This document shows, in pieces, positions 1 to 38,892 of a DNA stretch of 38,892 nt (the first letter of the stretch is position 1; every line of letters starts with the position of its first letter). The notes beneath the pieces were generated by a model that saw nothing but the letters and a program-made list of their open reading frames with translations, made no database searches and had not been told where the DNA came from. Location: positions 1 to 38,892 of the forward strand of contig JANYBS010000123.1 of assembly GCA_025360715.1 (NCBI GenBank), in the 5' to 3' direction. The DNA is from Candidatus Eiseniibacteriota bacterium (GTDB taxonomy: Bacteria; Eisenbacteria; RBG-16-71-46). The position numbers and the translations under genes were made by a program.

Positions 1-1
1 G

Positions 2-1177
2 GAACTCTTCCGCGACCGCTTGGCCACGCTGACCCTTTCCAAAGACGGCGTCGACGGCGCCAAGGTGCTGCTCTACGGCGAAGGCTGGGACTTCGGCGAG
101 GTCGCCGGCAACAAGCGCGGCGTCAATGCCACGCAGAAGAATCTCGCGGGCACGGGCATCGGCACCTTCAATGACCGCATCCGCGACGCCGTTCGCGGCG
201 GCAGCCCGTTCAGCGACCGCCGCGAGCAGGGCTTCGCCACGGGTCTCTTCACCATGCCCGGCGACTACAACCACGGCGGCGAAGGCGACAAAGCCAAGCT
301 CATGGACGCCTGTGACCGCATTCGCGTGGGACTCGCAGGCAACCTGGCGCACTACGCGTTCACCGACCGGCGCGGCAATGCCAACACGGGCGCCGGCCTG
401 GGCGGCACCGGCTACGCGGACCTGCCCCGCGAGGCGGTGCAATACGTCGAGGCGCACGACAACGAGACGCTCTGGGACAAGATCATGATGAGCGCGCCGG
501 CCACCGCCACGCTGGCGCAGCGCGTGCGCATGCAGGTGCTGGCGCTCTCGGTGCCGGCGCTGGCGCAAGGTCTGCCGTTCTTCCACGCGGGCGGCGAACT
601 GCTGCGCACCAAGAGCATGGACACCGACAGCTATGACTCGGGCGACTGGTTCAACCGCATCGATTTCACCATGAATACCAACCACTGGGGCATGGGCCTG
701 CCGGGCGCCGACAAGAACAAGGACCGTTGGGGCGACATGAAGCCGCTGCTCGCGCGCACCGACCTCACGCCGGGCCGCGCCGATATCACTCTCGCCGATG
801 GGGCGTTCCGGGACCTGCTTCGCATCCGAAGCAGCACGCCGCTCTTCCGCCTGCGCACGGCCGCCGACGTGCAGGCGCGCGTGAAGTTCCTCAATACGGG
901 CCCGCTGCAGATGCCGGGCGTGATCGTGATGCTGCTCAGCGACGCGCCTGCGGACAGCGCTTCGGTCGGCTCGCCCTACAAGCGCGTGCTGGTCGTGTTC
1001 AACTCCAACCCCGACGCCATCACGTACGCGTATCCGGGATTCGCGCAGGTGCAGTTCGCGCTGCATCCGGCGCAGGCCGCCGGCAGCGATCCGGTCGTGA
1101 AGACCGCGAGCTTCGATCCGACGCACAGCAGCGTCACGGTGCCGGGGCTCACCACAGCGGTATTCGTGAGCGAATAG
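2..1177 (+). CDS. pulA: Pullulanase-type alpha-1,6-glucosidase, C-terminal part (5' truncated by window edge)
   Basis: A debranching enzyme of the GH13 pullulanase type, which hydrolyses alpha-1,6 branches of glycogen- or pullulan-like glucans. The reading frame is open to the window edge, so the N-terminal carbohydrate-binding modules and the start of the barrel are missing. Visible are the LYGEGWDFGEV motif with the general acid/base Glu (codon at 80-82) and the VEAHDNETLWD motif with the conserved His-Asp pair (Asp codon at 458-460). From about base 740 there is a pullulanase C-terminal beta domain of the DUF3372 type. The gene converges with the kinase remnant, and a perfect GC palindrome lies just past its stop codon. 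I cannot tell from this fragment whether the protein is secreted. Confidence 0.9.
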   Translation, partial: ELFRDRLATLTLSKDGVDGAKVLLYGEGWDFGEVAGNKRGVNATQKNLAGTGIGTFNDRIRDAVRGGSPFSDRREQGFATGLFTMPGDYNHGGEGDKAKLMDACDRIRVGLAGNLAHYAFTDRRGNANTGAGLGGTGYADLPREAVQYVEAHDNETLWDKIMMSAPATATLAQRVRMQVLALSVPALAQGLPFFHAGGELLRTKSMDTDSYDSGDWFNRIDFTMNTNHWGMGLPGADKNKDRWGDMKPLLARTDLTPGRADITLADGAFRDLLRIRSSTPLFRLRTAADVQARVKFLNTGPLQMPGVIVMLLSDAPADSASVGSPYKRVLVVFNSNPDAITYAYPGFAQVQFALHPAQAAGSDPVVKTASFDPTHSSVTVPGLTTAVFVSE

Positions 1178-1195
1178 CGCGTCGGTAGCGGGCGC

Positions 1196-1217
1196 GGGCG
1201 CGGGCGCGCCCGCGCCC
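1196..1217. terminator. Perfect 22-bp GC palindrome between convergent genes
   Basis: Positions 1196-1206 are the exact reverse complement of 1207-1217, giving an 11-bp all-G/C stem. It lies 18 nt after the pullulanase stop and 6 nt beyond the stop of the convergent kinase remnant. No T-run follows on either strand, so it is a hairpin terminator or transcript-end stabiliser by position only. Confidence 0.5.
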
Positions 1218-1223
1218 GGCCAA

Positions 1224-2033
1224 TCAGGGAACGTTCGTCCTGCCGGGCGATGCGCTGGCTTCGTCGGCAGAGTGCCGATCCAGCGCGTCGCGCACGCCGC
1301 TCAGCAGCGTATCGCGAGAGAATGGCTTGGCGATGAATACCGTGTTGGCCGGCAACGCAAGGTCATCGCGGAACGAACGCGGGTCGAATCCCGACATGAA
1401 CGCCAGTGCGATCTCCGGCCGGAAACGCCGCGCGATACGCGCCACATCGGACCCGCGGAGCGCCGGCATCACGACATCGGTGAGCAGCAGGTCGACCGGG
1501 CCCATGTGCGTGCGCAGGATCTGGGTCGCGTCCTGTGGATGCACCGCGGTCAGCGCCGTGTAGCCGGCTCCCTGCAAGCAGACGCGGATGAACTCAAGCA
1601 CCTGCGGATCGTCCTCGACCACCATCACGGTCTCGTGTCCTGGCGAGACGGGCGGGAGCGCGGCGGGACCGGGTGACGCCGCCACCAGCTCGGGATGCAG
1701 CGGCAGTGCGACGCGGAAAGTGGTGCCGCGCCCCGGCTCCGTGAATGCCCAGATCGCGCCAGCATTCTGGTGCACGATGCCATAGACGGTCGAAAGCCCC
1801 AGACCCGTGCCTTTGTCCTTGTCCTTGGCGGTGAAGAACGGCTCGAAGATCCGTGAGCGTGTCGCCTCGTCCATGCCTGAGCCATCATCCGTCACGCTGA
1901 GCATGGCGTACGCCCCTGGCATGATGTCCTGGCCGGGCGGCGCGCTCGATTCGTCGAGCGTCGCGGTGGATGTCTCGATGCGCAGATGACCGCCACGCGG
2001 CATGGCGTCGCGGGCGTTGACCACCAGGTTCAT
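1224..2033 (-). pseudogene. Remnant of hybrid sensor histidine kinase (HATPase_c plus receiver, no sensor or His-box)
   Basis: The recognisable part starts abruptly at the N-box (MNLVVNARDAMP, Met codon at 2033). It continues through the G1 box (DDGSGM), F box (IFEPFFT) and G2 box (GTGLGLSTVYGI). After a Pro/Ala linker comes a CheY-like receiver with the acidic pair (VEDD), the phospho-acceptor Asp (LLLTD) and the conserved Lys (AKPF). In an intact hybrid kinase the N-box is preceded by a dimerisation domain with the phosphorylated His and by PAS or other sensor domains. Here, 2034-2208 shows no such homology in any frame, and the next gene upstream begins. The frame stays open upstream, but that part reads as a shadow of the FIST gene. 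I call it a decayed gene; a stand-alone ATPase-receiver protein cannot be excluded. Confidence 0.7.
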
Positions 2034-2208
2034 CCTGAGGCCCACTGAGACATTCGCACCCTCTGAGAAGAGTGCTGCGGGGACTACCGTCGTCGGGGGT
2101 TGGGACGAGTCGGCGAGCGGGGGCACGCCTCGACATGGCGGAACCTGGCATCGGCATGCTCGCGAGCGCACACAAGCGCCGAGGTGGTTCCGAGATGAGA
2201 CGGCATGC

Positions 2209-3402
2209 TCATGTCCGTGGCCGGATGATCGCGATGCTCGAAGTGTGCCCGTGCAGGAAGTTCTTCTCTCCCACCGGGCCGATCTCTCCCGCGCAGAACA
2301 TGCCGGCCACGGGCACAGGCGCACCGAGCGCGTCCTGGAGCGTGACGATGTCCCGGTCGGGCTCGCCGAAGAGCATGCGGCCGCGGCCGTTGCAGGCAAA
2401 GAGCAGTGCGCCGCTCGCCGCGCTATCGAACGCCTGCGGACTCAGCAGCATCTCGAGATCCTCGACCGCGGCGCGCGCATCGCGCACGTGCAGGCGGATC
2501 TTCTCGCGCAATCCGATCGAGTCCGCCACGGCGATGGCGCCTCGCTCGCGGTCGGCACCGAGCAGGTTGCGGATCAGGTAGTCCCCGCGTCCGGTCGCAT
2601 CGCCGCGCGCGGGGCGGCCTACATAGAGCCCCTGGCGCAGGCGCTCGCGGTCGTCCTCGGGCAGCTCGCGCAGCACCTGCTCGATGCGTTCCAGTGCCGG
2701 CAGGCCATCGAGCGTGACGATCACGTGGCCTTCCACATGCGTCACGTCCAAGGGCGGGCCGACCGGCGCGCAGCCTTGCGATACGATCACGTCGGCGCGA
2801 AGGGCGCCAAGCAAAGCAATGGCGAAACCACCCTCGTGCGTGGTCCAGTCGTTCAGGAACAGCGTGTTCGACTGCGGCCGCACGCCGGCGCTCGCGAGTC
2901 CGCCGACGATGCGCGAGCCCGGGGCGTGGCGATGGAACAGCCCCAAGATGCGCTCCACGTCGAGCGAGAACGGATCGCCGGCGAACAGGATGAGTTCGGC
3001 GCCGCGCATGCCTGGAGCGATGAGATCGAATGCCGCATCGTCAGCCAGCGGCTCACGCCAGACCTCGTCCAGCACCACGAGCGGCGCCAGCGTCACGCCA
3101 GGCAATCGCGCCGCGATCACCGATAGCGCCACGCCCTGCTCGATCTCGTGCTCGCGCGTCACCACCCCGCGCGCGCTCACGCCGCCGATACACGCGGGCG
3201 CAAGCCGGGCGCGCAGAGCCGTGGCGATCGCATCGGCGCGCGGCGCGAGTGGCGCCGAGTAGAACGCCAGCACGAGGTCCACCGGCCCCTCGCCCAGCTG
3301 CTCGCGCAGCGCTCGAGCGACATCTTCAGCGGCCAGCGCCGCGTCGGGCAGATCGCTCTGCGCGCTCGCCCAGCGCATGACCGCTGTGGCGGGCACGGAC
3401 AT
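2209..3402 (-). CDS. FIST domain sensory protein (FIST_N plus FIST_C)
   Basis: FIST proteins are predicted small-ligand sensors usually coupled to histidine kinases or cyclic-di-GMP enzymes. The 397-residue protein has an N-terminal FIST half (acidic start, then DLVLAFYSAPL and IGGVSARGVV). The C-terminal half carries LLFACNGRG and AGMFCAGEIGPVGEKNFLHGHT-type signatures, with two nearby conserved Cys. There is no signal peptide or membrane segment, so it is cytosolic. It starts 2 nt after the acyl-CoA dehydrogenase stop, so the two are surely co-transcribed. The kinase downstream, its expected partner, is truncated, which leaves the sensor without an obvious output. The ligand is unknown. Confidence 0.88.
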   Translation of the reverse strand: MSVPATAVMRWASAQSDLPDAALAAEDVARALREQLGEGPVDLVLAFYSAPLAPRADAIATALRARLAPACIGGVSARGVVTREHEIEQGVALSVIAARLPGVTLAPLVVLDEVWREPLADDAAFDLIAPGMRGAELILFAGDPFSLDVERILGLFHRHAPGSRIVGGLASAGVRPQSNTLFLNDWTTHEGGFAIALLGALRADVIVSQGCAPVGPPLDVTHVEGHVIVTLDGLPALERIEQVLRELPEDDRERLRQGLYVGRPARGDATGRGDYLIRNLLGADRERGAIAVADSIGLREKIRLHVRDARAAVEDLEMLLSPQAFDSAASGALLFACNGRGRMLFGEPDRDIVTLQDALGAPVPVAGMFCAGEIGPVGEKNFLHGHTSSIAIIRPRT

Positions 3403-3404
3403 GC

Positions 3405-4547
3405 TCAGTTCCCGCGCAGGATCTCGCGCGCGATGACCATGCGCTGGATCTCGGAGGTACCTTCACCGATCTCCATGAGCTTCACGTCGCGGTGCATGCG
3501 CTCGACCGGAACGTCACGGCAGTAGCCGATGCCGCCGTGGATCTGGATCGCCTTATCGGTGACCCAGTTTCCGATCTCGCTCGCATAGAGCTTGGCCATA
3601 CAGGCTTCCTTCGTGAACTCCTGGCCCGCGTCCTTGAGCATCGCCGCGTGGTAGACCAGATGCCGCGCCGCTTCGACCTTGAGCGCCATGTCGGCGAGCA
3701 TGAACTGCACGCCCTGGAACTGCGAGATCGGCTGGCCGAACTGCTGGCGGACCTTGGAGTAGTTCAACGCATGCTCGTATGCGCCCTGCGCGATGCCCAA
3801 GGCCAGCGCGCCGATCGAGATGCGGCCGCCAGTGAGCGTCTTCATGAACGCCTTGAAGCCCGCTGTGGGATCGCCCAGCATGTTCTCGCTCGTCACGAAC
3901 ACGTCCTCGAAGACCACTTCGACAGTGTCCGAGCCGCGCAGGCCCATCTTCTTCTCTTTCTTGCCCACGCGGAAGCCGGGCGTGGCCGTGGGCATGATGA
4001 ACGCCGAGATGCCATTGGCGCCGCGCGAAGGCGAGGTGACCGCCGTGAAGGTGATGTACTTCGCATACGACGCGTTGGTGATGTAGATCTTCGCGCCATT
4101 CACGCGCCAGCCGCCTTCGACGGCCGTCGCCTTGGTCTGCGTGCCGGCCGCGTCGGAGCCGGCATTAGGCTCCGTGAGCCCGAACGCGCCGAGCGCTTCG
4201 CCCTTGGCCATGGGCACCAGGTACTTCTGCTTCTGCTCCTCGGTGCCGTTCGCGTACACCGGACCACAGCCGAGCGACACATGCGCCGCGAACGTGATGG
4301 CGGTCGACGCGCATACGCGTGCGACTTCTTCGACGGCGATCGCGTACGAGAGCGTGTCCATACCCGCGCCGCCGTACTCGACCGGATAGGGCAGACCGAG
4401 CAGGCCCAGCTCGCCCATCTGCTTCACGGCCTCGTGCGGAAACGTCTCCGTCTCGTCGAGCTCGCGCGCCTTGGGCGCGACGACCTCTTCGGCGAAGCGG
4501 CGGACCATGTCACGGACCTGATGGTGCTCTTCCTTCAGCATCAGCAT
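3405..4547 (-). CDS. Acyl-CoA dehydrogenase (short/branched-chain type)
   Basis: FAD-dependent alpha,beta-dehydrogenation of an acyl-CoA, passing electrons to ETF. The start at 4547 gives 380 residues, the usual family length, and has AGGAG 9 nt upstream; a longer frame upstream lacks family homology. Visible are the FAD/substrate motif [13 protein letters not shown], the central beta-domain ([25 protein letters not shown]) and the C-terminal IHGGIGY...[10 protein letters not shown]. Glu362 of the last motif sits where butyryl-CoA-type dehydrogenases place the catalytic base. It heads a two-gene unit with the FIST sensor. A role in fatty or branched-chain amino-acid acyl-CoA oxidation would feed the B12 mutase operon nearby, but this link is inference. 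Chain-length preference cannot be read from the sequence. Confidence 0.92.
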
Positions 4548-4670
4548 GCGGAACGGCTCCTGAGGAACGAAGGACTGGCGTCGGCGAAGCCGGAGGGGCC
4601 TCATCGCACCGGAAGGCACAGCGCAGGAAGCGGCGCGGAGTCTACAGGACGCGCAAGCCTCAGGCGAATG

Positions 4671-4895
4671 TCAACGCCCCGAAGTATCCACCTGCGCGGC
4701 GTGCGCCTGCTCTTTTCCGTTGGCCCGCAGCGCGGCGCCAACGGCGTCGGCGCCGGGCAGGTCGCTCTTGGCGATCACGGTGTCGCGCTGGGCCTCGGTG
4801 AGTGCCCCGGCGGGCTTGTCTTCGGACTTGGCGCACCCGGCCAACACCACGGCCAGCATCAGGGCCGCTGCGAATACGCTCGAGCTCACGCGCAT
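4671..4895 (-). CDS. Small lipoprotein, unknown function
   Basis: A 74-residue protein. The N-terminus MRVSSSVFAAALMLAVVLAGC is a signal peptide with lipobox LAGC, so Cys21 would be lipidated. The mature part is only about 54 residues, charged and polar (KSEDKPAGALTEAQRD), and probably alpha-helical. The start is chosen by the signal peptide and by GAGAGG about 8 nt upstream. It ends 123 nt before the acyl-CoA dehydrogenase start. I do not recognise a named family. Confidence 0.75.
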   Translation of the reverse strand: MRVSSSVFAAALMLAVVLAGCAKSEDKPAGALTEAQRDTVIAKSDLPGADAVGAALRANGKEQAHAAQVDTSGR

Positions 4896-4959
4896 GATTG
4901 TTCCTCTCAGGTGTTGCGCGCCAGCAGCGCGCCGGTGGGTTTCCGCAAAGCGCCCATGC

Positions 4960-5616
4960 TCACTCCTGTTCCGATTCCATCTTGAGCACGGGCGCGATGG
5001 ACACGTGCCGTGCCGGCGGCAGGTCGCCGCTCTGGTGATGCAACTGCTCGAGCGCGAGCAATCCAGCCGCGCGGCCCGCCGCGTCCCATCGGAACACCAG
5101 ACCACCGGTCGGCGCGTGCTGGAAGAACACGGTCGTGTCGGTGGCCACCGCCGGCACGACCATGTGATAGACCTGCTGGATCGCTGGCGCGGGGTCATCC
5201 ACGTTCTGAGGCGGGCGCGTGGCGACCACGACGGTCACGCCCCGCGACGCCCGGCGCGTGGTCACGCGTGGCCGCGCGGCGACACCCTTCTTGCGTCTGG
5301 GCTGCACCTGCAACACGGCGGGCGGCGCGCCGACGGTGAACTGCATGGTCCACGCATCGGTCGCTTCGGAACCTTCAAGCAAGCGGAACCGGTTCGGGAG
5401 CATCTCGGTGTCGGCCCCTTCGCCGCGCAGCACGGGCAACGACTCCTCGGCGAACACGTCACGCAGGCCCTGTAAGAAATCCGCTCGCGAACTGGAATCA
5501 CTCGGTACGCCTTGCACGGCGGCGATCTGTACAAAGCGCGGCGAACCCAGCGCAGAGGGCGTCGCACCGGGCACCGCGGCGAGCATCATGAGCGTGGAGA
5601 GGAGCGCGAACGTCAC
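4960..5616 (-). CDS. Secreted protein of unknown function
   Basis: The GTG start at 5616 has an excellent AGGAGG 5 nt upstream and begins exactly at a signal peptide (MTFALLSTLMMLAAVPG). This gives 218 residues. A longer frame to 5682 adds only an Arg-rich stretch across the ribosome-binding site and is rejected. The mature protein has a basic linker in its centre (QPRRKKGVAARPRVTTRRASRG). Beta-rich segments lie on either side (WTMQFTVGAPPAVLQV; VYHMVVPAVATDTTVFFQH). No enzymatic motif is visible. It lies between the small lipoprotein gene and a hairpin that follows the DUF4337 gene. Confidence 0.68.
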   Translation of the reverse strand: MTFALLSTLMMLAAVPGATPSALGSPRFVQIAAVQGVPSDSSSRADFLQGLRDVFAEESLPVLRGEGADTEMLPNRFRLLEGSEATDAWTMQFTVGAPPAVLQVQPRRKKGVAARPRVTTRRASRGVTVVVATRPPQNVDDPAPAIQQVYHMVVPAVATDTTVFFQHAPTGGLVFRWDAAGRAAGLLALEQLHHQSGDLPPARHVSIAPVLKMESEQE

Positions 5617-5648
5617 AGAAGCCTCCTGCAAGGACCAGCGACGGAACC

Positions 5649-5669
5649 GCCGGCCCCGGCGGGGCCGGC
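5649..5669 (-). terminator. Strong GC hairpin downstream of the DUF4337 gene
   Basis: A 9-bp perfect stem (5649-5657 with 5661-5669) and a 3-nt loop, 17 nt past the DUF4337 stop in the minus direction. No T-run follows, as with the other hairpins in this window. Terminator function is inferred from position. Confidence 0.5.
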
Positions 5670-5686
5670 CTCTAGAAACCATCGGC

Positions 5687-6298
5687 TCATCCGAGGATGT
5701 TCGATAGCCAATCCGGATGGAACGACCAGTGCAGGAAACCGCAGATCCCGAACCACGCGCCGATCAGCGTCCCCGTGAAGGCGACCCACCACAGCCAGCG
5801 CCGGCGCGTAAGCGCTGTCACGCCGTAAAGGGCGATGCTCAGCGAGAATGTGGCGTCGGCGGTGTCGAATTGGTCGTCGTGGATATTGAGACGGTCGTAT
5901 TCCTTGGCGAAGTCCTCGGCCTGCTTCTGGATGGCGATCTTCTCTTTTGCGAGGCTCGCGGCCTGCTCGAGCGCCTGGCGGCGGCGCTCGTCGATGAGCG
6001 CCACGGCCTTCTCGCTGGCACCACTGCGCTCACGGGCGATCGCGCCCTGGATCTCGAGCTGGATCGCCAGATCGTCGGCCATGTGTTGTTTCGTACTCTT
6101 GGACTGGAAGTAGGACCACGCGTCGATGCTGTGCGCCTGCGCCTGCGACATGGCCTGCACGACATTGCCGTCCTTGATATTGCAGAGCGCCATCATCACC
6201 GCGGTGAGCGCCACGCATGCGGCCACCAGCGTATCGAGCCGGGAGCCCTTGCTGCGCTCGACCGCCTCGGTCACCACATCCTCGATCGAATCCGCCAT
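5687..6298 (-). CDS. DUF4337-family membrane protein
   Basis: A 203-residue protein with a hydrophobic segment at about 24-42 (LVAACVALTAVMMALCNI). A long charged helix follows, in which SIDAWSYFQSKSTKQHMAD matches the DUF4337 signature. A coiled-coil stretch (RRRQALEQAASLAKEKIAIQKQAEDF) comes next, and two C-terminal membrane helices (about 149-190, WLWWVAFTGTLIGAWFGICG). It is therefore an inner-membrane protein with a central helical domain on one side. The start has GGAGAG 6 nt upstream. Its function is unknown in all relatives I know of. It follows the flavodoxin-fold gene after 51 nt and may be its own unit. Confidence 0.85.
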   Translation of the reverse strand: MADSIEDVVTEAVERSKGSRLDTLVAACVALTAVMMALCNIKDGNVVQAMSQAQAHSIDAWSYFQSKSTKQHMADDLAIQLEIQGAIARERSGASEKAVALIDERRRQALEQAASLAKEKIAIQKQAEDFAKEYDRLNIHDDQFDTADATFSLSIALYGVTALTRRRWLWWVAFTGTLIGAWFGICGFLHWSFHPDWLSNILG

Positions 6299-6349
6299 GT
6301 CGTCTCTCCGGTCCTGTGGATAAACTGCATCGGAGCTCGTGGCGTGGGG

Positions 6350-6946
6350 TCACGGCTGTAAGGGATCGCTCTGCGTGAGTCTGCTGCCCAGCGCGCGCGC
6401 GCGTGCCAGCACATCGTCAGGAACGCTGCCGGTCTCGTGGTCCTCGTGCGGCCAGGCCAGTGTCTCTTCCCACTTCGCGCCGCACCACTTGAGGAAGCCG
6501 CGCACCGTGCGCTCGGCCATGTCATAGCGGCCCGCGCGTTCATGCACCGTGATGAACGCAGCGCGGCGCGTGCGCGTCCACTTGGGCACCATCTCGCGGC
6601 GGCCATCCGCGAGCGTCACGAGCGGCGTGATGCAGTTGCAGCGGTCGATCAGCAATTTCAAGGGCGCACTCACGGTGTCAAAGTAGATGGGCGAGCCCAC
6701 GATCACCGCGTGCGCGCGCTCGAGCAGCGCGTAGACCGGGTCCATATCGTCGTGAAAGATGCAGTAGCCGGCGGTGGCATCGGGCCCGCACGCGATGCAC
6801 GCCTTCGCGCGCAGGTCGTACGCGCGGATGACCTCGGCTTCGCCGCCCGCCTCGCGCGCACCCTCGGCGGCGGCCTCGAGCAGCAGGTCCACGCTGCTGC
6901 CGCGCACCGGGCTGCCGTTCAGCAGCACCATCAGGCGCGCGCTCAC
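6350..6946 (-). CDS. NADPH-dependent FMN reductase / flavodoxin-fold oxidoreductase
   Basis: A flavodoxin-fold protein of 198 residues. The FMN phosphate loop is NGSPVRGSS (10-18), and GSPIYFDTVSAPLKLLIDR is the second flavin-contact region typical of this family. Three Cys (50, 53, 62; CIACGPDATAGYC) fall where iron-sulfur flavoproteins keep a cysteine cluster, but only three are present and the spacing is unusual, so a 4Fe-4S site is doubtful. The GTG start at 6946 comes 1 nt after the upstream methyltransferase stop, with GGAGAGG 7 nt before it. ATG 6931 is an alternative. It is the last gene of the mutase operon, so a role in keeping cobalamin or a partner reduced is possible but is inference. 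Confidence 0.82.
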   Translation of the reverse strand: MSARLMVLLNGSPVRGSSVDLLLEAAAEGAREAGGEAEVIRAYDLRAKACIACGPDATAGYCIFHDDMDPVYALLERAHAVIVGSPIYFDTVSAPLKLLIDRCNCITPLVTLADGRREMVPKWTRTRRAAFITVHERAGRYDMAERTVRGFLKWCGAKWEETLAWPHEDHETGSVPDDVLARARALGSRLTQSDPLQP

Positions 6947-6947
6947 G

Positions 6948-7745
6948 CTAGAGCCTCTCCGCCCACACGAGCGTCGTGGCGCCCATACGCGACGTGACGG
7001 GCAGCGCTTCGGCCAGCTTCTCGGCGCCAAGCGCCACGGGCAGGATCGCGTCGGGCGAGGTCTTCAGCATCCAGAGGAAGCTCTTACTCCCGAGCACGCG
7101 AAAGCCCACGCCCTCGAGACCCGCGCGCAGTTCGGCCGGTGTGAGCGGATGGTGATAACGGTGCGGGTGATACGCGCCAAGATCGTCCTCGGCTTCCGGG
7201 AAGCACGCCGAAGGCAGCGCGCGGCGCAACGCCGGCATGCGAACCGCGAGGCGCTTGAGCAGCTCGATCGGCGAATCCGGATTCGGCGTGGACAGCGCCA
7301 CACGACCGCGCTTCTTTATCACGCGCGCGATCTCGGCGAAGACCGCGGGCCGGTCGGGGCGGAACACGTGCTCCATCATCTCGACCGACACAGCGCGGTC
7401 GAACGACGCGTCGGGGAACGGCAGCCGCTTGGCGTTGCCCACCGTGAGCCCGAGCGCGCGGCCGTTGGGCATGCCATCCAGTGCCCAGTGCAGCTGATCG
7501 GGATCCAGGTCGAGCCCTACGACACTGCAGCCGCGCTCGCGCGCCCAGTACGTGCCGTACGCCCAACCGCAGCCCAGGTCGAGCACCTTCAGCCCCGGCG
7601 CAAGATCGGCGTGCTCGAGCACCTCACGGAATCTGCGCACCATCATGTAGCGCGTGGTCCGGCTGCCCAGGTACCAGTACTCGACGAGGTAAGGCAAGCC
7701 CTCGCGTCGGGCGATGGGGATATCGGGCTCCGGCCAGGGCTTCAC
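6948..7745 (-). CDS. Class I SAM-dependent methyltransferase
   Basis: A 265-residue Rossmann methyltransferase (Methyltransf_11 type). Motif I is VLDLGCGWAYG (54-64), the ribose-binding acidic residue lies in GLDLDPDQ, and motif IV is in FDRAVSVEMMEHV. A C-terminal lid region rich in His (YHPHRYHHPLTPAEL) resembles the lids of small-molecule or sugar methyltransferases. It starts with GTG, 15 nt after the B12-subunit stop, and its own stop nearly touches the reductase start. The substrate is unknown. Its place in the mutase operon could mean a link to corrinoid or acyl-CoA chemistry, but nothing in the sequence proves that. Confidence 0.85.
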   Translation of the reverse strand: MKPWPEPDIPIARREGLPYLVEYWYLGSRTTRYMMVRRFREVLEHADLAPGLKVLDLGCGWAYGTYWARERGCSVVGLDLDPDQLHWALDGMPNGRALGLTVGNAKRLPFPDASFDRAVSVEMMEHVFRPDRPAVFAEIARVIKKRGRVALSTPNPDSPIELLKRLAVRMPALRRALPSACFPEAEDDLGAYHPHRYHHPLTPAELRAGLEGVGFRVLGSKSFLWMLKTSPDAILPVALGAEKLAEALPVTSRMGATTLVWAERL

Positions 7746-7760
7746 GCGCGGACCAGAGTC

Positions 7761-8525
7761 CTACTTCTTCCGCTTCGCAGGCTTGCTCGCTGCCTTCTTG
7801 GGCGCCGGCCGCTTGGCAGCTTTCTTGGCAGACTTCTTGGGCACCGGCCGCTTGGCGGCTTTCTTGGCGGCCTTCTTCTTCGCGGGCTTCGTCGCGAGTT
7901 TCTTCGCCGGCTTCTTGGGCGCAGCCTGCCTTGCAGCCCTCTTGGCAGCCTTCTTGGCAGCCTTCTTGGCGGACTTCTTGGCGGGCTTCTTACCCGCAGG
8001 CTTCTTCGCCGCGGCGTGATGGCGATCCGCTCGCGCGGCGCTGGGCTTGGGGCTCTCGCCCGAGCCCACCACGGGCTCCGGCCGCGCGGGCGGCGGCGGA
8101 AGCGGCGGCAGCGCGTCGGCGCCGAACTTCTCGCCGTACCACTCGCGGATGTAATGCACGATGTCCACCGTGGACGAGCCCGGCCCGAAGAGCCGCCCGA
8201 CGCCGCGCTCGAACAGGTTCTTCATGTCGTCGCCGGGGATGATGCCGCCGCCGGTGAGCAGCTTGTCGCCGATGCCCTGCTGTTGCATGAGGCTTTGGAT
8301 CTCGGGAAACAGGGTCATGTGCGCGCCGGAGAGCACCGACAGCGCCACGACATCGACGTCCTCCTGCACCGCGGCCTCAACGATCTGCCCGGGCGTCTGG
8401 TGCAGGCCCGTGTAGATCACCTCCATGCCCGCGTCACGAAGCGCGGCTGCGACCACCTTGGCGCCACGATCGTGACCATCCAGGCCCGGCTTGCCGACCA
8501 GCACTCGGATCCTGCGCTGCATCAT
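7761..8525 (-). CDS. Cobalamin-binding small subunit of acyl-CoA mutase with a histone-H1-like C-terminal tail
   Basis: Residues 1-140 form the flavodoxin-like B12 domain of methylmalonyl/isobutyryl-CoA mutases. GLDGHDRG carries the DxHxxG motif with His18 as lower axial cobalt ligand. LSVLSGAH and [10 protein letters not shown] match the dimethylbenzimidazole-tail pocket. A Pro-rich linker (140-170) leads to an 83-residue tail (172-254) made almost only of Lys, Ala and Pro with some Arg, in repeats such as KKPAKK, KKAAKK and [12 protein letters not shown]. Normal small subunits end near residue 140. The start at 8525 (or ATG 8522) has AGGAG immediately upstream. The large subunit is encoded in the same operon, separated by two genes. 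Such tails bind DNA or RNA in histone-like proteins; a role here is unknown. Confidence 0.9.
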
Positions 8526-8532
8526 GACTCTC

Positions 8533-9216
8533 CTATCGATCCGCGCGGTCCGTACCGCCGCGAGTGCGGAAGTAGACCGAGGGCGCGAGGAAGTTCGCAA
8601 AGCCGATCTGGAACATGTTGCTCCAGAAGCCAGCGAGCTTGGGATACTTGCCACGGTAATACGGCAGGTCGACGCTTTCGACCTGCGTGAACGAAGCGCT
8701 CAGCAGCCGCGACAATTCGGCGCGCGTGAAGCCGGCGTGCGCGCCTTGTTCATTGGACCAGCGGCCCTGCAGACGGCGGCCCCAGTCGATGAGATTCCAC
8801 CACACTTTCTCGAATGTGGTCGCGCGTCCGCCGATGTAGCCCACGAAGCGGGCTTTGTTGGGCGTGCCGAAATAACCGGCGCCCGGTTTGGCCAGCGCGC
8901 GGTGCGCTTCCGCGATCGCCTTGGGCGGCTGCGGTACGTGCTCGAGCACGTGGTAGCAGTACACGGCGTCGAACGAGCCGTCGCGGAACGGCAGGCGCTG
9001 AGCATCGGCGCGCAGCAACTGCACTCCGGGACGCTTCCACTGGGGGTCCACTTCGAGGTCGATACCGATCACCAGCGACTGGGTCGCGTCGGCCAGGTGG
9101 GCGACTTCCACACCGGCGCCGCAACCGATCACGAGCATGACCTTCGGTTTGACGCCCACATCATTCATGAGCCCGCGGAAGAACTCCGCCTCGAACCCGA
9201 AGTTGCCCTCGCTCAC
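8533..9216 (-). CDS. Class I SAM-dependent methyltransferase
   Basis: A 227-residue Methyltransf_11 protein. Motif I is [10 protein letters not shown] (27-36), the acidic ribose contact is in GIDLEVDP, and [16 protein letters not shown] covers motif IV. The C-terminal part ([24 protein letters not shown]) is unlike the neighbouring methyltransferases, so the two enzymes of this operon are not recent duplicates. It begins with GTG overlapping the stop of the membrane-anchored gene by 4 nt (GTGA) and ends 7 nt before the B12 subunit start. It is therefore almost certainly translated together with both. The substrate is unknown. Confidence 0.85.
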
Positions 9217-9830
9217 CGCTCGTCCTCCTCGTCGGCATCGAGCGCAGCCTCGGTTTCAAGATAAACGCGGCGGGCCTCGGCGAACTGCTCGGCCGACGGC
9301 GGCATGGCCTTGCCATCTTCATCGCGGCCCAGACGGATCACGCCGCGCGACTCGAACGCCTTGAGCGCCGCATCGGCGCCCTCACGCGTCTCGAAGACGA
9401 ACGCGGCGTACTCGCCATCGCGGCCCATGGCTTCGAGCCGCCACGGGCCTTCATCGGCGTCGCCACGCACGATGCGCGCGCCGGTGAAGTCGCCGGCATG
9501 CCAGCTCATGTCGAGCGCGCGGCCACCGCGGGCATTTCGCGCCGCGGAACCGGCCTTCCAGGCTTCGCCTGCTTCGTCGGGCGGCATGTACCGCACGGCG
9601 TGGGCATCGGGCACGATCGCGAACCCGTCCGTGGTCACGGCCACGACCTCGTCGTCGTCTTCGCCACCCACCAGGTCATCGTCGAGGTCATCGGGCACGG
9701 CGCCCTCGGAGTACGCATCCTCCACTGGCGGTGTCACATCGGCCGGCGCGGTGCCTTTGCCGCGCAGCGCGAAGCCGATGATCACGACCAACGCGACAGC
9801 GATCAGACCACCCAGCACAGTCGGGGACAA
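9213..9830 (-). CDS. Membrane-anchored acidic protein of unknown function
   Basis: The start is placed at TTG 9830, which has AAGGAG 5 nt upstream. A longer frame runs back into the mutase gene as a shadow. It gives 205 residues. One N-terminal membrane helix (VLGGLIAVALVVIIGFAL) is followed by a very acidic stretch (DDLDDDLVGGEDDDEVV). A soluble domain of about 150 residues follows with WHAGDFTGARIVRG, WRLEAMGRDGEYAAFVF and an acidic end (LDADEEDER). No family is recognised. It lies between the mutase large subunit (58 nt after its stop) and a methyltransferase that overlaps it by 4 nt. A charge-based contact between its acidic part and the basic tails of the mutase subunits is a speculation worth noting. 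Confidence 0.72.
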   Translation of the reverse strand: MSPTVLGGLIAVALVVIIGFALRGKGTAPADVTPPVEDAYSEGAVPDDLDDDLVGGEDDDEVVAVTTDGFAIVPDAHAVRYMPPDEAGEAWKAGSAARNARGGRALDMSWHAGDFTGARIVRGDADEGPWRLEAMGRDGEYAAFVFETREGADAALKAFESRGVIRLGRDEDGKAMPPSAEQFAEARRVYLETEAALDADEEDER

Positions 9831-9888
9831 AAGCGCTCCTTCGTCTGAAAACAGTCCGCTGAAGACCGTGAGCTGAAACGGGCAGGAC

Positions 9889-11661
9889 CTAGAACTCGGC
9901 CGACTCCACGTAATCGCCGAACACTTCGCGCATCGCGTTGCGGATCTCACCCTCGGTCGCGTAGGTGCGCACGGCATCGAGGATGCGGACCATGAGGTTG
10001 TCCTCGCCGGGCGCCGTGCGGGCGGCCGCGGTGAGCGCGTGCAGCGCGCTGGTGGTGGCCTTGTTGTCACGCGTGCGGCGCAGCTCTTCGAGCACCTGCT
10101 TCTGCTCGGCCTCGACCTCTTCGCCGATGTAGAGAATGGGCACGTCGATCTTCTCGTCCGGCTCCACGTACTCATTGACGCCCACGATCACCCGCTGCTT
10201 GCGCTCCATCTCCTGCTGGTACTGGTACGCGGCCGCGTTGATCTCGCGCTGGAAGAAGCCCTTCTCGATGCCGGCGACCACACCGCCCATGCCGTGGATC
10301 TGGCGGAAGTAGGCTTCCGCCTGCTCTTCGAGTTGGTTCGTGAGCGACTCCACGTAGTAGCTGCCCGCGAGCGGGTCGATGGTCTCGGTCACGCCGATCT
10401 CATGCGCGATCACCTGCTGGGTGCGCAGCGCGATCTTCACAGCTTTGTCGGAGGGCAGCGCGATCGTCTCGTCCATCGAGTTCGTGTGCAGCGACTGCGT
10501 ACCGCCCAGGACCGCCGCGAGTCCTTCGAACGCGGTGCGCACGATGTTGTTCTCGAGCTGCTTGTCCCACAGCGAGCAACCCGCGGTCTGCGTGTGGAAC
10601 CGCATGAGCCACGATTCCTTGCGCTTGGCGCCGAAGCGCTCGCGCATGTGGCGCGCCCAGATGCGCCGCGCGGCGCGCAGCTTGGCGATTTCTTCAAAGA
10701 AGTCGAGATGGCTGTTCCAGAAGAACGACAGGCGCGGCGCGAAGTCGTCCACGTCCATGCCGCGCTTGAGGCACTCCTCTACGTAGGTGAAGCCATCGGC
10801 AATGGTGAACGCCAGTTCCTGGCCCGCCGTGCTGCCGGCTTCGCGGATGTGATAGCCGCTCACCGAGATCGTGTTCCACTGCGGCACATGCTTGGTCGAG
10901 AACTCGATCAGGTCCACGATCAGGCGCAGAGAAGGCGTCGGCGGGAAGCACCAACACTTCTGGGCGATGTATTCCTTGAGAATGTCGTTCTGCAGCGTGC
11001 CGCGCAGGTTCTGGAAGGGCACGCCGCGCTTCTCGGCGTTCGCCAGGTAGAACGCGAACATGATCGGCGCCGGACCGTTGATGGTCATGCTCGTCGAGAT
11101 CTGGCCCGGGTGGATGCCCTGCAGCAGGCGCTCCATGTCGCGCAGGCTGTCGATCGCCACGCCGCACTTGCCGACCTCACCGTGGCTCTTGGGATGATCG
11201 CTGTCGTACCCCATGATGGTGGGGTTATCGAACGCGATGCTCAGGCCCGTCTGGCCGTTGCGCAGCAAGTAATGGAAGCGCTCGTTGGTCTCGGCAGCGG
11301 TGCCAAAGCCGGCGAACTGGCGCATGGTGAACATCTTGCCGCGATACATGGTGGGGTGCACTCCGCGCGTGAACGGATATTCCCCCGGCACGGCGAGATC
11401 CTTCGCGAGGTCCATGCCCTTCACGTCGTCGGGGCCGTAGAGCGGCTTGATCGGCGTGCCCGAGATCGTGAACGGGTACACATCGGTGCGCTTGCGCGAG
11501 GTCTCGTACTTCTCCGCCCAGGCCTTCTGCTGCGCCGCCAGCTTCGCGTTGGCCTTCGGCGCGGCCGGCTTCGCGGCGCCGCGATCGGCGCCCTTGTGGG
11601 CGCTCACGCGACGCGGGCGCGCCTTGGTGCGGCTGGGGGTGCTGCGAGTGCGCTTGGCCAT
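9889..11661 (-). CDS. B12-dependent acyl-CoA mutase large subunit (methylmalonyl-CoA mutase family, isobutyryl-CoA mutase-like active site)
   Basis: Catalyses a carbon-skeleton rearrangement of an acyl-CoA together with the separate B12-binding subunit. The ATG at 11661 has GAGGAG 7 nt upstream and gives 590 residues. The TIM barrel starts near residue 95. Conserved are [13 protein letters not shown] (114-126), [25 protein letters not shown] (221-235), [11 protein letters not shown] with Tyr270/His271, and [10 protein letters not shown]. At the two residues that read the acyl group, Tyr89 and Arg207 of Propionibacterium methylmalonyl-CoA mutase, this protein has Phe116 and Gln234, as reported for isobutyryl-CoA mutase. 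The first 40 residues are an added Arg/Lys/Ala-rich basic stretch. It is the first gene of the operon and its promoter lies at 11719-11748. Confidence 0.93.
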
Positions 11662-11718
11662 GCGGAATCTCCTCGCGACGCCAGGATGGATGCGGGCGTG
11701 TAAGTGCCGAACCGGGCG

Positions 11719-11748
11719 AGAGTAAGCCGCGCGGCGGAAAGGGGTCAA
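11719..11748 (-). promoter_or_regulatory. Predicted sigma-70-type promoter of the mutase operon
   Basis: -35 TTGACC (11748-11743), an 18-nt spacer, and -10 TACTCT (11724-11719). It would start transcription about 50 nt before the mutase ATG. The same -10 hexamer and spacer recur before the epimerase operon. Confidence 0.5.
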
Positions 11749-11898
11749 GACGCAGCGCGCACCCAAGCTCACCTTGCCCGGGCCGCGGCGGATGCGCCCT
11801 CAAGCGCACTGGCTCACCGCCCGAGACTTCCGTGCACGAGCCACCACGCCACCCGGAGCGTGCGCGGCGTGTCCCTCCCAACGAGCACGGAAGCCTTC

Positions 11899-13203
11899 AT
11901 GTTCAACCTGCCATGGACGAAGCGCCCCGCGCGGGCCAGTGCCGCCGCTGCCGAGCCGGTCGCTCCCGACGCCGAGGCGGCCGATATGTCGAAGCCGCTC
12001 TATGCCGCCCGCCAGCCGATCCTGGGGCGCGACGATCAGGTCTTTGGGTACGAGATCCTGTTCCGTGATTCTGCCGAGAACCGCTTCAGCGCCAAAGACG
12101 CCGACAAAGCATCGGCCTCGAGCATCGAGACGAGCGCGGCCGCGTTCGGGCTCACGTCGCTCGTGGGCGAGCGCCTCGCGTTCGTGAATCTCACGAAGGA
12201 CGCCCTGCTCGCGGAATACTTTCGCATGCTCCCCAAGGAGCGCACGGTGTTGGAATTGCTCGAGACGATCGAGCCCGACGCGCAGGTGCTCGACACGTGC
12301 CGCCGCGCGCGCGCCGAGGGCTATCGTTTTGCACTCGACGACTACACATTCAACGAGTCCGCCGCGCCGCTGCTGGAGGTCGCCGACATCATCAAGGTCG
12401 ACTTCCGACTGGCCGCGCATGCGCGCAAGGCGCAGGCGGTGGATTCGCTCAAGACCCGCGGCCTGCGCGTGCTCGCCGAGAAGGTCGAGACCATCGAAGA
12501 GCACCGCATCGCGCTCGCCGCCGGGTATGACTACTTCCAGGGCTATTACTATTGCAAGCCCGAGATGGTGCAGACGCGTGACCTGCCGCCGGCCAAGGTG
12601 AGCGTGCTGCGATTCATGGCCGAAGTGGCCAAGGACGATGTGTCGTTCGACCGGCTGGAAGACCTCTTCCGCACGGATCCGGGCCTCACGCTCCGATTGC
12701 TGCGTTATCTCAATTCGGCCGCGTTCGGCTGGCGTCATGAGATCCCCTCCATGAGGCAGGCGCTGGCGGTGATGGGCCTGCGCCCGCTGCGCAAGTGGGC
12801 GACCATGCTGGGCATGATGCAATTGTGCGATGACCGCCCGCGCGAACTGGCGGTGACCGCGCTCTCGCGTGGCCGCTTCGCCGAGCGCATCGGCCCGGCC
12901 ACGGGCCTGCAACCGCAGGGTGACGACCTGTTCCTGACCGGCATGCTGTCGCTCGTCGACACGATGGTCGGCCGCCCGATCCCCGAGATCATCGACACAC
13001 TGAGCGTGCCCGACTCCGTGCGCACCGCATTGCTCGCGCACGAGAACCCGCTGGGCCCGGTGCTCGACCTGGTCACCGCTTATGAACAAGGCGACTGGAA
13101 GAAGGTCGACGCCACAAGCCAGAGCGTGCACGTGAACGCCCGGCAGCTCGACGAGGCGTACGTGGACTCGCTGCAGTGGGCGGAGGAGACGGTCGCGGCG
13201 TAG
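11899..13203 (+). CDS. EAL-HDOD signalling protein (YuxH/CdgJ type)
   Basis: A 434-residue regulator that diverges from the mutase operon. An Ala/Pro-rich start (about 30 residues) leads to an EAL domain with GYEILFR, FVNLTKDALL, LELLETI, ALDDYTF, IIKVD, AEKVET and QGYYYCKPE. The DDFGTG loop of active c-di-GMP phosphodiesterases is replaced by DDYTF, so it is probably catalytically inactive, as is normal in this family. The second half is an HDOD domain (LRLLRYLNSAAFG, AVMGLRPLRKWATML). The ATG at 11899 has only a weak GGAAG upstream; GTG 11869 is an alternative. Relatives act in motility or biofilm control by protein contact, which is a family property and not shown here. Confidence 0.9.
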   Translation: MFNLPWTKRPARASAAAAEPVAPDAEAADMSKPLYAARQPILGRDDQVFGYEILFRDSAENRFSAKDADKASASSIETSAAAFGLTSLVGERLAFVNLTKDALLAEYFRMLPKERTVLELLETIEPDAQVLDTCRRARAEGYRFALDDYTFNESAAPLLEVADIIKVDFRLAAHARKAQAVDSLKTRGLRVLAEKVETIEEHRIALAAGYDYFQGYYYCKPEMVQTRDLPPAKVSVLRFMAEVAKDDVSFDRLEDLFRTDPGLTLRLLRYLNSAAFGWRHEIPSMRQALAVMGLRPLRKWATMLGMMQLCDDRPRELAVTALSRGRFAERIGPATGLQPQGDDLFLTGMLSLVDTMVGRPIPEIIDTLSVPDSVRTALLAHENPLGPVLDLVTAYEQGDWKKVDATSQSVHVNARQLDEAYVDSLQWAEETVAA

Positions 13204-13228
13204 CGGAGCGTGGCGGACGCGCGGGCGA

Positions 13229-14179
13229 TCAGTCCCGCGCGCTCAGCAGCCGCGTCGCGATCTGGTGCGGTGTCGCGCTGCGCTGGGCGAGCGCGGCGAG
13301 CGCGTCATTCCAGATGCCATCGCCGGCGTGGGCGCGGAACTGGCGCCAGAGCTGGTCCTCGATCAGGTCGCGCAGGCGCTGCTCCAAGCGGCGCCGGCGC
13401 CGGCGCTCCAGGTCACCGGTCTCGCGCAGGTATGCGAGATGCTCTTCGAAGCGCTCGACAAGCTCGCGCACCCCGTCGGCCTTGGAAGCGATCGTGAGCT
13501 GCACCGGGATCGTCCAGGTGCCCGAGTGCGCGCGCAGGTCGAGCGCGGACTGGATGGCGAACGCCGCCCGGTCGGCGCCTTCGCGATCCGCTTTGTTGAT
13601 CACGAATACATCGGCGATCTCCATGAGACCGGCTTTCATGGCCTGCACGGCGTCACCGGACTCGGGCACGAGCACCACCGCTGTGGTGTCGGCCGTCTGC
13701 GCGACTTCGAGCTCGCTCTGCCCCACGCCCACGGTCTCGATCAGGATGCGCGAGTAACCGGCGGCGTCGAGCACATCGCACACCTGCGCGGTGTGCACGG
13801 CGAGCCCGCCCATGCTGCCGCGCGTGGCCATGGAGCGGATGAATACGCCGGGGTCGCCGGCCAGTTCGACCATGCGCACGCGGTCGCCCAGCAAAGCGCC
13901 GCCCGAGAACGGACTCGTCGGGTCCACGGCGACGATGGCCACGGTCTCACCGCGATGCCGGTATTCCGTGGCGAGCTTGGTCACGAGCGTGCTCTTGCCC
14001 GCGCCCGGCGGGCCGGTGATGCCGATCCGGAACGCGCGGCCGCTCGCACCGAAACAGGCGTCGAGCAGTTCCACCGAGCCTTCCGACTCGTTCTCCACCC
14101 ACGAGATCGCGCGCGCAAGCGGCACGCGTTCGCCGGCGAGCGTGCGAGCGATCAGTTCGGAAGTCGGCAGATCGGGCAT
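13229..14179 (-). CDS. meaB: MeaB/ArgK-family GTPase, chaperone of the B12 acyl-CoA mutase
   Basis: A SIMIBI-class GTPase that loads and protects adenosylcobalamin in methylmalonyl- or isobutyryl-CoA mutase. Its 316 residues are the normal length. The Walker A is GPPGAGKST (56-64). VDPTSPFSGGALLGDRVRM is the family's Mg/Walker A' region, ETVGVGQSE matches the switch region and INKAD is the base-recognition motif. The C-terminal helices (RRRRRRLEQRLRDLIEDQLW) form the usual dimerisation arm. It lies about 1.6 kb from the mutase large subunit, with the EAL-HDOD gene between them, and has its own predicted promoter. This supports a complete, locally encoded mutase system. Confidence 0.95.
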   Translation of the reverse strand: MPDLPTSELIARTLAGERVPLARAISWVENESEGSVELLDACFGASGRAFRIGITGPPGAGKSTLVTKLATEYRHRGETVAIVAVDPTSPFSGGALLGDRVRMVELAGDPGVFIRSMATRGSMGGLAVHTAQVCDVLDAAGYSRILIETVGVGQSELEVAQTADTTAVVLVPESGDAVQAMKAGLMEIADVFVINKADREGADRAAFAIQSALDLRAHSGTWTIPVQLTIASKADGVRELVERFEEHLAYLRETGDLERRRRRRLEQRLRDLIEDQLWRQFRAHAGDGIWNDALAALAQRSATPHQIATRLLSARD

Positions 14180-14241
14180 GAACGGAGGTTCCCGGATGGA
14201 TCCGCGCAGAGCGCGGCAGCAGCGGCGGATGCAGAAGCGCC

Positions 14242-14270
14242 AAGCTAAGCCGCGTGCCGGGGGCGGTCAA
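14242..14270 (-). promoter_or_regulatory. Predicted promoter of meaB
   Basis: -35 TTGACC (14270-14265), a 17-nt spacer, and -10 TAGCTT (14247-14242). It shares TTGACC and the CGCGGCTTA context with the mutase operon promoter, so the two may be co-expressed. The -10 match is weak and the -35 lies inside the hairpin that follows the M23 gene. Confidence 0.35.
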
Positions 14271-14286
14271 GAACCGCGCCGCCCCC
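14259..14286 (-). terminator. GC hairpin after the M23 peptidase gene
   Basis: An 8-bp perfect stem (14259-14266 with 14279-14286) and a 12-nt loop, starting 11 nt past the peptidase stop in the minus direction. No T-run follows. Confidence 0.4.
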
Positions 14287-14297
14287 GCAGCCGCGCG

Positions 14298-15317
14298 CTA
14301 CCTGGCGTTGGCGATCTTCTGGCCCTTGATCACCTCGGCGCGTGCGACGCTCTTGCCGTCGACCACGAGGCCCGTGAACTGTACGGGCAGACCTTCGCCA
14401 TCGAAGGGCCGCGGCGTGTCCTGCAGGTGGTAGTGCACGTGGGGCTCGGACGTATTTCCCGAGTTCCCGCACAGCCCGATCGCCTGCCCGGCGTTCACCT
14501 TGTCGCCCAGCCTTACTTCAAGACTGTGCGGCTGCATGTGCGCGATCAGCGAATACTCGCCGTTGCCATGGTCGATCACGACCGAGTTCCCGGTCGCGTG
14601 CGCAGGATCGCGCTGACCGGGCGCGTTGTCGGGCAGGCTGTCGCAGAGCCACACGATCCTGCCCGCGCCGGGCGCCAAGACGGGCTGGCCATAGCAGTAG
14701 TAGTCGCTGAGCGACTTGCCGTCGCCCCTGTGGGTGCTGCCGTCCTTCATGATCAAGATGTCGTGCGCAAAGCGCTGGTCGCGATACGCCGCGTGGTAGT
14801 TCTGCTCGATGGTGCGTCCGCCCCACACCACATCCCAGGTGCCGCGAAAGGGCAGATGCAACGCAGTCTTGGTCACGTACTCGAGATTCGGGCTCGCGTA
14901 CGCCTTGGGCTTCTCGTCCTGCGCTGGGCGCATGAGCAGGCCGGCGATCTGCCCATCGGCCGTGAAGCTGGCCATGAGGTCGATGGGTACGGGCATCTTC
15001 TCGAACGACGTGCGCGCGATCCACGTCCAGACGCCACGCGTCTCCACCACGCGCTCACGCTCGATCGCCCGCAGCGCGCCCATCTGCGCGTGCATCGTGT
15101 TCTGCGCCTGCACCCATGTGAGCGAGTCCTTGAGCGCGCCGCGCATGCGCTCATCGAATAGCGTCCACAAGCGCCCGGGCACGCCATTGCTCACGTCGGG
15201 CACGATCGCGTGCGCGGCGGCGGTGACAGTGACCGAATCCGAGATCGCCGCAGCATGCAGCGGTGACGAGGCGGTCGCGAGCAACAAGGCAGCAGTGAGC
15301 AGAGACCAGCGAGACAT
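14298..15317 (-). CDS. Secreted M23-family metallopeptidase (LytM/lysostaphin type)
   Basis: A 339-residue protein with a signal peptide (about 1-23) and GGAGG 5 nt before the ATG. Residues 40-140 form a DUF3887-like N-terminal domain (RLWTLFDERMRGALKDSLTW). The zinc peptidase domain follows: NYHAAYRDQRFAHDILI supplies His175 and Asp186 as metal ligands, IAHMQPHS includes His260, and PHVHYHLQ supplies His293 and His295. The order H...D...HxH is complete, so it should be active on peptidoglycan cross-bridges or other Gly-containing peptides in the periplasm or outside. It is a single gene, divergent from the secreted barrel protein. Confidence 0.92.
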   Translation of the reverse strand: MSRWSLLTAALLLATASSPLHAAAISDSVTVTAAAHAIVPDVSNGVPGRLWTLFDERMRGALKDSLTWVQAQNTMHAQMGALRAIERERVVETRGVWTWIARTSFEKMPVPIDLMASFTADGQIAGLLMRPAQDEKPKAYASPNLEYVTKTALHLPFRGTWDVVWGGRTIEQNYHAAYRDQRFAHDILIMKDGSTHRGDGKSLSDYYCYGQPVLAPGAGRIVWLCDSLPDNAPGQRDPAHATGNSVVIDHGNGEYSLIAHMQPHSLEVRLGDKVNAGQAIGLCGNSGNTSEPHVHYHLQDTPRPFDGEGLPVQFTGLVVDGKSVARAEVIKGQKIANAR

Positions 15318-15356
15318 GGAACCTCCGGGGTGTGGCTGGGGAAGTGCGTGCGCCCC

Positions 15357-15393
15357 AGCATACGCGCGTTCGCGCCTGGAGTTGCGGTAGGCT
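15357..15393. promoter_or_regulatory. Divergent -10 elements between M23 peptidase and barrel-protein genes
   Basis: Minus strand TATGCT at 15362-15357 serves the peptidase. Plus strand TAGGCT at 15388-15393 would start RNA at or next to the ATG at 15400, giving an essentially leaderless mRNA. No convincing -35 hexamer is seen for either, so confidence is low. Confidence 0.3.
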
Positions 15394-15399
15394 GAGGAC

Positions 15400-16983
15400 A
15401 TGCGTCGTCCCCTGCTGGCCAGCCTTGCCGCCCTCACCACATTCGTGACCTCGCTCACGTGTGCGCCGCGCAACGCTCGCACCACGGCCGCGCCCGAATT
15501 GTGGTTCTACCAGTCGGTCAGTCTGGCCGATGCGAACGCCGTTTCGCGCACCGGGGCGCTGTGGCGTCGCGCCGCGGCCGCGGGCTACTCGCGCGTGGTG
15601 CTCGCGGATGTGCGCTTTGCGCGGCCGTCGGCACAGGACGCGGCCTATCTCGCCAACGTCGCAGCGCTGCGCGCACTGGCCGACTCGCTCCATCTGGCGA
15701 TCGTGCCGGGCATCTGCACGCTGGGCCGCGAGGACGGCGCGCTGCTCGCCGAGGATCCGGACCTGGCCGAAGCGCTGCCCGTGCGCGGCGCGAAGTTCGT
15801 GGCGCAGGGCGGTATCGCGCGACTGGTGGCGGATCCGCCGGTGGCGCTGCCCGCGGCGATGCCGGCCCTCGAAGGCGCGATCACGCAGAGCGGCGGCGTA
15901 CTGAGCATGCAGGCGCTCACCGGCCGCACTCGCGTGGGCGCCGACGTCGCACTTGCACCATGGCGCGTGTACCACGTGCGCGTGGCGATCCGCACGCAGG
16001 AGTGGCGCGGTGATGCGCAGTTGCGCGTGACGAGCGATGGCCGCGAACTGGCGTTCGCGCGCGTGACGCCCAAGCCGCAGCAGGACTGGACCGCTTACGA
16101 CGCGGTGTTCTACTCACAGGCGCACACGCGCGTGAAGATCAGCTTCGGCGACTGGCATCCGCGCGGTGGCGGAATCGAATGGCGCGACTGGCACATCGAC
16201 GAGGCCGGCCCCGTGAACCTGGTGCGCCGCGCCGACACGCCGTTCATGCTGGAGGGCCTGCGCGAGGGCCGCGACTTCGAGCCCGTGCGCGACACGCTCA
16301 TGGGGAACTCGCCATGGCGCGGGCAGTACCGCGTATGGCACGAGCCGCCGGTGATCCGCGTGCATGCCCAAGACGGCACCGTGCTGCGCGCATCGTGGTG
16401 GGGCGCCGCGGTCGTGTATGCGCACCAAGTGGCAGCCTGCGCCAGCGATTCCGCGGTGCTGCGCCGCTACGCGCAGGAGGGCCCACGCGTGCGCCAGCTT
16501 TTTGGCGCCCGCACCGTGATGCTCATGCACGACGAGGTTCGCGCGCTCGGCGGCGACCCCGCATGTGTGCGCGCGGGCGGCGATGCCGGCAAGCTCCTGG
16601 CGGCGAATGTGCGCGCGGCGCAATCGGGCGCGCGTCCGGCAGACGCGTGCATCTGGAACGACATGTTCGATCCCGCCCAGAATGCGGTGCCGGACTACCA
16701 TCTGGTCACGAGCGATCTCTCGCACGCGGCCAGTGGACTGGATCCCAGCGTCACGATCGTGAACTGGAACCTGCCGCATCTGGAATCATCGCTGCGCTTC
16801 TTCGCTGCGCGCGGCCACGCGCAGGTGATCGCAGGCTACTACGATGGCCGCGTGGAGGACTCGCGCGCGTGGGTGCCGCTGCTTGCGCGCGTGCCGCGCA
16901 TCCGCGCGGTCATGTACACGACGTGGCAGGAGCGCTACGGCGATCTGGAGCGCTTCGCGCAGCTGGTGCGTTCGGCGCGTTAG
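15400..16983 (+). CDS. Secreted glycosidase-like (beta/alpha)8-barrel protein, uncharacterised family
   Basis: A 527-residue protein with an N-terminal signal peptide ending near Cys21 (LTTFVTSLTCAP, not a canonical lipobox). The first barrel strands are ELWFYQSVSLADAN and YSRVVLADVRFA. Residues 180-280 look like an inserted beta-sandwich of the galactose-binding type (YHVRVAIRTQEW, VKISFGDWHPRGGGIEWRDW). The C-terminal half resumes the barrel with TVMLMHDEVRAL, CIWNDMFDPAQNA, VTIVNWNLPH, IAGYYDG and AVMYTTWQERY. This order recalls GH20/GH123-like secreted proteins in which the HDE triad sits at the active site; substrate and activity are unknown. It ends with its stop directly touching the stop of the convergent glycosyltransferase gene. 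Confidence 0.75.
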   Translation: MRRPLLASLAALTTFVTSLTCAPRNARTTAAPELWFYQSVSLADANAVSRTGALWRRAAAAGYSRVVLADVRFARPSAQDAAYLANVAALRALADSLHLAIVPGICTLGREDGALLAEDPDLAEALPVRGAKFVAQGGIARLVADPPVALPAAMPALEGAITQSGGVLSMQALTGRTRVGADVALAPWRVYHVRVAIRTQEWRGDAQLRVTSDGRELAFARVTPKPQQDWTAYDAVFYSQAHTRVKISFGDWHPRGGGIEWRDWHIDEAGPVNLVRRADTPFMLEGLREGRDFEPVRDTLMGNSPWRGQYRVWHEPPVIRVHAQDGTVLRASWWGAAVVYAHQVAACASDSAVLRRYAQEGPRVRQLFGARTVMLMHDEVRALGGDPACVRAGGDAGKLLAANVRAAQSGARPADACIWNDMFDPAQNAVPDYHLVTSDLSHAASGLDPSVTIVNWNLPHLESSLRFFAARGHAQVIAGYYDGRVEDSRAWVPLLARVPRIRAVMYTTWQERYGDLERFAQLVRSAR

Positions 16984-18321
16984 CTAACCGGCGCGCTGCG
17001 CCGAGGGCACGAGCGCTTCGAGCACGCGCCGCGCGATGTCGGCCGCGGCGGTCGGTCGCGCCAGGCGCCCCGCGCACTCGCGCACCTTCTCGCGCTGCGC
17101 CGGATCCGCGAGCCAGCCGCTCACGGTGCTGGCGACTTCATCGACCGAGCCCGCATGCACCGCCGCACCGCCCGCTTCGAGATAGTCGGCGTTGGCGACC
17201 TCCTGCCCCGGCGTGGGGCGGAACACCACCAATGGCGTGTGCTTGATCAAGGCCTCGGAACACGTGAGCCCGCCGGCCTTGCTCACCACCACATCGGCGG
17301 CCTCGAGCAACTGATCGACCTCGAGCGTGAAGCCCATCGCGCGCACGCGGCCGTTCGTGGACGCCTCGAGCGCGCGCACCTGCTGCAGCAATCGCGCATT
17401 GGTGCCGCAGATGACCACCACCTGGGGCTGCAGCGCAAGGTTGCCAAGCTTCTGCGCCAGTTCGGCCATGGGCCCTACGCCGCTGCCACCCCCCATCACC
17501 AGCACCACGGGCTTGCGCAGATCCAGGTTGAAGTGCGCGCGCGCTTCGCTCTGGCCGTGCATCTGCGCAAAGCGCGGGTCGACGGGGATGCCCGTGACTT
17601 CGATGCGCTCGCGCGGCACGCCGTGGCCGTGGAGTTCGGCCGCCACCTGGTCGCTCGCCACGAAGTAGCGATCCACGTGCGGATACGCCCACAACGGATG
17701 CGCGGTGAAGTCGGTGATCACACAATACAGCGGCGCGCGCAGGCGCCCGGCGCCGCGGCGCGGTGCGAGCGCCTCGATGGGCAGGAAGTGCGTGCACACG
17801 ATGGCGTCGGGTGCCTCGCGCTCGACGACGCGCACGAGCCGCAGCAGCGACAGACGGTCGAACGCCATGCGCGCCGGACCGGCGCTGCGATTGACGGGCT
17901 GCTGCGCCCAGAGCTGATACAGCGCGCCCCACAGGCGCGGCGCGCGCGAAGCCATGGCGGTGTAGCCCTGCGAATACGTGGTGCGATAGAAGCGCGAAGC
18001 AAAGATGAGAGTGTCGACCTCGCGCACGGTCGCCCCGGGCGCCTGCGCGCCCAGCGCATGCGCGATCGCGAGCGCGGCGCTCTTGTGGCCGCTGCCGGCG
18101 GTCGCGTGCAGGATCGCGATGCGAGGGCCGCCGCCGCCGGGACCGGCAAGTGTCTCGACAGCGACGACGCCGCCGCCGGCCGCCGGGAACAGCACCTCGT
18201 TCTCGCCCGCGAGCAGCTTGAGCCGCCGCCGCCACCACGCGCGTTGCAGGCGCAGCCGCGCCCGCCAATTCTGGCGCAACGTGGGGAAGCGCAGGCGGCC
18301 GATGCCGGGGACGCGAACCAT
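16984..18321 (-). CDS. MGDG synthase/MurG-like glycosyltransferase (GT28)
   Basis: A 445-residue GT-B enzyme. The N-terminal domain has the MGDG-synthase signature ILHATAGSGHKSAALAIA. The central part has ITDFTAHPLWAYPHVDRYFVASD, with the His characteristic of the family. The C-terminal donor domain has VLVMGGGSGVG, ICGTNARLL, VVSKAGGLTCSEAL and TPGQEVANADYL. Relatives transfer a galactose or glucose from a UDP-sugar to diacylglycerol, so it may build membrane glycolipids. It starts 32 nt after yraN, possibly in the same transcript. No clear ribosome-binding site precedes the ATG. The sugar and the lipid acceptor cannot be read from the sequence. Confidence 0.88.
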   Translation of the reverse strand: MVRVPGIGRLRFPTLRQNWRARLRLQRAWWRRRLKLLAGENEVLFPAAGGGVVAVETLAGPGGGGPRIAILHATAGSGHKSAALAIAHALGAQAPGATVREVDTLIFASRFYRTTYSQGYTAMASRAPRLWGALYQLWAQQPVNRSAGPARMAFDRLSLLRLVRVVEREAPDAIVCTHFLPIEALAPRRGAGRLRAPLYCVITDFTAHPLWAYPHVDRYFVASDQVAAELHGHGVPRERIEVTGIPVDPRFAQMHGQSEARAHFNLDLRKPVVLVMGGGSGVGPMAELAQKLGNLALQPQVVVICGTNARLLQQVRALEASTNGRVRAMGFTLEVDQLLEAADVVVSKAGGLTCSEALIKHTPLVVFRPTPGQEVANADYLEAGGAAVHAGSVDEVASTVSGWLADPAQREKVRECAGRLARPTAAADIARRVLEALVPSAQRAG

Positions 18322-18353
18322 GTTCGGGGGGCGGGTCTTTCTGGGTCAGGCGA

Positions 18354-18716
18354 CTAGGGGGAATCCGTCACAGCGTTGCGATATCGCACGAGCCGCACTT
18401 CGCCGCTCTCCAGATCGATGGCGACGACGTCGATGCGCACGCGCGCGAATCCTTGTTGCGACAGCGCCTGCGCCGCGCGCACCAAACGCTGCTGCTTGAA
18501 GCGATCGATGGTGGCCGCCGCGCCGCCGAAGTCACCGCGCGAACGCATCCGCACCTCGACCAGCACGCGTGTGGGGCCATCATCGACGACCAGGTCCACT
18601 TCGACACCGCCGAGCCGCGTGTTGCGCGCGATGGTGATACAGCCTTGCATCTCGAGGAACGCCGCCGCCAGCGCTTCGCCGGCGCGGCCACGATCCTGCG
18701 CGAGTCCCATGCTCAC
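18354..18716 (-). CDS. yraN: YraN/UPF0102 family endonuclease-like protein
   Basis: A 120-residue protein of the restriction-endonuclease-like fold. GRAGEALAAAFLEMQG opens the family signature. RNTRLGGVEVDLVVDD and VLVEVRMRSRGDFGG give the D...ExK-like core; the usual Lys is Arg here, seen as VEVRMR. The function of the family is unknown, with DNA repair or recombination suspected. In many bacteria it follows rnhB, as here, although a secreted-protein gene has been placed between them. A terminator-like hairpin lies 35 nt upstream of its start, so it may have its own promoter (TACATT is seen at about 18745-18740). Confidence 0.88.
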   Translation of the reverse strand: MSMGLAQDRGRAGEALAAAFLEMQGCITIARNTRLGGVEVDLVVDDGPTRVLVEVRMRSRGDFGGAAATIDRFKQQRLVRAAQALSQQGFARVRIDVVAIDLESGEVRLVRYRNAVTDSP

Positions 18717-18750
18717 CTACGCGGGGGCGTGTGGCCACAGAATGTAGCAC

Positions 18751-18786
18751 GAAGGCCCCGCTGCGTGCGGATGCGGCGGGGCCTTC
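18751..18786 (-). terminator. Hairpin terminator after the secreted-protein gene
   Basis: A perfect 11-bp stem (18751-18761 with 18776-18786; GAAGGCCCCGC and complement) and a 14-nt loop, 19 nt past the stop of the secreted-protein gene. No T-run is present. Confidence 0.55.
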
Positions 18787-18805
18787 GAATGGTCGCGAGA
18801 AACGG

Positions 18806-19483
18806 CTACCGGTAGCGGATCTTGAGCGCTCCCCACGCGCCGCTGCGCGCGCCGACCACGGCGTCGCAGGTGGCCGAGAGCCACATGGGGATGTTGCCGC
18901 CGAATACGGTGCACGCATCCTGCACGCTCTGGCCTTCGGGCCAGGACACGAACGTGTACCCGGGTGCCGTACAAGCACTCAGGTTGAGCGCGGTCAGCGG
19001 CACGAAACCCGCGGGGCTGCCCAGGTCCTTGATCTTGATCCGCAGGAAGCACGCACGGTCCACGGGGATCGCCGTCGGCAACGCGATCGTGCGGAGCCCC
19101 AGTGTGCTGCCGCCGCAGCTGATCACGGTCGTGAACGTCTGCGACGGACCCAGTGCCTGCGCGGGATCTGGCACCAGTGAACCCGGCGCGCCGACCGCAG
19201 CCACGGGCGTGACCGTGAACTGCACATTGTTGTTGGTGCCACACAGCAGCAACTTGAGCGCGGTGATCTGCACCGCGCGCGGCGCCGGGCACACCGAGCA
19301 CTGCGCGGGGTCGAGATACTGGAACACACTGTAGGCGGTGAACTCCCGGCCCTGTTCCCAGTTGGCGTTCACGATGCCGAGCGAGCAGGTGCTCGATGCG
19401 TCGGCGGCGAGCGCGGCGCGCGGCGTCGCGCTGGTGGTGAGCAGGGCGAGCAGGGCGAGTGCGGCGGCAAGAAGTCTGTGCAT
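18806..19483 (-). CDS. Cysteine-rich secreted protein, unknown function
   Basis: The ATG at 19483 has GGAGG upstream and starts a clear signal peptide (MHRLLAAALALLALL, cleaved near ALA at 27). The mature part is about 198 residues with around nine Cys spread over its length (STCSLGIV, CSVC, LLLCGTNNN, VISCGG, ACFLRI, LSACTAPG, DACTVFG, ATCDAV). The protein reads as a beta-rich domain stabilised by disulfides, ending in WGALKIRYR. It lies between rnhB and yraN, in a place that is normally empty. It resembles uncharacterised secreted proteins of uncultured high-GC bacteria; no function can be given. Confidence 0.7.
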   Translation of the reverse strand: MHRLLAAALALLALLTTSATPRAALAADASSTCSLGIVNANWEQGREFTAYSVFQYLDPAQCSVCPAPRAVQITALKLLLCGTNNNVQFTVTPVAAVGAPGSLVPDPAQALGPSQTFTTVISCGGSTLGLRTIALPTAIPVDRACFLRIKIKDLGSPAGFVPLTALNLSACTAPGYTFVSWPEGQSVQDACTVFGGNIPMWLSATCDAVVGARSGAWGALKIRYR

Positions 19484-19561
19484 GGCGGCCTCCAAGGCGA
19501 GTGGGTCGCCGTTGAGTCTACGCCTGCACAGGGCGCGCGGGCAGCGGCTTTTCAGCGCTTT

Positions 19562-20206
19562 TCAGCGCGGCGTGAGTAGCAGCGGCAGTTCCAGCGCCGC
19601 CACCGGCGCGTAGCTGAAACGGTGCAGCGCGCACGGGCCGTGGGCGCGCAGGGCGGCCATGTGCTCGGCGGTGCCATAGCCCTTGTGCTGGGCGAAGCCG
19701 TAGTGCGGGTAGACGCGGTCGAGCCGCTCCATGATGCGGTCCCGCACCACTTTGGCGAGGATGCTCGCGGCCGCGATGCTCAGGCAGGTCGCGTCGCCCG
19801 AGATCACGGTGGTCTGCTCGCACGGCAGCCCGGCCACGGGATCGTTGCCGTCGATCAGCGCGAGTTCCGGCGTGAGTGACAGCCGAAACACCGCGCGGCG
19901 CATGGCCAGATGCGTGGCCTGGCGGATATTCACCCGGTCGATCTCGCGCGGGCCGACCACCGCCCATGCGAAAGCCCGGGCGCCTTGCAGCACCCGGGCG
20001 AATGACGCATCGCGCTGCTTCGCGCTGAGTTGTTTGCTGTCGTGCAGACCGCTCCAGTCGAGCGAGAGGTCAAGCACCGCCGCTGCAGCGACCACGGGCC
20101 CGGCGAGCGGGCCGCGGCCGGCTTCATCGACACCGGCGACTGTCGCACGCTCGCCCGCGATACGGGCTTCGGCGTGCGCCAGCGTGCGCCAGCGCGGAAA
20201 CTTCAC
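19562..20206 (-). CDS. rnhB: Ribonuclease HII
   Basis: Removes ribonucleotides from DNA and RNA primers. The GTG start at 20206 overlaps the rplS stop (GTGA) and gives 214 residues, a normal length; the longer frame is a shadow inside rplS. Active-site signatures are VAGVDEAGRGPLAGPVV (Asp27, Glu28), LALIDGNDPV (third carboxylate) and SIAAASILAKVVRDRIM (fourth). The GYGTAEHMAAL motif typical of RNase HII is present. It is translationally coupled to L19, as in the common trmD-rplS-rnhB cluster. Confidence 0.96.
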   Translation of the reverse strand: MKFPRWRTLAHAEARIAGERATVAGVDEAGRGPLAGPVVAAAAVLDLSLDWSGLHDSKQLSAKQRDASFARVLQGARAFAWAVVGPREIDRVNIRQATHLAMRRAVFRLSLTPELALIDGNDPVAGLPCEQTTVISGDATCLSIAAASILAKVVRDRIMERLDRVYPHYGFAQHKGYGTAEHMAALRAHGPCALHRFSYAPVAALELPLLLTPR

Positions 20207-20568
20207 TTCTTCGCGGCTTCGACCTTGGGCGCCTTGTCCTGCAGACGGGCGGCCTTGCCCTTCTTCTTGCGCAGGTAGAACAACTTGGCGCGGCGGACCT
20301 TCTTCTGGCCGAGCACCTTGATGTCGGCGATCGACGGCGAGTGCAGCGGCCACGTGCGCTCGACACCCACACCTTCGGAGATCTTGCGGACCGTGAAGGT
20401 CTTGCGCATGCCAGCGCCACGGACGTTCGTGACCTCACCCTTGAACTTCTGCTGGCGCTCCTTGTCACCTTCGATGACTCGGACGCTCACCTCGACGGTC
20501 GTGCCGGGGCGAAGGTCAGGGGTCGCACTCTTGAGTTGCGTGTTCTCGATCTTCTCGATCAGGCCCAT
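20203..20568 (-). CDS. rplS: 50S ribosomal protein L19
   Basis: Binds at the subunit interface of the large ribosomal subunit. The ATG at 20568 has AAGGAG 6 nt upstream and starts MGLIEKIENTQLK. RPGTTVEVSVRVIEGDKERQQ and FTVRKISEGVGVERTWPLHSP are diagnostic of L19, and the end is KVRRAKLFYLRKKKGKAARL plus a short Lys/Ala tail (121 residues). It heads a two-gene unit with rnhB. It has its own promoter and a structured leader. This is unlike the usual situation, where it follows trmD directly; here trmD is about 10.3 kb upstream. Confidence 0.98.
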   Translation of the reverse strand: MGLIEKIENTQLKSATPDLRPGTTVEVSVRVIEGDKERQQKFKGEVTNVRGAGMRKTFTVRKISEGVGVERTWPLHSPSIADIKVLGQKKVRRAKLFYLRKKKGKAARLQDKAPKVEAAKK

Positions 20569-20620
20569 GGCGGGCTCCTTTCTCATCAAAAAGCCCGCTG
20601 GACGGGCGATGCATAAGCGG
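20569..20620 (-). promoter_or_regulatory. rplS 5' leader with two mutually exclusive hairpins
   Basis: The predicted leader RNA holds GCCCG (20607-20603) pairing with CGGGC (20597-20593), followed at once by five U: a terminator-like hairpin. The overlapping GCGGGCU (20598-20592) can instead pair perfectly with AGCCCGC (20576-20570), a 7-bp stem that takes in the last two bases of the AAGGAG ribosome-binding site. Both structures use the CGGGC strand, so only one can form. CAUC/GAUG also flank the first hairpin. This is a candidate attenuation or translation-control element for L19. Confidence 0.5.
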
Positions 20621-20626
20621 CCGCGG

Positions 20627-20656
20627 AGTATAGGCGAAAACGCGCTCGAGCGCCAA
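20627..20656 (-). promoter_or_regulatory. rplS promoter with overlapping palindromes
   Basis: -35 TTGGCG (20656-20651), an 18-nt spacer, and -10 TATACT (20632-20627). The 15-nt inverted repeat GCGCCAAGTTGGCGC (20650-20664) covers the -35 box. The 12-nt palindrome GCGCTCGAGCGC (20642-20653) covers the upstream end of the spacer and part of the -35. Either could be an operator. A 6-bp GC hairpin (20668-20683) just upstream may end the preceding lipoprotein transcript. Confidence 0.6.
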
Positions 20657-20730
20657 GTTGGCGCGGCGGGCGGGAGGCCGCCCCTTCGGCAGGGGTGGAA
20701 ACAGGAGCAAAAGCGCTGGGATCGCGCGAC

Positions 20731-21417
20731 TTAAGGCCACCAGAAGTCGCCCAGGGCATTGCCGCAGACGAAGCCGGCGTAAGGATGGTTCCGCGATCCC
20801 ACGGTCCCCGGGGCGGGCTCGACGGTGAGCCCTTCGAGCCACCACCTTGAGCTGTCCGCAGCGACGCGTGCGGCCCTTGCAGCGGGTCTGAGCGCCGCCG
20901 CATCACCGCGCACCAGGGCGAACGCCACGACGTTCTCCATGGGCATCCTCCCCTCCCGCGCGAGCCAGCCGTCCCGGCGCGCCTCGATCCGCAGCGTGCG
21001 ATACAGCGTCCGCCGCCACGGCGTATCACTTGTGCGGGGCAGATCGTCGTCGCCCGGCTGGTAGGGCCCGAGCGTCATGTGCGTGCTCCCGGTGGCGGGC
21101 GCGCTGGCGGCGGTGCCACCGGCTGATCGGGGCATTCGAATGGTGCGAACTCGCGAGGACACGAGGCTCGTGTCGGCTTCGTCGTGGTCGCGGATCCTGC
21201 GGCTGAGCGTGTAGTCGCGCGTGAAGAGCGATTCGAGCGTTGCCACGTCATGCGCGTTCCAAGCGGCCTCGAAGAGTCGCACGACGCCTTCGGGCGTGCG
21301 GCGCAGGTCTTCGCCGTGCGCGGCAGGAATCGGCGCGAGCGGGTCGGGCGCACAGCCGGTCGGGCTCAGAACCCAGAGCAGGCACAAGCAGGTGAACGTG
21401 CGGCGGGGAGCATTCAT
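20731..21417 (-). CDS. Lipoprotein of a three-copy local family (copy A)
   Basis: A 228-residue protein with a signal peptide and lipobox (LSPTGC, Cys22). GGAGG lies 6 nt before the ATG. Next comes a segment shared with two neighbours: TPEGVVRLFEAAWNAHDVATLESLFTRDY. This reads like the start of an NTF2/SnoaL-like cone domain (polyketide-cyclase or DUF4440 type). A later shared part is FALVRGDAAALRPAARAARVAADSSRWWLEGL, matching the LVRGDS...PDSTRW motif of the other two but more diverged. The central part is variable and the end has Cys in AGFVCGNALGDFWWP. It lies upstream of the rplS promoter. Function unknown. Confidence 0.75.
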   Translation of the reverse strand: MNAPRRTFTCLCLLWVLSPTGCAPDPLAPIPAAHGEDLRRTPEGVVRLFEAAWNAHDVATLESLFTRDYTLSRRIRDHDEADTSLVSSRVRTIRMPRSAGGTAASAPATGSTHMTLGPYQPGDDDLPRTSDTPWRRTLYRTLRIEARRDGWLAREGRMPMENVVAFALVRGDAAALRPAARAARVAADSSRWWLEGLTVEPAPGTVGSRNHPYAGFVCGNALGDFWWP

Positions 21418-21495
21418 GAGTACCTCCAGGTACGCATGAACCCCCGAGTGCGCGGCGTGGTTCCAGAAGGCTGGCGCGGGTGATGAAGATTAACG

Positions 21496-22188
21496 TCAGA
21501 GATACAACATCAGCAACGAGAACCAAGTGCTTGTCTGCGTGGGCAGCGCGTGAAGGCCGCCGGAACCCGTCAGTGTCTCGTCCTCCATGCGGTCGATGTA
21601 CCACCGGGTGCTGTCGGGCTTGAAGCCCTGGGCGGCGAGCGCGGGCGGGATCTGCGCGGAGTCCCCGCGGACCAGATAGAAGAGCGCGAAGCCTTGGACC
21701 TGCTTGGTCTCGGCGGGCCCAAGACCACCATCGATGACCACATCCAACACCACGTGCGTACGAATCGCTTGATGCCAGCGGTTCGCGTGCCCGGGGCGCG
21801 GATCGCTCAGTGGCAACAGCGTGCGGTCGAAGAAGAGCGTGATCTTCGCGAGCGCCGCATGAGTGCTATCGCCCACGAACATATGCGACGTCGCCTGCAA
21901 CTCGGGATCGCGGCCCCACGGATGCGGCGCCGAATTCGCGGAGGAGTCGCCGGCGGCCGGAACCAGCACGTAGTCTTGCGCGAAGAGCGCGGAGTAGCGG
22001 TGCACGTCGCGGCTCTGCCAGCAATACTCGAAGCGTTGCACCGCGCCGGCGGGCGAGTTCGAGGATGGCGCGGAATCGGGCACGGGCTTGGGCCCTGTCG
22101 AACGCGCGAAGCAGCCGGCGAGCGCGAGCATGGTGGCTAGTGCTATGAGTGTTGCGAGTGCTGAGTAGATACGGCAGATACGCGGCAC
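21496..22188 (-). CDS. Lipoprotein of a three-copy local family (copy B)
   Basis: The GTG start at 22188 has GGAGG about 5 nt upstream and begins a signal peptide with lipobox LALAGC, giving 230 residues. An earlier start at 22239 falls in the -35 box and is rejected. The mature protein has SPAGAVQRFEYCWQSRDVHRYSALFAQDY and then WGRDPELQATSHMFVGD. HAALAKITLFFD and the well-conserved block FYLVRGDSAQIPPALAAQGFKPDSTRWYI follow. Copy C matches it closely along the whole length. The fold is probably NTF2-like. It has its own promoter at 22210-22239. Function unknown. Confidence 0.78.
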   Translation of the reverse strand: MPRICRIYSALATLIALATMLALAGCFARSTGPKPVPDSAPSSNSPAGAVQRFEYCWQSRDVHRYSALFAQDYVLVPAAGDSSANSAPHPWGRDPELQATSHMFVGDSTHAALAKITLFFDRTLLPLSDPRPGHANRWHQAIRTHVVLDVVIDGGLGPAETKQVQGFALFYLVRGDSAQIPPALAAQGFKPDSTRWYIDRMEDETLTGSGGLHALPTQTSTWFSLLMLYL

Positions 22189-22209
22189 GGCGCCTCCGGA
22201 TGAACGACA

Positions 22210-22239
22210 AGCGTAATGCTCGGCGCGCGCCCTCGCCAA
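22210..22239 (-). promoter_or_regulatory. Predicted promoter of lipoprotein copy B
   Basis: -35 TTGGCG (22239-22234), an 18-nt spacer, and -10 TACGCT (22215-22210), about 15 nt before the ribosome-binding site. The spacing and hexamers follow the same pattern as rplS and the epimerase operon. The remaining space up to 22538 holds no gene I can support; a TTGACA on the plus strand at 22270-22275 has no fitting -10. Confidence 0.5.
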
Positions 22240-22538
22240 TGCTTGGCGCGCGGGTGTGAAAGGCGGCCCTTGACACGTTTACGCGGCTGTCGAATCGCAA
22301 GGCGAGACTGCGAGTGCCGCGTGTGCGTATCGCGCCGACGCTGCCCGTACGGGCGCTGCGCGAGGTGATCACTCGCGCGTTGTCGGAGCGACGCGCGTTC
22401 GCCCACGTGCGTGGCTCTGCGAGCGCCTAAAACACGCATGCGATGATATGCACGCCACCGCGAACTCGCCCCCGCGATGGGTGTCTCGTGCAGCGTCATC
22501 GTGTCGATGTTCTCGCTCCGTCCAAGCTGCGCCGCGGC

Positions 22539-23334
22539 ATGTTCACGTATCTCAAGCGTGATCACCACAGCTTGGCCCTGTTCCTCGTGTACCTGGGCGA
22601 GTTCGACGCCCAGCAGCTCTACCTGCCCGAGGCGTACCCGTCGATGTACGCCCACTGCCGCGGCGAGCTGCGGCTCGCGCACGACGCCGCGACGCGGCGC
22701 ATACACGCTGCACGTCACGCTCGCCGCCACCCCGTGCTGATCGACGCCATCGCCGAAGGCCGAATCGAGCTGAGCGCGATCGGGCTGCTCGGCCCGCACC
22801 TGAGCGATGGCAATGCCGAGGCGCTCGTGGCGCTGGCCGCAGGCAAAAGCTGCGTCGAGATCCGCCAAGCGCTGGAGCGCGAACTCGGTTTGAACCGAGT
22901 CCCGGGCACGTTCGGCGAGGCCGACGAACTCGGTTCAAACCGAGTTCATGAAGGCGCTAAGCGCCACGAACTACGCGACTTACTCTCGGCCGAGGTTCGC
23001 GACTTGCTCGACCGCGCACACGATGGCCTGTCGCACACGGTGGGCTTCGAGGACACTCAAGAGGTGCTGCGGCGCGCCGTTCATCGAATCAAAGCGCGCG
23101 CAGGCCGCGGCCGAGCGCGCCGAGTACGCCGCCAAGGTCGCGCGGGCACAGGAGCTGGTGCCGTGGGTTCGCAGTCTCCGCGTGCCAAAGGCAGAGGCGC
23201 TCGACCTTTGCATTCGCTACGGCGACATCCCCAACGCCACGCTCGAGGAACGACTCAAGGCCGTGCTCAAGCATATGGGACCGCGCGGAACCAAGTACGA
23301 ACCTGCGCCCCCGCCCGCGCAAAAGCCTCCATGA
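22539..23334 (+). pseudogene. Frameshifted DUF222/HNH-endonuclease-family relic
   Basis: The first frame (from ATG 22539; open from 22443) reads LFLVYLGEFDAQQLYLPEAY, SMYAHCRGELRLAHDAATRRI and LSAIGLLGPHLSDGN. This is the N-terminal helical domain of a family of HNH-nuclease-like proteins abundant in uncultured high-GC bacteria. LLSAEVRDLLDRAHDGLSH and EVLRRAVHRI follow. Near 23090 the coding signal moves by +1 into the frame ending at 23334 (ESKRAQAAAERAEYAAKVARAQEL, LCIRYGDIPNATLEERLKAVLKHMGP). No HNH motif is present. Two palindromes are embedded in frame at 22882-22946. It is probably a decaying copy; a sequencing error at the shift is possible. Confidence 0.6.
22882..22946. repeat. Pair of inverted palindromic repeats inside the HNH relic
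   Basis: ACTCGGTTTGAACCGAGT (22883-22900) and its exact reverse complement ACTCGGTTCAAACCGAGT (22928-22945) lie 27 nt apart. Each is a near-perfect palindrome of two 8-nt arms. Both are read in frame as ELGLNRV and ELGSNRV. The arrangement resembles protein-coding palindromic elements of other genomes. Confidence 0.7.
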
Positions 23335-23420
23335 ACCGCCGCACGCAGCCGAGCGCTCGCGCGAGGCGTGAAGCTCGAAAACCCAACCGCCTCACGCAGC
23401 CGAGCGCTCGCGCGAGGCGT
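23334..23420. repeat. Two 36-nt direct repeats with internal palindromes between convergent genes
   Basis: Copies at 23334-23369 and 23385-23420 differ at one base and are 51 nt apart start to start. Each contains CGAGCGCTCG and the overlapping CTCGCGCGAG. In copy 2 the outer arms CGCCTC/GAGGCG close a larger stem. Copy 1 begins at the relic's stop codon, and copy 2 ends 6 nt before the stop of the convergent lipoprotein. They probably act as REP-like bidirectional transcript ends. Confidence 0.65.
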
Positions 23421-23426
23421 CACGCC

Positions 23427-24062
23427 CTAAAAAAACAGTCGCTTGATCTGCAGCCAGCTCGTGTTCGTGCCGGTGCCGGGCTGTTCGTCCCAAGTGCGGA
23501 TCCACCAGCGGGTGCTGTCGGGAACCACGCCGTGCGAGGCGAGCTTGGCGGGGATCTGCACCGAGTCGCCGCGCACCAGGTGGAACGTGGCGCCGCCGGC
23601 GTAGGTGCGCGGTTCGGTAAGGCCGTTGCTGAGCACAAGGCTCAGCTGCACCGTCGCGGTCGTGGTCACGACCTGGTGCCACTTGGGATCGGCGCCGGGC
23701 GTGGGGTCGGGCGTGGCGGTCAGGCTGGAGCCCAACTTCACCGACACTGAGGCCACGTGCGGGTGGATGACGTCGCCGATCAGGATCGACGTCGCGGTCT
23801 TCTCTTCGGCGTCGCGACCCCATGCGAGCATCACGGCGTCGGCCGAGTCGGCGCTGATCGGCGTCACGCGAAAATCGGCGCTGAGCAGGTTCGCGTAACC
23901 ATCGGCGTCACGATGGTTCCACGTGTACTCGAGCACACGCACGGCGTTCACGGGCGAGTCAGGCACAGGTGCGGCGGCAGGCGGCGGCGCGGTGGCGCTC
24001 TTGCCGCACCCGGCGAGCGTCACAAGTGCGGCGACCATGATCGCTCCATATCGGCGCTTCAC
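23427..24062 (-). CDS. Lipoprotein of a three-copy local family (copy C)
   Basis: The GTG start at 24062 has GGAGG 5 nt upstream and opens a signal peptide with lipobox TLAGC, giving 211 residues. A Pro/Ala linker follows the Cys. Then come SPVNAVRVLEYTWNHRDADGYANLLSADF, WGRDAEEKTATSILIGD, DPKWHQVVTTTATVQLSL and FHLVRGDSVQIPAKLASHGVVPDSTRWWI. The last block is nearly identical to copy B, so the two are recent relatives, with copy A more distant. It starts 29 nt after the glycosyltransferase stop and may be the last gene of the glycan operon. Function unknown. Confidence 0.78.
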   Translation of the reverse strand: MKRRYGAIMVAALVTLAGCGKSATAPPPAAAPVPDSPVNAVRVLEYTWNHRDADGYANLLSADFRVTPISADSADAVMLAWGRDAEEKTATSILIGDVIHPHVASVSVKLGSSLTATPDPTPGADPKWHQVVTTTATVQLSLVLSNGLTEPRTYAGGATFHLVRGDSVQIPAKLASHGVVPDSTRWWIRTWDEQPGTGTNTSWLQIKRLFF

Positions 24063-24091
24063 TGGAACCTCCAGTGCCACGACCCACCGCG

Positions 24092-24961
24092 TTACTCCGA
24101 AGGCGCCCAGCCATACCAGCCGCGCACGTAGCCGATCGACGCAGCGTACGACGCCAACGCGCCCAGCGGGCGGAACGCAGGCCGCGGACGCCGGTCATCG
24201 CCCGAATAAGCGATGAACGTGTGCGGGATCACGAGCAACGTACGCAGCAACAGATACCCCGCAGCGTGCAAAGGCGTGTGCAGGTAGCGCCAGCCGGCCT
24301 TCGAGGCATCGTGGCGGACCTCCTGCGAGAAGCCCACGCCATACTTGAGATGCTTGCGCCACAGTTTCTGGAACGTGGCAGGCGCGGGATGTGTGACATA
24401 CGCATGCGGCACCTGCACGAACCGGTAGCCCATGCGCCGCACGCGCGAGAAGAACTCGGTGTCGACGCCGCGATACAGGCTCTCGGAGAACCCGCCGCAT
24501 TTCTCGAATACCTCGCGGCGCATGGCCGCGCATGTCGTGGTGATGGTGCTGTAGCCGTGGCCCTCGGTGGGCGGGTTGCTCTCGAGCGGCGTCTGCACGA
24601 TTCCGTGCTCGATACGCGGCACCTGGCGCGCGACGGCGCGCTGGAACTCGGGCGCGCCTTGCGGCAGCAGCTTCGCACTGCCCGTGACGCCGATGGTGGC
24701 GTCACCCAGCGGCGCGATCAGCTGCGCGATCAACTCGGCGTTGCCCATGCGCGCGTCGTCGTCGATGAACACCAGGATCTCGGCGTCGCTTTGGCGCACG
24801 CCTTCGTTGCGCGCGCGACCGTTAGGGCGCACGCCGCGTACGATGATCACTTGATCGGGCACGCGAGTCTGCTTGGCGGCGTCGGCCTCGAGCCCTGGCG
24901 CGCCGCCTTCGAGCGCGGGCACGATGAGCGCCACGCGCGGCTCGCGCGTGCTATCCGCCAT
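24092..24961 (-). CDS. Family 2 glycosyltransferase
   Basis: A GT-A enzyme of 289 residues that transfers a sugar from a nucleotide-sugar in glycan assembly. The N-terminal strand is RVALIVPALEG. NGRARNEGVRQSDAEILVFIDDDARM contains the DxD-like metal-binding DDD. The acceptor half has FEKCGGFSESLYRGVDTEFFSRVRRMGYRFVQVPHAYVTH, with the ED-like GVDTE catalytic region. A hydrophobic C-terminal segment (HAAGYLLLRTLLVIPHTFIAY) suggests membrane association. It overlaps the upstream aminotransferase by 11 nt. Donor and acceptor are unknown. Confidence 0.9.
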   Translation of the reverse strand: MADSTREPRVALIVPALEGGAPGLEADAAKQTRVPDQVIIVRGVRPNGRARNEGVRQSDAEILVFIDDDARMGNAELIAQLIAPLGDATIGVTGSAKLLPQGAPEFQRAVARQVPRIEHGIVQTPLESNPPTEGHGYSTITTTCAAMRREVFEKCGGFSESLYRGVDTEFFSRVRRMGYRFVQVPHAYVTHPAPATFQKLWRKHLKYGVGFSQEVRHDASKAGWRYLHTPLHAAGYLLLRTLLVIPHTFIAYSGDDRRPRPAFRPLGALASYAASIGYVRGWYGWAPSE

Positions 24962-26057
24962 GTTGCGCGGTGAACGCGTTGACGGCTTCGATCACCGCGT
25001 CCTGCTGCTCGGGCCGCAGCCCCGGATACAGCGGCAGCGAGAGCAGCTCGTCGCCCGCGCGCTCGGACTCGGGGAACGCGCCGCGCGCCAAGCCCAGACT
25101 CGCGTACATGGGCTGCAGGTGCAGCGGGATCGGATAGTGCACGATGGTGCCCACGCCCGCCGCGGCCAGTGCGCTCGCAAGCACATCGCGCTGCGGATGG
25201 CGGATCGCGTAGAGGTGATACACATGCCGGCGCCGCGCCGCTGCCTGCGGGATCTGCACCCCACGCAGCCCCTCGTCGTACCGCGCCGCGAGCACGCGTC
25301 GCGCGATCGTCGCTGCGGGCAGCACGCCAAGCTTCACGCGCAGCACCGCGGCCTGCAGTTCGTCGAGGCGGCTGTTCACGCCCAGCTCCACGTGACGATA
25401 GCGCTGGCTCTGGCCGCCGTTGCGCAAGCGCCGCACTTTGTCGGCGACCGTATCGAGATTCGTCGCGACCGCGCCGCCGTCGCCGTACGCGCCCAGGTTC
25501 TTGGTCGGGTAGAACGAGAACGACGATGCCGCGCCAAAGCTGCCTGCCGGCCTGCCGTCGTATTGCGCGCCCACCGCCTGCGCGACGTCTTCGACCACCG
25601 GGATGCCGCGCCGCGCAGCGATGGCAAGGATCGGCTCCAGGTCCGCGCACTGGCCGTACAGGTGCACCGGCACGATCGCGCGCGTGCGCGGCGTGATGGC
25701 CGCTTCGAGCTTGGCCGGATCCATGGTGAGCGTGACCGGCTCCACGTCGCAGAACACCGGCCGCGCGCCGAGCATGGAGATCGCGAGGCCCGTGAACGCC
25801 GCGGTCATGGGCACCGTGACCACGTCGTCGCCGGCCGCCACGCCGACGGCTTCGAGCGCCAAGCGGATCGCGTCGGTACCGTTGCCTACGCCCAGCGCGT
25901 GGGCGCAGCCCGTAGTGGGCGCGAACTCGCGCTCGAACGCATCGCCTTCTTCGCCCAGCACGAACCAGCCGCGTTGCGCGACGCGCGTCATGGCCGCGAC
26001 GATCTCGTCGAGTATGGCCGCATCCTGCACGGCGATCGCGTTGAAGGGCACCTGCAT
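24951..26057 (-). CDS. DegT/DnrJ/EryC1/StrS-family nucleotide-sugar aminotransferase
   Basis: A PLP-dependent enzyme that aminates a keto-sugar nucleotide, making an amino sugar for the surface glycan. It has 368 residues from the ATG at 26057, with GGGAGAG upstream. Family signatures are GVGNGTDAIRLAL, the PLP-binding Asp in VVEDVAQAVGAQY (Asp157), and SSFSFYPTKNLGAYGDGG with the Schiff-base Lys186. NSRLDELQAAVLRVKL and the C-terminal HYPIPLHLQPMY follow. The neighbouring epimerase, flippase and glycosyltransferases support a polysaccharide role. The substrate (for example a 3-keto or 4-keto hexose) cannot be decided from sequence. Confidence 0.94.
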   Translation of the reverse strand: MQVPFNAIAVQDAAILDEIVAAMTRVAQRGWFVLGEEGDAFEREFAPTTGCAHALGVGNGTDAIRLALEAVGVAAGDDVVTVPMTAAFTGLAISMLGARPVFCDVEPVTLTMDPAKLEAAITPRTRAIVPVHLYGQCADLEPILAIAARRGIPVVEDVAQAVGAQYDGRPAGSFGAASSFSFYPTKNLGAYGDGGAVATNLDTVADKVRRLRNGGQSQRYRHVELGVNSRLDELQAAVLRVKLGVLPAATIARRVLAARYDEGLRGVQIPQAAARRRHVYHLYAIRHPQRDVLASALAAAGVGTIVHYPIPLHLQPMYASLGLARGAFPESERAGDELLSLPLYPGLRPEQQDAVIEAVNAFTAQHGG

Positions 26058-26073
26058 GATCTCTCCCACTGGG

Positions 26074-27564
26074 CTATCCCAACCGCGCGGCGAGCGCGCC
26101 GACGCGCGGGTTGAGCCGCGCGAGCAGGCGCTTGTCGGCCGCATCGAACGGCCGCAGCAGCGCAAGCGCGCCGAGGCATACCACGAGCCCCACGACACCC
26201 GCCACCGCGAGCCCTGCGACGCCGGGCAACGCCGGCAACCACTGCACCGCCAGCAACGAAGCCCCGCACGCCAGTAGCAGCTTGAACGAGAACGCCAGCG
26301 GCAGCCCCGTGTCCGTGTGCCGCGCGACGAGCACGCTCGAGGCGATGCTCGAGCCGGCCAGCGCGATGCCCGTGCCCATCACGGCGCCAAGTCCGCCGAA
26401 GCGCGGAACCAGGATCAGGTTCAGCACCAGGTTCGAGACACCACTCACGCCATACAGGATCAGTGGTACGCGCGGGCGGCCGATCGCGTACAACACGGTC
26501 ATGTTCGTGCCGCCGCCGGTGATGCGCGCGATCACCCACGCGAACGTGTACGCCGTGAGCAGGAACGCCGCCGGCGCGAAACTCGCGGCATAGAGCAGGT
26601 GGACGATAGCGCCCGCGAAGCGCGCGCCGAAGATGAGCAGGGGGATACTCAGCAATTGATCGAGCTTCAGGTGCAGCGACCAGAGCGTGCCGAGTCCCGC
26701 GCGGTCGACGCGCTGCTCCAGTTCCGAGAACGCCGCGAGCGACACGCCTTCGGTGCCCATGAGTAGCGCGCTCGCGAGCAGGTTCACCAATAAGGACGCC
26801 GCGGCGTACCAGCCGGCCTCGCTCGTGCCCGGCTTGAGGTAGCCGATGAGCAGCACGTCGCTCTGACGGCCCAGGAAGAACGTGACGAAACTCGTGGCCC
26901 AGATGGTGTAGCCGAACGTACGCAGCGCTCGCGTATCGAACGCCTCGCCGGGCGCTTGCAACACCGGCGCGGCGCCGGCGGCGAGGATCGTGACGCCGAT
27001 CAGCGTCGCGCCGGCGAGCGACGCCAGCAACCATGCCGCGGGCCAATGAAGCGCGAGAGTGGCGATCGCCGCCGCGAGCCCCAGGCTCTGCACCACCAAG
27101 CGCGCGGCCGAGACGCGCGGCACCTGCATGGCGCCCATGTGGAAGTACTCGAGCAACAGCGACACGTTGTAAAAGCACACGTACACCGCAGCCACGCGGA
27201 GGAGCGGAATGAGCGCCGGCTCGTGATACGCGCGCGCCACGAGCGGCGCGCCCAGCGCGAACGCCGCAGCCAGCGCCAACGCCATGAGCACCCGCGTGCC
27301 GAGCACCGCGCGGAGCAGATGCGCGATGCGGGCGGGATGCTCGCGAAGGCGTGGCACGTGCACGTTGAGGATCTCGTTGAGCCCGAGCGAGGTCGCGAAA
27401 TAGCTGAGCGTGACCGCCGAGAGCGCCACCGAGTAGACGCCGAACGCCTGCGCACCCAACGCGCGCGCCGCGATCACGCTGGCGGCGTAGGCCGCGCCCA
27501 GCTCGATGAACCGGCTGACTTGATTCCAGAGCAGCCCGCGGCCAAAACGCTCTGCAAAACTCAT
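26074..27564 (-). CDS. Polysaccharide flippase (Wzx/MATE-like, oligosaccharide flippase family)
   Basis: Translocates undecaprenyl-linked oligosaccharide units across the inner membrane. It has 496 residues and about 12-14 hydrophobic helices over the whole length. The N-terminal SFAERFGRGLLWNQVSRFIELGAAYAASVIAARALG is typical. AFGVYSVALS, FFLGRQSDVLLIGYLKPGTSEAGWYAAASLLVN and GRPRVPLILYGVSGVSNLVLNLILVPRFGGLGAV are the usual flippase landmarks. The ATG overlaps the upstream methyltransferase stop (ATGA). No Wzy polymerase is seen in the window, so polymerisation must be encoded elsewhere or be absent. Confidence 0.92.
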   Translation of the reverse strand: MSFAERFGRGLLWNQVSRFIELGAAYAASVIAARALGAQAFGVYSVALSAVTLSYFATSLGLNEILNVHVPRLREHPARIAHLLRAVLGTRVLMALALAAAFALGAPLVARAYHEPALIPLLRVAAVYVCFYNVSLLLEYFHMGAMQVPRVSAARLVVQSLGLAAAIATLALHWPAAWLLASLAGATLIGVTILAAGAAPVLQAPGEAFDTRALRTFGYTIWATSFVTFFLGRQSDVLLIGYLKPGTSEAGWYAAASLLVNLLASALLMGTEGVSLAAFSELEQRVDRAGLGTLWSLHLKLDQLLSIPLLIFGARFAGAIVHLLYAASFAPAAFLLTAYTFAWVIARITGGGTNMTVLYAIGRPRVPLILYGVSGVSNLVLNLILVPRFGGLGAVMGTGIALAGSSIASSVLVARHTDTGLPLAFSFKLLLACGASLLAVQWLPALPGVAGLAVAGVVGLVVCLGALALLRPFDAADKRLLARLNPRVGALAARLG

Positions 27565-28205
27565 GCGCCGCGTTCGACGCGCGCAAGGCTGAGCGCGCTG
27601 AAGAGGTTCGGCCACGCGCGCGCCATCACCGAAGCCGTGCGGCTATCGCGGCCGAAGTGCTCCGCCGCCGTGATGCGGGCGTTGCGCGCGCGCACAAGCG
27701 CCTGGAAATCCGCCCACGTGCATAGGTGGATGTGGCGCGTCTCGTACCACGCGCGGCCGTAGAGCGGCTTGCTCGGGAAGTGGCCCGCGAGCAACTGCGC
27801 GCGGCAGATCCAGTGGCCCAGGTTGGGAAAGCTCACGAGCGCCACGGGCGCCACACGCAGCATCTCCTGAAGCACGAACGCCGGGCGGTAGACCATCATG
27901 AGCGTCACGTTGAGCACGGCCACATCGAAGCTGGAGTCTGCGTATGGCAGGCCCTGATCCACGTCGCCCTCACGGGCGTCGAGGCCGGCTTCGCGCGCCT
28001 TGGCTGCGCCAGCGGGGTCGATCTCGATGCCGCTGACGCGCGCATGTCGCTGGGCGATGAGTTGCGCGCCCAAGCGGCCGTCGCCGCAGCCCACGTCGAG
28101 CACGCGGGCACCTTCGCTCACCCAGCGCACCAGCACCGGATACTCGGCGCGGTCATGAGACTCACGCTGCGCCCAGCCATAGTCCGTGCGCGCTGCGGCG
28201 GTCAT
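27561..28205 (-). CDS. MetW-like class I methyltransferase
   Basis: A 214-residue protein. SEGARVLDVGCGDGRLGAQL is SAM motif I, GIEIDP holds the acidic ribose contact, and DVDQGLPYADSSFDVAVLN follows. The rest matches MetW closely: LQEMLRVAPVALVSFPNLGHWICRAQLL, then RAWYETRHIHLCTWADFQALV. MetW normally works with MetX in methionine synthesis, but no metX is present. In glycan clusters MetW-like enzymes are often annotated as sugar methyltransferases. It overlaps both neighbours by 4 nt (ATGA on each side). Confidence 0.85.
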   Translation of the reverse strand: MTAAARTDYGWAQRESHDRAEYPVLVRWVSEGARVLDVGCGDGRLGAQLIAQRHARVSGIEIDPAGAAKAREAGLDAREGDVDQGLPYADSSFDVAVLNVTLMMVYRPAFVLQEMLRVAPVALVSFPNLGHWICRAQLLAGHFPSKPLYGRAWYETRHIHLCTWADFQALVRARNARITAAEHFGRDSRTASVMARAWPNLFSALSLARVERGA

Positions 28206-28885
28206 GACGCTGCCTTGCGCGCCACCAGCACGTTGTCGAGCGTATCGCCGCGGCGGCCCGTGAGCTCGTCGAGTGCCACCGCGAACAACTGCCACAGCGC
28301 GAGCAGCGGCCGCACCGCCAGGTTGAGCGGCTTCACCTTCACGATCCCGGTCGAATAGAACCACCACGACGCCGTGCGCTGGCCGGCCATCGCCCATGTG
28401 CCGCAGGTGGGGGTGACACTCACGACCTCGAAGCCATGCTTGTGCGCCAGGTACGAGAGCCCGTAGCGCGTGTAGCGGTAGAAGTCCCAGGGCTCTTCGT
28501 GCAGCCCCCACACCTGCGGCGTGGTGAGCAGCAGGATGCCGCCGGGGCGCAGCACGCGCGCGGCTTCTGCGAACAACTGCGAGGGCTCGGGCACGTGTTC
28601 GAGCACTTCGTTGCAGAGCACGGTGTCCATGCTCGCGGGCGCGAACGGCAGATGAAGCGCATCGCCCCACACGTCGACGACGCGGCTGTGCGACAGCGTA
28701 CCCGGGCGTTCGATGCCCAGATAGTCGCGGCACTGCGGGAACATCGCGCGGTAGGGCTTGATGCCGCAGCCCACGTCCAGGAGACGCCCGTGCGCGTGAT
28801 GCGCGACGCCCGCCAGCCCTCGCTTGAGGCTGCGCTTGGCGATCCATAACGGATCGAGGACCGTGCCGATCAGGAGCTGCTTCAT
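28202..28885 (-). CDS. Class I SAM-dependent methyltransferase (Methyltransf_11)
   Basis: A 227-residue protein with motif I GRLLDVGCGIKPYRAMF, an acidic contact in YLGIERPG and motif IV in STMDTVLCNEVLEHV-like ASMDTVLCNEVLEHV. The segment WDFYRYTRYGLSYLAHKHGF is characteristic of methyltransferases from polysaccharide clusters. The C-terminal stretch (RPLLALWQLFAVALDEL) is hydrophobic and may touch the membrane. It overlaps the GT4 gene upstream and the MetW-like gene downstream by 4 nt each. It is probably a sugar or lipid-linked glycan methyltransferase; the exact substrate is unknown. Confidence 0.88.
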   Translation of the reverse strand: MKQLLIGTVLDPLWIAKRSLKRGLAGVAHHAHGRLLDVGCGIKPYRAMFPQCRDYLGIERPGTLSHSRVVDVWGDALHLPFAPASMDTVLCNEVLEHVPEPSQLFAEAARVLRPGGILLLTTPQVWGLHEEPWDFYRYTRYGLSYLAHKHGFEVVSVTPTCGTWAMAGQRTASWWFYSTGIVKVKPLNLAVRPLLALWQLFAVALDELTGRRGDTLDNVLVARKAAS

Positions 28886-30108
28886 GCGCGCGCCTGCCTT
28901 GCGATCACAGCTGCCGCCTCGTACACGCGCAGCGTGCCGTCGACCATCGCGCCCAGGCTGAAGCGGGCCTCGATGGTGCGCCGCGCCTCGGCGCCCAACC
29001 GCTGCGCGAGCGCCGTGTCATCGAGCAGGCGCGTGAGTTGCGCGGCCAGCGCGGCGGCATCGCCGGGCGGCGCCAGCAGGCCATCGCGATCGGCGGCCAC
29101 CGCCGTGGGCACGCTGCCGATGTCGCTCACCACCACCGGCTTCGCATGCGCCATGGCCTGGAGAATGGTGAGGTCGTAGCCATTGATGCGCACAGTGGGG
29201 TTCACGAACGCGTCGCACGCCGCGTAGTAGGCCGGCAGCGCCTCGAGCGCCACCGAGCCGACGAAGCGCACACTTGAGCTCACACCCAACGACCGGGCCA
29301 GCGCTTCCAGCTCGCCGCGATACGGCCCATCGCCAACAATCACGAACACGGCGTTCAGCCGCGCGCGCAGCACCTGCGGCCACGCGCGCAGCGCGTGATG
29401 GATGCCCTTTTCTTGATACAGCCGCGCGACGGCCAGCACGATGGGCCCACCCAAAGGCGCGAGTTCGGCGCGCAGCGCCGCATCGGCGGGCCGCGGCGAG
29501 AAGAGCTGCGCGTCGATACCGTTCCACACGTCATGCAATCGCGCAGGGTTCACGCCATAGCGCTCCAGCAGCACCACGCGCTGCTCCACACTGGTGGCGA
29601 TCACGCCGTGCGCTCGCTTGAGCCGCGGGCCTTCGTTCAGGTATCGCCCCAGCATGAGTCCCCAAAGCGCCGACGCCTTGAGCGCCGACGCCGGACGCGC
29701 CGGCAGGCTCTCGCGGATCAAGCCTGCGCGCGTGCGCAGTTCGTCCCAGTGCGTGCCGTGCAGCGACGCCACCACCGGCACGCCGGGCCATGCATCGATC
29801 AGATGCAGCCCACAGAAGCTCTGCGAGTGCACCACGTCCCATGCGCCATGCTCGCGTGCCAAGCGCTCCAGGCAGCCGCGGCTGTCGCGCTCCCACGCCC
29901 CGATCGCGCGCATGGGCGGCACGTTCGTGAGGTATTCCACGCGCACGCCGCCGAGCGTCTCGGTGACCGAGCCTTCGCGGCGGCCCGTGGTGACGAGCGT
30001 CACCTGGTGCCCGCGGTTCGCAAGCCCCGCGCACAAGCTCCAGACGATGTCCTGCACGCCGCCGCGGCCATGCGCGGGGCCGACTGGGGAAAGTTGCGCG
30101 ATCCTCAT
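28882..30108 (-). CDS. Family 4 glycosyltransferase
   Basis: A GT-B enzyme of 408 residues. The acceptor domain begins MRIAQLSPVGPAHGRGGVQDIVWSL with the Gly-rich loop. The bridge has VIATSVEQRVVLLERYGV and VWNGIDAQLFSP. The donor domain has VLAVARLYQEKGIHHAL, VIVGDGPYRGELEAL, and DAFVNPTVRINGYDLTILQAMAHAKPVV, where the usual EGFG is replaced by NGYD. The start overlaps the upstream methyltransferase stop (ATGA); the longer frame is a shadow. It is a retaining transferase for the surface glycan with an unknown sugar. Confidence 0.93.
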   Translation of the reverse strand: MRIAQLSPVGPAHGRGGVQDIVWSLCAGLANRGHQVTLVTTGRREGSVTETLGGVRVEYLTNVPPMRAIGAWERDSRGCLERLAREHGAWDVVHSQSFCGLHLIDAWPGVPVVASLHGTHWDELRTRAGLIRESLPARPASALKASALWGLMLGRYLNEGPRLKRAHGVIATSVEQRVVLLERYGVNPARLHDVWNGIDAQLFSPRPADAALRAELAPLGGPIVLAVARLYQEKGIHHALRAWPQVLRARLNAVFVIVGDGPYRGELEALARSLGVSSSVRFVGSVALEALPAYYAACDAFVNPTVRINGYDLTILQAMAHAKPVVVSDIGSVPTAVAADRDGLLAPPGDAAALAAQLTRLLDDTALAQRLGAEARRTIEARFSLGAMVDGTLRVYEAAAVIARQARA

Positions 30109-30881
30109 GACACACGCGCCTCGATCAATATCCAGCGCGCCCAGTGCTTGAGCGCGCCGTCGCCCCACGCGCGGTCCCATGCGCGCGCCGGCGCGTGCAG
30201 CGGCCCGCGGCCCAGAAGACGGTGCCACAGGCGCTCGCCGCGGTGCGGGAACGTGTACACACCCAGTTCGCGCGAGACGCGCAGGTTCGCTTGCAAGAAC
30301 AGCGCGCGCAGCCAACCGATCGTCTCGCAGCGCGGCAGGCGCACCGCGCAGAACTCGCGCAGATGCTCTTCTTCATCGAGGAACCTCACGCGACCCGTGG
30401 CCTTGGCCTCGAGCCAGCGTGACCAACCCACCACCGGCACGCTCACCAACACGCGGCCACCGGGCTTGGTCACGCGTCCCAACTCACGCAGCGAAGCGGC
30501 CGGATCCAGTACATGCTCGAGCACTTCCGCGCAGATCGTGAGGTCGAAGCTCGCACTCGCCAACGGCAGCGCGTCGGCGCTCGCGCAAGCGAACTCGCCG
30601 CGGCCCAGGCGCGTGCGCGCGCGCTGCAGGCGGCCGGCGGCAAGGTCGAGGCCGACCACACGCGCAGGTGGCGCGGGCAGTGCGTCGATCACGGCGCCCA
30701 GCAACACGGCATCGCCGCAGCCGACTTCGAGCACGGCGGCCGCGGGTTCGCTCGCGGCCATCCGCACGGTCTCCTCGACACGGCGCGTGGGCGCGAACCA
30801 GCGAAAGTGCACGTCCTGCATATCGCCGCGCGTGGCGGACTGGTGCTCGTACAAATCACGCTGCTGCTGGCGGGCGTCCAT
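30105..30881 (-). CDS. Class I SAM-dependent methyltransferase
   Basis: A 258-residue protein with motif I AAVLEVGCGDAVLLGAV, a GLDLA contact, the SADALPLASASFDLTICAEVLEHV region, and GRVTKPGGRVLVSVPV. The C-terminal domain is Arg/Trp-rich (FPHRGERLWHRLLG, WGDGALKHWARWIL). It is the first glycan-type gene after trmD, 12 nt downstream of its stop, and it overlaps the GT4 gene. The housekeeping and glycan genes are thus on one transcript. Its substrate is unknown. Confidence 0.86.
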   Translation of the reverse strand: MDARQQQRDLYEHQSATRGDMQDVHFRWFAPTRRVEETVRMAASEPAAAVLEVGCGDAVLLGAVIDALPAPPARVVGLDLAAGRLQRARTRLGRGEFACASADALPLASASFDLTICAEVLEHVLDPAASLRELGRVTKPGGRVLVSVPVVGWSRWLEAKATGRVRFLDEEEHLREFCAVRLPRCETIGWLRALFLQANLRVSRELGVYTFPHRGERLWHRLLGRGPLHAPARAWDRAWGDGALKHWARWILIEARVS

Positions 30882-30893
30882 GCGCGCAGGGCC

Positions 30894-31658
30894 TCAAGTC
30901 TCGCGGCGCGCGGCGCGCAGCCGTTCGAGTTGAATCAGGAATCTCCGATCGGCATCCGTGAGCGGCGCACCCGTAAGCAGGTCGGGCCGGCGCTCGAACG
31001 TGCGGCGCAGCGACTCTTCACGCCGCGCCTTGGCGACGTTCGCGTGATGGCCGCTGAGCAGCACCTCGGGCACGCGCCATTCGCCGTAGACCTCGGGGCG
31101 CGTGTAGTACGCGCAGTCGAGCAAGCCGGAATGAAACGAATCGCTCTCGGCCGAATCGAAGCGGCCGAGCACGTCGGGCTGCAGGCGCGCGAGCGCATCG
31201 ACCACACAGAGCGCGGCGGGCTCGCCGCCCGAGAGCACGAAGTCGCCGACCGAGAACTCCTCGTCGATCAGGTGCTCGGCCACACGCTCGTCGACGCCCT
31301 TGTAGCGGCCGCAGACGATGGTCACGTGCTCGAGCGCGGCCCATTCGATGGCAGTAGCTTGGTCGAAGCGTCGGCCCTGCGGCGAAGTCAGCAGGACTTT
31401 CGAGTTCGCGGGCCGCTGGCCCTTGATCGAGTTTCCGCTCGCCTCAAGCGCCGCGTGCAGCGGCTCGATCTTCATGACCATGCCGGGGCCGCCGCCGAAC
31501 GGAGCGTCGTCGACGGTCTTGTGCACGTCGTGCGTGTAGTCGCGCAGGTTCACCACGTTCACGTCGAGCTTCCCCTTCTCGCGCGCCACGCGGATCATGC
31601 CATCGCCAAAGGGGCCGGGGAAGAACTCGGGGAAGATCGTGATGATCGTCAACTTCAC
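30894..31658 (-). CDS. trmD: tRNA (guanine37-N1)-methyltransferase
   Basis: Methylates G37 of tRNAs reading CNN/GNN codons, preventing frameshifts. The GTG start at 31658 overlaps the rimM stop (GTGA) and gives 254 residues; the longer frame is a shadow in rimM. Diagnostic motifs are ITIFPEFF, NLRDYTHDVHKTVDDAPFGGGPGMVM (SAM/tRNA loop), CGRYKGVDERV, EEFSVGDFVLSGGEPAAL (trefoil knot), and the C-terminal PEVLLSGHHANVAKAR. It is followed within 12 nt by a methyltransferase of the glycan operon instead of by rplS. Confidence 0.98.
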   Translation of the reverse strand: MKLTIITIFPEFFPGPFGDGMIRVAREKGKLDVNVVNLRDYTHDVHKTVDDAPFGGGPGMVMKIEPLHAALEASGNSIKGQRPANSKVLLTSPQGRRFDQATAIEWAALEHVTIVCGRYKGVDERVAEHLIDEEFSVGDFVLSGGEPAALCVVDALARLQPDVLGRFDSAESDSFHSGLLDCAYYTRPEVYGEWRVPEVLLSGHHANVAKARREESLRRTFERRPDLLTGAPLTDADRRFLIQLERLRAARRET

Positions 31659-32167
31659 GGCTGCAGGTCCTCGAAGCCCGGCGGCAGGTCCACCGTGATC
31701 ACCTTCGCGGCGAAGTCGACGTGCTTCACGAACGGCTGGTGCGCGGGGATCATGAGTTCGCCGGGGCCCTCGAGCACATACAGCGGCCGTTCGGCGATCA
31801 CGACGTACTCTTTCACGATGCCCACTTCGCGGCCGTCCACGTTGACGAGCTTCATGCCCAGCAGCTCGAACGCGTAGCTCGTGCCCGGGCCCGGATCGGG
31901 GAGCGCTTCGGGCAGCACCCAGATCTCGCCGTTGGTGAGCGCCCCCGCGGCCTCGCGCGAGCGCACACCTTCGAAGCACACCAGCAGCCGCGGCGAGCTG
32001 CCGCGCGCCTCTCGCGGCTTCAGGTTGCGCGACGCGCCCTTGGCATCGCGCCACTCGACGCTACCTATGGCCACCAACTCCTCGGCCGTGAGCGAGATGC
32101 GGTCCACGTACACCTCGCCCGCAAGCCCGTGCGGGCGGCCGAGCCGGCCGATGCAGACCTTGTTAAT
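31655..32167 (-). CDS. rimM: Ribosome maturation factor RimM, apparently with an ATT start
   Basis: Assists 30S head assembly. The first ATG (32113) would remove the strongly conserved N-terminus. Upstream in the same frame the DNA reads VCIGRLGRPHGLAGEVYVDRI, the hallmark RimM opening. No ATG, GTG or TTG occurs in frame above it. ATT at 32167-32165 has GGAG 7 nt upstream and overlaps the KH-gene stop, so it is the best start and gives 170 residues. The C-terminal PRC-barrel is seen in LLGMKLVNVDGREVGIVKEY and ELMIPAHQPFVKHVDFAAKVITVDLPPGFEDL. Its neighbours (KH protein and trmD) are the normal partners. Confidence 0.9.
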   Translation of the reverse strand: MNKVCIGRLGRPHGLAGEVYVDRISLTAEELVAIGSVEWRDAKGASRNLKPREARGSSPRLLVCFEGVRSREAAGALTNGEIWVLPEALPDPGPGTSYAFELLGMKLVNVDGREVGIVKEYVVIAERPLYVLEGPGELMIPAHQPFVKHVDFAAKVITVDLPPGFEDLQP

Positions 32168-32450
32168 CGGCGATCTCCAGCGACACGCGACGATCCGCGC
32201 GCGCGGCAGCAGCGCCGAGCGTGAGCCGGAGTGACTTCGCCGTACGGCCCTGCTTGCCGATCACGTGCCCGATGTCGTCGGGATGCACGCTCAGCTCGAG
32301 CATGCCGTCTTCGCCGGCGGCCAGGATATCGACATCGACGGACTCGGGGTGATCGACGAGGCCGCGCGCCATGTAGCCGACCAGGTCGCGAAGCTTGAAA
32401 TCGATCTCGTCGGGGTCACGATTCGCGCGCTCCTTGGGAGCGCCGATCAC
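32163..32450 (-). CDS. khpA: KH-domain RNA-binding protein (KhpA/YlqC family)
   Basis: A small RNA-binding protein that usually sits between rpsP and rimM. The core is IDFKLRDLVGYMARGLVDHPESVDV. Then comes the KH motif LSVHPDDIGHVIGKQGRTAKSLRLTL with the GKQG loop (GxxG). The end is RRVSLEIAD. The GTG at 32450 overlaps the stop of the WecA-like gene (GTGA) and gives 95 residues. The longer frame to 32648 is a shadow inside that gene. No strong Shine-Dalgarno is visible, so translation probably depends on coupling. Confidence 0.93.
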   Translation of the reverse strand: MIGAPKERANRDPDEIDFKLRDLVGYMARGLVDHPESVDVDILAAGEDGMLELSVHPDDIGHVIGKQGRTAKSLRLTLGAAAARADRRVSLEIAD

Positions 32451-33502
32451 TTCGTAGGCAGGCTTCTCGGTTGCGGCCGGACGATCGGCACGGATGATAA
32501 CCGCAGCCCGCTCCAGAGCAGCAGCGTCATCCACAGGCCCCATAGGAGCAGCGTTGGAAGCGGCCGGTTGACCTGTGCCAGGACGAGTCCGCTTACGGCC
32601 AGTGCGGCCCCACATACCCATATCAGGACTACGGTTCGGATCGGACATTTGATCACACTCGCAAGACGGTGGTTGGTGTGGTCCTTGCCGCCCTCGTACA
32701 CGGGGCGTCCATCACGGGTACGTGTGAGGACCACGAAGATCAGATCGAAGGCCGGGTACGCGAGCATGAGCAGCGGTCCCGCCTGCCCCCAGCCTGCCGG
32801 CGAACTCTTCATGGCCAGCAAGGCGGAAGCGCCGAGACTATACCCCAAGAGCAGGCTGCCCGCGTCCCCGAGGAAGATGCGTGCTTTGGGGAAATTGTGC
32901 GGAAGGAATCCCACACACGCCCCCGCCAGCGCGAGCTGGGCGGCGGCGATACCATTGGCCCCGCGCTGGAGGCTCGTCCAGGCGAAGGCGCTCAAGGCAA
33001 TGGCGGCGAGCCCGCCGACCATGCCGTTCATGTTGTCCAGGAAGTTGACCGCATTCATGAGCGCGATCAGGCCCAGCATCGTGATCGCCGCGGTGATGCC
33101 GATCGGTAGGTGCAGGTCGGGCACCGCGCCGCCCGCGACCAGGATCACCGCCGCGACCGCCTGACCGAGCATCTTGACCGATGGCCGCATGCCGAAGCGG
33201 TCATCGACCAGCCCCAGAGTCAGTGCGACCGCCGCGCCCGCAAGCAGGTAGTAGCCTTCCCAATCCGCCGGCGCGTGCGGCATGCGCCACATGGCCAGCC
33301 CCCAGACGCCGAGCGCGATCACGAACACCGCGACGCCGCCCAACAGTGCCGTGGCGGACGTGTGCAGCTTGCGCGCCTCGGGCTGATCGAGATAGCCGAT
33401 CGCCCACGCCAAGCGGATCACGAGCGGCATCAGCGCGAAGCTGAGCACGCCCGCGAGCGCGAATGCGAGCAGCGGAAACGACAGGAACGGCGGGAGCGAC
33501 AA
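32447..33502 (-). CDS. Undecaprenyl-phosphate sugar-1-phosphate transferase (WecA/MraY family)
   Basis: An integral membrane enzyme that starts glycan synthesis by moving GlcNAc-1-P (or a similar sugar phosphate) onto undecaprenyl phosphate. It has about 351 residues with some 10-11 helices. Catalytic loops are LGLVDDRFGMRPSVKML (DD for Mg), NAVNFLDNMNGMVGG, FPKARIFLGDAGSLLLGY and GRPVYEGGKDHTNHRL (the HxxH-like carbohydrate-recognition loop). The start is TTG at 33502, 23 nt after the epimerase stop; other starts are possible. Its stop overlaps the KH gene, which physically couples a glycan gene to the RNA-maturation genes. Confidence 0.93.
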   Translation of the reverse strand: MSLPPFLSFPLLAFALAGVLSFALMPLVIRLAWAIGYLDQPEARKLHTSATALLGGVAVFVIALGVWGLAMWRMPHAPADWEGYYLLAGAAVALTLGLVDDRFGMRPSVKMLGQAVAAVILVAGGAVPDLHLPIGITAAITMLGLIALMNAVNFLDNMNGMVGGLAAIALSAFAWTSLQRGANGIAAAQLALAGACVGFLPHNFPKARIFLGDAGSLLLGYSLGASALLAMKSSPAGWGQAGPLLMLAYPAFDLIFVVLTRTRDGRPVYEGGKDHTNHRLASVIKCPIRTVVLIWVCGAALAVSGLVLAQVNRPLPTLLLWGLWMTLLLWSGLRLSSVPIVRPQPRSLPTK

Positions 33503-33525
33503 GGGGGATCAGGCTCTTTCGGCGA

Positions 33526-34521
33526 TCAGGCGGTCGCGGCGACCGGGCAAGGAATGCCCATCTGCTCGCAGTTGTCGCGGATCGTGAGCTCGAGCAGACG
33601 GTCGAGCGTGATCTGCGGACGGTAGCCAACGAAGCGGCGGATCTTGCGCAGGTCCGGCACGCGGCGGCGCATATCCTCGAACGAGCGGCCATAGACCTGC
33701 TCGTACGCGATGGTCTCGATCGGCGAATCGCTATGGCACATGCGTTTGATGCGCTGCGCCAGTTCCATGACCGAGCACTCTTCGTCGGAGCCCACGTTGA
33801 AGATCTCGCCTTCGGCTTCCGGCGAGTCCATGACCAGGAGCATGCCGCGCACGACATCGCCCACGGCCGAGAAACAGCGCGACTGCAGGCCGTCGCCATA
33901 GACCATGATCGGGTCGCCCTTGAGCGCGCGTTGGACCATGTTCGGGATCACCATGCCGTACGCGCTGGACTGGCGCGGGCCGCAGGTGTTGAAGCAGCGC
34001 ACGACCACCAGTGGCAGGCGATACTGCTGGAAATAGGCCTGCGCCAGGCATTCGTCGACCGCTTTGCCACAGGCATACGACCAGCGCAGCTTGTGCGTGG
34101 GTCCCATGACGCGGTCGTCGTCCTCGGAGAACGGCACCGAGACGCCTTTTCCATAGACCTCGGAACTGGAGGTGACCATGACCTTGCGGCGGTGGGTCTG
34201 GCAGGCCTCGAGCACCACTTCCGTGCCGCGGATGTTCGTGAGCAGTGAACGCAGCGGGTTCTCGAGCACGTACTTGACGCCGACGGCGGCCGCGAGGTGG
34301 TACACGCGGTCCACCTGCGCCACCAATCCTGCGACCAGCGCGGGGTCCATGACGTTGCCTTCGAGGAACCGGAACTTCGGCGCCTTCTCGAAAGTGCGCA
34401 GGTTCTCGATCCGGCCGGTGGAAAGATCGTCCAGAGCCCAGACCTCGTGGCCGCGGTCGAGCAATTCCTCGCTCAGATGCGACCCGATGAAGCCGGCACC
34501 TCCTGTGACCAGAACTCTCAT
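33526..34521 (-). CDS. NAD-dependent nucleotide-sugar epimerase/dehydratase (UDP-glucuronate decarboxylase- or epimerase-like)
   Basis: An extended short-chain dehydrogenase of 331 residues making an activated sugar for the glycan operon. It has VLVTGGAGFIGSHL (NAD loop), DDLSTGR, YHLAAAVGVKYVLENP, TSSSEVYG and SYACGKAVDECLA, with the catalytic Tyr and Lys in YxxxK. RCFNTCGPRQ, VYGDGLQSRCFSAVGDVV and FNVGSDEECSVMELA follow. The start has AGGGAAG upstream; the longer frame crosses its predicted promoter. Whether it decarboxylates UDP-glucuronate or epimerises a UDP-hexose cannot be decided. It is the first gene of the operon reaching to about 23.4 kb. Confidence 0.92.
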   Translation of the reverse strand: MRVLVTGGAGFIGSHLSEELLDRGHEVWALDDLSTGRIENLRTFEKAPKFRFLEGNVMDPALVAGLVAQVDRVYHLAAAVGVKYVLENPLRSLLTNIRGTEVVLEACQTHRRKVMVTSSSEVYGKGVSVPFSEDDDRVMGPTHKLRWSYACGKAVDECLAQAYFQQYRLPLVVVRCFNTCGPRQSSAYGMVIPNMVQRALKGDPIMVYGDGLQSRCFSAVGDVVRGMLLVMDSPEAEGEIFNVGSDEECSVMELAQRIKRMCHSDSPIETIAYEQVYGRSFEDMRRRVPDLRKIRRFVGYRPQITLDRLLELTIRDNCEQMGIPCPVAATA

Positions 34522-34608
34522 GATCTTCCCTTTGGCGTGCGTGCGGGGGCGGGATAGCGGAAAGCCGTCAGAGCGACCTGCGCGAGGGCCCCTCCCGCGA
34601 CGGCCCAA

Positions 34609-34644
34609 GATTCGGCCCATGATTCGACCGAAGATTCGACCCCG
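34609..34644. repeat. Three 12-nt tandem repeats in the epimerase leader
   Basis: GATTCGRCC recurs at 34609, 34621 and 34633, an exact 12-nt period; on the minus strand the unit is GGYCGAATCWTS. The array begins at about the predicted transcription start and lies in the leader, about 90 nt before the ATG. Confidence 0.75.
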
Positions 34645-34645
34645 C

Positions 34646-34675
34646 AGAGTAGAGAAGGGCGGCAACTCAAGTCAA
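34646..34675 (-). promoter_or_regulatory. Predicted promoter of the glycan/rimM-trmD operon
   Basis: -35 TTGACT (34675-34670), an 18-nt spacer, and -10 TACTCT (34651-34646). Transcription would start near 34640, at the edge of the tandem repeats. No other promoter was found between here and 23.4 kb, although internal ones may exist. Confidence 0.58.
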
Positions 34676-34883
34676 CAGAAGCATATGCCGGGACTGACAA
34701 GTTCTTCGCGGTGTTCATCGGGCGCTGCGCGCAGACCGTGTGCGAGGCGTGGGATCGACCCGACCTGCCTGCGGCCTTCTTACCCTTTCGGCGCGGCGGC
34801 GGTTCCGCCTTGCCCGCGCTATGCTGGCGGCATCGGCAGGCCTAGGTGCCTGCGATAGCGGCATTTACGTGCCAGTCTCGTGG

Positions 34884-36452
34884 TCAGTGACCGGCCCGCC
34901 GCTCCCAACGCTCCACGACGATGCGCCAACGCCAGCCGGGCAATCCCAGAAGCCGTTGCTTCGCAGCACGATAGACCGGGTCGCTTTCCAGGTAGCCCTG
35001 CCGCTCGGCGACCACTCCCCAGCCGCGCAACTGCGCTTCGATCGCTTCCGCGGGGCGGATGCGCGCACTGCCATCGCGAGAGAGCCGCACGTACCAGAGC
35101 CGCGTGCGCGCGGTGTCGGCCAGTGCCGCGAGCGCCGCGGTCTCCTGCAACGGATCGATGACCTTGCCCGCGAAGTGCGCGCGCTCCAGGTGGTAGTTGA
35201 CCCCCGTGTCGTCCTCCGAGAGCACCAGGTCGCCCGCGTGCGCCTCTTGCGCCACCTGTTCGGCCACCTGCCGACCCGGCGTGAGGTAGATCGGGTTCAT
35301 CCACCCTTGGCTCGTGTACAGATGCCACCAGCCCGCGCTCCACGCGCCCAGCAGCAGGATGGCGGCGGCGAGCCGGCCCGCGCGGTGATAGACCGGATCG
35401 AGCAGCCCGATTGCCAGCACCACCGATGCGAACGGCCACATGAAGAGCGTCCGCGCGGGCAATCCCACGAACGGCGTCGCGTGCGCGAGCAGGCCCACGA
35501 CGATCCACGCCAGCGCGAGCGCCGAGAGCGCGGGCACGAGCACGCTGCGGCCCAGGCCCCGACGGACGGCGGCGAGCGCCCCGCTCAAGAAAAGGGCGAC
35601 GCCCGCAATGAGACCTGCGGCGCCCGCGATGCTCCAGGGCACCAGCAGCTCACTCGCGGTGAGCGCGTGCAGATCGTAGCCCAGCATGAGCACCAGGCCA
35701 CCGGGGCCCGAGACCACGGCCGGCAGCAGCCCATGCGCCGTGCGCGCCTGCTGGATAAGCGCGCCCAGCCACGGTGCGAAGAGCGCGAAGCCGCCGGCAG
35801 CCGCCGCCAGCCACGCCTTCCACAGCCGCGGCCGGCGACGCCGCGACGCGACCGCCCATACGAAATGCGCGAGCACCAGGCAGACCGCCACGTACGACGT
35901 GTACAGCAGCAGCGCCACGAACAGCCCGTAGAGGAACCACGAACGCGGCCGGCCGCGCTTGACCGCCAAGCGCACGAACAGCCCGTGCGCGATGAGCGCC
36001 ACCAGCGCCGCCAGCGCGTAGTAACGCGCCATGCGGGCATACAAGAAGAACTGTGGCGAGAGCGCCAGCATCCACGCGGCAGCGGCCGACAGGCGATCGT
36101 TGAGCAACGGGCGGAACGCCCAGTAAGACGCCGCAACGGTGAGCACGCCCGTCACCACCGAGAACAGCCGCAGGCCCACTTCGTTCTCGCCCAGCAGCCG
36201 CACCCACAGGTTCTCGATCAAAAAGTACAGCGGCGGATGCAGATCGGTGCGCAGCGCCTGCACCAGCCCCGCCCAGTCGAGCCGCGTCCAGCGCGCGGTG
36301 TAGATCTCGTCACACCACAGCGGCGTGGCGTGCAGCCGCCAGAGCCCCAGCGCAAGCGCTGCGATACAAGCGAAGAGCAGCCACAACGGCCCCGGTGAGA
36401 AGATCGGGCCGACGCCGAGCAACGTGCGCGGCGGCTGCGAGCGCGGCGTCAC
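34884..36452 (-). CDS. Polytopic membrane glycosyltransferase (GT39/ArnT-like, GT-C fold)
   Basis: 522 residues with about 10-12 membrane helices and a C-terminal soluble domain of roughly 120 residues. After the first helix comes TPLWCDEIYTARWTRLDW, whose DE pair matches the catalytic acidic residues of the GT-C superfamily. DLHPPLYFLIENLWVRLLGENEVGLRLFS, the usual HPPLY motif, follows, and later MARYYALAALVAL. Such enzymes use polyprenyl-phosphate sugars and work on the periplasmic side. The GTG start overlaps the GT4 gene upstream by 4 nt (GTGA). It probably decorates protein, lipid or polysaccharide; the acceptor is unknown. Confidence 0.88.
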   Translation of the reverse strand: MTPRSQPPRTLLGVGPIFSPGPLWLLFACIAALALGLWRLHATPLWCDEIYTARWTRLDWAGLVQALRTDLHPPLYFLIENLWVRLLGENEVGLRLFSVVTGVLTVAASYWAFRPLLNDRLSAAAAWMLALSPQFFLYARMARYYALAALVALIAHGLFVRLAVKRGRPRSWFLYGLFVALLLYTSYVAVCLVLAHFVWAVASRRRRPRLWKAWLAAAAGGFALFAPWLGALIQQARTAHGLLPAVVSGPGGLVLMLGYDLHALTASELLVPWSIAGAAGLIAGVALFLSGALAAVRRGLGRSVLVPALSALALAWIVVGLLAHATPFVGLPARTLFMWPFASVVLAIGLLDPVYHRAGRLAAAILLLGAWSAGWWHLYTSQGWMNPIYLTPGRQVAEQVAQEAHAGDLVLSEDDTGVNYHLERAHFAGKVIDPLQETAALAALADTARTRLWYVRLSRDGSARIRPAEAIEAQLRGWGVVAERQGYLESDPVYRAAKQRLLGLPGWRWRIVVERWERRAGH

Positions 36453-37579
36453 GAGAGCCTGCCTTTCGCCAGCACTTCGGCGTAGACGGCATCGACGCTG
36501 CGCATCATCGCGTCGCGCGAGAACACCTGATGCGCGCGCTCACGGCCGGCAGCGCCAAACCGTGCGCGCAAGTCCGGGTCGGCCACGAGGCGCGTGATCG
36601 CGCCGGCAAGTGCCACGGCATCGCGCGGCGGCACCACCAGGCCCGTGACACCGTCAAGATTCACAAAGGTCGTGCCCGTGCCCAGCTCCGTGCAGATCAC
36701 CGGCAGGCCGCTCGCCAGATACTCGATCATGGCGATGCCCAGCGCCTCGCTGGGGTGCGTGGAGGGCAGCACGCCCAGCGAAGCGGCCCTGAGGTGCGCG
36801 AGCAACTCGGCGTCGCTCACCGCGCCGGCGAACACCACACGGTCACCAAGGCCCAGCCGCGCGCGCTGCGCACGAAGATTCTCGTCTTCAGGTCCGTCAC
36901 CGACGATGACCAACTTGGCGTCGCAGCGCGCCATGGCGTCGAGCAACACGTCGAGGCCTTTGTAGTAGCGCAAGCGGCCCACGAAGAGCACGAAGTCGCG
37001 CCCGTACCGCGCGCGCAGCTCCGCGGCGCGTGGCTCGACATCGGCGAGTGCGTCATACGCTTCGAGGTCGATGCCCAGCGGCACCACGCGGCACTTGGCG
37101 CGGTGCGGGCGAAGAAAAGGACTGTGATCGATGTAGCGATCGCTGGTGGGCAAGATGGCGTCGGCGCGCTGCAGCAGCGCGCGCGCGAAGGGCGCGTAGG
37201 CGGCCATGGCGAGCTTCTGGCGCACCACGTCGGCGTGGTAAGTGACCACGAGCTTGCCCGGCGGCTGCATGAGCAGCCAGCTCAGCTCGCCGGTGGGATG
37301 CGGATAGTGCAGGTGCCAGATGTCGGCGCCGATCTGCGCGAGCGCGTGCGGGAAACCCGGGCAGATCGGTGTGGACAGCGCGCGCGCCCACTCGGCCACA
37401 CGCACGACCTTCACGCCATCGAGCACGTCGGTGCGCGAGACGCGCGCACCGCTCGCCGAGACCAGCACCGTCACGTCGTGACCGGCACGCACCTGCGCGC
37501 GCGCCATGCGCTCGATGGTCTGTTCGATGCCGCCGCGCACGGGCGGGTGATAGTCCTTATAGACGTGGCAGATGCGCAT
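36449..37579 (-). CDS. Family 4 glycosyltransferase
   Basis: A 376-residue GT-B enzyme. The acceptor domain starts RICHVYKDYHPPVRGGIEQTIERMARAQVRAGHDVTVL. WHLHYPHPTGELSWLLM and VVTYHADVVRQ follow. The donor domain has FVLFVGRLRYYKGLDVLLDA, LVIVGDGPEDENLRA, and LGVLPSTHPSEALGIAMIEYLASGLPVICTELGTGT with the EALG form of the ExxxxxxxE motif. The start overlaps the stop of the upstream GT4 by 1 nt (TGATG). It makes part of a glycan together with its neighbours. Confidence 0.94.
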   Translation of the reverse strand: MRICHVYKDYHPPVRGGIEQTIERMARAQVRAGHDVTVLVSASGARVSRTDVLDGVKVVRVAEWARALSTPICPGFPHALAQIGADIWHLHYPHPTGELSWLLMQPPGKLVVTYHADVVRQKLAMAAYAPFARALLQRADAILPTSDRYIDHSPFLRPHRAKCRVVPLGIDLEAYDALADVEPRAAELRARYGRDFVLFVGRLRYYKGLDVLLDAMARCDAKLVIVGDGPEDENLRAQRARLGLGDRVVFAGAVSDAELLAHLRAASLGVLPSTHPSEALGIAMIEYLASGLPVICTELGTGTTFVNLDGVTGLVVPPRDAVALAGAITRLVADPDLRARFGAAGRERAHQVFSRDAMMRSVDAVYAEVLAKGRLS

Positions 37580-38694
37580 CACGAAGGATCCACATCCGGC
37601 TTGCACGCCTCGTGCAGCACCTCGAGCGTATGCGCGGCGGTGTGCGCGTACGTGAGCGTCTGCGCGCGCTTGAGGCCGGCGTCCTGCATGTCGGCGCGTA
37701 GCTGATTGTTTCGCGCCACCTCGGTGATCGCGTCGGCCCACGCCTGCGGTCGTGTGGGGTCGCAGAAGCGCGCGACGCCATCGCCGATCTCGCGCAGCGT
37801 CGGGATGTCGCTCGCGATCACCGCCACGCCGTGCTCGAAGGCTTCGACGAGCGGAAAGCCGAAGCCTTCGTAAAGTGTCGGGAACAGCAGCACGGTGGCG
37901 TGCTTGTACAGGTACTCGAGCTCGTCTTCATCGACACGGCCAAGCACGGTCACGTCGCGCGCGCCGGCCTGTTCGCAGAGTTCCTGCAGCCGCGGATGGC
38001 GTGTATCCGTGGGTCCCGCCGACACCAATCGCAGCGGCGGCGTGGCGCCCAGCAGCGCCCACGCCTTGGCGAGCATGGGCAGGTTCTTATGCGGCTTGTT
38101 CACGCCCACGATGAGCGCGAACGGATCGCGCGGCAGGCTGGCCGGCTTGCGCGCTTCGATGCGCCCGCGCGTGGGCGGCACGCCCAGATGCACGACGCGC
38201 ACCATGTCGCCGTGCATGGCCGAGAGCTCGTGGATCTCGCGCTTGCTGAATGCGCTGCTGGTGATGATCAGCCGCGCGCGCGCCGCCCGCGCCAGCACCA
38301 ATTGGTAGAGCATGCGGCGCAGGAATGGCAGCCCGCCGGGCAGCCGCAGCGGCCACACATCGTGCAGTGTGAGCACGCACGGGCAGCCCGCCATGGCCGG
38401 AAGAAAATAGAACGGGCTCAGGTATACGTTGGGCTTCAGTTGCCGCAACAACGAGCCGACTTGGATGACGCTGAGCGGGTTCACGGGCTTGAACGGCCGC
38501 TCGATCCATTCGACACGGGGATGGGACCGGATCGCGCGCAAATCGAAGCGCGTCTGCTTGAGCGAAGGATTCCACAACACCTGATAGCGCTCTTCGCCCG
38601 GCAGGTCGAGCAGCGCCTCGAGCAGGCAGTACGCATGCGTGCCGATGCCGGGAAAGTGATCAGCCGCGTAGCGCAGGTCGTAGAAGACCTTCAT
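37579..38694 (-). CDS. Family 4 glycosyltransferase
   Basis: A 371-residue GT-B enzyme. KVFYDLRYAADHFPGIGTHAYCLLEAL is the N-terminal loop of mannosyltransferase-like GT4 proteins. Then come VLTLHDVWPLRLPGG, ALIVGVNKPHKNLPMLAKAW, VTVLGRVDEDELEYLYKHATVLLFPTLYEGFGFPLVEAFEHGVAVIASD, with intact EGFGFPLVE. No strong Shine-Dalgarno precedes the chosen ATG; ATG 38715 is an alternative. A promoter is predicted at 38752-38781. It is the first gene of a three-gene unit with the next GT4 and the GT39-like enzyme. Confidence 0.93.
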   Translation of the reverse strand: MKVFYDLRYAADHFPGIGTHAYCLLEALLDLPGEERYQVLWNPSLKQTRFDLRAIRSHPRVEWIERPFKPVNPLSVIQVGSLLRQLKPNVYLSPFYFLPAMAGCPCVLTLHDVWPLRLPGGLPFLRRMLYQLVLARAARARLIITSSAFSKREIHELSAMHGDMVRVVHLGVPPTRGRIEARKPASLPRDPFALIVGVNKPHKNLPMLAKAWALLGATPPLRLVSAGPTDTRHPRLQELCEQAGARDVTVLGRVDEDELEYLYKHATVLLFPTLYEGFGFPLVEAFEHGVAVIASDIPTLREIGDGVARFCDPTRPQAWADAITEVARNNQLRADMQDAGLKRAQTLTYAHTAAHTLEVLHEACKPDVDPS

Positions 38695-38751
38695 GACGCG
38701 ACGTTGTCGTCGCATGGGGCGATCCACAGGGTGAGTGGCATATCGACCTGT

Positions 38752-38781
38752 ATCGTAGACGCGCCCTGCCGCAAGGACCAA
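38752..38781 (-). promoter_or_regulatory. Predicted promoter of the GT4-GT4-GT39 unit
   Basis: -35 TTGGTC (38781-38776), an 18-nt spacer, and -10 TACGAT (38757-38752), placing the start about 50 nt before the GT4 ATG. It begins 5 nt after the stop of the gene at the right edge. Confidence 0.42.
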
Positions 38782-38785
38782 TCAC

Positions 38786-38892
38786 TCACGAGGAGGCCGC
38801 CGCGCACTCGTCCTTGTAGAACTGGACCATACGTTGTCCCCACCGCGACATGGAGTAGCGTTCCGCACGCGCCAGTCCGGCCTCGCGGCGTT
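38786..38892 (-). CDS. C-terminal end of a probable glycosyltransferase (cut by window edge)
   Basis: Only the last 34 codons are present (REAGLARAERYSMSRWGQRM, then VQFYKDECAAASS and TGA). The helical ending with Ala-Arg-Ala-Glu-Arg-Tyr-Ser and a Trp, followed by VQFYKDE, resembles the final helix of GT4 enzymes, which fits the neighbours. Too little is visible to be certain. Confidence 0.55.
   Translation of the reverse strand, partial: RREAGLARAERYSMSRWGQRMVQFYKDECAAASS

Follow-up and report, generated by a model that had tools for sequence, protein, structure and literature searches.

A putative stem-loop leader of rplS in one family of Candidatus Eisenbacteria

Introduction

What does a short, structured leader do between a dedicated promoter and the start codon of rplS, the gene for ribosomal protein L19, in a Candidatus Eisenbacteria MAG? 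The question arises from a stretch of 38,892 nucleotides of this MAG (contig JANYBS010000123.1), the whole of which is here called the window. The original prediction placed two competing RNA structures in this leader, one resembling a transcription terminator and the other reaching into the ribosome-binding site. A 2024 review notes that nothing is known of how E. coli regulates its trmD operon, which holds rplS, and that such a lack of regulatory information is rare among r-protein operons (PMC10931766). L19 leaders have been reported from Firmicutes and Flavobacteria (PMC7247131) and from Thermotogales (PMC3766115), and our literature search found no paper in which Eisenbacteria and riboswitch are both named.

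Results

The rplS gene of the window lies on the minus strand at 20203..20568, the start being taken as the ATG at 20568, and the ORF encodes an L19 of 121 amino acids with close relatives in 17 further genomes of its family. It is preceded on the same strand by what reads as a good sigma-70-type promoter, with the -35 element TTGGCG at 20651..20656, a spacer of 18 nt and the -10 box TATACT at 20627..20632, followed by a G+C-rich discriminator. The predicted leader hairpin, GCCCGU-CCA-GCGGGC (20593..20607), has six pairs including a closing U.G pair, with the arms GCCCG at 20607-20603 and CGGGC at 20597-20593, and a terminator-like UUUUU follows at 20588..20592. Behind it come the Shine-Dalgarno (SD) sequence AAAGGAG (20575..20581) and, overlapping its end, AGCCCGC (20570..20576), a weakly conserved element that in the minimum free energy (MFE) fold is the alternative partner of GCGGGCU (20592-20598). 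Both structures of the original prediction can thus be recognized between the promoter and the ATG, and they exclude each other through the common CGGGC strand.

Comparison of 18 rplS upstream regions of the host's family, in which the gene was located in 18 of 20 genomes, with 24 regions from other families of the class showed that this layout is a property of the family. A -10 box (TATACT, TATAGT, TATAAT or TAGACT) was present in all 18 members, ending 56 to 71 nt before the start codon, and most members had a TTG(G/A)-like -35 element 16 to 18 nt ahead of it. All 18 also had the G+C-rich discriminator and an AAAGGA SD, so that the predicted position of the promoter upstream of the hairpin holds throughout (18/18). 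The G+C hairpin itself was clear in 17 of the 18 leaders, its 3' end lying about 6 to 13 nt upstream of the SD; the remaining leader (L010) folds atypically into a longer, irregular hairpin.

In other families of the class rplS follows trmD immediately or with a small gap between them and lacks this leader; one of the 24 loci (L028) begins at a contig end and is not judgeable. Within the host's family trmD is often still near rplS on the same contig. In L013 (genome G014) trmD ends 180 nt before rplS, with the promoter and hairpin in that gap, while in the window trmD is about 10 kb away with other genes in between (20731-30984), and the trmD-rplS gap has thus been invaded to differing extents within one family. 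Since the leader is kept although the distance to trmD differs between these two loci, the predicted leader is tied to the family and not to any particular upstream gene. As a separate observation, three neighbouring minus-strand ORFs in the window (20731-21417, 21496-22239 and 23427-24080, within 20731-24080) look like related lipoprotein-like proteins that share the motif VVRLFEAAWNAHD, AVQRFEYCWQSRD, AVRVLEYTWNHRD and are perhaps a tandem family.

The hairpin is stronger than the base composition of these leaders would predict. The best perfect hairpin per leader averaged -9.1 kcal/mol, while dinucleotide shuffles gave -4.7 +/- 0.69 kcal/mol (z -6.3), and averaging by genus gave -8.5 against -5.2 kcal/mol (z -4.2), with none of 500 shuffles as good. 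While 14 of the 18 leaders contained a perfect hairpin of -9 kcal/mol or below, the share was 13.8% for random 40-mers and 7.7% for a set of 26 other likely gene starts. By overall MFE the leaders were just slightly more stable than G+C-rich background DNA (p 0.05), which is expected because the DNA is so rich in G+C.

When 17 sequences were aligned by hand, five pairs of the stem were standard in every sequence and the sixth in 15, and each of the six positions showed at least two pair types, with compensation, although the arms had been chosen as hairpins, which biases the pair count and inflates the test. An unselected arm-swap test with fixed cuts was moderate overall for the upstream hairpin: at cuts 19 and 20 the p value was about 0.01 when species were counted and 0.03 when genera were, and cuts 17 and 18 gave nonsignificant values of 0.07 to 0.17. 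The pairs hardly vary in the GCCCG/CGGGC core group, which by itself therefore gives no covariation, and pair counting in a MAFFT alignment of the core sequences was uninformative, the core being near-invariant and two rows out of register. Stems were rewritten on both sides in g3, g4, g6 and g13. The position of the hairpin is near-constant, loop lengths and sequences vary, G.U pairs occur, and no conserved loop or bulge bases were seen in the family leaders. Conservation of the upstream stem in relatives, with compensated changes, was thus supported in the alignment, with a clear hairpin in 17 of 18 members and six compensated positions. A conserved 5' UTR structure with compensated changes, as is looked for in an r-protein leader, is accordingly what these regions contain, the fixed-cut test being only moderate.

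A covariance model built from 11 of the rplS leaders and searched against 47 genomes recovered four left-out rplS leaders (G017, G009, G014 and G007; E values of 2e-5 to 5e-3), and within the family hardly any further match scored as well as these. Among the other matches in the 47 genomes a single one was below 1e-4. The best off-target match, before a thioredoxin-like gene in G001, seems mainly to reflect a shared GAAAGGAGCCCG around the SD and has the appearance of a chance resemblance.

The layout of promoter, leader and SD occurs once in the window's genome. It is therefore unlikely to be a feature of leaders in these genomes at large, and the regions upstream of rplU and rpsO also look different from it. 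About 120 nt upstream of rpsO (S15; L172-L187) there is a conserved, covarying stem with 11 predicted pairs, 5 of them with changes on both sides among 8 sequences; a scan of six loci with Rfam matched nothing there, and the stem is a candidate for an undescribed S15 leader. The rplU (L21) upstream regions (L154-L170, about 110 nt) have conserved blocks in common, for example CCCAGAGGTC in some members of the window's genus; a scan of four of these loci matched no known r-leader.

Discussion

The best reading of these comparisons is a new, clade-specific leader hairpin of rplS that would act at the RNA level, perhaps in feedback by L19. The rplS gene would have gained its own promoter in the host's Eisenbacteria family and, together with it, the stem-loop that ends about 6 to 13 nt upstream of the SD; the stem-loop would then work as RNA on the translation or stability of the rplS mRNA, and the leader would take over the control formerly given by the operon. 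That the family has its own rplS promoter and a leader of about 50 to 65 nt whose G+C stem-loop acts in this way is, in our estimate, about evenly balanced between being right and wrong. The likeliest specific mechanism, which we propose tentatively, is feedback through binding of L19 to the hairpin beside the ribosome-binding site. The hairpin has no conserved loop or bulge bases, in contrast to most protein-binding leaders, and a passive contribution to translation or to the stability of the mRNA that needs no ligand is about as likely. The most elaborate version may apply but is rather improbable: an undescribed L19 autoregulatory leader, limited to one Eisenbacteria family, which originated as rplS separated from the rpsP-rimM-trmD-rplS operon and in which the 3' strand of the hairpin can also cover the ribosome-binding site.

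The stem could also be without function, an incidental hairpin in G+C-rich leaders of limited divergence. Such a hairpin is contained in 14% of random 40-mers from these genomes, and the fixed-cut tests are moderate at best, but neither the absence of an equally good result in 500 genus-level shuffles nor the near-constant position of stems that have been rewritten on both sides fits this well, and we find it unlikely. An inverted repeat just downstream of a promoter might alternatively be a DNA operator that binds a repressor, and its location near +10 to +25 would suit repression. However, the spacing of the half-sites ranges from 3 to 7 or more nt, their sequences differ among genera and G-T positions are tolerated. 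Because the loop varies in length and sequence and G.U pairs occur, an RNA stem fits better than a DNA operator, which we regard as very improbable.

The two functions originally proposed for the leader fared differently among the relatives. A scan for terminator-like sites gave 3 in the region against 0.9 expected, and in the window the site comes after the promoter, as it would in a transcription attenuator in which GCCCG/CGGGC and the UUUUU end rplS transcription unless the alternative stem forms. However, among the 18 family members only the window has five consecutive U behind the stem. None of the 17 relatives has them, and at this position the three further species of the window's genus read CGAU, CAUU and CAUUUG. 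The combination of a G+C stem with a direct U-run, which would mark an intrinsic terminator if conserved, is thus seen in the window only, and since the U-run is confined to it, attenuation is no conserved property. The terminator claim finds no support in these comparisons, and with a stem this short (-9.0 kcal/mol) an attenuator would be at most a trait of the window species, which makes this reading very unlikely. The SD-covering stem is weakly supported. In the window the 7-bp GCGGGCU:AGCCCGC pairing is real, it is extended to 11 pairs by pairing of the U-run with the AAGG of the SD, and it is part of the MFE fold, whose energy of -29 kcal/mol (z -2.8) was reached by 3 of 200 shuffles. Such a stem could belong to a three-strand switch in which CGGGC pairs either with the upstream GCCCG, leaving the SD open, or with the GCCCG before the ATG, closing it, with the choice between the two shifted by a ligand such as L19. 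The pairing is strong in the window and in L004; between the 3' arm and the GCCCG that lies between the SD and the ATG it comprises 7 to 8 bp in the window's genus and about 4 to 6 bp in several others, and L005 has kept a shifted pairing (CACGG:CCGUG) after its ribosome-binding site changed. In contrast, five loci (L008, L010, L013, L016 and L018) have lost it as such. A comparison of own with swapped partners preferred the former by species (p 0.014 and 0.037; 0.02 to 0.03 at two of four cuts), which the 5'-arm control did not, but was not significant by genus (p 0.14; 0.12 to 0.52 across fixed cuts). The predicted exposure of the SD hardly differed, at 0.57 with the hairpin and 0.52 with the 5' arm blocked; it was higher in 8 of 17 leaders and changed clearly in silico only in L001, L004 and L015. 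Common descent or pairing across the ATG may also keep GCCCG in place. The competing stem that had been predicted therefore stands for the window and is recognizable in its genus and some others, while several genera lack it or have it in altered form, and the covariation expected of it is seen by species (p about 0.01 to 0.04) and not by genus (p above 0.1). The SD-covering form may work in the window's genus but is not general across the family, and a switch of this kind is, on balance, quite doubtful.

A clade with its own rplS promoter and a conserved hairpin would allow tests of how the supply of L19 is regulated once its gene has left the operon, and would add a candidate r-leader to the phylum Eisenbacteria.

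Like the known L19 leader (RF00556), the leader preferred here, with its RNA-level stem-loop, is a structured element upstream of rplS, but the two differ in that no match to RF00556 was found at rplS among those listed for the 20 family genomes, even at an E value of 10 or less. The gathering cut-off of 36 bits was not reached at the rplS leader; in the same search one of 14 control genomes exceeded it, and the positive control failed, as Rfam gave no L19 leader on six rplS loci from Clostridia/Bacillota. Rfam as a whole gave no match, either in the window or in the leader regions of 12 loci. The original statement that the leader is unlike the known L19 leader agrees with these searches, and we reject that leader as its identity. 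With stabilizing 5' hairpins of the ompA type it shares a simple stem-loop in a short leader. Hairpins of that type sit at the extreme 5' end, whereas here the stem of most members is predicted to follow about 10 to 14 unpaired nt, counted from a predicted start site, which makes a classical 5'-end stabilizer less likely. Compared to the leaders of other r-proteins (for example S15, L20, L21 and L10), the rplS leader is a single simple hairpin with a variable loop and no invariant unpaired bases, but it resembles them in having its own promoter, a conserved structure between the promoter and the ribosome-binding site, and a distribution confined to one clade.
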